A stretch of 64,000 bases of DNA from Pegea sp. RAD2-039 (Eukaryota; Chordata; Thaliacea; Salpida; Salpidae), in NCBI GenBank assembly GCA_034620365.1, contig JAQGEQ010000084.1, positions 1 through 64,000 on the forward strand, written 5' to 3'. Shown in pieces: positions 1 through 64,000 of the stretch (position 1 is the first letter of the stretch; the number at the start of each line of letters is the position of its first letter). A program made the translations under genes and the position numbers. The notes beneath the pieces are model-generated. The model was not told the origin of the DNA. It saw only the letters and a list, made by a program, of their open reading frames with translations, and made no database searches.

Positions 1-83
1 ATATCACTTGGTCGACTAAAGCATTTTTTATACGCTTTCAAAGCTACCAAATAACTTTGTCGCGTTTTATTTTATGTTTGATT

Positions 84-135
84 GAAAAAATTAGGAGATT
101 ACTCCTGATAGACACTTACTTTATTCAAATAGAAT
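84..135 (-). ncRNA. SL RNA gene, unit 1 (AAA-type leader)
   Basis: Leader exon 135 to 120 reads ATTCTATTTGAATAAA; the donor GTAAGTGTC begins at 119. The hairpin AGGAG/CTCCT lies at 93-106 and the Sm-like AATTTTTTC at 84-92. The last exon base is A rather than the canonical G. The true 3' end is unknown and is placed here at the end of the U run. The mature transcript could be a few bases shorter or longer. Confidence 0.75.
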
Positions 136-281
136 AAATTTAAAGGGCTTAGCTACGTTGATATAAACATTAATAATTCTTCAAGCAAAACTTTGGCCAT
201 ATCACTTGGTCGACTAAAGCATTTTTTATACGCTTTCAAAGCTACCAAATAACTTTGTCGCGTTTAATTTTATGTTTGAAT

Positions 282-333
282 GAGAAAAATAGGAGATTAC
301 TCCTGATAGACACTTACCTTATTCAAATAGAAT
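282..333 (-). ncRNA. SL RNA gene, unit 2 (canonical AAG leader)
   Basis: Leader exon 333 to 318 reads ATTCTATTTGAATAAG, identical to the remembered Ciona leader, and is followed by GTAAGTGTC. The hairpin is intact. The Sm-like stretch is altered (TATTTTTCTC instead of AATTTTTTC), which could weaken Sm binding. Confidence 0.8.
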
Positions 334-479
334 AAATTTAAAGGTCTTAGCTACGTTCATATAAACATTAATAACTCTTCAAGCAAAACTTTGGCCATAT
401 CACTTGGTCGACCAAAGCATTTTTTATACGCTTTCAAAGCTACCAAATAACTTTGTCGCGTTTTATTTTATGTTTGATT

Positions 480-531
480 GAAAAAATTAGGAGATTACTC
501 CTGATAGACACTTACTTTATTCAAGTAGAAT
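480..531 (-). ncRNA. SL RNA gene, unit 3 (AAA-type, internal substitution)
   Basis: Leader exon 531 to 516 reads ATTCTACTTGAATAAA, with a C replacing T at position 7 as well as the terminal A. The donor GTAAGTGTC, hairpin and AATTTTTTC site are intact. It is the only unit with a change inside the leader body. Confidence 0.7.
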
Positions 532-677
532 AAATTTAAAGGGCTTAGCTACGTTCATATAAACATTAATAACTCTTCAAGCAAAACTTTGGCCATATCA
601 CTTGGTCGACTAAAGCATTTTTTTTACGCTTTCAAAGCTACCAAATAACTTTGTCGCGTTTTATTTTATGTTTGATT

Positions 678-729
678 GAAAAAATTAGGAGATTACTCCT
701 GATAGACACTTACCTTATTCAAATAGAAT
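678..729 (-). ncRNA. SL RNA gene, unit 4 (canonical AAG leader)
   Basis: Leader exon 729 to 714 is ATTCTATTTGAATAAG, with perfect donor, hairpin and AATTTTTTC Sm-like site. By sequence this is one of the best candidates for an active gene. Confidence 0.82.
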
Positions 730-875
730 AAATTTAAAGGTCTTAGCTACGTTCATATAAACATTAATAACTCTTCAAGCAAAACTTTGGCCATATCACT
801 TGGTCGACCAAAGCATTTTTTATACGCTTTCAAAGCTACCAAATAACTTTGTCGCGTTTTATTTTATGTTTGATT

Positions 876-927
876 GAAAAAATTAGGAGATTACTCCTGA
901 TAGACACTTACTTTATTCAAATAGAAT
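876..927 (-). ncRNA. SL RNA gene, unit 5 (AAA-type leader)
   Basis: Leader exon 927 to 912 reads ATTCTATTTGAATAAA, with intact donor, hairpin and Sm-like site. It has the upstream variant shared by AAA-type units (AAGCCC instead of AAGACC before TTTAAATTT). Confidence 0.75.
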
Positions 928-1073
928 AAATTTAAAGGGCTTAGCTACGTTGATATAAACATTAATAACTCTTCAAGCAAAACTTTGGCCATATCACTTG
1001 GTCGACCAAAGCATTTTTTATACGCTTTCAAAGCTACCAAATAACTTTGTCGCGTTTTATTTTAAGTTTGATT

Positions 1074-1125
1074 GAAAAAATTAGGAGATTACTCCTGATA
1101 GACACTTACTTTATTCAAATAGAAT
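1074..1125 (-). ncRNA. SL RNA gene, unit 6 (AAA-type leader)
   Basis: Leader exon 1125 to 1110 reads ATTCTATTTGAATAAA, with intact donor, hairpin and Sm-like site. It is almost identical to units 1 and 5. Confidence 0.75.
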
Positions 1126-1271
1126 AAATTTAAAGGGCTTAGCTACGTTGATATAAACATTAATAATTCTTCAAGCAAAACTTTGGCCATATCACTTGGT
1201 CGACCAAAGCATTTTTTATACGCTTTCAAAGCTACCAAATAACTTTGTCGCGTTTAAATTTAAGTTTGATT

Positions 1272-1323
1272 GAAAAAAATAGGAGATTACTCCTGATAGA
1301 CACTTACCTTATTCAAATAGAAT
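1272..1323 (-). ncRNA. SL RNA gene, unit 7 (canonical AAG leader)
   Basis: Leader exon 1323 to 1308 is ATTCTATTTGAATAAG with donor GTAAGTGTC. The hairpin is intact. The U run is one base longer (TATTTTTTTC). Confidence 0.8.
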
Positions 1324-1469
1324 AAATTTAAAGGTCTTAGCTACGTTCATATAAACATTAATAACTCTTCAAGCAAAACTTTGGTCATAGCACTTGGTCG
1401 ACTAGAGCATTTTTTATACGCTTTCAAAGCTACCAAATAACTTTGTCGCGTTTAATTTTATGTTTGAAT

Positions 1470-1521
1470 GAGAAAAATAGGAGATTACTCCTGATAGACA
1501 CTTACCTTATTCAAATAGAAT
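1470..1521 (-). ncRNA. SL RNA gene, unit 8 (canonical AAG leader)
   Basis: Leader exon 1521 to 1506 is ATTCTATTTGAATAAG, with donor and hairpin intact. The Sm-like region is the altered TATTTTTCTC type also seen in unit 2. To its right only a truncated unit remains (1585-1697), which lacks a leader exon. Confidence 0.78.
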
Positions 1522-1697
1522 AAATTTAAAGGTCTTAGCTACGTTCATATAAACATTAATAACTCTTCAAGCAAAACTTTGGCCATATCACTTGGTCGAC
1601 CAAAGAGTTTTTTATACGCTTTCAAAGCTACCAAATAACTTTGTCGCGTTTAATTTTATGTTTGAATGAAAAAAATAGGAGATTACTTCTGATGGAC

Positions 1698-2463
1698 TTT
1701 ACAATAATTTTATGAGTCATAGAAGCTGACAAACTTGTTAATAATATTAGGGTAGTTAGGTACAATATTAAAATTTTTGTCTTTAAAAGTGGTCTTTTAT
1801 TGTCTTTTTTGCCATCTAAAGAAATATTCATTTATAATCTTGAAACGCTTCTGATAAATATTTTTTATATTTCATTTTGGCTTTTCATTTGTAATTAATT
1901 TTCAACTTTAGTGACGAAACCTTCAATCTGCTGATTTGGTTACTAATAGATGTTATAAAAAGTTTTTCAAATTTCCCTCTCTTGTTTACTTCTATAAATT
2001 TTTGAATTTTTTTAAGTTTACGGAAAGTTTTACGAATTTTTGTCATTCTAAAATGCCCGGAGTAAAGTAGAAAAAAATTCGATTTTGTGGTCCCTATATC
2101 TTTTGTCTTTTGGTTTGGATAAATTTCTTTCAATAATATTCAAGAAAAACTTGGATTTAAAATTTTATTCAAACAATTCCTAATTAAAAGAGAGATTTGA
2201 AGAATTTTTTTGTCGACTTATCATGTTTGAAATTGAAGAATTCACGATGAGAACATAAAAAGAAATTAAATAGAAATTGTCACAAGATTTAGAAACAGTA
2301 AAAAACATAAAAGTGAAAAAATTATTGAAGAATTTGTAGAGATCGATTTAATTGCATGAAAATTAGATTGAAGTGATGCAGGAGCTTCTTGAAGTATGAT
2401 TAGGTGAAAAGCGATCTACAAATAGCTGATTAGTTGATGGCAAGTTTCAAAAGAGACATAATC
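1698..2463. other. intergenic, nothing recognised
   Basis: AT-rich sequence between the SL array and the 3' end of GALE. Short open frames here have no recognisable domain, no splice context and AT-driven composition. I see no gene. Confidence 0.5.
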
Positions 2464-4536
<2,073 letters not shown>

Positions 4537-4737
4537 ATTTACAACTACAAACAGATTCACAGTTTAATCAAAGAACAAAAACTACTTTTTGTGTATAAGA
4601 ACACAAATATATTTATAAGCATAAATTAAACTTGTTATAAAATATAATACATACAAAATCAAATTGATTTGCTGAATAGATTTCTATAAATCAAAAACCA
4701 CAGACATATAACTAAATATGAAAGCAACAAAAGAGGT

Positions 4738-5985
4738 TTAATATATCCCTATATTATCACTCTTATCAACTTCAAGATTGGTTAGATTCTGAGCCAAGTC
4801 TAATGTTTTATCTCTAAAATGAGCTTGTCTTAAGACATGCTCAATTACACCAATTCGAACATCTATTTGAGTTGATTCAACTTTAAGACGATTTAAAGTT
4901 TGTTTAATCTTTACAAGAGGTGCTCCATCAGTCATGCTACTTCCTTTTTCTTCCATTTCCATCTTGACTTTTTCCAACTCTTCAGTTAAGTCAGCTAAAG
5001 TTCTAGATCTATCAGAAACACCAGTACTTCCTTGCTTATACTTTTCTTTTGCTTGTGACAGTCGTTCTTGTACACCTCTATACTCTTGAACTAAACTCTC
5101 TAATTGGTTGTTGATATATTTTTCACGACTGCCGATCTTTTCAAGGGTCTTTTGGATATCATTTTGTATCTTATCGAGTTGACTTCTTGCCTCAACAAAT
5201 GATGTTTCAATTCTATGCTTATGTTGTTGCATCTGTTCAACATGAGTTCTCCAATCTTTATTATCAGTTCTAACTGTTACTTTTAGAGATGGAGTCACTC
5301 GTTCAACCTCCAGTTTCCACTCATCATAACTCGTCTTTGAAGACATAATTTCACTTTTTTTAGCAGTTTCTAAATCAACTGGAGGTGCCGTCGCAGCTAA
5401 ATCAAGAAATGCATCAGCCTCATCATCTGAGTCAATAGCTGTTGCAAATTCATCTTCTATCTTATCTAGTTTCAACTCAGCTTCATCTTCTTGGTAAATA
5501 GTCTCTTCATCATCTTTATTATCTTCTTCCAAATAATTTGGTTTACTCCATGAAAACTGAGTATTTTCTAAAGCATTATCTGCTAATTTATTTAAAATCA
5601 TACAAACATATTCACCACTGCCTGTTTTTAATTTAGATGGAGGAAAATCTGTGTTGATACCAAACCGTCGGACTTCATCTAAAATATTTGAAATAGTGGC
5701 ATTTGGGTCATCATATTCTTGTGGTTCATCAAAACTACGGCCAGCTAGATTAATTAACCAAGCACATAAAGCAGTAAATGAGGAAAATTGTTCTCCTGTA
5801 TTTGTAGAAAGAGCAAAATAATGTCTTGAGATTGGTCTTATTTGTTTGGCTTTGATAAAACTCTCCTCAAAATTTAATAATTTAAGTTTATCAATTAAAT
5901 CTGACATAGTTTCAAATAACCGGTAAGCTGCTCCCGGCCCAGCATCATCTTCATCAGCCATTGCTCGTCTATTTCCTTCTCCCAT
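4738..5985 (-). CDS. IFT57: intraflagellar transport protein 57 (HIPPI)
   Basis: Component of the IFT-B complex that carries cargo along cilia. It is a single uninterrupted exon of 415 residues (human 429). Seen: the conserved N-terminal region with RHYFAL, the AAWLIN-like AWLINLAGR, the QEYDDPNATISNIL block and FPPSKLK, an acidic middle (about 150-190), then the C-terminal coiled coil with TDNKDWR and the highly conserved EEKGSSMTDGAPLVKIKQ segment. The upstream end is variable in the family; I take the first ATG of MGEGNRR. It is divergent from the UFD1 copy at 6986 and upstream of GALE, perhaps in one transcription unit. Confidence 0.96.
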   Translation of the reverse strand: MGEGNRRAMADEDDAGPGAAYRLFETMSDLIDKLKLLNFEESFIKAKQIRPISRHYFALSTNTGEQFSSFTALCAWLINLAGRSFDEPQEYDDPNATISNILDEVRRFGINTDFPPSKLKTGSGEYVCMILNKLADNALENTQFSWSKPNYLEEDNKDDEETIYQEDEAELKLDKIEDEFATAIDSDDEADAFLDLAATAPPVDLETAKKSEIMSSKTSYDEWKLEVERVTPSLKVTVRTDNKDWRTHVEQMQQHKHRIETSFVEARSQLDKIQNDIQKTLEKIGSREKYINNQLESLVQEYRGVQERLSQAKEKYKQGSTGVSDRSRTLADLTEELEKVKMEMEEKGSSMTDGAPLVKIKQTLNRLKVESTQIDVRIGVIEHVLRQAHFRDKTLDLAQNLTNLEVDKSDNIGIY

Positions 5986-6985
5986 TAGAGTTTAAAATAG
6001 TAAAAATAATTTTTGTAATTAAAAGATATAAACTTTTTAATAATAATAAAAGTAAATTTTTAGATATCTGCTGAAACTGTAATAATAACAAGCTTCAACA
6101 TGTTTTCTCGTAACTATTTAGAAAAAATTGTTTGCCGTGTTTCCAAACTGTTTTTTATAAATTTTACTAAGAGCTCTTAAATATAGTTTTACGTAAAAGA
6201 TTTTGCTTATATAAATGATATTTTGTTTTAACTCTAATAATGTAGAATAATTATAAATATTAAAAAACATTTATAAAAAGGTATTAGGTTAACTAGAGCC
6301 ACAATTATGGTGATACCCGATCTTTTCGTTCTGTTACAAGTATGCTTTATCTTTCTAGTTATTTATAAATTAAATTTTTCATGTATTCAAACATCATTTT
6401 CTCACATATACATTATAACCGTTCTTTCAATGAAAATAATTTTTAAGTATTTAAGAAAGATTAACATAATGCAAAACGATTAACTATTTTATCAAGTTTA
6501 AGCTCTAAACAGTTTAAATACTTTCTAGCCAAAAAGTTGAAATTATTATTTAATTTCTTATTTATAAAGAGTTGCATAATACTTTAAAGCAAAAAGCCAT
6601 TTTGTATGTTTTCGTATTTTTAAATAACCAAATACAATTGTTTACTTTTATTGTTTGGTTCCTAATTTTTTAAATCTTCAAATTTTAGTGTTTATTTCAA
6701 AACAAATTAATTTTACTTGAAATGATTTCAAAAAAATTGTCGCTTTCAAAGTGAGTCATTTTCAAAAATTAAAAAAAGTCATTTCACGATCTGAAACTTT
6801 GTTTTAAACTGAATAAAATTTTAAGATCTTTTAACTAAAAATGTTTTTAATAATCAAAAAACTTTCGATAAGTTATTATTTAATTACATTACTTGTTAAA
6901 TATCTTACAACTAAAAACTAATTTCAGTGAAATTTTATCAATTTTAAATAAAAAAATAATTTTTTAGACTAATAAACTGCTAAAA
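5986..6985. other. divergent intergenic region IFT57 / UFD1
   Basis: One kilobase of AT-rich sequence between divergent genes, so it should hold both promoters. No TATA or other element stands out from the background. At 6963-6968 TTTTTTAG lies shortly before the UFD1 start and could be a trans-splice acceptor. Confidence 0.4.
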
Positions 6986-7864
6986 ATGTCAACATTTGGT
7001 TTCCAAATTTTTGATGAAAGTGCAAGCGAATTTTCTAACTTTTATAGATGCTTTTCACAAAGCTTTGGAGCTTTGTCTGCAGATAAGCAAGCAGATTTGG
7101 GTAAGGGGGGTAAAATTTTGATGCCGTCATCAGCGTTGGAGAAATTAACAAGTTTGAAAGTTGAGTATCCAATGGTATTTAAACTAACAAACTCAAGTAG
7201 AAACCGTTCTACTCATTGTGGTGTATTAGAATTTACTTCTGATGAAGGTCAGATTATTACCCCGTACTGGATGATGCAGAACTTGCTATTAAATGAAGGT
7301 GATGAGATAAAATTGGAATACTGTAAGTTACCAACTGGTGAATATGTCAAATTTCAACCACAAAGCGCCGAGTTTTTAGATATAAGTGACCCAAAGACAG
7401 TTTTAGAAAGTGCTTTTCGCACATTTGCTTGTTTAACTAAAGGTGATTCAGTTACAATTCATTATAATGAAAAATGTTATGAGTTGATTATTAAAGAATT
7501 AAAACCGGCTGATGCTGTTGTGATTATTGAATGCGATCTTAGTTTTGAGTTTGAAAACCCGGCTGGTATAACTAATTATTGTAACCAGCAACCTCAAACT
7601 TCAAACACTCGACGAAAAAAGGAGCTTGAACAATACCTGAAAGAAAATGGAGCTTTTTCAGCGTTTAGTGGACAAGGTGTTAGATTAGACGGTAGAAGGC
7701 CTAGTATAAAAAGAAAAAGTGAAATTGAAAAAGAAGGAAATTTCTCGCAGAAAGGAGTTCCAAACTTGAGTTGGAGATTTGGACAATTAACTTTTTTAAG
7801 AGAAAATTTGATTCAAAAATCTGATGAGGCTTCAAACAGACCTTTAAAACAGAAAAAAGTTTAA
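6986..7864 (+). CDS. UFD1-like ubiquitin fusion degradation protein, divergent paralogue
   Basis: UFD1 binds NPL4 and the p97/VCP ATPase and delivers ubiquitinated proteins for extraction and degradation. This intronless copy has 292 residues. Seen: the whole N-terminal double-psi barrel with GGKILMPSSAL (41-51), THCGVLEF, YWMMQNLLLNEGD (94-106), KFQPQS, and one p97-binding SHP-like motif FSAFSGQG (224-231). It ends soon after the LTFLRE segment and lacks the second, C-terminal SHP motif found in the paralogue at 13165-14097. Substitutions such as PSSAL for PPSAL show it is the faster-evolving copy. The frame is fully open, so I do not call it a pseudogene. Confidence 0.9.
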   Translation: MSTFGFQIFDESASEFSNFYRCFSQSFGALSADKQADLGKGGKILMPSSALEKLTSLKVEYPMVFKLTNSSRNRSTHCGVLEFTSDEGQIITPYWMMQNLLLNEGDEIKLEYCKLPTGEYVKFQPQSAEFLDISDPKTVLESAFRTFACLTKGDSVTIHYNEKCYELIIKELKPADAVVIIECDLSFEFENPAGITNYCNQQPQTSNTRRKKELEQYLKENGAFSAFSGQGVRLDGRRPSIKRKSEIEKEGNFSQKGVPNLSWRFGQLTFLRENLIQKSDEASNRPLKQKKV

Positions 7865-8312
7865 GCAGAAAAAATATAAAATAAATATATTGTGTCATCA
7901 TTAAATAAGATTACAGCAAGTCATTGAATAAAGAAATTTGTGGCAAATTTACAATGAGATTTGAATGTGTCGTAATTTTTGTAATAAAGTCAGTGCATTA
8001 GTAAAAAAACAACAAATTTAGTTGATCGTAAATTGTTGTTGACTAATTTCATTCATAAACAAGATTAGATAAAAATAACATTTGATAGAAAGTAAAAATT
8101 GTGAAGATTAATTTCAGATCTAAACACTTTTGTAAAAGTAACAGACTGTTTGTACTTGCACAATAAAAACCCCAACAACAAGCTGACTCAGCATCACGAG
8201 TTTTACAAAAGTAACAAACTGGTTTTCAGTTCTTTATTTTAACATCAAACATCATAAAAGAATTTTTTGACAAGATTAAAACTGAATTGCCTAAAAATGA
8301 AACAAACAATTT

Positions 8313-11300
8313 TCATTTTGAATAAAAAGATTTCATAAACTCAAAGCTCGACTCTTTCAATTTTCGCATATTTTTTCCAATCTCAAACACAACTTCTTCA
8401 TCTGGAGGAACAGCATCCACAATCATGTCTTCCTCTTCTTCTTCTAGCTCACTACAATGAAGAGATTAAGAAAGCGAGTTGGAGGAGGATCACTCACCTT
8501 TCTCCATCGTTTAGTTCGGAGACTTGATCCATCAATAACGAGGTGATAAATTTATCAGCTAAAGTCTTTACAGGAGGAAGAACATGTGAGGGACATTCTA
8601 GGATCGCTCGGACGGTTTCCTGGGAAGATCAGATCTTTAATTGAAAAAATTTCAGATTCAGACTGAAACAAACTTCAACAGTTCGACGGCGTGGGATTTT
8701 ACTGAGAGTAAAATCTTCATCAATAGATTTAGGAGGGTTTAGAAGAAGAGATATAGGAGTCTTCAACTCATCAACACTCATTGCGATTTTTACAACTGAT
8801 TTACTCTCATTGAAGCATTGTGCTTGATGTCGAGTACAAATTTTATGAACAATCTGTAGATGATCAGATCTTAACAAGAGGTTGATCACGTGACTGCCTC
8901 ACCATGTCATCAGAAACGATATAGAGTTGAGATCTCTTCATCCAATCGACTTCTTTGTTGACTTCAGGATAAAAAGAAGCAGAAGCGACGCTGAAGTCCA
9001 TTTGTTGTTCAAATAAAGAAGCACAATTATCAGGTTTGAATATTTTCACTGAAAATTGTAAATATTTGTAAGTTTCTCGTAGTAATGATGGCATCATAAG
9101 AATTGTGACGTTAACTGCACTTCACTTCCGGTACAAAGCCAACTTATTAATTAATAATTTGATTTATTTCAGAGATAGAGCAGTATGAAGTTGAGAGGAG
9201 ATAGATGGGTTTGCTTTCTGGTTTTTCTTGTTGAAGTCGTAATGACAAAAGACTTTAAGGAATTTATGACTGACGAGGTTTTGTGATCAATTTTTATTTG
9301 TTTTTTTTTTCAGTTTGTTTTTCGCTACAGGCGCAGTGGTTGCCATGGCAAGAATGTGTCGATCATGATAAATGCTACAGAAAAAGAATGAACAAGTGTA
9401 GCAACAGCAGTAAACCTTTAAACGAGTCATGTGGCTGGCAATACAACTCAATTTATCAACAAGTTGTGATTGGCTGCCACTCATGCCCTAGTGGTGGTTG
9501 GGTGAGTTAATGATCAACCGTTTCAAGATGGTCCTGAAGTTGTTGTTGAAGGTTGAAGAGAGAGGATGGTCTTTATGTGAATCAAAAGACTGCAAGTCAA
9601 CTTCCAAGATGCGTTCGTTTGTTTGTAAGGATTACCGGAGCTGTTATTTGGAAGAAACTGGGTTTTGCGTCCAGTATAAAACCTGTAATGGGACATATGA
9701 GGATTGGACGATGATTAAAAACTGCTCAAGTTGTCATGGAGACGACTCTCAAGTTTGTGAAGGACTCTGTGGGTTGATTTTTGAAGGCGTTTTTTACAGA
9801 TTTTTCAAAGGAAATGTGTTTATGATGGACAAGTAAGTAGCCTGTGTGGAGAAAATGATATTTCTGAACATTTGAAGCTGACAAAATCAGTAATTTGCAA
9901 ACCAAATGATTGTAAAGGTAAGTGGAAAGAAATTCAATGTCTAAAATTTGTTGAAAGAAAACTGTTTGAAAAAGTTGAAGCTGTATGGGATGTTTGGGAA
10001 GATTGTAGATGTGAAGATGGGATGTTGAAGCCTCTAAAGACACGCAGATGTCTTTCTAATTGTAAGAAGAAAGTGATGGAGAAAGCAGAGTGCGAAGGAA
10101 GCTGTGGATCGACCAGGACATCAAGATTAACAACCACTGAAAGAGCAAATGATGAAGAGGCAGTAGCAAGTGAACAAACAACTGAACAGACACGCGGACA
10201 GACAAGCGGAAAAACAAACGCAGAAACAACAGAAACTAAACCAAATGAAAGTAGAAAACAAAGAAATGATGACGACAACATCAACCAAATGTTATGTCCT
10301 AAAAATAAATGTGTAATGACAGCGATAATAGCTGCCATCATCACGGCTATAACTGAAACATTCACTTGTTGCTTGTTGCTCGCTTTTTACAAGAGACAGA
10401 AGAAGAAGAAGAAGAAAGGTGAATTAGAAATGAATTATTTAGCGAGGAATCATGAAGCAAGTGTTAGTTGAAAATCTGTTTCTGTTTTTTTTATACTTTT
10501 TTATTTTTCTGATTTTTATTTATTGACGTTTAATAAAAAACAATTTGAAAAACTTACTTCTATTCTTTTGATCAAAAATCGCCATATTATCTGAGATATC
10601 ATCACACAAGAGTAGCTTCGGCGGTGATATCAGCTCCATGCTCCACATCATATGTCCAGTGATGACATCCCAACAGTGGTAGGAAGATGTGGTACAAGTG
10701 ACCAGGTACCGGTCACATTTACTCCGTCCAAACTTCAAATCTCTACAAAAGAAATTTTTACCGAAAATCGATTGAAATTCAAGCAACTCACAAAACTGAT
10801 GAAGAGTGAAAAAGAATTCTTGAAGTTTGATGATCAAATGTTGCTGAGTCTCTCAAACAAACTTCTTCTTTAAAAGCTAACCCAACAAGGGAACCATCTT
10901 GTGAAAAATGGACGGCAGCACAGGGGTACTTTTTGTGAGAGATCGCCCCAATACAAGACCATCCTGACAATCAAAAGATTCAGAAGATTTTAGAGATGAT
11001 GAAAGATACCTTCGGAGTTTGTCCAGACTTTTGCTAGCCCGTCTTCAGATGCAGTTATACATAAATCTTCAAATGGATGAAAGCAGATTGAGAGTATGTC
11101 TTGGTTGTTGTGAGGAGAAGATATCAAAGTGTCAAGATTCCATCTTCAAAAGAAGATTTTTAAGTGATTCTGAGATGAGATTCCAATTTTGGATTCTTAC
11201 TGTTTAGAAGTTTCTTCAAAAAACCAAAACTTCAGTTTCTGATTCCTTTTTTTAATTGGATTAAATTCGATGGTTGCCATGAAAACTTCTACGGAAAAAT

Positions 11301-12979
11301 ATTTGAAGTTTAAATAATATCATCAAAATCTTGAAATGATAGCAACAGCGACGTCTAGCGGAAATAAACTTACTGCTCTGTTGTGTTTTGACAAAAGCGA
11401 GCTGGGTTATTTGAATTGTGGAATGAAGTTTCCTTGCATCTGTTGAACTTGCAAAGTTTTTATTCACAATATCCAGCTGAAACAACTCCATCAAACACAA
11501 ATTCAATTTGTTAAACATCAAACTTACATTGAGTAGCTGGAGGTCGTTTCGAGGGTCATAGAACAAGAGATGACCACGCTTGCCGTTAGTGGCAAACAAA
11601 TTTGAGACTGGATCACATTTGATACCGCAGGGTAGATCTAGATGTTCAAAATTATTAGATAAAAGCTTCAAATAAACGAAATAAACCTGTCGAAGTCGCA
11701 GTAAAACCCTCAATCACTTGCTTGATTGTGTTGTAGCTGGTAATTATCTTAATAGCTGTGATGAAAATGATGAAAAAAAAAGATGAATAAAAGTTCTAGA
11801 TATCTCACAATTATCTGCATGAGCTACTGCGCGAATGGTGTTATCAGATGCGACTGTTATATGACGAATTTCATCGATTCGTGGAATAAAAAACGGTTTT
11901 CCGTCATTCCAGTGGACCAAAACACCTTCATGTCCACCAGAGAAGAAACTGCTGCCCAGTGACGACCATTCGAGCGCTAGAACTTGGCGAGAATGCCAGT
12001 GGATGGGATTATGTGAAGCAACAGTTGAATTTGTTAGAGCAAACCTGTTGTAGGATGGTTAGGGTTGGTTATTTTGATAGTTACAACTTACCAGTCGGTT
12101 ATTTTACCAGATAAATGACCAACGAGGCAGCGATCTTGTGTTGGATGACAAGACACACTTGTAATTTTTGTTAGCTCTTTCGGCATCCTATATCTGATCA
12201 AAACCAAATTATTTTAGGTTATTTTTTGGTTTAGATGTATTACTTATATTTCTCTTTTCCAATTTCAATAAAATAGAAGTAATGAGAGCTCGCTATCACA
12301 AAGAAACGTTCTCCAAATGAAACCAAGGGTCGTTTTATTCGCAGTTTAGGAGAAACAGCTTTTAAATCTATCACTTCTTCTTCAGAACTACCAACTTCAA
12401 GTTCAAAGCTTTTCATTTGACAATCAGCTGAAATATTTAAGATGTTTTTTTTTGCATTTCAAATTTCATTTAAACAACCTCCATTGTTAATAAAAGTCAG
12501 CAGAAAAACGCTCTTTTCGAAAACTTTGCTTGTACCAATGTGGTACAAAGGAGTTTCGAGCTTATAAGTAAACAGTAAAACCCCGTCTTCATAATCCCAA
12601 CGTTTCACTGTCTTGTCCAAAGAACATGAAAGTATCTGGAAATGAAAGTTTAAATTACAAAGTTTGTTGTAAAGTGAAAATAAACCTGAATCTTAATTAT
12701 TGGATGATGGGCAACTGATGTAACTTCTTTTGAATGACCTTTTAGGAGTTGATAACATTGTCCAGTTTCAACAGAAAATATTTTGATGTTTGATAGGCAA
12801 GGACAGATGACAAACCTACATCAGATTAAAATCTTATTGACTCAGAAGTTTAAGAAAGCAAATAACTTTTTTATCAGAACAAACCTTTGATCTAAACTGA
12901 TTAAGGGTTTATATTTGACAAAATTTGAACCGCCAACCTTCGAAACCACTAACTCATCACCTTTGTCTTTAACAGTCAT
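8313..12979 (-). CDS. WDR75: WD repeat protein 75 (UTP17), ribosome biogenesis
   Basis: Nucleolar t-UTP/SSU processome protein needed for pre-rRNA transcription and processing. Seventeen exons join in phase to 783 residues (human about 830): 12979-12885, 12815-12686, 12635-12479, 12427-12244, 12193-12092, 12044-11809, 11755-11687, 11637-11528, 11476-11374, 11288-11201, 11143-11010, 10963-10792, 10742-10558, 9048-8903, 8853-8674, 8619-8498, 8451-8313. Seen: WD-type blocks such as SCSLDKTVKRWDYE, FFSGGHEGVLVHW and TASEDGLAKVW, NRSQ-like KRSQLYIVSD, and the C-terminal SHVLPPVKTLADKF helix region followed by an acidic tail. A 1.5-kb intron (9049-10557) contains a complete gene on the other strand. 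TTTTTCTTTCTAG, ending at 13005 and 25 bases before the ATG, is a strong acceptor with no upstream exon seen. Confidence 0.93.
9158..9172 (+). promoter_or_regulatory. candidate trans-splice acceptor, Cys-rich copy A
   Basis: TTTGATTTATTTCAG ends thirteen bases before the ATG at 9185, with no upstream exon in sight. A polypyrimidine-AG acceptor this close to the start is what SL addition requires. Confidence 0.45.
9185..10471 (+). CDS. Cys-rich type I membrane protein with TSP1-like motifs, copy A (nested in WDR75 intron)
   Basis: I do not recognise a named family. Five exons: 9185-9277, 9331-9501, 9552-9752, 9800-9917, 9981-10471, giving 357 residues. The 63-base intron 9918-9980 is in frame and could be retained. 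Seen: a hydrophobic signal sequence (about 8-21), WLPWQEC (34-40) and VWDVWEDC (196-203), which resemble the W-x-x-W-x-x-C start of thrombospondin type 1 repeats, about two dozen cysteines, a Thr/Gln/Glu-rich stalk (238-295), one transmembrane helix (about 306-331) and a Lys-rich cytoplasmic tail. The paralogue at 15666-18292 has the same five-exon plan and phases. TTTATTTCAG ends at 9172, thirteen bases before the ATG. It probably acts at the cell surface; ligand unknown. Confidence 0.8.
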
Positions 12980-13004
12980 ATTTAATAAAAGTTATTTTAC
13001 AAGT

Positions 13005-13020
13005 CTAGAAAGAAAAACTA
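13005..13020 (-). promoter_or_regulatory. candidate trans-splice acceptor, WDR75
   Basis: On the minus strand TTAGTTTTTCTTTCTAG, 25 bases before the ATG and inside the 185-base spacer after UFD1. This is the arrangement expected for a downstream gene of a trans-spliced operon. Confidence 0.5.
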
Positions 13021-13164
13021 ATAGATGTTTAAATTCGAATGAATTGTTGAAAATATTGTTGAAAGGATGAAACATACAGAACTTTTTTTTTAGTATAAAT
13101 CAATACTGAAAGAAAAAATGACAATAATAAGAAACAAACTTTTTGTTTACAACAAATAAATTGT

Positions 13165-14097
13165 TCAATTTCTTCTTTTTCTCAAAACCTTCCCTTCTCC
13201 TTTAAAAGCCTCAAATAATGGTTCCTCATTTTCCTCAACTTTACCAGGCGGTGGACTATTTCGGATAAAAGCCAATTTTCCAAACTTCCAATTTAGGTTC
13301 GGGACACCCCTTGGTACACATTTCAAGTCAACGTCACCTGATTCTCCTTTCAAATACTTTTTTTTTCCATCTAATCGATAACCAATTCCACTAAACGCTG
13401 AAAAGCTCATTTGATTTTTCATATACTCTTCCATTTGCTGTCTATTTTCATAACTTCCCATCGCCATTTCTTCAGCTTCTTTAACTTGAGGGACGTTTTT
13501 TGGGTATTCATACCCGATTGGTGTTTCAAAATCAAGGTTTAAGTCACACTCAACGATGCTAACAGCATCTGCAGGCTTCAATTCTTTCACACAAAGATCA
13601 TATTGAGTGTTATTATAGTGAATTGCAACTATATCACCTTTTGTAAGACATGAAAAATTACGAAGAGCATTTTCAAGAACAGCTTTAGGATTACTAATCT
13701 CAAGAAAGAGGGACGATTGTGGTTGAAACTTTGCATATGTAGCAATTGGTAAGGTACAGTTTTCAACATGTAGCTTGTCACCCTCATTTAATAATAGGTT
13801 TTGCATCATCCAATAAGGTAGGTAGACAACTCCTTCATCAGCTACAAACTCTAATACCCCACAATGAGTTTGATAATTATTCATTTTTACATTTGTAAGT
13901 TTAAACATCATAGGATAAGTAATATGAAGACGAGTTAGTTGGTCTAATGCTGAAGGTGGCATTAAAATTTTTCCACCTTTCTTTACATCTTCACTTTTTG
14001 TGTCACTCAATGCACCAAAACTGCTCGAGTAACATTTGTAAGTATTCATAAACTTACGTTGAAGAAAATGGTTTTGAAGAAAATCTAAACCAAGCAT
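13165..14097 (-). CDS. UFD1: ubiquitin fusion degradation protein 1, conserved copy
   Basis: Cofactor of p97/VCP with NPL4 in ER-associated and nuclear protein extraction. Intronless, 310 residues (human 307) from the ATG at 14097; the open frame continues upstream, but only this Met fits the family start. Seen: GGKILMPPSALDQL (41-54), LEFVADEG, YWMMQNLLL, FLEISNPKAVLENALRNF, the first SHP motif FSAFSGIG (232-239), LDGKKK, VPNLNWKFGKLAFIRN and the second SHP motif FEAFKGEG (295-302). It is therefore the copy with a full set of binding motifs. Its stop lies 185 bases from the WDR75 ATG on the same strand, an operon-like spacing. Confidence 0.95.
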   Translation of the reverse strand: MLGLDFLQNHFLQRKFMNTYKCYSSSFGALSDTKSEDVKKGGKILMPPSALDQLTRLHITYPMMFKLTNVKMNNYQTHCGVLEFVADEGVVYLPYWMMQNLLLNEGDKLHVENCTLPIATYAKFQPQSSLFLEISNPKAVLENALRNFSCLTKGDIVAIHYNNTQYDLCVKELKPADAVSIVECDLNLDFETPIGYEYPKNVPQVKEAEEMAMGSYENRQQMEEYMKNQMSFSAFSGIGYRLDGKKKYLKGESGDVDLKCVPRGVPNLNWKFGKLAFIRNSPPPGKVEENEEPLFEAFKGEGKVLRKRRN

Positions 14098-15222
14098 GTT
14101 TATCAGCTTAAAGAGAATAGAAACTGGAAGAAGTTTTATGATTAATGTTTGTTTTAGATTTCTCTTTTTTAATGTAAAAATTATTAAAATTATTATTAAA
14201 CATAAATTGAAGATTATCAATTAATTATTTAAATTTATTTAATATAAATTACTAAAATAAATATAATTATATAAACTCAAATATCAAAAGATATTTTGCC
14301 TAAAAACATTTTTTGTATATAAATCTTATATTTTAATATTTATAAATTTTGCATATACAGACCAACTACAAAAAGTTATAAAGTATAAGAAAAATAAAAT
14401 CTTCTCATTTATCACCTACAGAACTACTTATAAGCATCAATTTTTCTATAAAATGCTACAAAAATATATCAAAAAAACTAAAATTATTTTAAAATATTTA
14501 GTTGATAGATTATTAATACAAAAATTATATTTCAATTGTGAAAGTTAGTTGTTATAAGAAAATTTAATATAAAGTTTATAAAACTTATTTTTTCAATTAA
14601 ATAAAATTTTATTATAGAATAAAAAAACCTACCAAAGTTGTAAAATATTTTTTAAGATATAAAATAAATCAGAGTTTCATTATTTCTATTCTAGATTATT
14701 ATAATTTATTTTCTGTTTTAAATTTCCAAAAGTTAACTGAAAATTTAAAGTAAAAATTAGATAAAACTTTTTGTGAAAAATAAAAAGTTACTTAAATCTA
14801 GAATCTATAAAATGATTATCCTTACAAAGTTAAGAATTGAAGAACATGAATAAAATAATTTCTGTATTCAAATTGAAAACTATTACTTTGAACTTAAAAC
14901 TAAAAAATTTAACAAATATAAATAATATTTAATATTATAAAACTAAATATATAAAAATATAAATATAACTTTACATTTATAAAGCTTAAAACATGAATAA
15001 AATTTAGACCAAAAAATGTCTGAAACCTAGAACCTGGCATACGATAATCTCGGAAAAGGGGATGTCCAAAAAAAAGCAGAAATATTTTAAGTTTTTATAT
15101 TTCAACTATAAAACACTTAATAATTTAAAAAATATTTCAATTATTAAAATCTTGTTCAAATCTTGTTCAAATCTTTTCTATCTAGATTTTATTTTGTTAT
15201 TTTACTTTCATGGCTGCAGATG

Positions 15223-15275
15223 ATAAATTATACAGCTCTTGTAGCAAACAAAACCAATATGAGCTGAAAGATAAT
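15223..15275. repeat. dispersed repeat fragment (partner at 16940-17020)
   Basis: Contains CAGCTCTTGTAGCAAACAAA, and further on ...GATAATGAAAAG. The sequence at 16966-17020 contains CAGCTCTTATAGCAAACAAA and ...GATAATTGAAAAG in the same order. The two flank copy B of the Cys-rich gene and part of it. Confidence 0.45.
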
Positions 15276-15404
15276 GAAAAGTAAGAGAGTAGTAGAGATA
15301 GTTTATTGATTAGCTGCTAATTTATTATTATGATCTGCAACTGCGATTGTTATTGTTTTAGAAGTAAAGAAATAAATCGAGACAGGAAACCTTGAATTTT
15401 TTGA

Positions 15405-15500
15405 CCGGTATCCCTGTCTCAGGTCACTAAAGAGTGGGGTTAGCTCAGCGTACGCTGCATTTCACTAAATTCAAAGCGAATGCGTAGGTAGAAAGGAAGC
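15405..15500 (+). repeat. SINE-like element, family B
   Basis: Carries CTGTCTCAGGTCAC, then AAAGAGTGGGGTTAGCTCAG (TAGCTCAG resembles a tRNA A box), then TTCAAAGCGAATGCG. Related order and sequence occur at 28057-28190 (minus) and 61575-61655 (plus). Ends are not defined and no target-site duplication was found. Confidence 0.5.
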
Positions 15501-15665
15501 TCAGCCGATAGAAAAATAAATTTGAACAAAAAGTTGCAAAGTTTCAGCAGAGCTCAAATACGAAACTTTTTAATTGTTGGTTCATAAAAATGTTTAATGA
15601 AATGCTCAAAATTTAACTTTGATATAAAGAGCTTTTAATTAGCCAGTTGTTTAAACGAAAGTTTA

Positions 15666-18292
15666 TTAGCTAAGAACCACGTTACTGTGTAAAAATTCCT
15701 CATCAGTTGGCGAATGCTGAATTTCATGAGCGTCTTTCCGCACTGATCGCTTCTTTTTACGTCGACAAAAACAAAAAAAGCAAAAAATAAAAGATTCGAG
15801 AAAACTGATAAAAGCTATCAACAAGATTGTGATAAGTGTACAACTAAACACGTGATGGCAGTCTTGATGAACAGCATCACGACAAGGAACTCGGCAATTG
15901 TTGTTTGAGTCAAAAGTGCATTCATCTGAACAACTTTCAATTTCCAACTTTTGATTATTACAGTTTGTCAAACACTTTCTTTGATGAACTAACTTGCCTT
16001 CTAGACAAAAACATTCCGTCCAATTACTCCAGGCTTAAGATAAAAATAAACCTGATTAAGGAGCAGCACAATATCTCTTAGTTTGAATTTCAGTTACCTT
16101 TAGCAGTCAACAAGGATGTACTTCTTGAACAATCACTTGGTTTACATTTAGTTGATTCAACAATTGAGTTTTTATCTTCTGAAGCGTTAATCTTACAGAT
16201 TTTATTTAAAGTCCCGCCATAGAGACAATGTTTTCTTTTAATCTAAACCAATTATTTTTATTCAATTACTTTTTAAGAAAGGCATTTTCTAAACCTTTGT
16301 GTCTCCATTTGAACAAGTTGTACAGTTTTGTATCACTTCCCAATCACTGTAAGAGCCGTTACATGTTTCATAAGGAGAACACATCATAGTTTCTTTCATT
16401 TGGCAATAATCAGTTGCTTTACAGTACACCATTCTTGTTTTTTCATAAGTTTTACACCCTTTTGATTCACAACTAGGCCATTTACTCTCTGTCTAAATTA
16501 ATTTTTTATCCATTTATTTAAGCGTAGCAAGTGTTACGACAAAAATTTTAATTACAGAATATCAATTTGTTTTTAAACATAATAAAGACGTCTAAATTTA
16601 TTCTATTTGAATAAGGTAAGTGTCCATTAGGAGTAATCTCCTATTTTTTTCAATCAAACGTAAAATGAAACGCGACAAAGTTATTCGGTAGCTTTGAAAG
16701 CGTATAAAAAATGCTTTAGTCGCCTAAGTGATATGGCCAAAGTTTTGCTTGAAGAGTTATTAATGTTTATATGAACGTAGCCAAGACCTTTAAATTTATT
16801 CTATTTGAATAAGGTAAGTGTCTATCAGGACTAATCTCCTATCTTTTTCAATCAAACATAAAATGAAACGCGACAAAATTATTAAAAACTCTAAAAGTGT
16901 GTAAAAGTCACTATAGTCACCCATGTGTTAATTATGCAACACGTGGCTGCGAGTTAGAGCTTCTGCAGCTCTTATAGCAAACAAAAACCAAATATTACGA
17001 GCGAAGAGATAATTGAAAAGTTTTAGTATCACTATAGACAAATTACATGTAATTTATAATAAATAAATAAAAGATAAAAAGATAGATTTTATATTTCTTC
17101 TTTGTATATATTTTTGTGAAACTAAATATATTCTCCTTTTTTTTAATTTTTTATTAATAATTGTGTTTTTTTAACCTAATTTTTTAAACTTGTTTTTCTC
17201 TGTTGTCATATTGTTTGATTTTTTATATGCATCTATGAGTAAAATGAATAAACTCAAGTAAATATTTACCCAGATCCCACTTGGGCAGCTGAAACAACCA
17301 AACAATTCTTGTATATATTTGCCTTTATAATTAACGCCACATGAGATATTTATTGATATATTCGTCTGTGAAGTACATTTATGAAACCTTTTTTGCCAAC
17401 AAATTTCTTCCTCATCAGTCACTGAAAAATCGTAAAGTTCTTCACATTCAGTCCAGTTTAGCCAGTTTGACTAAAATGTAGAAAAAAGTTGAAAGAAATA
17501 AATGATTATTTCATCAACATTTGATAATCAAGTCTTTAATCATATAATTTTTTAAATCAATAAATAGATTAATTGATAAACTTTTTAGACATTATTTTTG
17601 CGAATGTATGTTAACGGGAGGTGCTCTCTTCAAACACCCTTCTTTGCATTTACTGAAATAAATTAATTTATTTTTACTAAAACACGGTAGTATACTTGAT
17701 AATCAAACTGATTTATGACTGATTTATCTTATTAATTTAACATGTTTTATTTTTTTAAAGACTTTTCTTTAAGCTTAATTTTAGATGAATTAAAAATTGC
17801 ACAGGAAATTAATTAGTTCTTTACAAACATCAATACAACAGTTTAAGTCTGACTAAAAGAAATTCTCACATAACTTTTTGGGTTTTAAAACATTCTTTGA
17901 AAGTTTTATTACAAATTAGTTTACTAAAAACTTGTGTATACAAACTAATCAAAAAGTTTGTAGTAAAATTAGTTGTAAGCTCCAAAAATTTATTCTAATG
18001 ACAACTTTTTTAAAAATAAATTTAAAAAATTTCCAGTTTAAAGAAAATGAAAAAAGTTAAAGGAAAGAAGAAAAAAATCCTGAAATATTATAACTAGAAT
18101 TATTTTTTAAAGACATGACAGAGAATAACTAAATTTATTTAAAATTAATTTTAGACTTTTATAAGTAAAACAACTTACCTCATTCGTCAGAAAGTTTCTA
18201 TTGATTTCAGATTCCTGGTTTTTGATGCATTTTATAAAAACAAATAAAATAAAACAGATCTCTAAAAAGTGAAAATTCTTCATTAAGAACAT
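15666..18292 (-). CDS. Cys-rich type I membrane protein with TSP1-like motifs, copy B
   Basis: Paralogue of the gene at 9185-10471. Five exons: 18292-18179, 17470-17270, 16492-16295, 16242-16098, 16033-15666, giving 341 residues with the same phases (0,0,0,1). Seen: an N-terminal hydrophobic signal segment, WLNWTEC and WSNWTEC in the positions of copy A's WLPWQEC and WDVWEDC, the shared CNGSYSDWEVIQNC block (CNGTYEDWTMIKNC in copy A), a single transmembrane helix near the C terminus and a basic tail. The stalk is much shorter than in copy A. The 777-base second intron holds two SL RNA units in antisense. The family is unrecognised; surface receptor or adhesion protein is only an inference. 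Confidence 0.78.
16600..16651 (+). ncRNA. SL RNA gene copy inside intron of the Cys-rich gene
   Basis: Leader ATTCTATTTGAATAAG at 16600-16615 is followed by GTAAGTGTCC, an intact AGGAG-TAAT-CTCCT hairpin and TATTTTTTTC. The surrounding sequence matches the array unit through the GCTTTGAAAGCG and TTGCTTGAAGAG segments. Orientation is opposite to the array at 1-1697. By sequence it could be functional. Confidence 0.72.
16798..16849 (+). ncRNA. second SL RNA copy, probably degenerate
   Basis: Leader ATTCTATTTGAATAAG at 16798-16813 begins exactly 198 bases after the previous one. GTAAGTGTC is intact, but the hairpin is broken (AGGAC against CTCCT) and the U run is interrupted (TATCTTTTTC). Homology fades after about 16885. 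Possibly a dead copy. Confidence 0.6.
16940..17020. repeat. dispersed repeat fragment (partner at 15223-15275)
   Basis: Shares CAGCTCTTATAGCAAACAAA and the following AACCAAAT...GATAATTGAAAAG with 15226-15280, allowing substitutions. It lies in the same intron as the two SL RNA copies. Confidence 0.4.
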
Positions 18293-19702
18293 TTTATTAT
18301 TAATACAGTTTGAAATTACTGGTATATCTAAAACGGATGTTGCAATCCCACATAATAGAAAAAGTTAATAGAAAAATATTTGTAAAGCAAATTGCTTAGA
18401 TATTTGTTTTAATCCATAAACTGCTAAATTTAAGTATGCCTGAGACTAAAACCTGAAAAATAAAACTAATTGTTAATTAGTTAGTTAATTAATTAACTTT
18501 ATTACGGTAATTAATTAGTTAATGCAAAAAAATAGAATAAACAAAAGATATGTTGTTGAGAATTGTTGATCAGAAGATGAAGATCAGAATACAAATATCA
18601 TAAGATGAAGATCAGAATACAAAGATCAGAAGACGAAGATCAGAAGATAAAGACCAGAAGATAAAGATCAAGAGATGAAGATCAGAAGATAAGGATTAAA
18701 AGATGAAGATCAGAAGATAAGGATTAAAAGATGAAGATCAGAAGATGAAGATTAGATCATGAAGTTACCATTTAAAAACCATTTCTGCTGCTGGTGGATT
18801 ATTATAACAAAGAGCTGTAAGAGCTTCTGTGGATTTAATTTCGATTATTTTCCTAGAAGGCATCATTAAAACACAAAGAGAATGTAATTTCCATTTGGTT
18901 TAAACCAATTAATAATAAATTGATAAATCTATAATATAGTTGCTTCACCCAATCTCATTAACATCCTAAAATTTGTCTCTTTTGACTTAGTTTTGCTGGA
19001 CAACAAGTTTAGCTTCTTATTGATCTTCAAGTAGAAATATAAAATAATTTCACAAAGTTGTTATTAGTTAGATAAATAGAACAAAAACCTTCGAGCTTCA
19101 GACTTTTCTAAAACACTATTTTGTTTTCTGAAGATTTGTCCCTAAAGGTACATTTAAATTTTTTTTATTTGTTTTTAATTTTTCTCCGGGTAAAAAAGAA
19201 TTAAAAAATTGAGAAGAAATAGAAGATGGAAGACCTTCTACAAATATTTATCAAATTTGATTTGTTTTTAAAAAAACGTAAAACTTTTTTTTTTACATTT
19301 CAAAATTTCAGCTAAAAAGATTTTCAAAAGAAAAAAATTCAATTTTTTGTTTTTTATTTATTTTAAGCGCAAAAAAATATTGAATAAAAATTTTTTACAA
19401 ATAAATTGCAAACCGTAAAAGAAGGAAGAAGAAGTGGTAAAGATCTTTTTGTTAATCTTCAGAAAGATATTTGATAAAAAAAATTATCAAATTTGTTGAA
19501 TCATTAAAAAGACTTGAAGTTTTGAAAGCTTCAAAAGTAACAAATTTTTGATTTATTAGTTTGTTAAGAGCTTTATTAGAAAAATATTCAAAAAAATTAT
19601 CTAAAATTAAAGAAATAATCGGAAAATTTTGACTATGTTGGTTTTTTATAGATCAAAACCAACTGACAATAAAATAAATAATTTATTTCGTCGAAAACTT
19701 GC
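18293..19702. other. intergenic with a simple-sequence stretch
   Basis: Between the Cys-rich gene and ZIP9. It holds the GATCAGAAGAT-type minisatellite described separately, TTAATTAG palindromes near 18475-18520 and long A/T runs. No gene found. Confidence 0.5.
18567..18770 (+). repeat. minisatellite of AGATGAAGATCAGA units
   Basis: Degenerate tandem copies of GATGAAGATCAGAA. Part of it has a longer period of about 29 bases (AGATAAGGATTAAA alternating with AGATGAAGATCAG). Purine-rich on the plus strand. Confidence 0.75.
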
Positions 19703-21472
19703 TCAGCCATGGCTGTGGCCAAGGTTCAGGACAAGAGGAAACAAAGACCCCGTGATTAAAACCACAAGTTCAAAAATATTCAGCTTTCCGCTTCCGGCTT
19801 TCTCACTTGAGTGAGTAATTTCCGGTAAAATATGAACTGTAGCGACATATAAGAAGGTTCCAGCTGAGAATAACATCGCGATCCCTGTTGCATTTGCGTC
19901 TTCAAGGAATTGTCGATCATTCTGTCGATCACAACTTCGTTGAAAGCAATTTGTGAAGAAATTAAATGTCTTTAACCTGATTTAAAAACAAGTAAGTAAT
20001 GATGGCTAGGAGTGGTGCTGCTAGTGCAAACGCCAAAATGTGTTTTTTAGCTTTTCTCGGTTCTAAACCTTCATGTATAAGATACGAGGATAGTCCAAAT
20101 GCGGCTGGTGCCTGAAAATATTGTCACAAAATTGAAGAAAATGGAAAAAAAAGTTTACTTTGTGTAACATAATGGCAAGAAAAACAATCAATTGGAGATC
20201 TTGTCTGTCTGTGCTTGCGGCAGCACCTAAAGCCACGCCATCGGCGGCAGCGTGTACGACTAAACCGATCGTTGCGGTTTGTGTTTTCGACTTTGAGTCG
20301 CTACTCTGGCAACGCGCAATTCCCACTTTACTTTGATTCAATTCATCTGTAATAGATCAGTTAGAATAATCGAAACTTGTAGATGATGAAAAGACCTAGA
20401 CGAATTTCTGGTGAGTGAACGTGGTGTGTAGAACCTCCAATCTGATCAACAATCAACATAAAGACAAAACCTAGAAGAAGAGAGATGCCAACGACATGAT
20501 GAGGAGATTTTTGATGGTGTGCTTCTTCAACTTCTGGATCTTTTTAGTAAACAACAAAAAAGTAAATAAATCAGAGGTGATGAAAGTCCAAAGTTTACAA
20601 AGTTGTTGTTTAAACAAAAAAATCTAAAAAGTTGTTGAATTGATCAAAATTTATGGATTACTAAAACATTTAAAAAATTTTCTTATAATTTAAAACTTTT
20701 GATTGGTTGATAAGGTTGATTGATTTCTTAATTTAAAAATCAAATAGTTGAAAACGATTAAGTTGTTAAAAATTGACATCAAAAAAACATCGGCAAAAAC
20801 ACCTTTAATTTTAAGATTCGTTGATTTTTCAACATCAGTATTTTCAGATTCTACAACAGCTATAATATAAAAGTAATTATTAAATATTATCACCTGAATA
20901 TAGAAAGCTAATATCAAATATTCATGAAATACAAAATTAATAAAATATTTGTAAATTACAAACTGTTTCAACTTTTAATATCAATATCTAACTTATATAT
21001 TATTTCAGAATATAAATATTTTAAGCTCATTTATCAATCTAAACCTTTTTTATTTAGATCAACAAGAGGAGGAGGAGGTTGATGTGGATGATGATGATAC
21101 ATTGTCTCAACTCCCTCTGGTATAATCACAACTAAAGCTGTTCCAACTAACAACCCAGCACCAAAAATTGTCAATAATTGAACAGTTCTCTGTTCATAAA
21201 AGGTTTTCTCATAAAATTTATCAACTAATTATTTGTTTATATATTTTTCTCTCTATTCTAACAAATGCTAGGTTTTATTGGAGTTTTTACAGTTCAAGAC
21301 GAACTCAATTAATATTTAATTCAGTTGTTGAGTCCTTTTATTATCATGGTTGCAGATGTTAATGAACTTTTTATACCTGCGATAAAGAAAATGCCATGGG
21401 AATCCACCCAAACAAGACACAACCAACAAACATTGCGATTGAAAGTCCAACGATACTCAAAAAGTCTGACAT
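19703..21472 (-). CDS. SLC39A9: zinc transporter ZIP9
   Basis: ZIP-family transporter moving zinc into the cytosol from the Golgi/trans-Golgi or cell surface. Seven exons join in phase: 21472-21377, 21189-21045, 20859-20803, 20539-20396, 20346-20159, 20111-19977, 19921-19703, giving 327 residues (human 307). Seen: the start [11 protein letters not shown], the [10 protein letters not shown] and IIPEGV helix, a His-rich loop (YHHHPHQ), [12 protein letters not shown], the signature helix [14 protein letters not shown] with metal-binding His/Asp, MLHKAPAAFGL, and the last helices to GHSHG. No upstream acceptor is obvious, so it may be a conventionally started mRNA. Confidence 0.95.
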
Positions 21473-23141
21473 TTTGAGTTGAAAAAAATGATAAAAGTCC
21501 CTTTGAGAAGTTTCAAGAAATCTTGAAGGTTGGTTATAAACAACTCATTAAATTGAATTAAACTTTTTCTGAAAAAAATAATTTGAAAAATGTTTAACTG
21601 AAATATTTGGAAAAGTTTTTTTATATAATTTTAAATATTTATAGAATTAAATAAATAATAATTACATATTTTGATAAATAAGATGTTAAAGTAGATATAA
21701 ATAAAAGTAAAAAAATAACTTTTGTAACCTTATTAAAGTTTTTTTTTTTATAAATTATTTATATCTTTAGTTTATCAAATAAAATATAAGACTTTAAACA
21801 TAAATTAAGTAATTAAATGATTATTCATTATAGCCTTTAAAAACTTTAAATATTTCAAAATATTGGTAATAATATATTTTATAATAACAATTCTAATGAA
21901 ATGAAATTAATATAATTTAGGAAGTTCAACAATTATTAATCAAAGCTCTTATACACATATGTCGACGTGGTTTTGATAGATATAAGTCCACTTCGCCCAT
22001 TCATTCACAGAATGCAAAACATAAGTTTTTAATTCCAAATAAAGTCTAAATTCGTTGTTTCTTAAAAAGGTTTAAAGAAAATTAGATAAAATTTTTTTAT
22101 GATATATTTTGCATCATCAATAATATATTACTCAAAGTCAAACTTGCTGATATGTTTAAACTGAAAATTGTTTATTAGCTGGGGTACTTATAATAAAAAC
22201 TGTACACATTATTATGTTCTTATTTACTTTATGATTAGACTTTTTCATAAAATAATAGTCGAAATTAAAGTATTAGATACGATTTACTAAAATTTTATAT
22301 TTTGTTATTAGAATATCTATTATCAAAATTTAATTCAAAATTAATGCAGGGCTTTAAATGAAAATATCTTGTAGTTAAACTTTTGTTATTATTATTATTA
22401 AAAACTTTTTTGCTGAAACAGTTGAGAAATTATAAATTGAAAATTATTATTGTCAAAATTATTAATAAAAAATGTTTAAAAAATTTTAAAACTTATCGAA
22501 TTTAAACAAAGTAAAAAATAAAAATATATTTAAAGAAGTTATTTTATTTATCAAATAATGTTTAGAAACACTAGTAGCTTAGGACGCTAGTTTAACTTCC
22601 GAAATTAATTATAATAAATAAATTTATTTTTAGCACATTTATTTACGGTAATTTAAAATCGTAAAAAAAATGATCAGTTTTATAAATTCTAAATTTTAAG
22701 TTTTCAAATAAATAATTTACATGTGAAAATATCAATTAAAAATATCAGTTTTAAAACAATTTTTTATATTTAGTTTTTATTTTTGAAATGCAACAATCAT
22801 CAAAAATGATCAAAAAAACTAATTTTTATATAAGTGAGTTAAAAATATATTTCAAATGAAATTATAAAATAACTACTTTTAATTAATATTCTAATTTTAA
22901 CATTAAATTACTAATTGATATGTTTACTTACTATTTCATTTCAAAATTCATTTTTATATTTTAATTTTTAGATTTCTTCTTCTAATTGCTTTTAGTTTAA
23001 AGAGTTTAAGAAATCTAAATAAATTTTTGTTGTTGTTAAAAGTTGGCTCTTTTATCTGTCTTTTTTGTTTGTTTGCTTAAATTAGAAATATGTTTTTCTA
23101 TTTTAGTGTAATTGTTGCAAAATTTCTGTTTCAAAAAATTC
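21473..23141. other. divergent intergenic region ZIP9 / CSTPP1
   Basis: About 1.7 kb, very AT-rich with many homopolymer runs. No coding potential, repeat family or clear regulatory motif recognised. Confidence 0.5.
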
Positions 23142-24553
23142 ATGTTTTTAGATAAACATCAAATAAAGTTTTATTTGGAGGATGCAATTTGCCAACTGTT
23201 AGAAAACAAAAATGAAACTGGCAAATCAAATCCAGCTAAATTTCTTTCTGACTAGTTAGTTAAATTTAAAGTTGATTTCATCTATAAAACTTTTTTTTAG
23301 TTTTTATAGTGTTCATAATGGAGCTCATATTTTATTTCGAGAATATAATTATCTCCAAGCAACTCAATATAACCGAAAACATCTCATCAAAATGATTTGG
23401 AGCTGTTTTCGTAACGTTTCAACTGAAGGATGTAAAAGATTTCTATTCTTCTTCATATTTTTAAACAAGTTTAATTTCAGCTGAACTGCTGAGTGTACAA
23501 GAATATCATTCCTTGATAACTTTAATTTGTTTTGATTTTCCGCTTGAAGTTGTTCAAGATACTTTTAAAATTGTTCTAATGGAAGATGCTTCCGACTGTT
23601 TCATGTCATTTGTTGACTTTTTGTATGCTCTTCAAATACAAGTGATTTATGAAGGTATTGCCAAAATATCATAAAAACTAGTTTTGATACCAAGTATGTA
23701 GACTTTATATAGAGCCCATTCATTACAAATCTATTTGACATTTTTTAATCTGTAGTACTAACCAAAAGAAGCTTACATAAGAAAAAGCTTTGTGGTTAAA
23801 ATAAAGACCTTTGTGCTTGTCATAGAACTCTGATATTAGTCCTACAGCGCCCAAAGCTGCTACTTTACTTTAAATATATTGAAATTTTTCCCTAAAGTTG
23901 ACTAACTTAAAGCTTGATTTAAAGAATTATTTTTCAAAATTGAATTAAAACTTGGACAATTTTTTTCATAGAATTTGTTAAGTATACTAAAGAGGTTTTT
24001 GATAAATTACAAGTTGATGGTAAAGTAGGATTATCATCAGCTGACAAGTCTGATACAAGCCTTACTACTTATCAACAAGAAGGTAAACTTAGAATTATTT
24101 CTTCTTTAAATTGTAGTTTGCAAATTGCTTTAATAATTTATTTTGAGCAACAACTTTTTAGAAACTGTTTTAGTTTTCATCAAGATCTTTTTGGATCTTA
24201 CTATAATTTGTATTTAATTTAAATTTATTCTGAATTATTGATTTATTTTTTTTTAAGATTTAGATTCTAAAGTCTTTCTAGAAGCCCTAACAATGCTCTA
24301 CTCAAAAATGAAAGTCAACTTTTCATCGCCATCAATAAATCTGTTTGAAAAAGAGTTGATGAAAACAAACAAAATCACATTTTATAGTTTTCTCACATCT
24401 CTCAGTAAAAGCCAACAAATCAATTTAGAGATCGGTCAGTTTTAGATAAGCTTATTTTTTGTTTTATTGATTTATTTTTTAGGTGTATTACCTGGAAGAG
24501 AAAAGGTTTTTGAAGGCAAAGATGTTAGCTTATTTTCAGGTAATCTAAATTAA
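23142..24553 (+). CDS. CSTPP1: centriolar satellite tubulin polyglutamylase regulator (C11orf49)
   Basis: Its human counterpart interacts with the tubulin polyglutamylase complex at centriolar satellites. Six exons: 23142-23254, 23301-23431, 23481-23654, 23972-24082, 24258-24434, 24483-24553, giving 258 residues, shorter than human (about 330) because the C-terminal tail is missing. Seen: YLEDAICQLLEN, the strongly conserved GAHILFREYNYLQAT block, WSCFRNV, LLSVQEYH, FDFPLEV, IVLMEDASDCFMSFVDFL and ITFYSFLTSLSK. The start is uncertain: the ATG at 23142 opens the frame, but TTTTTAG at 23145-23151 could instead be an acceptor for an unseen first exon. Confidence 0.85.
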
Positions 24554-24909
24554 GATGAAACATCAATAAAACTTTATTTAGATACAACTGAAAGCATCAA
24601 TTAATCTTTCTAAGATGTAAAAATTATTGTTTTGTTGTTGTGATATGCTTCGAATAAATATATAAAGAAGAAAACTTTGTTGTTGTGAAGTCTCAAAATT
24701 TTATGGCTTCAAATACATTTGTAAAACTGCCAGCAGTTCTCTCATAAGACTTGATTAATTAATACGTAAAAGGTATCCTGATATAAAAATCATGTAAAAA
24801 TACAAGAGGTTTCAGTCAAATACAAACAGCTAACGTAGAATCAGTTTCAATTACACCGAATATAAATACTAGAGGATTTAGTCTCATGACTTGATCTCTT
24901 GCATCTGTG
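24554..24909. other. convergent 3' intergenic region
   Basis: About 350 bases between the stops of two convergent genes. AATAAA-like signals are present on both strands. Nothing else seen. Confidence 0.5.
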
Positions 24910-26936
24910 TCATGATCTCATCTCTTGCATCTGTGTCATCTTGATTTTTCTTTGGAATTCATTGATAAAACTTTTCTTATTTGAGATAAATCCCCACGGG
25001 AAGTTTGAAGTCGAACTTTTCATAATTGAAAGAGCCAACTGAAATGATCTCAAAGCTTTTTTATATCTTTTAAATGCAACTTCACAAGACCCTTTGTGAT
25101 AAAGAAACAAACTCACAAAGATATTCTTCTTTAAATGCTTCTCGGGAGAAAGATTATACTGAGATACAGTTTTACGAAGCAAAGAATAGGAGGCGGAAAT
25201 GAAACCAATATCAAAAAGCAAGATGAATGTGATATATGATGATAGATAGGTGTAATCGTAACGTAACTGCTCAGCAAGTTCAGGTAGCTTCAATAAAAAC
25301 TTATTTAATTCTGTATAAATGGTTTTGACAATTTGATGTCTTTTAAGTGTATCCATTTTAGTAGAAGTAATGGCAAGAAGTAGAGAATAACAAAAACACT
25401 TGTATGTATGTAAGTAGTAAGCAGTATTTTGTTGCTGCTGCTGTTTTAGAAACATAGAATCTGATAAATCTAAAGCAATCAGGTAAAATATGGAAGCTTC
25501 AAAAGGTTTTTTAAACTTTAAAAATTGTTCGGCAAATTTGTTGATGGAATTGATGTGTATTTGGCAAGCTGAAATAGAATTTATGATTTGTTGAAGTAAA
25601 TATCTGTTGCTGTCTCGAAAATCAAAATTTTGTTGGATATTTTGTACTAGCTTCGATAACATTTTATTTCCTGGTCTTTCAACGTCTGTTTCTGTAGAAA
25701 AACTTTTAGAACAAATTTTACCAAATGACTTCATTTACCTTCTATAGTGAAGATAGACATCAATTTTTCTAAATCTTTTTTGTAATCTAAAAGTCTAAAA
25801 GTGAATGAAATGTTCAAAATTATTTCAGTTGTTGCTTACTTTCAATTCGTTGCTTTCTAGTCGAAGATGCAATTGGACAAACTTGTTTAGGAATCAATTC
25901 TGTAAAAAGTAAAATTACTTTTTGTGTTATTTAAATAAAACTTAAAATAAAATCCATTAAAGTTGTTCAATCTGACTTCAACAGGAAGAGATGGCAAAAC
26001 ATAACAAAAGTTTATTCATTATTTATTCACTAAACATACAAAACCTAGTTTTCAATTAAATAATAAAATCTACTTTTTATGACTCATCAAAATAGTTCAC
26101 AAGACAAAAATTCAATCACAATTTTCAATTTAATATTTCAAGAACTTAATGGCAAAAGAAACAAATTGAAAAAACTTTCTTCTAACATAAAATAATATTT
26201 CTAAGGAAATATTTCTAACTTTTAAGCATCAGAAATAAATTAAATTGTTTCAAATACCTTTGTTAATTGGGCTTAAATGAAAAATTCTTCTTCTTTTTAC
26301 ATAAGTACTTCCAGAAGAAACAGCTAAAAGATAAAAATTAAATCAATTTTTAATGCAAAAAAATGAATTTTTACCAGATCTTTTCGCTCCTATAATAACT
26401 TTTGTTGAAGTTAAATCACATTTTGAGGCTCTCAAGTTCTTGAATAAAGCCTTTTCTGTAGAAACTGCAATGTCTGAATCAATTTCTAATTATTAATAAT
26501 AAAATTCATGTTGGGATATATTGTTGATAAAATAAATGAAATAAAAATAAATTTTTATTAAATATTTTAACTTAAAATAACTCAATACTTTAATATTTAT
26601 AGCTGCAAGTGACAAATATATACATCTCACATATAAAACAAAATCAAATACACTTGTCTAATTGAGGAGATGTCTTATGCCAGAGTAGTATTCAGTAAAA
26701 TAAGAGTTATTATTGTGAATAAAAAGAAATATATTTCTACAATTACAAATTATTATCTGCAGCTCCTAATTAGGTTAAAAGGATTAAATTAAAATATTTT
26801 TATAAAAAAGCAATATCACAAAATATATAGAGAATGATTAACCCAAATTTGTATCTGATGATTTTCTTCGTTTCTTTCCAAAAATAATTCCAATTTTTGA
26901 GTAAATCTTATTTTCAGCAGGTTTATTAGATTCCAT
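24910..26936 (-). CDS. unrecognised protein with helical (TPR-like) C-terminal region
   Basis: Not recognised. Six exons join in phase: 26936-26843, 26485-26375, 26323-26258, 25899-25840, 25786-25739, 25691-24910, giving 386 residues. The first ~125 residues are basic and polar, with clusters such as GKKRRK and YVKRRRIF that could be nuclear localisation signals. The remainder is predicted by eye to be mostly amphipathic helices, with a QQQQQ run. A late segment (YHKGSCEVAFKRYKKALRSF) has the spacing of a TPR-type repeat. The open frame alone would suggest a start at 25734, but that ATG lies in a 47-base intron, so the longer model is preferred. Function unknown. Confidence 0.62.
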
Positions 26937-29262
26937 TCAAAGTTATTATATTAAACCAATACATAATAAAAATTACAAAATATATTAATACCTAAAAGAT
27001 ATTCAGCACAAAAATTATTAGTTATATATTTACATTAAAATTTTATTAATAAGATATATAATAAGTAAACAAACAGAACAAAATTATTCATTAAAATTTG
27101 CATGTTTTATAAAAATAAAAAAATTGTTTATATTATTACTATATTTGTATTTTATAATATTTGAAAAATAAAACAATATTTTTAGAAGTAAAGTTAATAC
27201 TAAAAACGAAATAAATATTATTTCTGTGATTAAAGTTTTAAAATATCAAAAATGTTATCTATTTATTATAATAAAGATTTTTAAGTAAAATATTACTAAT
27301 GTTTAAAATATCTAAATTGCTGATATTTCATTTTTATTGAAACTTTCTCTTTAATTTAAATATAAAACAAAACACGGATGAGTTAAACACTGTTTTATAT
27401 AAACAAAATAAATAGATTTAAAAAAAGTAACTAATTCTTATGTTTAAAAAACTTCATAAAAATAAAATCATGATTAATTTACTGTTCATTAAAATTAGTC
27501 ATAAAAAATATTTGAAAAAACAAACTTATCATTAAAACTATTTTATTTCGAGCCAGAAACAACCAAGGAATTTCTGACGAGATAATATTATTTTCAAAAG
27601 ATTGATGGAAAATATGTTTAAAATATTACTTATTTTCCAAATAACTTTTTGGGTTTAAAAAATAACTTTTAGCAAAGGAACAGCTTTATAAAAAATATAA
27701 TGAAATGTAATAATTGTCAGGAGTATTTATATATAGTAATGCCTATTTCAGCCGGGAACGGCCATGCTGGATGTGCTTTGAAAGATGATATTAAAAACAA
27801 AGAAAGACAAAAAGCTGCAAAAAAAATTAAAAAGCAAAACTTAGTTAGGTGCAAAAGGACTAATAACGAAGTTGTTGGTTGACAAAATTAATTACAAACA
27901 ATTATTTTAATCTTTCAAACAAGGAATATAATTCAGTTGTTTCTTTATATATTTTTATAAATGATAAAACGGTTAAATTAAACTATCGAAAATAGATTAA
28001 GAACAAAGGTTTATATTTTTAACTCAAGCAGGAGAAGAAAAAAAATAAGCTTTGAATTGCTACTTGTTTATGCGCTTTGATAGTAGTGAAGCGTGCGCTG
28101 AAATCCCTCACTCTTTAAGCCCAATGTTTGGATAGACGCATCCAGTGACCTGGGGCAGTGGCATCAAAGTCAACAACTTGTAGGTTTTTTGTCTCAGTTT
28201 CCTTCCCCTGACTAAACCACATGGCACTAGTTGTCCAAAGTTTGGGAATGTATTTTCTGTACCCTCAGGAAAACGGCGAAATTTCGATATTTTAGTTTTA
28301 AAATATCATAAAAACATTTATAAGTCGCTATTCATCAAACAGTTTCAAAAAATGTTATTTAAGGATCAGTTAAATATTTCTAGTGTTGTATTTTCAAATT
28401 TTAATATAGAACATGTGACATCAAAGAAAATGAAGTAAATGCGAATTATTAATAAGACATATTAAAAAAAAAGATGGAACCACGGCTTGCTAGGGGTCTT
28501 TGTTACTAAATACGCTTTAGAAATGATTTTTAAAAAATTGCAGAACTGTAAATATAAACTACTTAATTCTAAGCGGTTTGATAACTATAGAAAAAATAAT
28601 TTATTTTGGAAAAATTTATTGTAATGTTCCAAAGTGGTCTACATCATGTTTGGCGCTATTGCAATAGTTAATGCACTATAAATTCGATTTATTAAAAGTA
28701 AAAATAAAGTAGTTTGTTATAGAAAAAAATCAAACTACAAAAATATGGGAAAAACGATTTATTATTTAATTCTCATATTCACGTAAAGTCAGAAAATTCT
28801 TTCTTGCGACTGGTTTAGTACTTTTACAGTTTTATCACTTGAATACTTTAAATTTCAATTGATGAGAAAACAAATTTTGTTAATTACGAATTTGATGCTC
28901 TTATTTATTATGAAGAAACATTCACTGAAAGTTACTTCATAAACTCATCAAAACAAATTTCATCCAAAGCTCTTTTTTAGTATATTTTTGGAAAAATTAT
29001 AAAAATAAAAAATCTTTATTTAATTATAGTAGAAAAAGTTATCTTAAAATGGATTTTCTTGGTCTAATTTAACAATTTCAAAAATAACTTGCAACAAATG
29101 TTTCCTGTAAATGCTTATTTATGAATGCTTTATTAAATAGATCTGGTAATTGAGTTTTAGATGTTAGACTCAAGTCAAAGCATAAAGCATTTAAAACTAA
29201 TAAAATCTAAATTATCTTTGTTGTTGTAAAAAAAAACTTAATTTAAAATTTTACATTTAATA
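26937..29262. other. intergenic with SINE-like fragment
   Basis: AT-rich. A small open frame at 27700-27882 has no family resemblance. A SINE family B copy lies at 28057-28190. A GC-richer stretch continues to about 28280 without recognisable features. Confidence 0.5.
28057..28190 (-). repeat. SINE-like element, family B
   Basis: Read on the minus strand it has CCCCAGGTCACT, then AAAGAGTGAGGG, CAGCGCACGCTTCAC and ATCAAAGCGCAT, collinear with the copy at 15405-15500. An extra ~25 bases separate the first two blocks. Confidence 0.45.
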
Positions 29263-30285
29263 AAATATTTGCATAAATTAATCTTGCATCATTTACATTC
29301 AAGATTTCCTCATTAAAAGTCGAAATTACAATTTTTTATTAGAATTATATAAAAATACTATTTCTTTTTCAAAAGCTTAAATGCAAACCTTCAGGTTTTG
29401 CTAAAAAATTAATCAGAGTATTTTGAAAAAAAGTTTATTAAAATATTTTAGAAAGCATTCGGAATATCATAAAGTAAAAATTTTTACAAATTGTTTATTA
29501 CAAAAAGACCAAAAAGATGACTCCTATTTTTCATCTTTGGACAAACTTTCAGATTTTTCATTCTTTTTTTCCTGATTTTTAGAAGAAATCTCTTTTTTAG
29601 GAGCCTGTGAAGACTCTGGTTTCATTTCATCTTTTTTTTTCTGTTCCTCATTTTTAACAGCCTTTCGTCTTCTGCAAAAAACATTTAGTTTGTATCAACA
29701 ACAAAACGTAAACAAAACTAATTTCCAAAAACTTAAACATAGCAAATGATTTTATAAATAATTACTGGTAAGATGCAGCCATAAATGCTCTGGCACTATC
29801 AGCCATTTTCCCACCTCAATCTATAAAAAAGACAGAAAACTAACTCTGAAAAATAACAAGTTATAATTATACTTAAAAAACTTCATCTAAATCAACATTC
29901 AAATATTCAAGCTCAAACAAAAACTAAATATATTGTAAACTTTTTCTGCCAAACTTAAAATCACAAAACTTTTTTTAGACTTTTATATTCACTCAATGAT
30001 ACAAACAAACAAGTTAATCTCAACTAGCAGTCCTAATTTCCTTAAATAGAAATGCAGAGCATGATACAGTTTCAAGAAAGTGAATTGAAGTTATATTTAT
30101 ACCTACAATTAAGCTGCATAATCGACTTTACATGGTTTAATTCTTAGGGGTTTATGTAAAATTATTTATGTAACTTAACTTCTACTTTTAATCAATTTTT
30201 TATTCAATTTAAAAAATAGTAATTTGTTGGAATTCTTGATATTTTGAAATACTTTTGTAAAGATTATGAGGAAAAACAAAGCAAC
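29263..30285. repeat. segmental duplication, copy 1 (partner 34381-35398)
   Basis: A 1023-base stretch nearly identical and in direct orientation to 34381-35398, differing by only a handful of substitutions and short indels (for example a 7-base deletion in copy 2 near its right end). It contains a complete two-exon gene. Homology starts and stops abruptly at AAATATTTGC and AAAGCAAC. Confidence 0.95.
29524..29806 (-). CDS. small Lys/Glu-rich protein, duplicate copy 1
   Basis: Not recognised. Two exons, 29806-29766 and 29671-29524, give 62 residues: a short start (MADSARAFMAASYQ) and then an extremely charged tail rich in Lys, Glu and Ser. TTTTTTATAG followed by ATTGAGGTGGGAAA and the ATG looks like a trans-splice acceptor (AG at 29821-29822). 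No transmembrane segment or known motif. The identical gene structure in the duplicate at 34643-34925 shows it was copied with its introns and flanks. Confidence 0.62.
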
Positions 30286-31059
30286 TTACTGTATAGATAA
30301 GAATAAATCTTATAAAAGATATTTGGTTTAAATTGTCAATTTGACTTAGAAAATCGCTCGTCAAATATGCTGCAAAGCAAGTATTAAACTGGATTCTTAC
30401 AAAAGGTTTGAAACTCTTGAGTATAAATTAAATATAAAGTTTTGATAAAAACAATTAATAAGATAAATTTGCCAAATTTACTTTTGAAGATAAGTTTCGT
30501 TACTTTAAGGTAAAAAAACAAAAAGATTTATAATAATATGACTAAAACATTTCATCATATTACTATACTCGGATTAATGATGTAATGATATTTTTATAAT
30601 ATTTGTAGAAAATAAACATATTCTTCATTAAATTTTTTAATTTAACTTTGAATAGTTAAGTTTTTTAGCTTATTTTTAATTGAATTCTTATTAAAAGTTA
30701 GATATTTGACATCCAGCTTTAAATTTATAAAATTTTCCTGATGTTTTACATTATTGGATTTAGTAAAAGTGAAAATAAAACTTATTTTGTTGTTTGGAAA
30801 GTAATTTTTTAATAAAGTTTTTATAAACTGTTAAAAAGCTTTTCTTCAAATCATTACTACGATTAACTTTAAAAATATATTATTAAGTGTAACAGCGCTG
30901 GTATATTTCAAAAATAAAATGTAGAAAATCACTAAATATTAATTAAAATACAACTGAACATATCTAGGTATTCACAAATTTGGTTAAATTGAGAATCAGT
31001 TTATTTTGTAGTCGACTCAAAGATGGCTGAAACTGATGATGTGGTAGAATTAAAAGTCC
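30286..31059. other. intergenic, nothing recognised
   Basis: AT-rich spacer between the small duplicated gene and the Ly6-like gene. No features supported. Confidence 0.5.
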
Positions 31060-31865
31060 TTAGAATCTTTTTAATAGAAAATATGCTAGAGCAGCAGCCA
31101 GACCTGTGATGTAGTTGACTTTCATAGTTGAAGAAGTGTTACAAAGATCTGTGAACAAAGCAGTTTTACATTAAATAAAATCTGATGAAAAATTAGTCAA
31201 AATATTAGTAAAACAAAATTTCTTTAATAATTAGTTTATATAAATAGTAATAAATTAGATTATTGAGATTATATACAATTATTACATGATTATAACTTAA
31301 TAATATTTTATATCGAAATTATTGTGTAAAAGAATTCGAAAATTTCTCTTTGAAAATAAGTTTTTAAGTAATCACCTTTTGCACAGAAGGAATTTGCATA
31401 ACTTTGACAACCTCTGTAAGCCATTCCAGTGCTTTCCACTAAAATATTTCGAAAATATTAACTTCAAAATCACTCACAACTAGAATATTTTATTTAATGA
31501 TGTTAAAACAAATACTTTACAAATAAAAAAAATTTGAAATGTTTTTCTTTAATCAAAATGACAATCTTATTTTTAATTTTGATAATTTACAAACCATATT
31601 CATATTTGCAACCAGAAAGAAACGGACATTTTTCAACAGTGGACAGGGTGATTTGACGATTGGGCACTGATAACACTTCAACGAGCTTCCTAAAAGTAAA
31701 TAATCCAAATTAGTTCATTATTTCTATAAAATTTCTAACTTGCTTCTTGTTAAAATTTGATAAATTTATGAAATTTTATTAAAATTGAAACTATAAAAAG
31801 CAAATCTGACCAAGTGTAGTGAAGCTACACAAAACCAAAAAGATGTAAAAATGTTGATGGTTCAT
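31060..31865 (-). pseudogene. Ly6/uPAR-like GPI-anchored protein with a frame break
   Basis: Ly6 proteins are small secreted or GPI-anchored three-finger domains. Four exon-like pieces are visible: 31865-31811 (signal peptide), 31689-31595, 31438-31376, 31148-31060. Seen: SSLKCYQC after the signal sequence, CPFLSGCKYEYG, RGCQSYANSFCAK, then the family-typical DLCN followed by a hydrophobic tail (about 20 residues) as in GPI-anchor signals. The second exon starts in one frame and its conserved cysteines continue in another. It is 95 bases long where 96 would keep phase with the next exon, so one base appears to be missing. This may be a recent pseudogene, an allele or a sequencing error. Confidence 0.6.
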
Positions 31866-33335
31866 ATTTAAAATATCCAAATTTCTCTTCAAAAAACTCT
31901 GGATTTGAAAAGAAAGTTTTAATAAAATAATTTTAAAAGAAAATGAATATAAAATACAAACAGAATCATCAATATTTTGAAGTTTGTAATAAAATATCTT
32001 TCAATAAACAATTTCTACCTCCTTATTCTTCATTGTTTTAAAAACTGTTTAAACTTTAGTTTAAAAAATAATTCTTTTATATACACATATAAGTTGTTTA
32101 TTTGGATTTTATAAACAGTTTTATAGTTCAAAGTTAAACTTTTAAATGTTGCTTTTTATAGATCTCTTTAATACCTTTCTAGTAATAATAAAAAGTAATT
32201 CTAAAACTTATAGAGCAGTGATTAAAGCTTTAAAAGTTTTTGTGAAAAATTCAATGATATGATAAAGTACTTCCTTAAATATATTTTTAAAGAAACGAAT
32301 ATTTTTCAACTACATTTAGAACAAAATAGTCAAAGAGGAAAAGCAACTGGCAGGTTGAAAGCTACTGCTTTAGAAGAATAGCTTAGAAAAACTTTATTTT
32401 TATTATCTACAAACTGATTTTATCAAATCATTAAAAAGTTGCTAAGTTTTTATTCATTTATTTTCAATAGAAACTATAAATACAACTGAAAAAATATCTG
32501 TAAAAATAATAACTTTTCTAACAGTTTCTTTAAACATTTCTTTATTCATTTTGTTAACAAAATAACCTTCTAAATGAAATCATTTATGCAATAATTGTCA
32601 AATTCATTCAAGTTTTATTTAGTTTTCTGATTTATTAAATGCAAGTTAAAAACAACTAATACTTTTATATTAAAAAAGTGTTTTTAATCATAATGGTAAG
32701 CAAATAAAACATTGTTATAAAATATATTTCCAATAAATAGTTGTGCAAATATAAAACTAATTATTTAGCATCTTTCAGGTTTCAAACATATTGTTGATGA
32801 TATTTATAAAAGTAAACAATTGTTTTCATTAATATTAAGTTTGTAATAAATTTACTGTTCATAAGTTATGATATTATAGATTTACAAAAAACCAACAAAA
32901 TAATAAAAAAGTTTGAAAAGATAAACGCATTTTATATTTTATTTATTACAAAAAACGCGAAGAAGGATTAAAGATAAAGATAGCACCACTCACTAACACA
33001 CATTCTCACAAATAATATAATTAAGATAGAAATATAGAATAAAAGCACATCTTAATTTAAATATATCTTTTATATAAACAAATTTAATTAACTAAAAGTA
33101 AAATTCTTATAATAGAAAATATGTTTACTAACAGTATAAAAAACATAATGAAGTTTTTATCTAAATTTATGTTAAACAGGCAACAAGAATTTAAAACTTT
33201 TCGACTTTATTTCTTATGCATTAACTTTAAAGTCAGTTAGAACATTTCTGTAAAAAATATTGTTACAATTGTTTATAAATAATTGTCTAAAGTAATAATT
33301 TTGTAAATAAATCTGATTTTTCTGAAGGACATAAG
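31866..33335. other. AT-rich region, possibly intronic
   Basis: No exon that I can support. If the coding pieces at 33336-33936 belong to a longer plus-strand gene, its earlier exons may lie here, but I could not find them. Confidence 0.4.
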
Positions 33336-33936
33336 CTCTCGGTGTGCTGATACACTCTCCCTATCTTAAACAAAGTTTTTGTGACTCTGTCTTTTCAATT
33401 ACAAAGATCTTATTTAACGTCGTAAATGATTCAACAAAAAAAATATTTCTATCTACAAAAGATTCTAAGTTTTCCTTTTTAATAAGAATGTTACTTGAGC
33501 AAACCAATCAAGAATGCTTTATCACTAAATTAGAAGTGGTCATTTTGGTTACTGTATTTTAAAGAAATTCTTTAAAAGTTTTCTATGTTGAACTGCTTAA
33601 ACAAATTTCAACACAGAATTCTCAAGACTTTTTCAGCTGCAAGATTCTTTTTCATTGTCTTTAACTTTTGTAAGAAACCCACAAAACTCTAAACTAGAAC
33701 CAAATATTAGTAGCAAAATGAGCTCTTCTATATTAATTCATCAATCGACCTTTTATAGTTTAATAGCTCATTCATACCTCGGTGGTTACTCTAAAACACT
33801 TGATCAGTATTACAACTATCTTTATGAAAGTTTACCAGCTTTCAAATGTTTCAAAAATTCAATCTTATATCAGCTTGGTGATAAGCTTCAAATAATTTCT
33901 AAAAAAAAAACAGATATATCAAAAGTGATTTTGTAG
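33336..33936 (+). CDS. 3' end of an unrecognised gene
   Basis: Two pieces join in phase: 33336-33535 and 33637-33936 (donor GAA|GTGGTC, acceptor TTTTTCAG), giving about 166 residues ending at TAG. An in-frame stop at 33332 and an AG at 33334-33335 suggest the first piece begins at a splice acceptor, so the 5' part is missing. The sequence is hydrophobic and helical (for example FSITKILFNVVND, HSYLGGYSKTLDQYYNYLYES). I do not recognise it; a helical-repeat protein is possible. Confidence 0.4.
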
Positions 33937-34380
33937 TTGTTTAACTTCAATTATATTGTTTTCAAAATGATCAATTTTATTATTGAGTTTCCAGCTTAAT
34001 TTAAAAATTAATTTTCGAAAGCAAGAATTGATTCTATTAAGAAATTTTGTATTAAACTGTTATTTTCTTGATTTATTTTGAATCTTTTTGTAATCAGATT
34101 TTTTAAACTTTTCTGCTAATAAATTTAAACGCGTTTTCTGGGTTCCTATTTAATTATGTTTATTATTTTTAAATGCGTAGAATAAATGAATAACCTCTGA
34201 CAATTAAAACAATTGAAAACTCTACAGATTATTCGTTGATTAAATTCTATTTTATTATTTTTCATTAATTAAGTTCAAAATTTGTTTAGAGCAACAAGTA
34301 TTTGAAAAATATAAATTAATTTGAACAAAATATTTAGCTAAAAACTGATAAGAAAATATTGATTAATTAATATTATTATT
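33937..34380. other. intergenic, nothing recognised
   Basis: AT-rich spacer ending at the left breakpoint of the second copy of the 1-kb duplication. Confidence 0.5.
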
Positions 34381-35398
34381 AAATATTTGCATAAATTAAT
34401 CTTGCATCATTTACATTCAAGATTTCTTCATTAAAAGTCGAAATTACAATTTTTTATTAGAATAATATAAAAATACTATTTCTTTTTCAAAAGCTTAAAT
34501 GCAAACCTTCAGGTTTTGCTAAAAAATTAATCAGAGTATTTTGAAAAAAAGTTTATTAAAATATTTTAGACAAGCATTCGGAATATCATAAAGTAAAAAT
34601 TTTTACAAATTGTTTATTACAAAAAGACCAAAAAGATGACTCCTATTTTTCATCTTTGGACAAACTTTCAGATTTTTCATTCTTTTTTTCCTGATTTTTA
34701 GAAGAAATCTCTTTTTTAGGAGCCTGTGAAGACTCTGGTTTCATTTCATCTTTTTTTTTCTGTTCCTCATTTTTAACAGCCTTTCGTCTTCTGCAAAAAA
34801 CATTTAGTTTGTATCAACAACAAAACGTAAACAAAACTAATTTCCAAAAACTTAAACATAGCAAATGATTTTATAAATAATTACTGGTAAGATGCAACCA
34901 TAAATGCTCTGGCACTATCGGCCATTTTCCCACCTCAATCTATAAAAAAGACAGAAAACTAACTCTGAAAAATAACAAGTTATAATTATACTTAAAAAAC
35001 TTCATCTAAATCAACATTCAAATATTCAAGCTCAAACAAAAACTAAATATATTGTAAACTTTTTCTGCCAAACTTAAAATCACAAAACTCTTTTTTTAGA
35101 CTTTTATATTCACTCAATGATACAAACAAACAAGTTAATCTCAACTAGCAGTCCTAATTTCCTTAAATAGAAATGCAGAGCATGATACAGTTTCAAGAAA
35201 GTGAATTGAAGTTATATTTATACCTACAATTAAGCTGCATAATCGACTTTACATGGTTTAATTCTTAGGGGTTTATGTAAAATTATTTATGTAACTTAAC
35301 TTCTACTTTTAATCAATTTTTTATTCAATTTAAAAAATAGTAATTTGTTGGAATTCTTGAAATACTTTTGTAAAGATTATGAGGAAAAACAAAGCAAC
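34381..35398. repeat. segmental duplication, copy 2 (partner 29263-30285)
   Basis: A 1018-base direct copy of 29263-30285. The copies start about 5.1 kb apart. High identity with few indels implies a recent event or ongoing gene conversion. Confidence 0.95.
34643..34925 (-). CDS. small Lys/Glu-rich protein, duplicate copy 2
   Basis: Two exons, 34925-34885 and 34790-34643, give 62 residues, the same as the gene at 29524-29806 except for one Ala-to-Val change at position 10 and a silent change in codon 2. Both splice sites and the upstream TTTTTTATAG acceptor are preserved, so both copies could be expressed. Confidence 0.62.
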
Positions 35399-36990
35399 AT
35401 AGTATAATCATTTTATAAATGTTTTAATTCCTGCAACAAATTTAAAAATTTAATTATTCTAGAAATTTTTAGTGTTTATTTAAACTGCATTGGAACGTTG
35501 TCAAAAAGTATTTTCTTAAAAACTGTAGTCAGTTGAAAAATTATTTTTTAAACCAATTACTGAATAGTCTTTGAGATTTGCTTTATAAGTTTAGCAATAT
35601 TTCAAATCTTATTAGAATATGATATGATTAAGTGTTTCCAAATACTACAATAATCGTTTAATAAAAAATTATGAGTTGTTTAAGAAAATATCTGACAGTT
35701 AATAAAAAGGTATTCATTTTGATTATACTAAAATCTTAGATTTTTGTATACTTTCTTTTTTTTCTGATTACAAAATAAACGTTTTGCATTTTTCTAAAAT
35801 TTCTAAAGCAGATAAAACGATTATTTTAAAGTTTTCAAGTTATTATATATACTCTGTGTTCAGTGCTGAATATTAGGTTTCTTTCTGTCGTCGACCTGTT
35901 ATCAGAAGAACTACGTTATCATCGACTCCATATAAGGTTTAGAATGAAGTAAGAAACTAGTCTATTGCTTTTTACCGTTTCACCTTAAGTTCTGCTTTGT
36001 GCTGAGTATTCAACTTTACTAATTTGTGAATGTTTTCACTGCAGGTTAGCTTGACGCCTTTAATGAGCCATTAAGCCTTATTCTGCTTTACTAACCCGTA
36101 GCTCTGTATCTTTTTGAAACTGTAGTTCAATAAATATTAGCCAGGAGGGAACATTAACATATGTATGAAGTGTGGAGAAGGAAATACTACTATCTTAGAG
36201 CTTTTAGTAGCTTGTTATCCGCTACTTGCTTTGATATTTGTCATCAAACATCAGCGTAGCCTAGATTATAAAGAAACTTTTGCCTGTCTTTTGCTGGGGT
36301 CTAAAATATCTCCCGGTTTTTTCATCGTGAAAAAGTTTTCTGCAAGGACTAAACGATTATAGTGAATTTTCATTTTAATTGTTTGCGATTCGTCGCTTTT
36401 ATTTCTTCTCTTCCTGCATCTGTGATTTAACTGCTGAAAGATGGCAAAGTCGCGCGCGGTTAGCATCGTAATAACTTTTAATCATCAGCTGTTAGTTCAG
36501 CTTGTTTGTTTATATGGAGTAACCCGTGTTGCAGGATTGTATACTTTTTTTACTGAGTACGTCCACAGTAACTCCGTGGCAACCTGCCGGTAGCAGTCTT
36601 CTAAAGTGGGTCGGTGTGATCTTATTTAATACCAGGAAACCTTTCACTTATCCTGTATCTTAAGTCAGCGTTGAAGCCACGCTTTGGTCAAGTTCCGACT
36701 CGATAAAACTTTGCCAGATAATTTCCTTCTTGGTGTTTATTTGTGACTTGCCTTGGTGTTGAACTGTATCTCGTTTGACGAATTTTATGCCGCAATTAAA
36801 TGTGATAAAAATATCAAATGCTGTTGTTGCTTAAAAATGATAACTTCAAGATGCTATGTGTACTTTCAGTTGTTTTTGATTTAAGGAAGTTGATCAGTGA
36901 TGGATCGATTTATAAATTCAAGATGTTGACTTTTCGGTCGAAAATCGTTGAACCTCTTCGAGGAGTTAAACGTTTCAGTTTTGTAAGTTT

Positions 36991-37072
36991 TCACGCCTAG
37001 CACGCGGACATTTAGTTCAAGCCTCGAACGGCATATATATGCGACCAGGAAAAGTCCATCAAAACTAGGAAG
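36991..37072 (+). repeat. SINE-like element, family A (fragment)
   Basis: Matches the 51330-51405 part of the best copy in order: CTAGCACGCGGA..., TTCAAGCCTCGAACGGCA (B-box-like), ATGCGACCAGGAAAAGTCCAT and AAAACTAGG. Diverged. Confidence 0.5.
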
Positions 37073-37626
37073 ATATAGCAAACAACTGGATTACCAAAAC
37101 TTCTGTCCTGGCTTCCACCATGGTCGTTTTCGGCAGAAGCAAGCAATACTAGTAACAGTATTCTTAAATCTTATAAAGAATGTTTTTAGTACGGACTTGC
37201 ATATTTATCAGGAAATATCAATTTTGTGGATTTTTTGACGAAACATTTGTGACTAGGTCAAATTTATATTATCAAAGTTTAAACTAAACTTTATCATCTG
37301 GTACAAATGTATTTTCATTCTATTAAAGTTTTTCTGATCTATGAGATTGCTGAGTTAGAAATGTTTTTCGATCTTAAAAACCTGAAGATAAAAGTAGAAA
37401 ATGATATTATCTATAGATCTCAATAATATAACTTAAATTATCTAAGTCACATATAAAAGCAAAAACTTGTAAGAATAACTCTTTATTTATAAATAAATAA
37501 TTTATTAGTTTTCTTGAAACATTTTTCCCTCCATGTATTTCAATACAATACATAAAGTAGCAAATTAGGAGTTTTTAATTTCAGAATTAAAGTAGTGTTA
37601 AATCATACTGAAGAAGCGGTAAAATA

Positions 37627-37805
37627 AGTACTTCCTACGAGGCTCCAACTCTAGTTCTAAATTCAGAGTTTTGCGTCTCCTAAAATTGTTACCATTTAAC
37701 AAACAGGGTTCTTCAATTCCGGGTTCTTATGAACTTTGTCAAATATGTGTCCGCCTGGGTTCGAGCCCGGGGTTCGAGTCACTGCACTACGGAGGCGAAC
37801 TGTAT
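37627..37805 (-). repeat. SINE-like element, family A
   Basis: On the minus strand: a head with GGGCTCGAACCC followed by CGGACACATATTTG, then GGAGACGCAAAACTCTGAAT and GAGTTGGA, collinear with 51296-51510. The head resembles a tRNA with a B box. The body is diverged. Confidence 0.6.
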
Positions 37806-38001
37806 TCAAACCTATATTTCAATCTATTAATATTTATTCAACTTTATTACTTCAGCTAAACTCAAAGTAAACAAATGAAATTTGGAGTTTTAAAATAAAA
37901 GTTGAAATATTAAAAGGGAAATTTTCATGATTTAAAAATATTATTCTGAAAAATTTCGAATAGAACTCTTCGTTTGGAACTCTATAAAAGAGTCTGAGGA
38001 T

Positions 38002-39237
38002 TCATTGCAACATCTTCTCCCGTTGTTGGGTTGAATACAAAATATTATTTAAAGGTCTTTGCAGAAGATGAGATGTAGATGAGATTACAGATGAAATATT
38101 TCCAACTAATTCACCACGTAATTGGTCAATTTCAGGAAGTTGAGAGATCTTCTTAAGTTGATCAAGAGTAAGAAATTGCTCGAAATATAAACCACCTAAA
38201 AATTGAGTTTTAAAAAGTGTAGTCATCAAAATATTGTTGTTTATTTGATTAAACTTCAAGTAAATAAGTATGAATAACTGCTGCGTGGTTTATTAAACAA
38301 GTTTTACCTAGAATAACAAGATATTTATTTTGCTTCATTATATCAAACATCTTTTTCAAGTTGGGTTCACCGAATACTAAAGCTGTTTGTGTTTGACATA
38401 AAGTTTGAAGATTATGGTATTTGGTTCCTTCAAGAGATGACCTCATCACATGATGAGGCATTCTCTGTTATCAAAACAACCGTTTAATAAACTTGTTTTA
38501 TAATGAAGATGATTTGTAGTACTTCAAAATCATTACAATTAAATAGTTTGTTTTAAAAACATAAAAAAGCTCATTATTATATCTTCAACTATTAAAACAA
38601 CTCATTAAATTCATTAAACAGATTATAGTAAAAAAATAAAGTAAAAAATGTTGTCTTTAATATTTGATGAAAACTAACTGTCATATTCATGTTGTTCTGC
38701 TGAAGATCAAATCTAGTGTAGAAATATTGATCATCATAAGCAGGTTGCGTGTATAAACAGCACAAAATGATTGAATTATTCTTTAATATCTCATCTACCT
38801 CTTCTTTTAAAATAATGTCTTGACCGAAGAGCTAAAGAAGAAGATTCAGATGTTTAAGTTGAGAGCAATTAGAAACTACCTGATCATGATCTTCAACTGG
38901 TTTTGGTTGAATCATTCCACGATTTACATCTTGTCTTGGTAGCTTAGGAACAGTGATCTGCATCAGAAGAGCACGCTTTGGATTTTGGGGTCTCTTTCTC
39001 CAATAGTATCGGGAACGTTTTTGAAGAAAATTTCCAGCAGCAGCTATTATGTAAAGTTGAATGAGAAAAGAGAATTGAACAAAAGAATTTTTTCAAATGT
39101 CATTTGACAAACACTTTGAGACATTTATACTTTTATTTTAATCACATTTAGAAATACATGAATGAAAAATAATAATACTTACGTCTTAATGAAGTTAATA
39201 GAGTAGAAGAAAGAGCTTGTCTTACAGTAAGTGACAT
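38002..39237 (-). CDS. MRPL10: mitochondrial large-subunit ribosomal protein uL10m
   Basis: Part of the L7/L12 stalk base of the mitochondrial ribosome. Five exons join in phase: 39237-39183, 39043-38880, 38831-38679, 38464-38308, 38195-38002, giving 240 residues (human 261). Seen: an Arg/Ser-rich N terminus suited to mitochondrial import, QKRSRYYWRKR, GTKYHNLQTL, ALVFGEPNLKKM, VILGGLYFEQFL, QLPEIDQLRGELVG and SSTSHLLQRPLNNIL, the last three matching the family C terminus. AAAAATTCAG, nineteen bases before the ATG, is a possible trans-splice acceptor. Confidence 0.88.
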
Positions 39238-39959
39238 AATTACATAATATATTGCTGAATTTTTGAATAAAAAGCAAACATTACAACCAGTTTACAACAA
39301 ACATTTATGATATAGGTAACAGCAAACAAGCTAATGAAGTAAATTAGAAAAAAGTTACAAAAACCGCAAACATTTTCAACAAAGATATGACTTGGAAGCA
39401 AAACTTGTGATTGGCTATTTCTCTTTAATGTTACAAACATTCAAAAAAAAGTTATGAATTAGTTATTAAGATAAATTTCATAAATTTGATTCAAAAAACA
39501 GTTTCAGTGAGAAAATTCTTAATTTGTTCACAAAATTTTGTAAGTTTTTTAAACTAAAAATAATTATATAATGAATAATAATATAATAGTAACATTATCA
39601 AATAACAGTATTTAAAATAATTAACTAATAAATAAGAATTAATTCTAGTTATAGAAGTTTCTATGTTATTGAAGCAATGTTTTAATAAAAATCTTATTAA
39701 CATAGTTAAAGACATAAATTGAATGTTAAAACATTTGCAAAATATATTACACAACTTAAAGACTGAAAAAACCTCATTTTTCCAACAGTTAGTCTAGTCT
39801 TATACAAAAAGCAACACAGAAATTATATAAAAAGGAATAATAAAATGTGCAAAAAATATTGACAAATTAAAGTCATACAGGAAATGATAATTATATAGGT
39901 AGTTGATGAATTATCAAAATCACTTTATAGATGTTAGCATATTCAATTACATGCAAATT
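39238..39959. other. intergenic, nothing recognised
   Basis: AT-rich spacer. The open frames at 39240-39440 and 39554-39754 have no family features. Confidence 0.5.
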
Positions 39960-40463
39960 TTAAAGCTTAAATAAAGAGTTAGTCTCATTATTTGAAAAAT
40001 ACTCATTTTTTGATTCTGAAGGATCAGTTAATTTATGAACAATTGTACGAGAAGATTTTGGTTGAATAGAATCACAACGAAGATTTTTTTGGAAATTGTT
40101 CATGGCAGTTTTGGTACTCTCAATTTGCTTATCTAAATGTTCTAAGAAGGAATTTGCATCGACTGGAACTTGTTGTTTTGGTGATTTCTTGATCTCATTT
40201 TTATTTAATTTCAAAGATTGAATAGCTTCTTCAGAGGCAGCAACCAACAGATATTCTCTTAAAAATATTGAATCATTGCCATATAATTTATTAATTCTTT
40301 TTAACTCGTCCATTGTATTTCCATATTTTAATGCTATGCCTTGTAAAGTGTCTCCTTCAACCAAATAATGCTTTTTATAAACAGAGGGAGGCTTGTAGGT
40401 GCGAATACACGAGCCATAAGATGTGACATTATCTCTTCCAATAATAGCCTGCCATTCACTCAT
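39960..40463 (-). CDS. LYSMD1: LysM domain-containing protein 1/2-like
   Basis: Intracellular LysM protein of unknown function. Single exon, 167 residues. Seen: SYGS near residue 15, one LysM motif (about 32-76) with YLVEGDTLQGIALKYGNTMDELKRINKLYGNDSIFLREYL features, FLEHLDKQI further on, and the last four residues LFKL, which match the IFKL end of vertebrate LYSMD1 rather than LYSMD2. TTTAATTTGTAG fifteen bases before the ATG is a good trans-splice acceptor candidate. The assignment to paralogue 1 rather than 2 is tentative. Confidence 0.88.
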   Translation of the reverse strand: MSEWQAIIGRDNVTSYGSCIRTYKPPSVYKKHYLVEGDTLQGIALKYGNTMDELKRINKLYGNDSIFLREYLLVAASEEAIQSLKLNKNEIKKSPKQQVPVDANSFLEHLDKQIESTKTAMNNFQKNLRCDSIQPKSSRTIVHKLTDPSESKNEYFSNNETNSLFKL

Positions 40464-43400
40464 GATTTCTAAGTTTAATGTCTACAAATTAAAAGTCAGA
40501 TAAATATGAAGATTTATTATGAGAATTATAAACAAAACAAATATATAAATAAAAAAAAAGTTATTTAAAGTCATTTATTCAAAGTATTTATTTATTTATT
40601 CAACTGGTGGTTGCATTCAGCTTTTAAAGCAAATAAAAAACAATTTGACTAAAAAGAAGTTAAACAAAAGTTTCAAAAAATACAGTTTAACAAAATCGAT
40701 TAGTAATTAATAATAAGGTAAATAAGAAGAGAGATAAGTAATAAGTATTTTAGCATAAATAAGAATTATAAGAAAATAAAATAGAAACAAAATAACTTGA
40801 GAAGAAAATTACTAAAATATTTTCACTTTAATTTAAAATAAATGAAAGAATTTCTGTTGATTTCATCTTTATGATGGAGTTAAGAAGAAGATTATAAAAC
40901 CATAAAAAAAGTCTATTTATTTATTTAGAATGACTATCTATTTTTTAGTATCAAAAATACAGAAAGAATCTAATTATATTTCAAATAATAAGGTAAAGTA
41001 TTTTACATTAATGAAAGAAATAATGAGAAAAACCTAAATAAACTATGAATAGAAATAAAAGAAGCTTAGCAGACATTAGTAACCTAAAAAAGGAAAATAA
41101 AACCTCAAAACAACAATTATAAGAAATCACATTAAAATACTAATAAAAGGAGTCTAGATTACAATTAAATAATAAAAATAACAAAAATCTAAAAATCAAA
41201 TTAAAAGTTTATTATTATTCATTTAATAATAAGATTATTCATTTTCTTCATAATTTAAACAATTTATAATTTCTCATAAACAAATAATAATTCTGCATTT
41301 AATGCTGAAAGTAATTATTTTTTTCGATTACATTTTTATTATCACATTGAAAACTGACGAACAAGGTGGTAATATGACCATTTTGTTTTTTTATATTTAA
41401 TTAATGTTTTAAGTATTTTTCAAACTTTAAATTAAATAAAATATGCCGTAAAAATTAAAGTTTGAAATATTTTTAATTAAAAAAAATTGTTTTTAAGCTT
41501 CTTAACTTATCAGTCGTAACCACGCAAAATTAATTGATTAAATGACTGACGGTATGAATTTTTGAAACAATTTTAACATTCTTATCATAATAATTTTATA
41601 AATCAAATTGTTAACTTTATCTTTCAATTAAAACGCTAACCACTACTTGTTGTTATATAATTTTTCTAATAAAAACTGATAAGAAGCAAAATGTTAGGTG
41701 CATTTTAGATTTGCGAAGAAAAAATACCGGTTGAAAAATAGAAGACTACTGAATACTTTTTTATCTTAATATCAATTTTACTTAATATTATCATGTAAAA
41801 ATTTTCATAATTGAACATGGATGATCGATTTTTAGATTTAATTCAAAAAGTATTAAGTTATAACTAAGTTCCAATTCGAGCCACAAAGCTTAATGATTTC
41901 GTGAAGATAATAACTGAGAGAATGCAAAGTTGTAATTTTTTATATATTAATTTTAATATAATTTTTTAATTATAACCCAATCCAATATAGTTTCAAGAAT
42001 TTGAATATATTCCAAAACCTCAGTAAAACTAATTCACTGCTAAAATGCTTGAGTTTACAAACTGTTAGCTAGACATGAGTATATATCTAAAAAAGCTTTT
42101 AAGCAATCTTTTAACAGAAAAAAGTTTTTATAATTTATGGTTTCTATTTTCTAATTCTATAACCGATGGTTATATATATATATTTTATACAGATTACAAG
42201 TTCTTATAAAGTTTGGATAAATTCAATTTTTCTAACATTTTCAGATATTTTATTATAAAATAATATAATTAAACTAAAAAATTAGCAATTACTAGAAAAT
42301 TTACAAATCAGGAAACCCATAAGTTTACTTTTAGGGTTCTTATGAAATTTTCTAGATCTAAATTTTAAGAAAACTTTATGTTGCCTAAATTACATATTCA
42401 TATTTAGAAATGTACTATACAAAGTCTTTTTAAGATAAAGGTCATATAATTATCATAATGAAATTGTCATTAATAACATATAGTTTGGTTAGAACTGCAA
42501 ATGTAGATCTTTTCAGCGTCTCACTTTAGTATTTCTACCATTTTTTAACCAAATCTTTAACCGCTTTTAAATTAAACTTTTGAAATATTTTACAAAAGAT
42601 AATAGAGATTTTTTTTAAACTAACATTTTAATTGAATAAATTATTTAATTCAAAAATAGAATATACTTCTCTGTATATAAAAAAGTTTTTATATAAATTT
42701 TAATTGTAAATTAAATCTATATAACCATATTACGTCAAAATTTGTAAAGTTGTAATTGGTTTTTAATTGGGGGAGTGAATGTTACATCTCATTTGAAACT
42801 TGAAGTTTATTATTTAAATAGATTCTGCGATTTCAAATTATCGTGCAATTTCAAAATATTCTTACAAATCAAATTAATTAATTTTTTTATAATTATTTTT
42901 GTAATCTTAAACCAAATTTTAAAGTTATTCTTTGAAATACAAAAAGATTTATGATAGTCTGTTTGTCATATTAATTATCAACTAGTTTGCTGGGTTTGAT
43001 ATTACAATATTTATGTTTGTTTTCTTATGGTATTCTATATCTGTTTCAATGATAAGTTTGAATGCTCTTATAGATTTTTAACTATCTGTATTTCATATTT
43101 AATTTCTAAAAGTTTTAAAAATAAATTGAATTTAAATAATAATTATTTAATTTAATTTTTTATACAGTGTAATTTTTTTAAAATTTTTAGCTAAAAAAAC
43201 TTTAAAGTTAAACTAATTGAGTGACAAATTTCATACCATATTTGAACTTAATAATATTTAAACATTTGTTATTTAAGTGAAGAATACAAAACGAATAAAT
43301 AAAATATCACTTTTCAACAAAGTTACTGTAATCATAATTTTTTAACTTTTTCTTTAAAGAAATAAGAAATTTTTATACAGTGATGGAGTCAGGAACAAAG

Positions 43401-43707
43401 TTATACTTTTGAAAATAGCTTTTAAAACTAATCAAATTTGTTTTATGGAATTTTTTTTTTGTAATTTACCTCTAGCATTTGGTTTCATAATTATGAATAA
43501 ATACTCTTAAATGTCTTTAAATATTTTAGTTTACTGTTGATGATTGAGTTAATTGTTATTGAATGTTAAATTCATAAATCTTATTTTGAAAAAATCTCTA
43601 TACTTAAATTCGAAATCAAAATATGAAATTAGTTTTGAAAAATTTAACATTTAAATAAAAAAGTTCTTTTTTTCTAGTTGATAAAGTTTTTTGAAATATT
43701 TTTCAAA
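40464..43707. other. long AT-rich intergenic region
   Basis: More than 3 kb without a supported gene. Purine-rich runs on the plus strand around 40640-41160 and long A/T tracts elsewhere. TTTTTTTCTAG ending at 43677 is the likely acceptor for the next gene. Confidence 0.5.
43667..43677 (+). promoter_or_regulatory. candidate trans-splice acceptor, ACAD8
   Basis: TTTTTTTCTAG directly upstream of the intronless ACAD8 frame. A cis partner exon is unlikely because the presequence follows at once. Confidence 0.45.
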
Positions 43708-44964
43708 ATGGCTTTGAACATGTTATCAAAACTGCGTCCAAATGTTTGCTATCAATTCATGAAAGTTATGTCTTCTAAGCCTTCAATCACTAATTTAAGG
43801 TCTTCCTCAAATGGTTGTTTAGATCCTTCAATTGGACTAAATGATGAAGAAGTTGAGATCCAAAGCATGGCGTTAAACTTTGCTGCCAATGAGTTAGCGC
43901 CTCATATGCAGAAATGGGATAAAGAAGAATTATTTCCAGTGGATGTGATAAAGAAAAGTGCAGAGTTAGGATTTGGTGGTCTTTATTGTGATGAAGAATA
44001 TGGTGGAACAGGTTTGAATAGACTGGCAACTTCTGTAGTTTTTGAAGCACTTTCTACAGGTTGTGTGAGTACAACAGCTTACATTACAATACATAATATG
44101 GTTTGTTGGATGGTTAATACATTTGGTAGTAAAGATCAGAAAGAGCATATTCTTCCACGACTTATCTCAATGGAGATGCTTGGCTCTTACTGCTTGACTG
44201 AACCTGGTAGTGGAAGTGATGCTTCTGCTTTAATTACAACTGCTCAAAAACATAAAGATTATTACATCCTAAATGGTTCAAAAGCTTTTATCAGTGGAGC
44301 TGGTACAACTGATTTATATTTAGTGATGGTTCGAACTGGTGACCCAGGTCCAAAGGGGATTTCATCAGTTCTTGTCGAAAAAGGAACACCTGGGTTAAGC
44401 TTTGGTAAAAATGAAAGTAAGCTAGGATGGAAAAACCAACCAACTAGCATCGTTAATTTTGAAGACTGTTCAATTCCAATTAGTAACCGGATTGGTCCAG
44501 AAGGAATTGGCTTTAATATTGCGATGGCGGGTTTAAATGGAGGAAGAATAAATATTGCATCTACATCTCTTGGAGCTGCTCATCAGTGCTTCCAGCTCAC
44601 CAAGGATCATATGTCTGTAAGGAAGACTTTTGGGAAGAGCTTGAATGATCATCAATATTTGCAGTTTAAGATGGCTGAGATGGCGACTAAGATTGTAACA
44701 TCAAGGTTAATTGTTAGAGAAGCAGCTAGAAGATTAGATGAGAAGCACCCTGCTTCACCTGCTATTTGTGCAATGGCTAAGTTACATGCTACTGATAATT
44801 GTTTTGAAGTTTGTAATCAAGCCTTACAAATGTATGGTGGTTATGGTTATCTACTTGATTATCCAATTCAACAATTTGTGAGAGATATTCGGGTGAATCA
44901 AATCTTAGAAGGGACCAATGAGATTATGCGGTTATTAATTGCTAGAGATAGTTTGAAATCCTAA
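43708..44964 (+). CDS. ACAD8: isobutyryl-CoA dehydrogenase, mitochondrial
   Basis: FAD enzyme of valine breakdown: isobutyryl-CoA to methacrylyl-CoA. Single exon, 418 residues (human 415), from the ATG at 43708, 30 bases after a TTTTTTTCTAG acceptor. Seen: an N-terminal mitochondrial presequence, [26 protein letters not shown] (acyl-CoA dehydrogenase signature), [44 protein letters not shown], the [12 protein letters not shown] signature 2 and the [11 protein letters not shown] segment containing the catalytic-base Glu. The complete lack of introns is notable because vertebrate orthologues have many. It lies 340 bases upstream of the next gene on the same strand. Confidence 0.96.
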
Positions 44965-45304
44965 ATTTTTATTAATATATCTTTATATTACATAACTATG
45001 AACTCAATTATGAATAGTTTTTTAAGCATTGTGAAAGTCTATTAAAAGTTTATTCTGTGATAACTTGGTAACTGGTAAAGTATATTATGACAAGAATAAT
45101 ATAATTAAGTTGGTATCATTATATCTTGTTCATATTTTTATTAATTTCTATATTTTGCTCAATTCTTTAGTTTTTATTTAATTGATTATAAAACACTGAA
45201 GCTTTTATTTATTCTCATATTTTTGTACAAATTAACCTTAACATATAAATCAACTTTTTATTTATAAATTTTTAGAATGAAAATTTGATAAAGTAAAAAA
45301 CAAG
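44965..45304. other. short spacer between ACAD8 and PSUG/PfkB
   Basis: 340 bases of AT-rich sequence with AATAAA-like signals. TTTTTAG at 45270-45276 lies 28 bases before the next ATG and could accept the spliced leader. Confidence 0.5.
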
Positions 45305-47925
45305 ATGAACCAAGTTAAGAGAGTATTTAGAAGTAAATTAGTTTGGAGAAATGTTCATAGAACTTTTAGTTTTAACCAGAAAAGTACAAATCAACATTTA
45401 AATATTCTCCCATCAGTCGAAGAAGCTTTAAAAAGTAAGAAGTCTGCTGTGGTTGCTTTGGAAAGTACAATAATCACTCATGGAATGCCTTACCCAGAAA
45501 ACATCCAGTAGGTCTTCATCCAAAAATATCCCAAACTAAAACCTGTGTTGCTAGGACTGCTTTAGAAGTAGAAGAAGTTGTCCGTTTCCAAGGCGCTGTC
45601 CCAGCTACTATTGGAGTTGTGGATGGGACAATCCATATAGGTCTTTCAATCTCATTTTCTTCCATCTCTTCAAAAATCTACTTTTAGGGATGGACAAATC
45701 CACGATGCACAAAATGGCTTCTTGCGAAAATGCCCTCAAACTATCCAGACATAATCTAGCCGAGGCGGTCTCCAAAACCCTCAGTGGTGGTACAACAGTG
45801 GCTGCGACCATGATGCTTGCCAAACAGTAACCAACTCATGTGTCCCATTTACCTCATTGTGACCATTATAAACTTCAGATGTGGCATAGAAGTGTTTGTG
45901 ACCGGTGGTATCGGAGGTGTCCACAAAGGTGGTCACCATTCCATGGACATCAGTTGTGACCTTCGCGAACTGGGTCGCAATGACGTCACAGTCGTCTGTG
46001 CTGGAGTCAAATCGATCTTGGACATCGGCAGGACACTTGAGTACATGGTAACTTGACAGACTGGTCAGCATCGCGTTAAATGGTTACTATGGCAGGAAAC
46101 GGAAGGTGTGTCCGTCGCCACTTTCGGCTCCGACATCTTTCCCGCCTTCTTCACTCCTTCTAGTGGATTCAAGTCTCCTATTCGTCTCGATGACGTAGAA
46201 CAAGTGACGTCATTCATTCGCGCGCATAAGAACATCGGAGTTGGTAGTGGAGTACTTCTAGCTGTCCCAGTACCAGATCATCTGTCCACATCTGCCCAAG
46301 TGGTCCAAGAAGCGACGGATCAAAGTCTTCGCGAAGCTAGCGCGCAAAATATCACCGGAAATGACGTCACACCTTTCGTCTTGCGTCGTGTCAATGACAT
46401 CACAAAGGGAGCTTCGTTGCAGACTAGTAAGAAGTCATTGAGATGATCAAATCTTTTTCATCCAGTCTTCATAGATATTTCTCTCATCAAACACAATGCT
46501 AAGATCGGATCTTTGATCGCTGTCAAGATGAACAAAGATGAGAAGAGATGGAAACGTCCGGTGAGTGATCCTCAGCCAATCCTCATCATCAAACCAACCG
46601 TTTAAAATCAGGTGGTTATAGGTGGAAGTAACGTGGATGTGATGACTGTTTCAAATGATGAAGAAATCATCAAATTTGGTGCTTCAAATCGAGCTTCAAT
46701 CAGTCTTTCGTCTGGTGGCGTCGGTCGAAATATAGCAGGTGGAATCCTGCTTCAAATATCTGATTTAATTTGTAAATTTTAAGAGGGCTTATGGAGGTTG
46801 GAGCAAGACCCCTTTTTCATCTCAGCTGTCGGATGTGACGTATCGGGAGACTTTATATTCAATCAACTTCCAGACATGGTTTTAATCAATTAATTTGCTT
46901 TTATGTTTAAAAAAATTTGTTTTTTTGGTGAAATTAGGATTTAGGAGGTATTTTGAGGTCGAAAGATTATAAAACAGGGATGTACATCACTACTTGTAGT
47001 CGAGATGGGGAGGTTTATCTGGGTATGGGGGATCAAAACATCCATTCTATGTAAGATCTTCATCATTACAACTGATCATTGAAGCTGGATCTTTTAGAAT
47101 CAATATAGATTTGATTAAATCTCATGAAGCTACTATCAAATCAGCAGCTGTTGTTTGTATGGATGGAAATCTTCCAGCAGAAACCATCAAATACATCATG
47201 GAATTGTGTTGGAGGTTTAAAATCCGGTTTTCAAGCATTTGTTTGAGAGTTTCAATAATTTGTAGGAATGAAATCAAAGTTTTATTTGAACCTTGTGATA
47301 TCTTGAAAGCACCATCTGCTTATAAATCTGGTACTCAAGATTGTTCTTTTACTTTTGCAACTCCAAATCTGGCAGAGTTAAAAGCAATTTACGAAGAGAT
47401 GACAAAATCACTATCCCCGCTAATTGATGAAAGCAAGATAAATATTTCGCCAAAAATTTGATAAAATTAAATTCTTTATCATTTAGATGAGTTAAAAAGT
47501 TCAAAAAATAACAAATCTTTTCATGGAATTGTTTCTATGTGCGAGGAGCTTTCAGATTCAACTGAAAATATGATTGTAACTCTTGGCAGCAACGGAATTT
47601 TGCTTGTCAACAAACAAGTAAGTGAAAATAACAAAGTTTTCATCAACTTTAAAATCTCTTCCAGAAAAAACTCCATTTTCCACTCACATCGATGCCGAAC
47701 TGGGACTGGCTTCAACAACCAGTAGTGAACGTATCTGGTGCAGGAGATGGTTTTACTGCTGGTTTAGTTGCTGGTCTTCTAAATGATATGCAAATTGACC
47801 AGTGTATTAATGTTGGTTTGACTGTTGCCCAGAAGAATTTGCGTTCTTCAAAAACTGTGTCCCGAGAAATCTCTGCTCTTGATCTAGAATCTTCTAAATC
47901 ATGTTGGAAGTATCGTGAAATCTAG
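45305..47925 (+). CDS. fused pseudouridine-5'-phosphate glycosidase and PfkB-type pseudouridine kinase
   Basis: The kinase half phosphorylates pseudouridine and the glycosidase half splits the product into uracil and ribose-5-phosphate. Thirteen exons join in phase to 677 residues: 45305-45507, 45555-45640, 45688-45826, 45879-46047, 46096-46426, 46466-46560, 46612-46738, 46784-46878, 46938-47050, 47098-47214, 47266-47432, 47487-47617, 47665-47925. Glycosidase (about 30-340): [50 protein letters not shown]. Kinase (about 342-677): [26 protein letters not shown] and the catalytic [12 protein letters not shown]. The Arg-rich, acid-free N terminus suggests mitochondrial import. Intron 11 uses a GC donor (A|GCAAG). 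Confidence 0.93.
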
Positions 47926-49956
47926 GATCTGCTGCTAATTTAGACAATTTCATTTTAAGATAATTTATGTTTATTCCTATATCATGTTTGCTTGTGGAAT
48001 TTTTAATCATGTGTAAATTTCTAATCAATTTTCAATCATAAACATCTACAAATTAATCCCTAAATTATGATTTTTTTAATAAAAAATGAATTTTAAAAGT
48101 AATTCAATTGTTGGTTTTCTGAAACAGATAAAAATTGTTGATAATTTTCAAGATTAGATTCAAATCTTTTTCATTAAATAACGTTTTTCCATAATACTTA
48201 TAAAATATCTTATCAAAAAATAGAGGAATTACAAATTACATTGCCTAAATACAATAACTGATTTAATATTTGAGATTCTTTATCAACTAAATTCTGTTGA
48301 TGTCACAAAAAAGTAGAAACTTCAAAATGAAGTTACTAAATGTTTATGGAAGTAGAAAATTGTTAAGTTATATTTTTAAACAAATGATTTCATCTACAAA
48401 TAATAACGATTTAATCAAAAGCTGTCTCTGAAATCTTGACTAATCAACAAAAAGTCTTCAACTTAATAGTGGAAGCTGTAAAGACTGATCCTATATGCTC
48501 CTATATTTACTGCAGTTTGCTTATCTTAAATATTTTGGTAAAATAAACGGAAAAATTCTAAGACCTTACTATTATTAACTTAATTAGTCCAAAATAGTTT
48601 GAAGTACTTTGCGTGTATTCTACAAAAATATTGGAGAAAATATATGTTATTTATACTTACTAAGAATTAAAGTTGTGATAAACAACTGTTTCTTTGCGTG
48701 TTATGAATTTTATTGATTAGAAGAGTTTATATTATTTGATAAAATCAAATTATCTCAAATATTTTTATTAACAGTTTGTGAAGTCAATATTTGACAGTTA
48801 TAAGATAAGTTGGTAGATAAAAGTTTATTAAAGCTGTTAAAGCGTTTAGCTATCAGTATAATTTGACATTTGCAACAATAGTCTTCTTAGATTTTAATCA
48901 TTTCTGGAAATTTAAATAAAGTTTGAAAATTAAAGCAGAGTTTGGCTTTCATATTGACTAACTTCATTATGAATTTGCAATAAGAACATTAACGCATAAA
49001 ACCCGGGTAGAAGGGCCTTGTTAGTCTGTTTTATGACAACACTTCTAGGATGCGGAAATTCTGAATTTAAAGCCGGAGTCGAAGCCTTATAAGCAGTTTG
49101 TCTTTTTTTTATTGCATTAATAAAATCTGATGAAAATTATATCAATTAGTGAAAGAAAAAGTTGAAAGTAAACATTAGTTTCGAAATAAAAACTACTTTA
49201 ATAATTAATAATGTATAAGTTATAATTAATAAGTTATTTGATATTATGATTCTTTTTAGTAAGGTTTTTATATAAAAAGAGGATTTTTACACTTTAATAG
49301 TTCAAAAAATGTAACTAAAAGTAATCACATTTTTAAACGAACAAAAGATATGTATCATTGACAGTTACCAAAGGTAAAATGTTTAAAAAGTTTATGGTTG
49401 TTTTTTTATCTGTAACAATTTAAGGATAAATAAAGCTAGCTTGGGTCACTGTCAAATATAAACCACAATTTAAGAATTAGCTTGTTGATATTAGCTTATT
49501 TTCTAAAGAAAAATTGTCTTTTTTATTTCTAAAATAGCTGTATGGACTTTCCTATCACATACAGCGCAAAACAACAAAACATTTTGTAAATAATTGTGCT
49601 TCTAAGACAAACCTTTCCAACCATTTTATATCAATATACTTTCATATTCTAATTACAATGTAGCCCATATAAATATCAATATATACTTAGCTTGATTTCA
49701 GTGTAGTAAAAATCACCAACATTTTTAAAGTATCTTTTACACAAAAAGCATTATTTTGTTAACTAGACTTAGCACCTTTCTCAACCACTAATATATTCAT
49801 ATACAAATTTTATACGTGTTTTTTGTTATACAAAAAATGTTATACACCTACACGTCATCTGATTATGAGTTACAGACTCGGTGGTTTCCCTGTAGAGTTT
49901 TGTACTTACTGGTCTGTTGTTATAATTGATAATCTAATATTAGGAAAACTTTAAAT
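47926..49956. other. intergenic with a SINE tail fragment
   Basis: About 2 kb, AT-rich, holding a SINE family A fragment at 48994-49115. AATATTAG ending at 49943, thirteen bases before the BET1 ATG, could be an acceptor. No other gene found. Confidence 0.5.
48994..49115 (+). repeat. SINE-like element, family A (3' part)
   Basis: CGGGTAGAAGGGCCTTG, GTCTG, TGACAACA-TTCTAGGA, AATTCTGAAT and AAAGCCGGAGT occur in the same order as in 51390-51480. The tRNA-like head is absent, so this is a 5'-truncated copy. Confidence 0.65.
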
Positions 49957-52062
49957 ATGAAGAGATCTGGAGTTGGTATGATTTCTTTTATATATTATGA
50001 TGTTTATAAAATGAAAATTAAAAAAAAATAGTTAGAATGATCATAAGCATGTGTTGCACTTATTATCTATTCATATCAATAATTTTTATTTATCTTTAAA
50101 TATTTTTATGAATAGTTTATTTTTGGTTTTAAATATCTTATCACAAGTTTGGTAATATCTTGAAATAAGCTTGAAATTGAAGATAAAACTATTGGTTAAC
50201 CTCTGAAAATAGTTCAATGTTAAAACTTTGTTTACTAAAAGTTAAAACTTCATTAGTATTTTAGAAAGTTCTTTTATATTCTAACTATAATTTAAGTGTA
50301 ATTTAAACTAAATAACTGGATCTAAGAATAGTATATTTAAAAATTAAAATTAAAAAACTTATTTCTATTAGGTTATATAAAAAGTTGTTTAACTTATTTC
50401 TAGATCGTTCTATCTATCAGGAAGATAATGAAATTTTAGAAGAGCAATTAAGGAACAAAGTTTCTTCATTAAGATCTGTAAGTCATCTTTAAATTTTTTT
50501 ATACTTAAAATATTTCCTTCAAAAAAGCTCATAGCAAATTAGATTTTATAATTCTATTTTAAATGTAAATTTCATATTTTGTTTACTTTTATTGGTTTGT
50601 TTGTATAATTTTTTGTATACTTTATTTTAGAAACATAATTTAAATTAATTTCATAATTCTAAGTTTGATTTTTATAAGCCAATCATAAAATATTTGTCAT
50701 TGCTCAATTTTTTTTTAATTACTATTTTTACAATGTTATTTTGATTATAAATTTTTTGTAATATCTTGAAGCATTAAAGCTTGCTTTGGTGCATAAGAGC
50801 TACTATAAAAATAGTTTATCAACTAAAAATATATCAGCTAACTAATAATAAAGTCAAAAGACATTTAAAAATCACCTTAGTAAAATCATGATTCCTCTTG
50901 TAAACAAAAAGTTGAAACCTAATTCAGATTTCTAAACGATTATGACGAATACCAATTAACTTATCAATCAATCATTTCTATACCTATTAATTAATTAATT
51001 CACTTGCAGTTGTCAATTAGTATAGGAGATGAAGTTCGAGACCAAAACCGGCTTCTGAATGATATGGTAAATTAACTTTTCAAATAATGAATTATCTGTT
51101 AAGTTAAAATTGCAGTTTTTAAGTAGTTAAAACTTCAACAAAACTGTTTTGAATCCTACATATAACACAGAAGCTGAGTTGGATTTAGCAACTTGACTTG
51201 TAAACAAAATAAGTCGTGATCATAAGAAAAAGTATCTTAACTAATTCTTCTTTTCTATAAAATTTGGGTAAAAGGTGCTAATAACCCTAACCCTTGTCCA
51301 TCTGTATGGTGTAGCGGTTACCCACCTACCAGGCGGGAAGTTTCGAGTTTGAGCCCGATCGGACACATCTTTGCGACAAGAAAAGCCCATATAAAAACTC
51401 GGGTAGAAGGGCCTTGTGAGTCTGATAAAATGACAACATTTCTAGGAGACGCAAAACTCTGAATTCAAAGCCGGAGTTGGATCCTTGTAGTCAGTTTGTC
51501 GTTGTACTCAGTGTCGTTCTGGCAGCTCCTGCGACACCAGCTGCATCAGCCCTTCTGTTCCGCTATATACCTTGTTGGAGTGAAGAGTGGAATCCTGTTG
51601 CACGGGCGACAACTGGATCTCTATAGTTTCTTTACTGGCTTACTGGCTGAAGCAGGCCATTTCTTCTTCTAAATTGTTTTTAAAGGCATACATTGGTAGG
51701 TACTTTACTGTGTGCGGGTTCGCGTCTCCTAAACGTCTTTAACCACCAAAAGTGAGATTCAGTTGTTAGAAAAGTTGAATCGATGTAGTTGGCCGAGAAA
51801 ATTGTATAAGTCGACAAAAGTGACAAAACAAAGATTTAATCACGATATTACACCATAAAACATAAGAAGAGTCACCTTTCAAATTATTTCTTTATTTTGT
51901 CTTAAGGATGATGATATGGGGAAAATTGGAGGCTTTCTTGGTACAACAGTTGCAAGATTGAAACGTTTAAGTCGTCAAGGTTATGGAAAGCTGTATTTGT
52001 ATCTCGCTCTTTTTTCACTCGCTGTATTTTTTGTCATGTATATTTTGATTCGTTTTTCTTAA
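49957..52062 (+). CDS. BET1: Golgi vesicular transport SNARE BET1
   Basis: Qc-SNARE for ER-to-Golgi vesicle fusion. Four exons: 49957-49975, 50404-50477, 51010-51066, 51907-52062, giving 101 residues (human 118, with a longer N-terminal linker). Seen: NEILEEQLRNKVSSLRSLSI at the start of the SNARE helix, IGDEVRDQNRLLNDMD across the zero layer, GFLGTTVARLKRLS, and a C-terminal membrane anchor of about 20 hydrophobic residues. The third intron (51067-51906) contains a full-length SINE family A copy. Confidence 0.92.
51296..51510 (+). repeat. SINE-like element, family A, best copy (tRNA-like head)
   Basis: The head GTCCATCTGTATGGTGTAGC and the following GGTTA resemble the 5' half of a tRNA with an A box. 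TTTCGAGTTTGAGCCC about 25 bases on resembles a B box. The body has CGGACACAT, CGGGTAGAAGGGCCTTG, GGAGACGCAAAACTCTGAAT and GCCGGAGTTGG, shared with the other copies. Not a usable tRNA because the acceptor halves do not pair. GC-richer sequence of unknown nature continues to about 51760. Confidence 0.7.
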
Positions 52063-53145
52063 TATATTTTCTTTGCATTTCTGTGGTTTGTGTTGAGAGT
52101 TTTTCGAAATTCTCTCTTTCCACCCGGACAATTTCAACAACATGGTCTTGTTTTTAGTTAACCTTTTTACAAAGGTAGTTTTTCATGTGGTAACTTTTTT
52201 GTGAATTTATCAATTTAATTTGAGAAAGTTATCCAACAGAATTTGAATTTTGCCGTTTTAATACTTTAAAAAAATCAATTTTAGAATTGCACATATCAAA
52301 ATCATTCCTTTAAACAGTAACAAATTTTGTTAATCTTATTCTAAAATAGAAAGGTGGGTGTAATTTGAATCTTTTTATAAGAGCTAATTAATAAACTCAT
52401 TGTTACTATCAAAGACTAAAATTATTCATTTTGACAAATTCAAAAGCTGGAAATATGATATTTTCTCTAATTGAAGTTTTAATCTGTTTATATTTTTAAA
52501 CTTTTATCTAATAAAATTAAAAAGTTACACATTTGTTTTAAAACTATCAAATAACTTATTCGATTTTATAAGTCTTCTAGCAATAGTATTTTTTAAAATA
52601 GAACCTTTACAGTATTCAAATAGGCAGTTGACAAAACCGATGCAGATAGAAATCGAATTTGATTTTTGTTAATTATTTTTAGATGTATTTCAATAATTTC
52701 ATTTTAAATTTGACTTTTAGTTTTTATTTCATTTTTTAAAGTTTATCCATAAAAACGAAATATTTAGAAATTAATGATGAACAAGTTTGTTAACATCAAT
52801 AAGTGATTTCAATAAAAAAACGCTTTTTAATATTTTAACGAGTTATTCAAATGTTAAATTTTTCTACAAAACAAAATTAAACTTTAAGTTTCAACAAAGA
52901 CACTTGGTTTTCATTTAATATCGACTTTTCATAGTTAATCTGTTATTTCTAAGATTTATAATCATAAAAAATGTGACTTCTTAAAAACGTTGTAGTTAAA
53001 GAAAGCTGAAAAAGAAATTAGACAGGAATAAGAACCAACAACAACAAAATCTTATTTTTACAAGTCAAAATTTAGTCTGTTTCCAAAAATGGTTATTTGT
53101 TAATTTTCAATTAAAGTTTAATAAAATAGATGAAATATTGATAAA
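52063..53145. other. convergent intergenic region BET1 / NEK9-like
   Basis: AT-rich, with no supported gene or repeat. Both neighbouring genes end here. Confidence 0.5.
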
Positions 53146-56100
53146 TCATTGCAAGGAACAGATCTGACTCATCTTCTTAGAGTTTGATTGATCGGCAACC
53201 AACTGCAGAAAATGTTCAACAAAGACAAGAATTTCCTAAAAATCGATTTTCTTGAAAACTAACTTGAACTTTGCTGAGAGCTTCACTTAATTCTGCTCTC
53301 AATAAATCAATTTCTTCTTTCATTTTTTCTTCATTTTTCTGTTTTTCGTTTCTTATTTCTTCTTTAATTTGTTCAATTTTATTTTCATAATCTTTTCGGA
53401 TTTCAAAAATTCTGTTTTCAAATCGTTCTTTATGTCTCATTGATCTGTTCATCAAGAAGTTTACAACATTTTCAACAGATTGAAAATATTTGTTTACCTT
53501 TCCATAAGATCTTCTGAAGATGAATTGTCGACAACTTCTCCTACATTTTAACAAAAACGTAAATCAATAAACCTACAAATGTGTAAATTTGCAAAAAAGC
53601 TCTTTTATGATCGTAGCTTCATTTCTCTAACTTAAATCATCCAACAGTTTTTTGGTGAATTTCAAAGATTCTATTTGGAGAAATGGAAGCGGCAAAAGTG
53701 GTGATGCGATTTACTATTTTGGTAAAAAATCTTTCAATGAAATTTATAAAATCTAAATTCTTTTGTTTTAAGCATTTTATTTTCAGGATTTTTAAGCCGA
53801 TTCTGTTTTTATTGTTTAAAATGAAGATGACTAAATCTGTAAATTTGCAAATGAAGTTGCGCTTACGATGCAGTTTTATTTGAATACAAGAAATCTACTT
53901 GAAAAAAAAAACTTCCCAAGAAAAACAAAGATTCAGATTGTTAAAGAAACTCTCAAGGAATCTCAAAAAATCTAAAGTTGTACCTCGAAAGCGCTACGGC
54001 TGAAACTATTGTAGTTAGTGGCAATAATTAGACAACGTGTGGTCTTTACTGTTCGGCCCAATTATTTGGTTGGGGAGAATGTGGTATAACAGTAAAGTAT
54101 TTTGCCGCTGACGTAAATACGTTAAGGGTCATTCTTGTATAAACAGTTGTCATTCGGTCATAGACTGAGTTGTAGATAACGTATATCGTTAACATGTTTA
54201 TCGTTGTGTTAGTCAGCTTATTAATTTGAATAAAGCTCGATATAACGAGTTATTATCATTACAAGTATTGCAAATAATACCTTTATTTATTTATGCAACG
54301 CAGGACTGCGAATGGCAGCGATATTTTCGACAATCATCTTATAAAACTAGAAAATAATGTTGAAATAGGAATCTCTCTGACCTTTATCCGAATAAAGTTT
54401 ATTTCTTCGAAACGGTTTTTGATGCATTTGAGAAAGACCATCATTCTATAAAAAGAGAAAAAAGTTATTAATTTTTGATATTTAAAGATTTTCAATTTTA
54501 ATTACTGAACAAAATTAAAAAAAATTAATTTCATATAAAATAAACAAATTTTAACAGCTTTAAAGTAGTGAATAAGCAAAATAGGAAAAAGGTATCTCTT
54601 GTCCTGACTGTGCCAATGTGCTTTAAATAGTTTGCTCTAATAAAAAGCAAAAAAAAACTGTTGAATGTTTAAACATTTAATTAAATTCGATTTAAAACTT
54701 GAAAAAATTTAGTTTTATCCTAACCTTCTCTTGTTTTACTGCTTCGGCCATTTCTTCACGGAGCCATTTTGGTGTACTTTCAGAAACTATCTTCTCGCTA
54801 TTTTGTTTATTTTCTACAATTTGCTGTAAAACAAAAACTTTTTAAACAATTAAAGTAATTCAAAAATACAATTTCAAATTAAATTCAAATTTCTAGTCTT
54901 CTTTAATTATATAAATCAGTTTTAACGAGAAATAATAGAAACATTTAAAGATGACAAGGTAGAATTGACAAGATCAAACTGATGCGATGACGTCACAGCT
55001 TCTTTTTTAGGCAGTGGGGCGTTAGTTTCAACTAAAATGTAAATGTCATCTCCAAATGGAATGAGTGCATCCAGAAAAACAGCAAGATCACAAAACGTAT
55101 CGTCATCAGGGTTACTGTAAATGATTTTTTTAAAGCCTTTTTTACAGTTATTGAAAAACTCACAAAGTATTTAAGATTAATGTCGGTGTGAAGCATGTAT
55201 TTGTAATTTCTGAAAAATAATCCCAAAAATATTTGACAACAAATTTATAAATATGAATACTTGTTGAGCTTCGATCTTCAGTATAATTCTCTTTGCTGTA
55301 AAACCAACAAAACTGTTTCCAGTTTTAAACCATCAACATATCTACAAACCAATTTGCCTTCTTTTCATTGGACGTTTTCCATTTTAAAGCATCTTTATTT
55401 AAATATTGATCACGTGAGAAATTGCTGGAGGTTGTTGTGTGATTGTTGTTAGTTTTATTTGAGAGGTTAGTCACTGAAGTTGGAACTGTACCCCAGAACA
55501 ATACGTCACTACCAGACGTGCCGACAACAGTGTATGTAGGCGCACATGATATTATCTGATTATAAGTTTTCAATTTAAAAAAATAATATTCAAAAGTTTG
55601 ATGGCTTTACTCGAAAACTGAAGATATGTTGGAATTATGTATTTGATGTTTTATCTACTGCTTTTTTTTAATCTTGTGCAAATAATTTTATTAATTTTTG
55701 GTCATTTTCATCATTAGTGAATAAAGATTTGAAAAAGATTTGAATTTAACAAATATATTTTCTCATTTATCTAATTTTATGTCATTCAGCCTGTTTAATA
55801 ATCTATTTTTTATAATTTCAACATCATCTTACCAAAGGCTCATATTCTTTTAATGATTTGATGAAATGTGGAGATGGATGCGTCTGATTATCACCAGAAG
55901 CCATTTGACCGAATTCGTTGCTGTCGTTTAACAAGTTTTGTTTTGTTGATGTAAAAGTGAACTTCATTTACGAAATACAATTTTTTTTTAAATCTGAATT
56001 TTGTTTTGAATTTGATCAACTTTGAACATAATATTTGTAAAGAAAAGTTAACTGGAATAAGTTTTTACATCAACTGATTTTGCTAATAAAAATATATATT

Positions 56101-59100
56101 TCTACAACGAACAAATTGGTAATTCTAACCGTAAAGATAAAAAATTGTTTAGAATCCAAAAAGAATTATTAACATTAGACTCTATTTCATAAAATTTGAA
56201 AAAATCTGAACCTTCCTAAAACATAAACATGATCTGGCTCCGTCAAAACCACTGTATGATTCAAAGACATTCGGACATCAAGGACATTTTTAACTGACTT
56301 GATGCAGGTTGGTGTCTTACGATGATCAACTTCCATCTGAAAGTAAAGATCTTGAATCTTAGGACCTTCATGTGATCAGTTTTTCTTTTGATGTAAAATT
56401 AAAAAGTTTTTCTAAATACTTTTCACAGTTAAATAATTTGAGGTTATAACTTTACAGATTCGATTGAAATGAAATTATTCAAACTTTTTTGATCCGGTTA
56501 TGGTTAAGCAATTTCAAAAATCCATTTCTTTCATTTAAACCAAGTTTATTGTTAGTGTTTTCACCACAAGCCAACAAAGTTCCAATATCTACAACAAATT
56601 ATCATTTAAAAGTTCCCGGATGCTGAAAGCAACCTGTGATAAGGATAGTTGATTGATAAGAGCATCTAATATCTCGAATAGATTGATGAATTGTGATTGG
56701 CTGAGGGCTCCAGTGAGCCTCTTTGCTTCCAATACCTAATTGACCATCAGATCCACATCCCCAAGAGTAGAGCTATAAAAAGAAGAGTTAAAAGATCATA
56801 AGATGATCTCTGAAACCTACTTGTCCTTCTGCGCATAACACAACCACGTGATTTGATCCACAAGACACATTAGCAACATCCACAGAGAGCAATCCTTCCA
56901 CGAGTCGAGGTCTAACAACGTTTACAAGATCACCATGTCCCAAACATCCTTTTTCACCTTGTCCACATGAAAGAGCGATTCCGTTATCTGACACAAACAC
57001 CGAAAAGTGATCTCCACAGCTCGCTCTGTTTGTTTCAATGATTTTTATTACTTCCGTTAGATGGCAGCAACTCACATAACAATCGATTTTCCATTTAAAG
57101 CATCAACGACTTGAGGTTTGTCCACATACTGTTGATGACCATGACCCAGTTGACCATAGCTGTTGTTGCCCCATGAATAAACTATTCTTTCCATCCCTAT
57201 AGCAACCGTGTGGCCTTTACCAACTGCTATCTGAACAAGTCTTGAATAGATCGAATGATTGATGAAGTTTTGATGACCTGTCTAATCCTAGTTTTAGGGA
57301 GAAACCCTTGAACAGGGGACATTTGCATCTTGGATAAATGATGAAGGAACAAAACTGATCTCGAATCATCACCAATGATGCTGTGGGGCTTGAATCGATC
57401 ACAATTAAACCTGGAATCGGTTGTAACTCGAAACTTGGTAGGTTCTTCGATTCCATATTTTAGTAAAAGATCGGGAAGACGTTTTGCTTCCAACTGATGA
57501 GCTGAAGGTCTCTGTCTGTTCAAAAAAGACCTCTTTTTTATCCTAATGAGTCCTCAGCACCTTTAGAAATTCTTCTACAAACTTACTCTGGTTCCTTTGA
57601 AAGCAAATCTTTAACAACTTTTCGAAACTCAGCGGAATAGTTTCCAGTAATTCGCGAAATTTGTCCATTCATGATTTTATTTACAACAGCTGGTAAGTTG
57701 CTACCTTGAAAAGTTCGTTGTCTCGTCGCCATTTCATACATGATGCACCCAAAAGACCACATGTCTGATTTTTCATCATACTCCAGACCTTCGCATATCT
57801 CAGGTGAAATATAATAAGGAGTTCCTAAGAAACAAATATTAAAAATATCGATAAAATTCCGACTACAAACCTATCATTGTATTCGCTTTTCTAAATCTTG
57901 TTGTAATAATCTTCGAGACTCCGAAGTCACCGATCTTCAAGCATCCCTGTTTTGTTTTAAAAATATTTGCCGTTTTCAGATCACGATGAATAATATTTTG
58001 ATCATGTATGTAAGAGACACCAGCAATTATTTGCATTAACATCACCACAATTGATCTCTCATCTAACTGTGACTCCTGCAAAAGATGTTGCTAAATATTA
58101 GTTGAAAATCAAATGTTGAGGAACACTTTAAAAGAGTCTTTGATCTCTAAATTTTTTTTGGATCAGTAGTAGATGAGAGTTTACTGAACTCACAGAACAT
58201 AAAATATTTTGTTAAGAAGTGAAATTGAATTATAAAACAGTTGATGGACCTGTCTGGAGAGAAACTCTGAGAGATTACCATCATCTGCATATTCCATTTC
58301 AATCATAAGAACCCCATTCTCTTCAAATGTATCGTAGTAACAAATGATGTTTGGATGATTAAGTATTGATAATATTTTTATCTGTTAAATAAAGTCTATG
58401 AACTAGGATCTCGCATAATCTGAAGTTTTCAACCTCGTTCATCGCCAGTAATCGTTCTTGTGAATTCAATTCAGTCATATTAATCTCTTTTAAAACTACA
58501 AGCGAATTATCATCTTTTTTTCTGTAAAGAACAGCTGTTCCAAAAGCTCCTGAAATCAAAAAAAGTATTTTCAATGAATGTTTCTGTTTTATGAAAAGAT
58601 AGATTTTTAAGTTTCAGATTTTAAACATTTTTAATAAATAGTTTTTTTTAGTAAATATTTGTCAGGTCTTAAAAAGTAAAATCGCGTCCTTGACCTTTCC
58701 CGACCATTCGGATCTTTTCAAAAAGATCGAGCGTTTGATATGAAGCAGAAATATTTTTTAGCTTGTCTGGTTGAAAGTAGAGATCAACAACTGATCCAAA
58801 CTTGTTCTTTAACTTATCATTTGTGATTTCTCTTCCTAAAAATCCATTTGAAAAAACCACTTGAACATCTGAAAGTCAATTTTTAAATATTTTGCATAAA
58901 AGTAGAAAAACCTTTTCGAATAAAGTAGAGATTTACTTAAAAACTGCTCCAATTTCTCAGAAATTTGATCATATCTGCTACCTGGAGGAACAATTATATC
59001 AAGGCGGCCATCTAAAGTTGTATCCACAAATACCTCATAAAGTATTTTGAAAAATTTACCTTCAAAATGACAAAAAATCAAATTTCTAATTCAAATTAAG

Positions 59101-59624
59101 TTTGAAAGAAACCACTTTAAGATTAAAAAGAAATTTGATGATATAAGCAATCAGCAAATCACCTGGATCAATTTTCGAGTTAAAGATAGTAGCTGGAGTA
59201 AGAAACCCAGAACATGATCTAGTATTTACTAAATAAACACTTCCTTGCTGGTTTGTGACTAAAATTGCTATTGAAGAAACCTATAAGAAAGAATAATTTT
59301 ATAAACTGATTTTTAATTAAAAGTTGAAAACAATAGATGTAGCTTTTTTATTAAGTTTTTACATTTTCCAGTTAAACGAGATATGAGAAAGAAGATACTT
59401 AAAAACATAGGACTTAATACTTTAGAATACCCACATAACTTTTTTAATTGAAAGCTTTTGTTACAAACCCGTTGTTTTGAATCTAATGAAGCATATACCA
59501 ATGAAAGCAGCATATCATAAGAACTGTTATCAGCATTGTAAAGAACTGTTATCACATCTTGTCTAGTTGACTTTTCAAGAACAGCCGAATTTTTAAACTT
59601 GTTTGAGACTAACAACAACCTCAT
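53146..59624 (-). CDS. NEK9: NEK9-like kinase with RCC1 repeats and N-terminal extension
   Basis: NIMA-related Ser/Thr kinase; vertebrate NEK9 acts at centrosomes and spindle. Twenty-four exons join in phase to 1072 residues: 59624-59469, 59280-59163, 59059-58937, 58868-58695, 58549-58434, 58381-58250, 58075-57871, 57824-57587, 57515-57278, 57230-57076, 57025-56821, 56772-56634, 56588-56485, 56336-56212, 55920-55833, 55555-55350, 55295-55261, 55209-55164, 55114-54943, 54823-54725, 54445-54382, 53540-53498, 53444-53264, 53202-53146. Seen: extension (1-180), VGKGAFG (188-194), Lys211, HRDLKTANIF (303-312), DFG (323-325), SPE (348-350), RCC1-type repeats (about 500-790; SWGNNSYGQLGHG, SWGCGSDGQLGIG), WLREEM resembling the human NEK9 WLRKEL segment, and a coiled coil (about 995-1054). 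The extension is absent from vertebrate NEK8/NEK9. Confidence 0.88.
54010..54263. mobile_element. candidate solo LTR in NEK9-like intron
   Basis: A GC-richer block starting TGTAGTTAG and ending CATTACA (TG...CA termini), flanked by ACTAT on the left and AGTAT on the right (4 of 5 bases equal, possible target-site duplication), with AATAAA near 54229. No internal retroelement genes. A second copy would be needed to confirm. Confidence 0.4.
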
Positions 59625-61574
59625 AAGACTATTTCTTCTAAAACATGTTTTCGTTTTTAGAATATTTTAAAAACAATTTAATCAGTAATTCGTTTTTTAA
59701 TATCTTTATATCAGTAAAATGTTTACAAGTTCAAAATGTAACTTTTTGTGAAATTTAACGCAAAATATAAAACTTTTGAGCATGATTTTATTCTTATTTC
59801 TAAATACACTTTTCAGTCTTAGAAAAATATTATAACCAATCAATTAGTTGCAAGTATTAATTTAGAAGCAGGTATTTTTGCTTTAATCAACAATTTAATC
59901 AATAAAAAGATTTTTGCAATCTATGAAACCAATTTTTGTTTCTATCTAAATGTCTGTAATGAAACAAGTTTGCATCATCTAAATATATTTTTCTTTGACT
60001 CTTTAATTTTATTAAAGTACAATCTATTTTCATATTCAGACAACAACTATTTTAGACCTTTAAAAGTAAATGAAAAGTTAAATTAAAACAAAATCAAAAA
60101 ACTTTAGAAAAAAAAAACTTTTGTATCACTAATTAAATTGGAAGTTTTCGGTTTTATCAAAAGCTTGTAGTGACAAATTATCACCAAAAAGCTTTCTGAT
60201 TTGTTAATGAAAAATTTATAAACTACTAATTCTAGTTTTGATTTGAATAAGAATATTGCAAAAATCAAAAATAAAAGAAAATTGTATTTTCTATAAAGAA
60301 TAAAACTATATTTCGATTAAAAAGTATTTTAAAATAGTTATTTGATTTAATATCAAAATGTTATTATTGTTTTAAATATACACTTTATTAAAAAGGATAA
60401 TGATACTATCAGAAAATAATTCAGTTTTCTTCTTCACAAAAAATGAACATCTTGTTTCTATCAAAATCAAAATGAATGGAAAAAGAAAACATTTCAACTG
60501 TACAATTAATTTCTATTTATCAATCTATTATGATACAATTACTAAAATTATTTTCAAAATATAATAGAAATTGAAAATATTATGAGCAAATTATTTTAAA
60601 TTTTTTGTAAATTTAAAATTGCTTTGAAAAAAATTGTATATATTTTCAAAACTTTCATTAAAAAAATCAAGCTTAAATTGCCAATGATGCTAATATTTTG
60701 TCGTGTAGATACCAAGACAGCTGGTTTTTACTAAAATGACTTTCTTTTTTTATGCAAATTTGTTTTTATTGGCATAATTGAAAAGATTTAGTATTTAGTA
60801 AATTTTTGACGATTTAGTTGACTCTATAAGTATTATTTAATTTATGTTTATTTAATTTGTATTAGAACATTTATTGAAATAACTTTTACATATTTTTAGT
60901 AGAATAGACTTTTTAGTTTTGGAATATTTCGCGTATTTTGCTTTACTAATGCGTTTATAAGCTTTATAGAATTTTTGTCATCTCAATTTGTTAATAAATT
61001 AAGTTTATATTTTACATTATTTACCATTTTTCTTAAATTCATGTTAAAACAATTATTGCCGTTATTTTTGCTAATTAGAAAACAAACTTTAAAACTTTGA
61101 ATTGTTATACTTACAAAACTTATTCAAACTCTATCTAAATCACAGGAATTAAATGTAAAAATGATTGGGTCCATCTAGCACTTTTATTCGTAAAAACTTC
61201 TACGTAAATAAACGAGAAAAGCTTTTGAATAAACAAAGTTTAAACTTGAAAGTCAAGAGCTATTTTGAAAAATTCAGATATGCTTTTAATAAAAACATTT
61301 TTTTGATGGTAAGAGTCTACGAATTACTTTGATTTCTTTTCTTTTTTTTATCTGATTTATATATAAACTTGTGTATTAATTCACATATATTATGTCGAAA
61401 TAGAGTAAAATGGTCGATTAACTAATATTTTATTGTGCTTTGCACATATAGGTGCAAATATCCACACTTATTAGCTCGAAAAGTATCTTTTTCACCAATG
61501 AATACAGTGCCTCTGTTTTCGGGCTGCTGTAGGAGAAGCAAAAACTATAGAAATAAGCCCAGATAAAAAGCCTA

Positions 61575-61655
61575 CAATACTGTCTCAGGCCGTGCAATCG
61601 AACAACGAATCTAAAGAGTAGGGATAGCTCAGTGCATGCTACTACCAACTATAAT
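61575..61655 (+). repeat. SINE-like element, family B (fragment)
   Basis: CTGTCTCAGGCC, then CTAAAGAGTAGGGATAGCTC and AGTGCATGCT, collinear with 15412-15455. The A-box-like TAGCTCAG is conserved. Confidence 0.5.
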
Positions 61656-63154
61656 ATATATCTGAAATACAATTCAAATTCTTAGTTAAAGCGTGCACCA
61701 GTTTTTACAGTCTTTCCTTAGAAACTTTTCAAGTTACTTATTGCACATTTTTGCATCCACATAACATGTTTTATAATTTGTTGCTGCCAAGTCATCGTTA
61801 TTTTATAACATTGTAACACAGAACTTTCTGAAAACTTTCTTACCATGTAGACAAACATTGATAAATGACGGAAAGTTTTAAAGTTGGTTGTCATCCAGAA
61901 CAAATTTAAGCTTTTTCAAGTTTTCTTATCCAGCATTTTTTGCTGGACAAGAAGACTGCTCTTTCGCTTGATTGATCAATTGTTATTTAATTAGTTAGTC
62001 CATGTTACAAAAGTAAAGTTAAAATTTTAGTGTTCAATTTTTTTTTATAATGTTACAACTATATAATTGTTTAAAAGATATAACTATGTAGTATTAACGG
62101 TTTATCGAAATCTTATCGATATTCTATTTTTATTAATTTAGTTTTAAAAACTCTTCAAAAATAAATTAATTGTGCAGAATCTTTTTCAACTATGATAAAA
62201 GAATTAATTTTGTTATACTATAAAATCATAATTTTATTTTTAAATTTTTTCAACTTAAAAACTGAATTTTCAAAGTATACACTTTTGATAAGAACCAAAT
62301 TTGTCAACTTTGGCCTCATGCTTAATTATTTTTGGCAAAAGTAAATACAATAATGCCATCAAAGGTTTTGTGTAAATTTACTTTAGAGGTTTGTAGTCCC
62401 ATTTTTTTACAAGATTGAGTACATTTTATTATTTTATTTCTTACTATTTGTATTTCACTTTCAAAACTATATTTGTAAAAATATAATTTTAATTTAAAAA
62501 GTTCATAATTATTTATTTTTAATTTTTTACAAAACTATTATATTTGAATTAGTAATTTGAGATGTTAATTTACTTTTTATTAAGTAACTACAAAGTTATT
62601 TCTTTTAATTGTCTTGCAAGACTTTATTTTTTTAATATTATTACTAATATCCTAACAACTTTATGTTTAATTTTTATTTATATTCAAAAATATAATTTTG
62701 AGCAATCATTTTTATTATTTTAATTAAACTTAGTATAAAACATCTTTTTAATGAATTAATAATAACTTAATATTAAGGCTATCCAACTGAATTTACTTAA
62801 AAACTTGGTTTAATTTTTTTGCTACCAAAAGTGTTAAGGTAATAAAAAAATTATTTTAAAAAAGTTTTCAGAATAAAAATGTAATAAACCTATTTTTGTG
62901 TTTTTAGTGAAACTATTTTTAGATATGAAAAACTAACTAAAGATTTACTTACTTAAATTTGCATTTTTAGCTTAATTATTTTTACCTTAAAGACAGAAAT
63001 TAAGTTTAAAACGATTTTAGAGTTCATATTTTAAGTATTCAGTGCACAATTATTTAACAAATTAATTATTTTCATTCTAAAATATTTATTTTCTACATTA
63101 TTTAATTTTAATCAACAATTTTCAATAAATACATTTTTATACAGAATTTTGATC

Positions 63155-63164
63155 TTTTTTTCAG
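63155..63164 (+). promoter_or_regulatory. candidate trans-splice acceptor, TTC39
   Basis: TTTTTTTCAG, eighteen bases before the ATG at 63183, with a long gene-free region upstream. Confidence 0.45.
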
Positions 63165-63182
63165 ATAATCCTGAATGTTTAA

Positions 63183-63990
63183 ATGTCAACACAAACTAAT
63201 TCTTTACCAGAAACCATGGAGTCATCAGATGAAGTGATTTGAAATTTTTATGTTTTAAAAAAAGCCTTAAAATTAAAACATATCACTTTTTAATTATTTG
63301 TATCTTTAATGATTATGAATTTTTTATATGAATATACTTTTCGGATTTCGGATTTTTATTTTTCAATATTAGTTTCATAATGTGATTAGATGTAATCTTA
63401 TTTATTTTCTATATAATTGGTTCAATTTCAGACATTTTCATATAAAAAGAAAAGTTATTCTTGGAAAAACAAAATAATATAAAATAATTTAATTTTTATT
63501 ACGAGTACTTTAATATAATTCAGGATGGTATTCATCAGCTAAATTTGTTGATTTATTATTGGCTGAAAATACTTTTTAGTACGAAGATGCCACAGGAAGC
63601 TTGGAGCAGCATTTAAAAGAAGTAACTCCTTTAGGAGAAGGATTAAATGATGTCAACAATGCCATTAACTTATTTTTCAACAACCAGTTTAAAGAAGCTA
63701 AAACTTTATGTAGATCAAAGTAAAATTATATTTTATTTATTTTTAGAAAATTGAATTTATAAATATAATTATTTAGATTATTTTTTGAAGTTACAGAATA
63801 TATATATTTTTTATACGTAAAATGATTCTGATATTTTAAAGGTTTTCTAACCTTATAATGTTATTTAACTAAATAATTATCAGTTTAAAGCTATTTCCTT
63901 ATTTTATTATAATAACAAGACATTAACTATTAATATATTTTTGAGTTTAATTACTTTATAGGTCAAAATCAAGTATGTATCATGCCTTAG
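63183..63990 (+). CDS. tetratricopeptide repeat protein 39 family, 5' part
   Basis: Three exons before the window ends: 63183-63233, 63580-63719, 63962-63990. Seen: an acidic start, then NAINLFFNNQFKEAKTL and SSMYHALG, which fit the TTC39A/B/C pattern ALNLFLNNQF...AKESMYHALG. The rest, with the TPR region, lies beyond 64000. The ATG is 18 bases after a strong TTTTTTTCAG acceptor, so trans-splicing is likely. I cannot tell which of A, B or C it corresponds to. Confidence 0.75.
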
Positions 63991-64000
63991 GTGAGTCAAC

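Follow-up and report, generated by a model that had tools for sequence, protein, structure and literature searches.

The first 1,697 bases of the window, by which we mean the whole 64,000-nucleotide stretch that was analysed, hold what is almost certainly a cluster of tandemly repeated spliced-leader (SL) RNA genes of a tunicate. The window opens contig C11, of which it covers 64 kb, in a genome of 105.7 Mb and 387 contigs, and the array (1..1697, minus strand) consists of a 198-base unit with 8 complete leaders and a truncated ninth unit at its right end. A preliminary description of this DNA had proposed an SL RNA locus of a tunicate, and the proposal is supported by the anatomy of the units, a block of conserved positions, a genome-wide gene family, leader relics on a LINE and the IFT57 gene of the window. 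It had also equated the 16-base leader with the Ciona SL, and this agrees with the available part of PMC7986045. Ciona is already established to have and use this leader, so the array adds a further member to a known kind; what makes the case a variant is the presence of two leader classes and the record of leaders on LINE copies. We tentatively propose, as one possible reading that we do not yet favour outright, that two leaders (a 16-nt Ciona-type leader and a 15-nt leader A[C/T]CTATTTGAATAAG) come from separate arrays with a common intron part, that a CR1-like LINE depends on them for its 5' end, and that wherever the element lands, trans-splicing onto acceptors in its head adds a leader, so that leaders stack over successive rounds and the genome records leader, acceptor and first base.

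The array and the anatomy of its units

The exact 198-base period given in the preliminary description was recovered by Tandem Repeats Finder (period 198, 8.6 copies, 96% matches, 0% indels at 1-1697) and by the leader-to-leader spacing, which is 198 in 7/7 intervals. The leaders lie on the minus strand at 120-135, 318-333, 516-531, 714-729, 912-927, 1110-1125, 1308-1323 and 1506-1521; four of the eight are exact, three end in AAA, and the one at 516-531 (ATTCTACTTGAATAAA) has the AAA ending and one further change. The ninth unit, which extends up to 1697, is truncated before its leader. Because the array starts at base 1 of the contig, it may be longer than seen. When up to 2 mismatches were allowed, the window gave 11 leader matches, of which 8 belong to the array, 2 are at 16600 and 16798, and 1 is at 62537; 0.55 are expected by chance, and the maximum in 100 shuffles is 3. 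The pair corresponds to two putative SL RNA genes on the plus strand, opposite to the array: one at 16600..16659, with a diverged upstream region, and one at 16798..16857, with one base changed beside the hairpin loop. The match at 62537 has 2 mismatches and no donor.

In a representative unit, read along the minus strand, the leader exon ATTCTATTTGAATAAG (318..333) is followed by the splice donor GTAAGTGTC (309..317), a hairpin of 5 bp, AGGAG-TAAT-CTCCT (291..304), and the U-run ATTTTTCTC (282..290), a candidate Sm site, while the upstream (promoter) region from -1 to -100 occupies 334..433. This order of minus-strand leader, donor, hairpin and U-run had been claimed before, and in the array the donor GTAAGTGTC indeed stands directly after the leader in 8/8 units and the 14-base hairpin is exact in 8/8. 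The U-run varies, being AATTTTTTC in 5/8, ATTTTTCTC in 2/8 and ATTTTTTTC in 1/8. Within the stretches of the genome that were fetched, 48 units with a Ciona-type leader (at most 3 mismatches) were read, 35 on contig C4, 10 on C11 (the window contains all of these) and single units on C70, C194 and C216. The leader is identical to the Ciona SL in 39 of the 48, including 4/8 in the window array, and the donor, with its GU after the leader, is present in 48/48. The hairpin is exact in 41/48, its five pairs can form in 43/48, and it is lost in the C194 unit. A U-rich run was recognised by eye in 47/48; it ends in C and has no closing G, while the usual Sm site ends in G. The U-run also differs from the Ciona Sm motif AGCUUUGG. 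Sm-type stretches were picked out by eye in the genome's own snRNAs as well (AATTTCTTA in U1, AGTTTTTGG in U2), and that of U1 is also unusual. The hairpin appears in 4/4 predicted single-RNA folds. The fold energies are no better than those of shuffles (z -0.7 to -1.0), and RNA folding was therefore dropped as proof of an SL RNA. No family of Rfam was matched at gathering scores, though perhaps none exists for such an RNA, and bases 1-400, when searched as DNA against plasmid records, gave no match.

Conservation was evaluated from 15 pairwise comparisons of six units, one per locus and with both leader classes included. The mean identity is 100% at RNA positions 17-29 and 96% at positions 30-55, compared with 82-86% in the 100 bases upstream and 76% at positions 56-98 downstream. 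The RNA block is thus better conserved than its flanks, which marks out a transcript of roughly 46-60 nt. Changes in the leader of 4/8 window units and the homogenisation of the arrays could be taken to mean that the repeat is a non-transcribed satellite with leader-like sequence, made up of dead SL genes amplified in tandem. We consider this improbable in view of the conserved RNA block, of the donor in 48/48 units and of the abundance of Ciona-type leaders as relics in LINE insertions, some of them recent. At least some members of the family must be expressed, this particular array perhaps among them.

The upstream region is fairly conserved among the SL units and lacks the element of the U1 and U2 genes. 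For the latter, 19 matches to U1 (18 over the cut-off) and 19 to U2 (all over it) were obtained (loci L078-L081 and L122-L141), and most of the upstream stretches read have a CCCACAAAC-type element in common. The U1/U2 genes show a clear PSE-like element near -59. Of 20 sequences fetched 19 were distinct, and when each was left out in turn the element was refound in 18/19. A TATA-like stretch near -33 is weaker. In the SL genes, the U1/U2 PSE-like element gave no match above shuffles in 9/9 units tested, and the TATA-like match at the expected place is not significant. A snRNA promoter common to SL and U1/U2 genes was therefore rejected, and the result counts slightly against the SL reading; a U1/U2-type promoter is not an established mark of tunicate SL genes.

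The tunicate origin of the DNA is well supported by the identities of the IFT57 protein encoded in the window. Its best named relatives are those of Ciona intestinalis (66%), C. savignyi (66%), Clavelina (63%) and Phallusia (62%), and the other named relatives among the 120 listed reach at most 58%. With a protein of JGI origin the identity is 94%. In the tree, which has a midpoint root only, the window protein groups with nine others (100/100), apart from the named ascidians; a pelagic group such as Thaliacea would be no more than a guess. Mitochondrial COX1 gave no match in the assembly.

Some other features of the window were noted. Two UFD1-like genes in opposite orientation, at 6968-7864 (plus strand) and 13165-14220 (minus strand), are 51% identical over 300 aligned positions, and near them are two Cys-rich membrane-type frames, at 9785-10471 (plus) and 15666-16034 (minus), which are alike by eye and for which no Pfam family was found at the default cut-off. 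Within 46057-47461 (plus), an indigoidine synthase A-like frame (E 1.7e-31) precedes one that is PfkB-like by eye and gave no Pfam match; the two are perhaps, as we assume, a gene of pseudouridine catabolism. A 14-base tandem repeat, GATCAGAAGATGAA, occurs in 14 copies at 18568-18764.

Two leader classes in the gene family

The pattern of leader plus donor was found at 45 places genome-wide and its reversed control at 0. The pattern of donor plus hairpin (at most 3 mismatches) was found at 173 places genome-wide, again with 0 for the control, and many of these are spaced by about 198 bases on several contigs. Among the 100 matches listed of the 173, further units form arrays on contigs C87, C159, C173, C272 and C358 and occur singly on C90 and C165. 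Reading 52 of these extra units gave TACCTATTTGAATAAG in 28, TATCTATTTGAATAAG in 20 and variants in 4, with a Ciona-type leader in 0/52; the second leader class is mostly A[C/T]CTATTTGAATAAG. The single leader assumed in the preliminary description was thus not borne out, all 52 of the further units read carrying another one. About 74 of the 173 places lie outside the units read. Several arrays reach contig ends, so the counts for the family are lower bounds.

The ACC form of the second class, ACCTATTTGAATAAG, has 55 copies (control 1), 53 in arrays and 2 elsewhere, and the ATC form, ATCTATTTGAATAAG, has 69 (control 2), 44-47 of them in arrays as counted from the listing. The genes of the second class therefore amount to 97-100 exact array copies as against 45 of the Ciona type, a difference of about twofold. 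The AAA variant of the leader has 45 exact copies (control 2), 6 in arrays, and by eye it heads some LINE copies (L165, L170, L172 and L174, among 20 regions fetched). It was rejected as a third working leader, since a single mutation explains its copies equally well.

Outside the arrays, 20 regions with the second class were read (2 ACC and 18 ATC), and a few scattered ATC places lie beyond them. They contain 21 leader places, 12 of which lead into the LINE and 9 do not. Both scattered ACC leaders begin at the A and stand at the heads of LINE copies. Loss of one base from the Ciona type could account for the scattered ATC leaders if these are taken by themselves; this could hardly apply to the ACC leaders, but there are only two of them. 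We infer from these sequences that the second leader has 15 nt and is also trans-spliced. Such a small scattered fraction, 2/55 ACC-type copies and far fewer than for the Ciona type, would also be expected if the A[C/T]CTATTTGAATAAG class consisted of decayed pseudogene arrays and not of a working SL. We regard that as doubtful, although it is the alternative we take most seriously, because both scattered ACC copies and 12/21 scattered places of the class lead into LINEs, and because the RNA body after the leader matches that of the first class. The proportions among genes and relics are opposite. About 220-235 relics are of the Ciona type, compared with about a dozen of the second class among those read; with fewer genes and more relics, the Ciona-type leader is the minority gene class and the commoner relic. 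In the tentative reading given at the outset, this skew of the relic record, more than tenfold towards the class that has the smaller number of genes, would point to a difference between the classes in germ-line expression or in targets.

Leaders at the heads of a CR1-like LINE

The exact leader, searched with an ARG pattern, occurs 274 times genome-wide (reversed control 1). SL genes account for 39 of these, and about 235 are scattered and without a donor. We read 103 scattered sites, which were not drawn at random and were picked by list order, by tandem leaders and by a next base of T or GTT. At 97 of them the leader runs into one family of LINE, and the other 6 comprise 3 in another repeat and 3 others. 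Among the 97 LINE-type sites, 76 are outermost leaders, 66 of them with distinct flanks, and 21 are preceded by a leader-like stretch, i.e. they are inner leaders or degraded stacks. No copy of a host gene with a leader was recognised among the 103 sites, which were not picked to find retrogenes. By eye, a second repeat family (L064, L066, L143, L176 and L179) has a leader copy after a leader-like tail; in L064 and L066 the shared sequence extends upstream as well, and so the leader there is not at the element's end.

Two full copies of the LINE are 99.4% identical over 4.4 kb; read from stop to stop, their two frames are 334 and 1024-1050 residues long. The second frame contains the domains RVT_1 (E 5.7e-39) and Exo_endo_phos_2 (E 3.2e-11), and the first a PHD-like stretch at E 0.014, below the Pfam cut-off. 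We call the element CR1-like from its domain order and the PHD-like stretch in ORF1, which are features of that group, and use the clade name provisionally. The two full copies are homologous from the first base of the leader onwards, to within one base, and the flanks before it are unrelated. In many pairs the homology starts at or a few bases from that base, again with unrelated sequence before. Relative to longer LINE copies, the leader is fused at differing inner points. Leader relics at LINE heads, fused at varying points, imply that the RNA intermediates began with the leader, and from the sequences they look like retroposed trans-spliced RNA. At 33/66 outermost sites with distinct flanks, at least two leaders lie in the first 85 bases, and this holds for 27/60 once the loci chosen because of their tandem leaders are set aside; in L036, two leaders stand end to end.

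That 97/103 of the leader sites read outside arrays run into the LINE might be explained the other way round, with the leader being the LINE's own 5' end and the arrays derived from the LINE. We hold this to be extremely unlikely. The array units have a donor and a hairpin, which the LINE heads read do not, and the only match of the window to the LINE is a short 3'-end fragment at 32931-33013 (80% over 84 bases). Furthermore, the position of the leader relative to the LINE body varies, and two leader classes with matching gene arrays are both found at LINE heads.

The joins themselves were compared with longer relatives as 14-base stretches with the leader itself excluded; 20 of the 103 sites were dropped as flank duplicates, and 40 of the remaining 83 have no longer relative. 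Among the 12 informative distinct joins, 9 follow AG in most longer relatives, although seven of these nine begin with GTT, as selected by the search pattern, and in one of the nine, the TGC join, AG is present in only 3/5 relatives. The three distinct joins without AG come after GT (two) and GG (one). Counted by site, AG is found in at least some longer relatives at 22/43 and in none at 21/43; 20 of the 21 non-AG sites are TTTCAGG joins, whose relatives mostly carry a leader at that very place, and those sites therefore say little. As a background, AG makes up 4.8% of the dinucleotides in that stretch of one LINE copy, and 2/7 GTT sites in one LINE head follow AG. Joining of the leader to other RNAs at AG acceptors is in this way indicated, indirectly, by the LINE heads; such joins would be expected if the leader were trans-spliced onto acceptor AGs and the product then reverse-transcribed, and a fixed 5' end of the LINE would not give them so variable a position. 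The array had also been invoked to explain splice acceptors before the start codons of genes in this DNA. An acceptor was found there in 4/6 genes, compared with a background of 0.23 (p = 0.03), which keeps the idea as suggestive only, the genes being too few.

The joins also bear on how old the record is. If the LINE had received its leaders in a single ancient trans-splicing event, or in a few, and they had been copied passively ever since, they would say little on present splicing, and some of the data can be read so: a second leader and a TTTCAGGTTATAGG segment are common to many copies, and 3/12 distinct joins and 21/43 sites are not after AG. On the other hand, copies with the same body sequence have the leader at several different AGs, L036 has one leader directly after another, and the two leader classes are both represented; several trans-splicing events are needed to produce these. 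The passive reading thus seems to us unlikely.

For repeated trans-splicing, the following course may be pictured. Each unit would be transcribed from the A of ATTCTATTTGAATAAG, on the minus strand in the array. In the resulting RNA, roughly 46-60 nt long, the leader exon of 16 nt would be followed by the GU donor, the short hairpin and the U-run, and the U-run could bind Sm proteins to form a small ribonucleoprotein. The spliceosome would then join the leader to acceptor AGs of other transcripts as a common first exon. Transcription of these units, Sm binding and use on ordinary mRNAs are what we infer. LINE RNAs would be among the targets, and the likely gain for the LINE would be a proper 5' end whatever promoter lies upstream. 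Where an acceptor before an old leader is used, leaders would stack; where the AG at the old leader's end is used, the leader would be renewed.

Comparison with known systems

The leader here is the same as in Ciona intestinalis, where the SL gene unit has 264 bp, and the unit here has 198 bases. For Ciona savignyi, Yeats 2010 is said to have described two SL gene classes with an identical leader and different intron parts. The genome studied here likewise has two gene classes, but these have a common intron part and different leaders. In the available parts of the sources, the Ciona SL has the same 16-nt leader, a short RNA and a highly repetitive gene family (PMC7986045), the RNA being 46 nt long (PMC7986045, PMC11155486) and the genes clustered in about 670 copies (PMC6836712); for the SL RNA genes of Ciona intestinalis, PMC7986045 cites Vandenberghe 2001 and Yeats 2010. 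The same available text of PMC7986045 describes one SL in Ciona, with the Sm motif AGCUUUGG, and a single SL in Oikopleura as well. When compared with that account of Ciona, the second class here outnumbers the first, and the U-run follows the hairpin. Specialisation of leader classes is, as far as this text goes, a feature of nematodes that has not been observed elsewhere (PMC7986045).

Relic leaders from retroposed trans-spliced RNA, also in tandem, are described for dinoflagellate retrogenes in the part available of PMC12014239. Those relics are on retrocopies of host genes in protists, while here they are on a LINE in a chordate. In Hydra, 29.7-30.9% of transposon Iso-Seq reads carry the SL according to the sections available of PMC12220107. 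There the leaders on transposon transcripts were shown in RNA, and here they are known from DNA; genomic leader stacks are not mentioned in those sections of PMC12220107, whereas here the leaders are stacked on the LINE. In the literature searched, mostly without subscription papers, we found neither stacked leaders on a tunicate LINE nor two leader sequences in one tunicate.

The interest of this locus lies less in the array than in what the DNA records of how leaders were used. Among animals, SL trans-splicing has a patchy distribution, and how it is maintained is a matter of debate. A LINE record of this kind in a chordate genome would make the first base, the choice of acceptor and the use of leader classes readable from DNA alone, and two leaders with one intron part would allow asking, in a relative of the vertebrates, whether the classes have separate targets.
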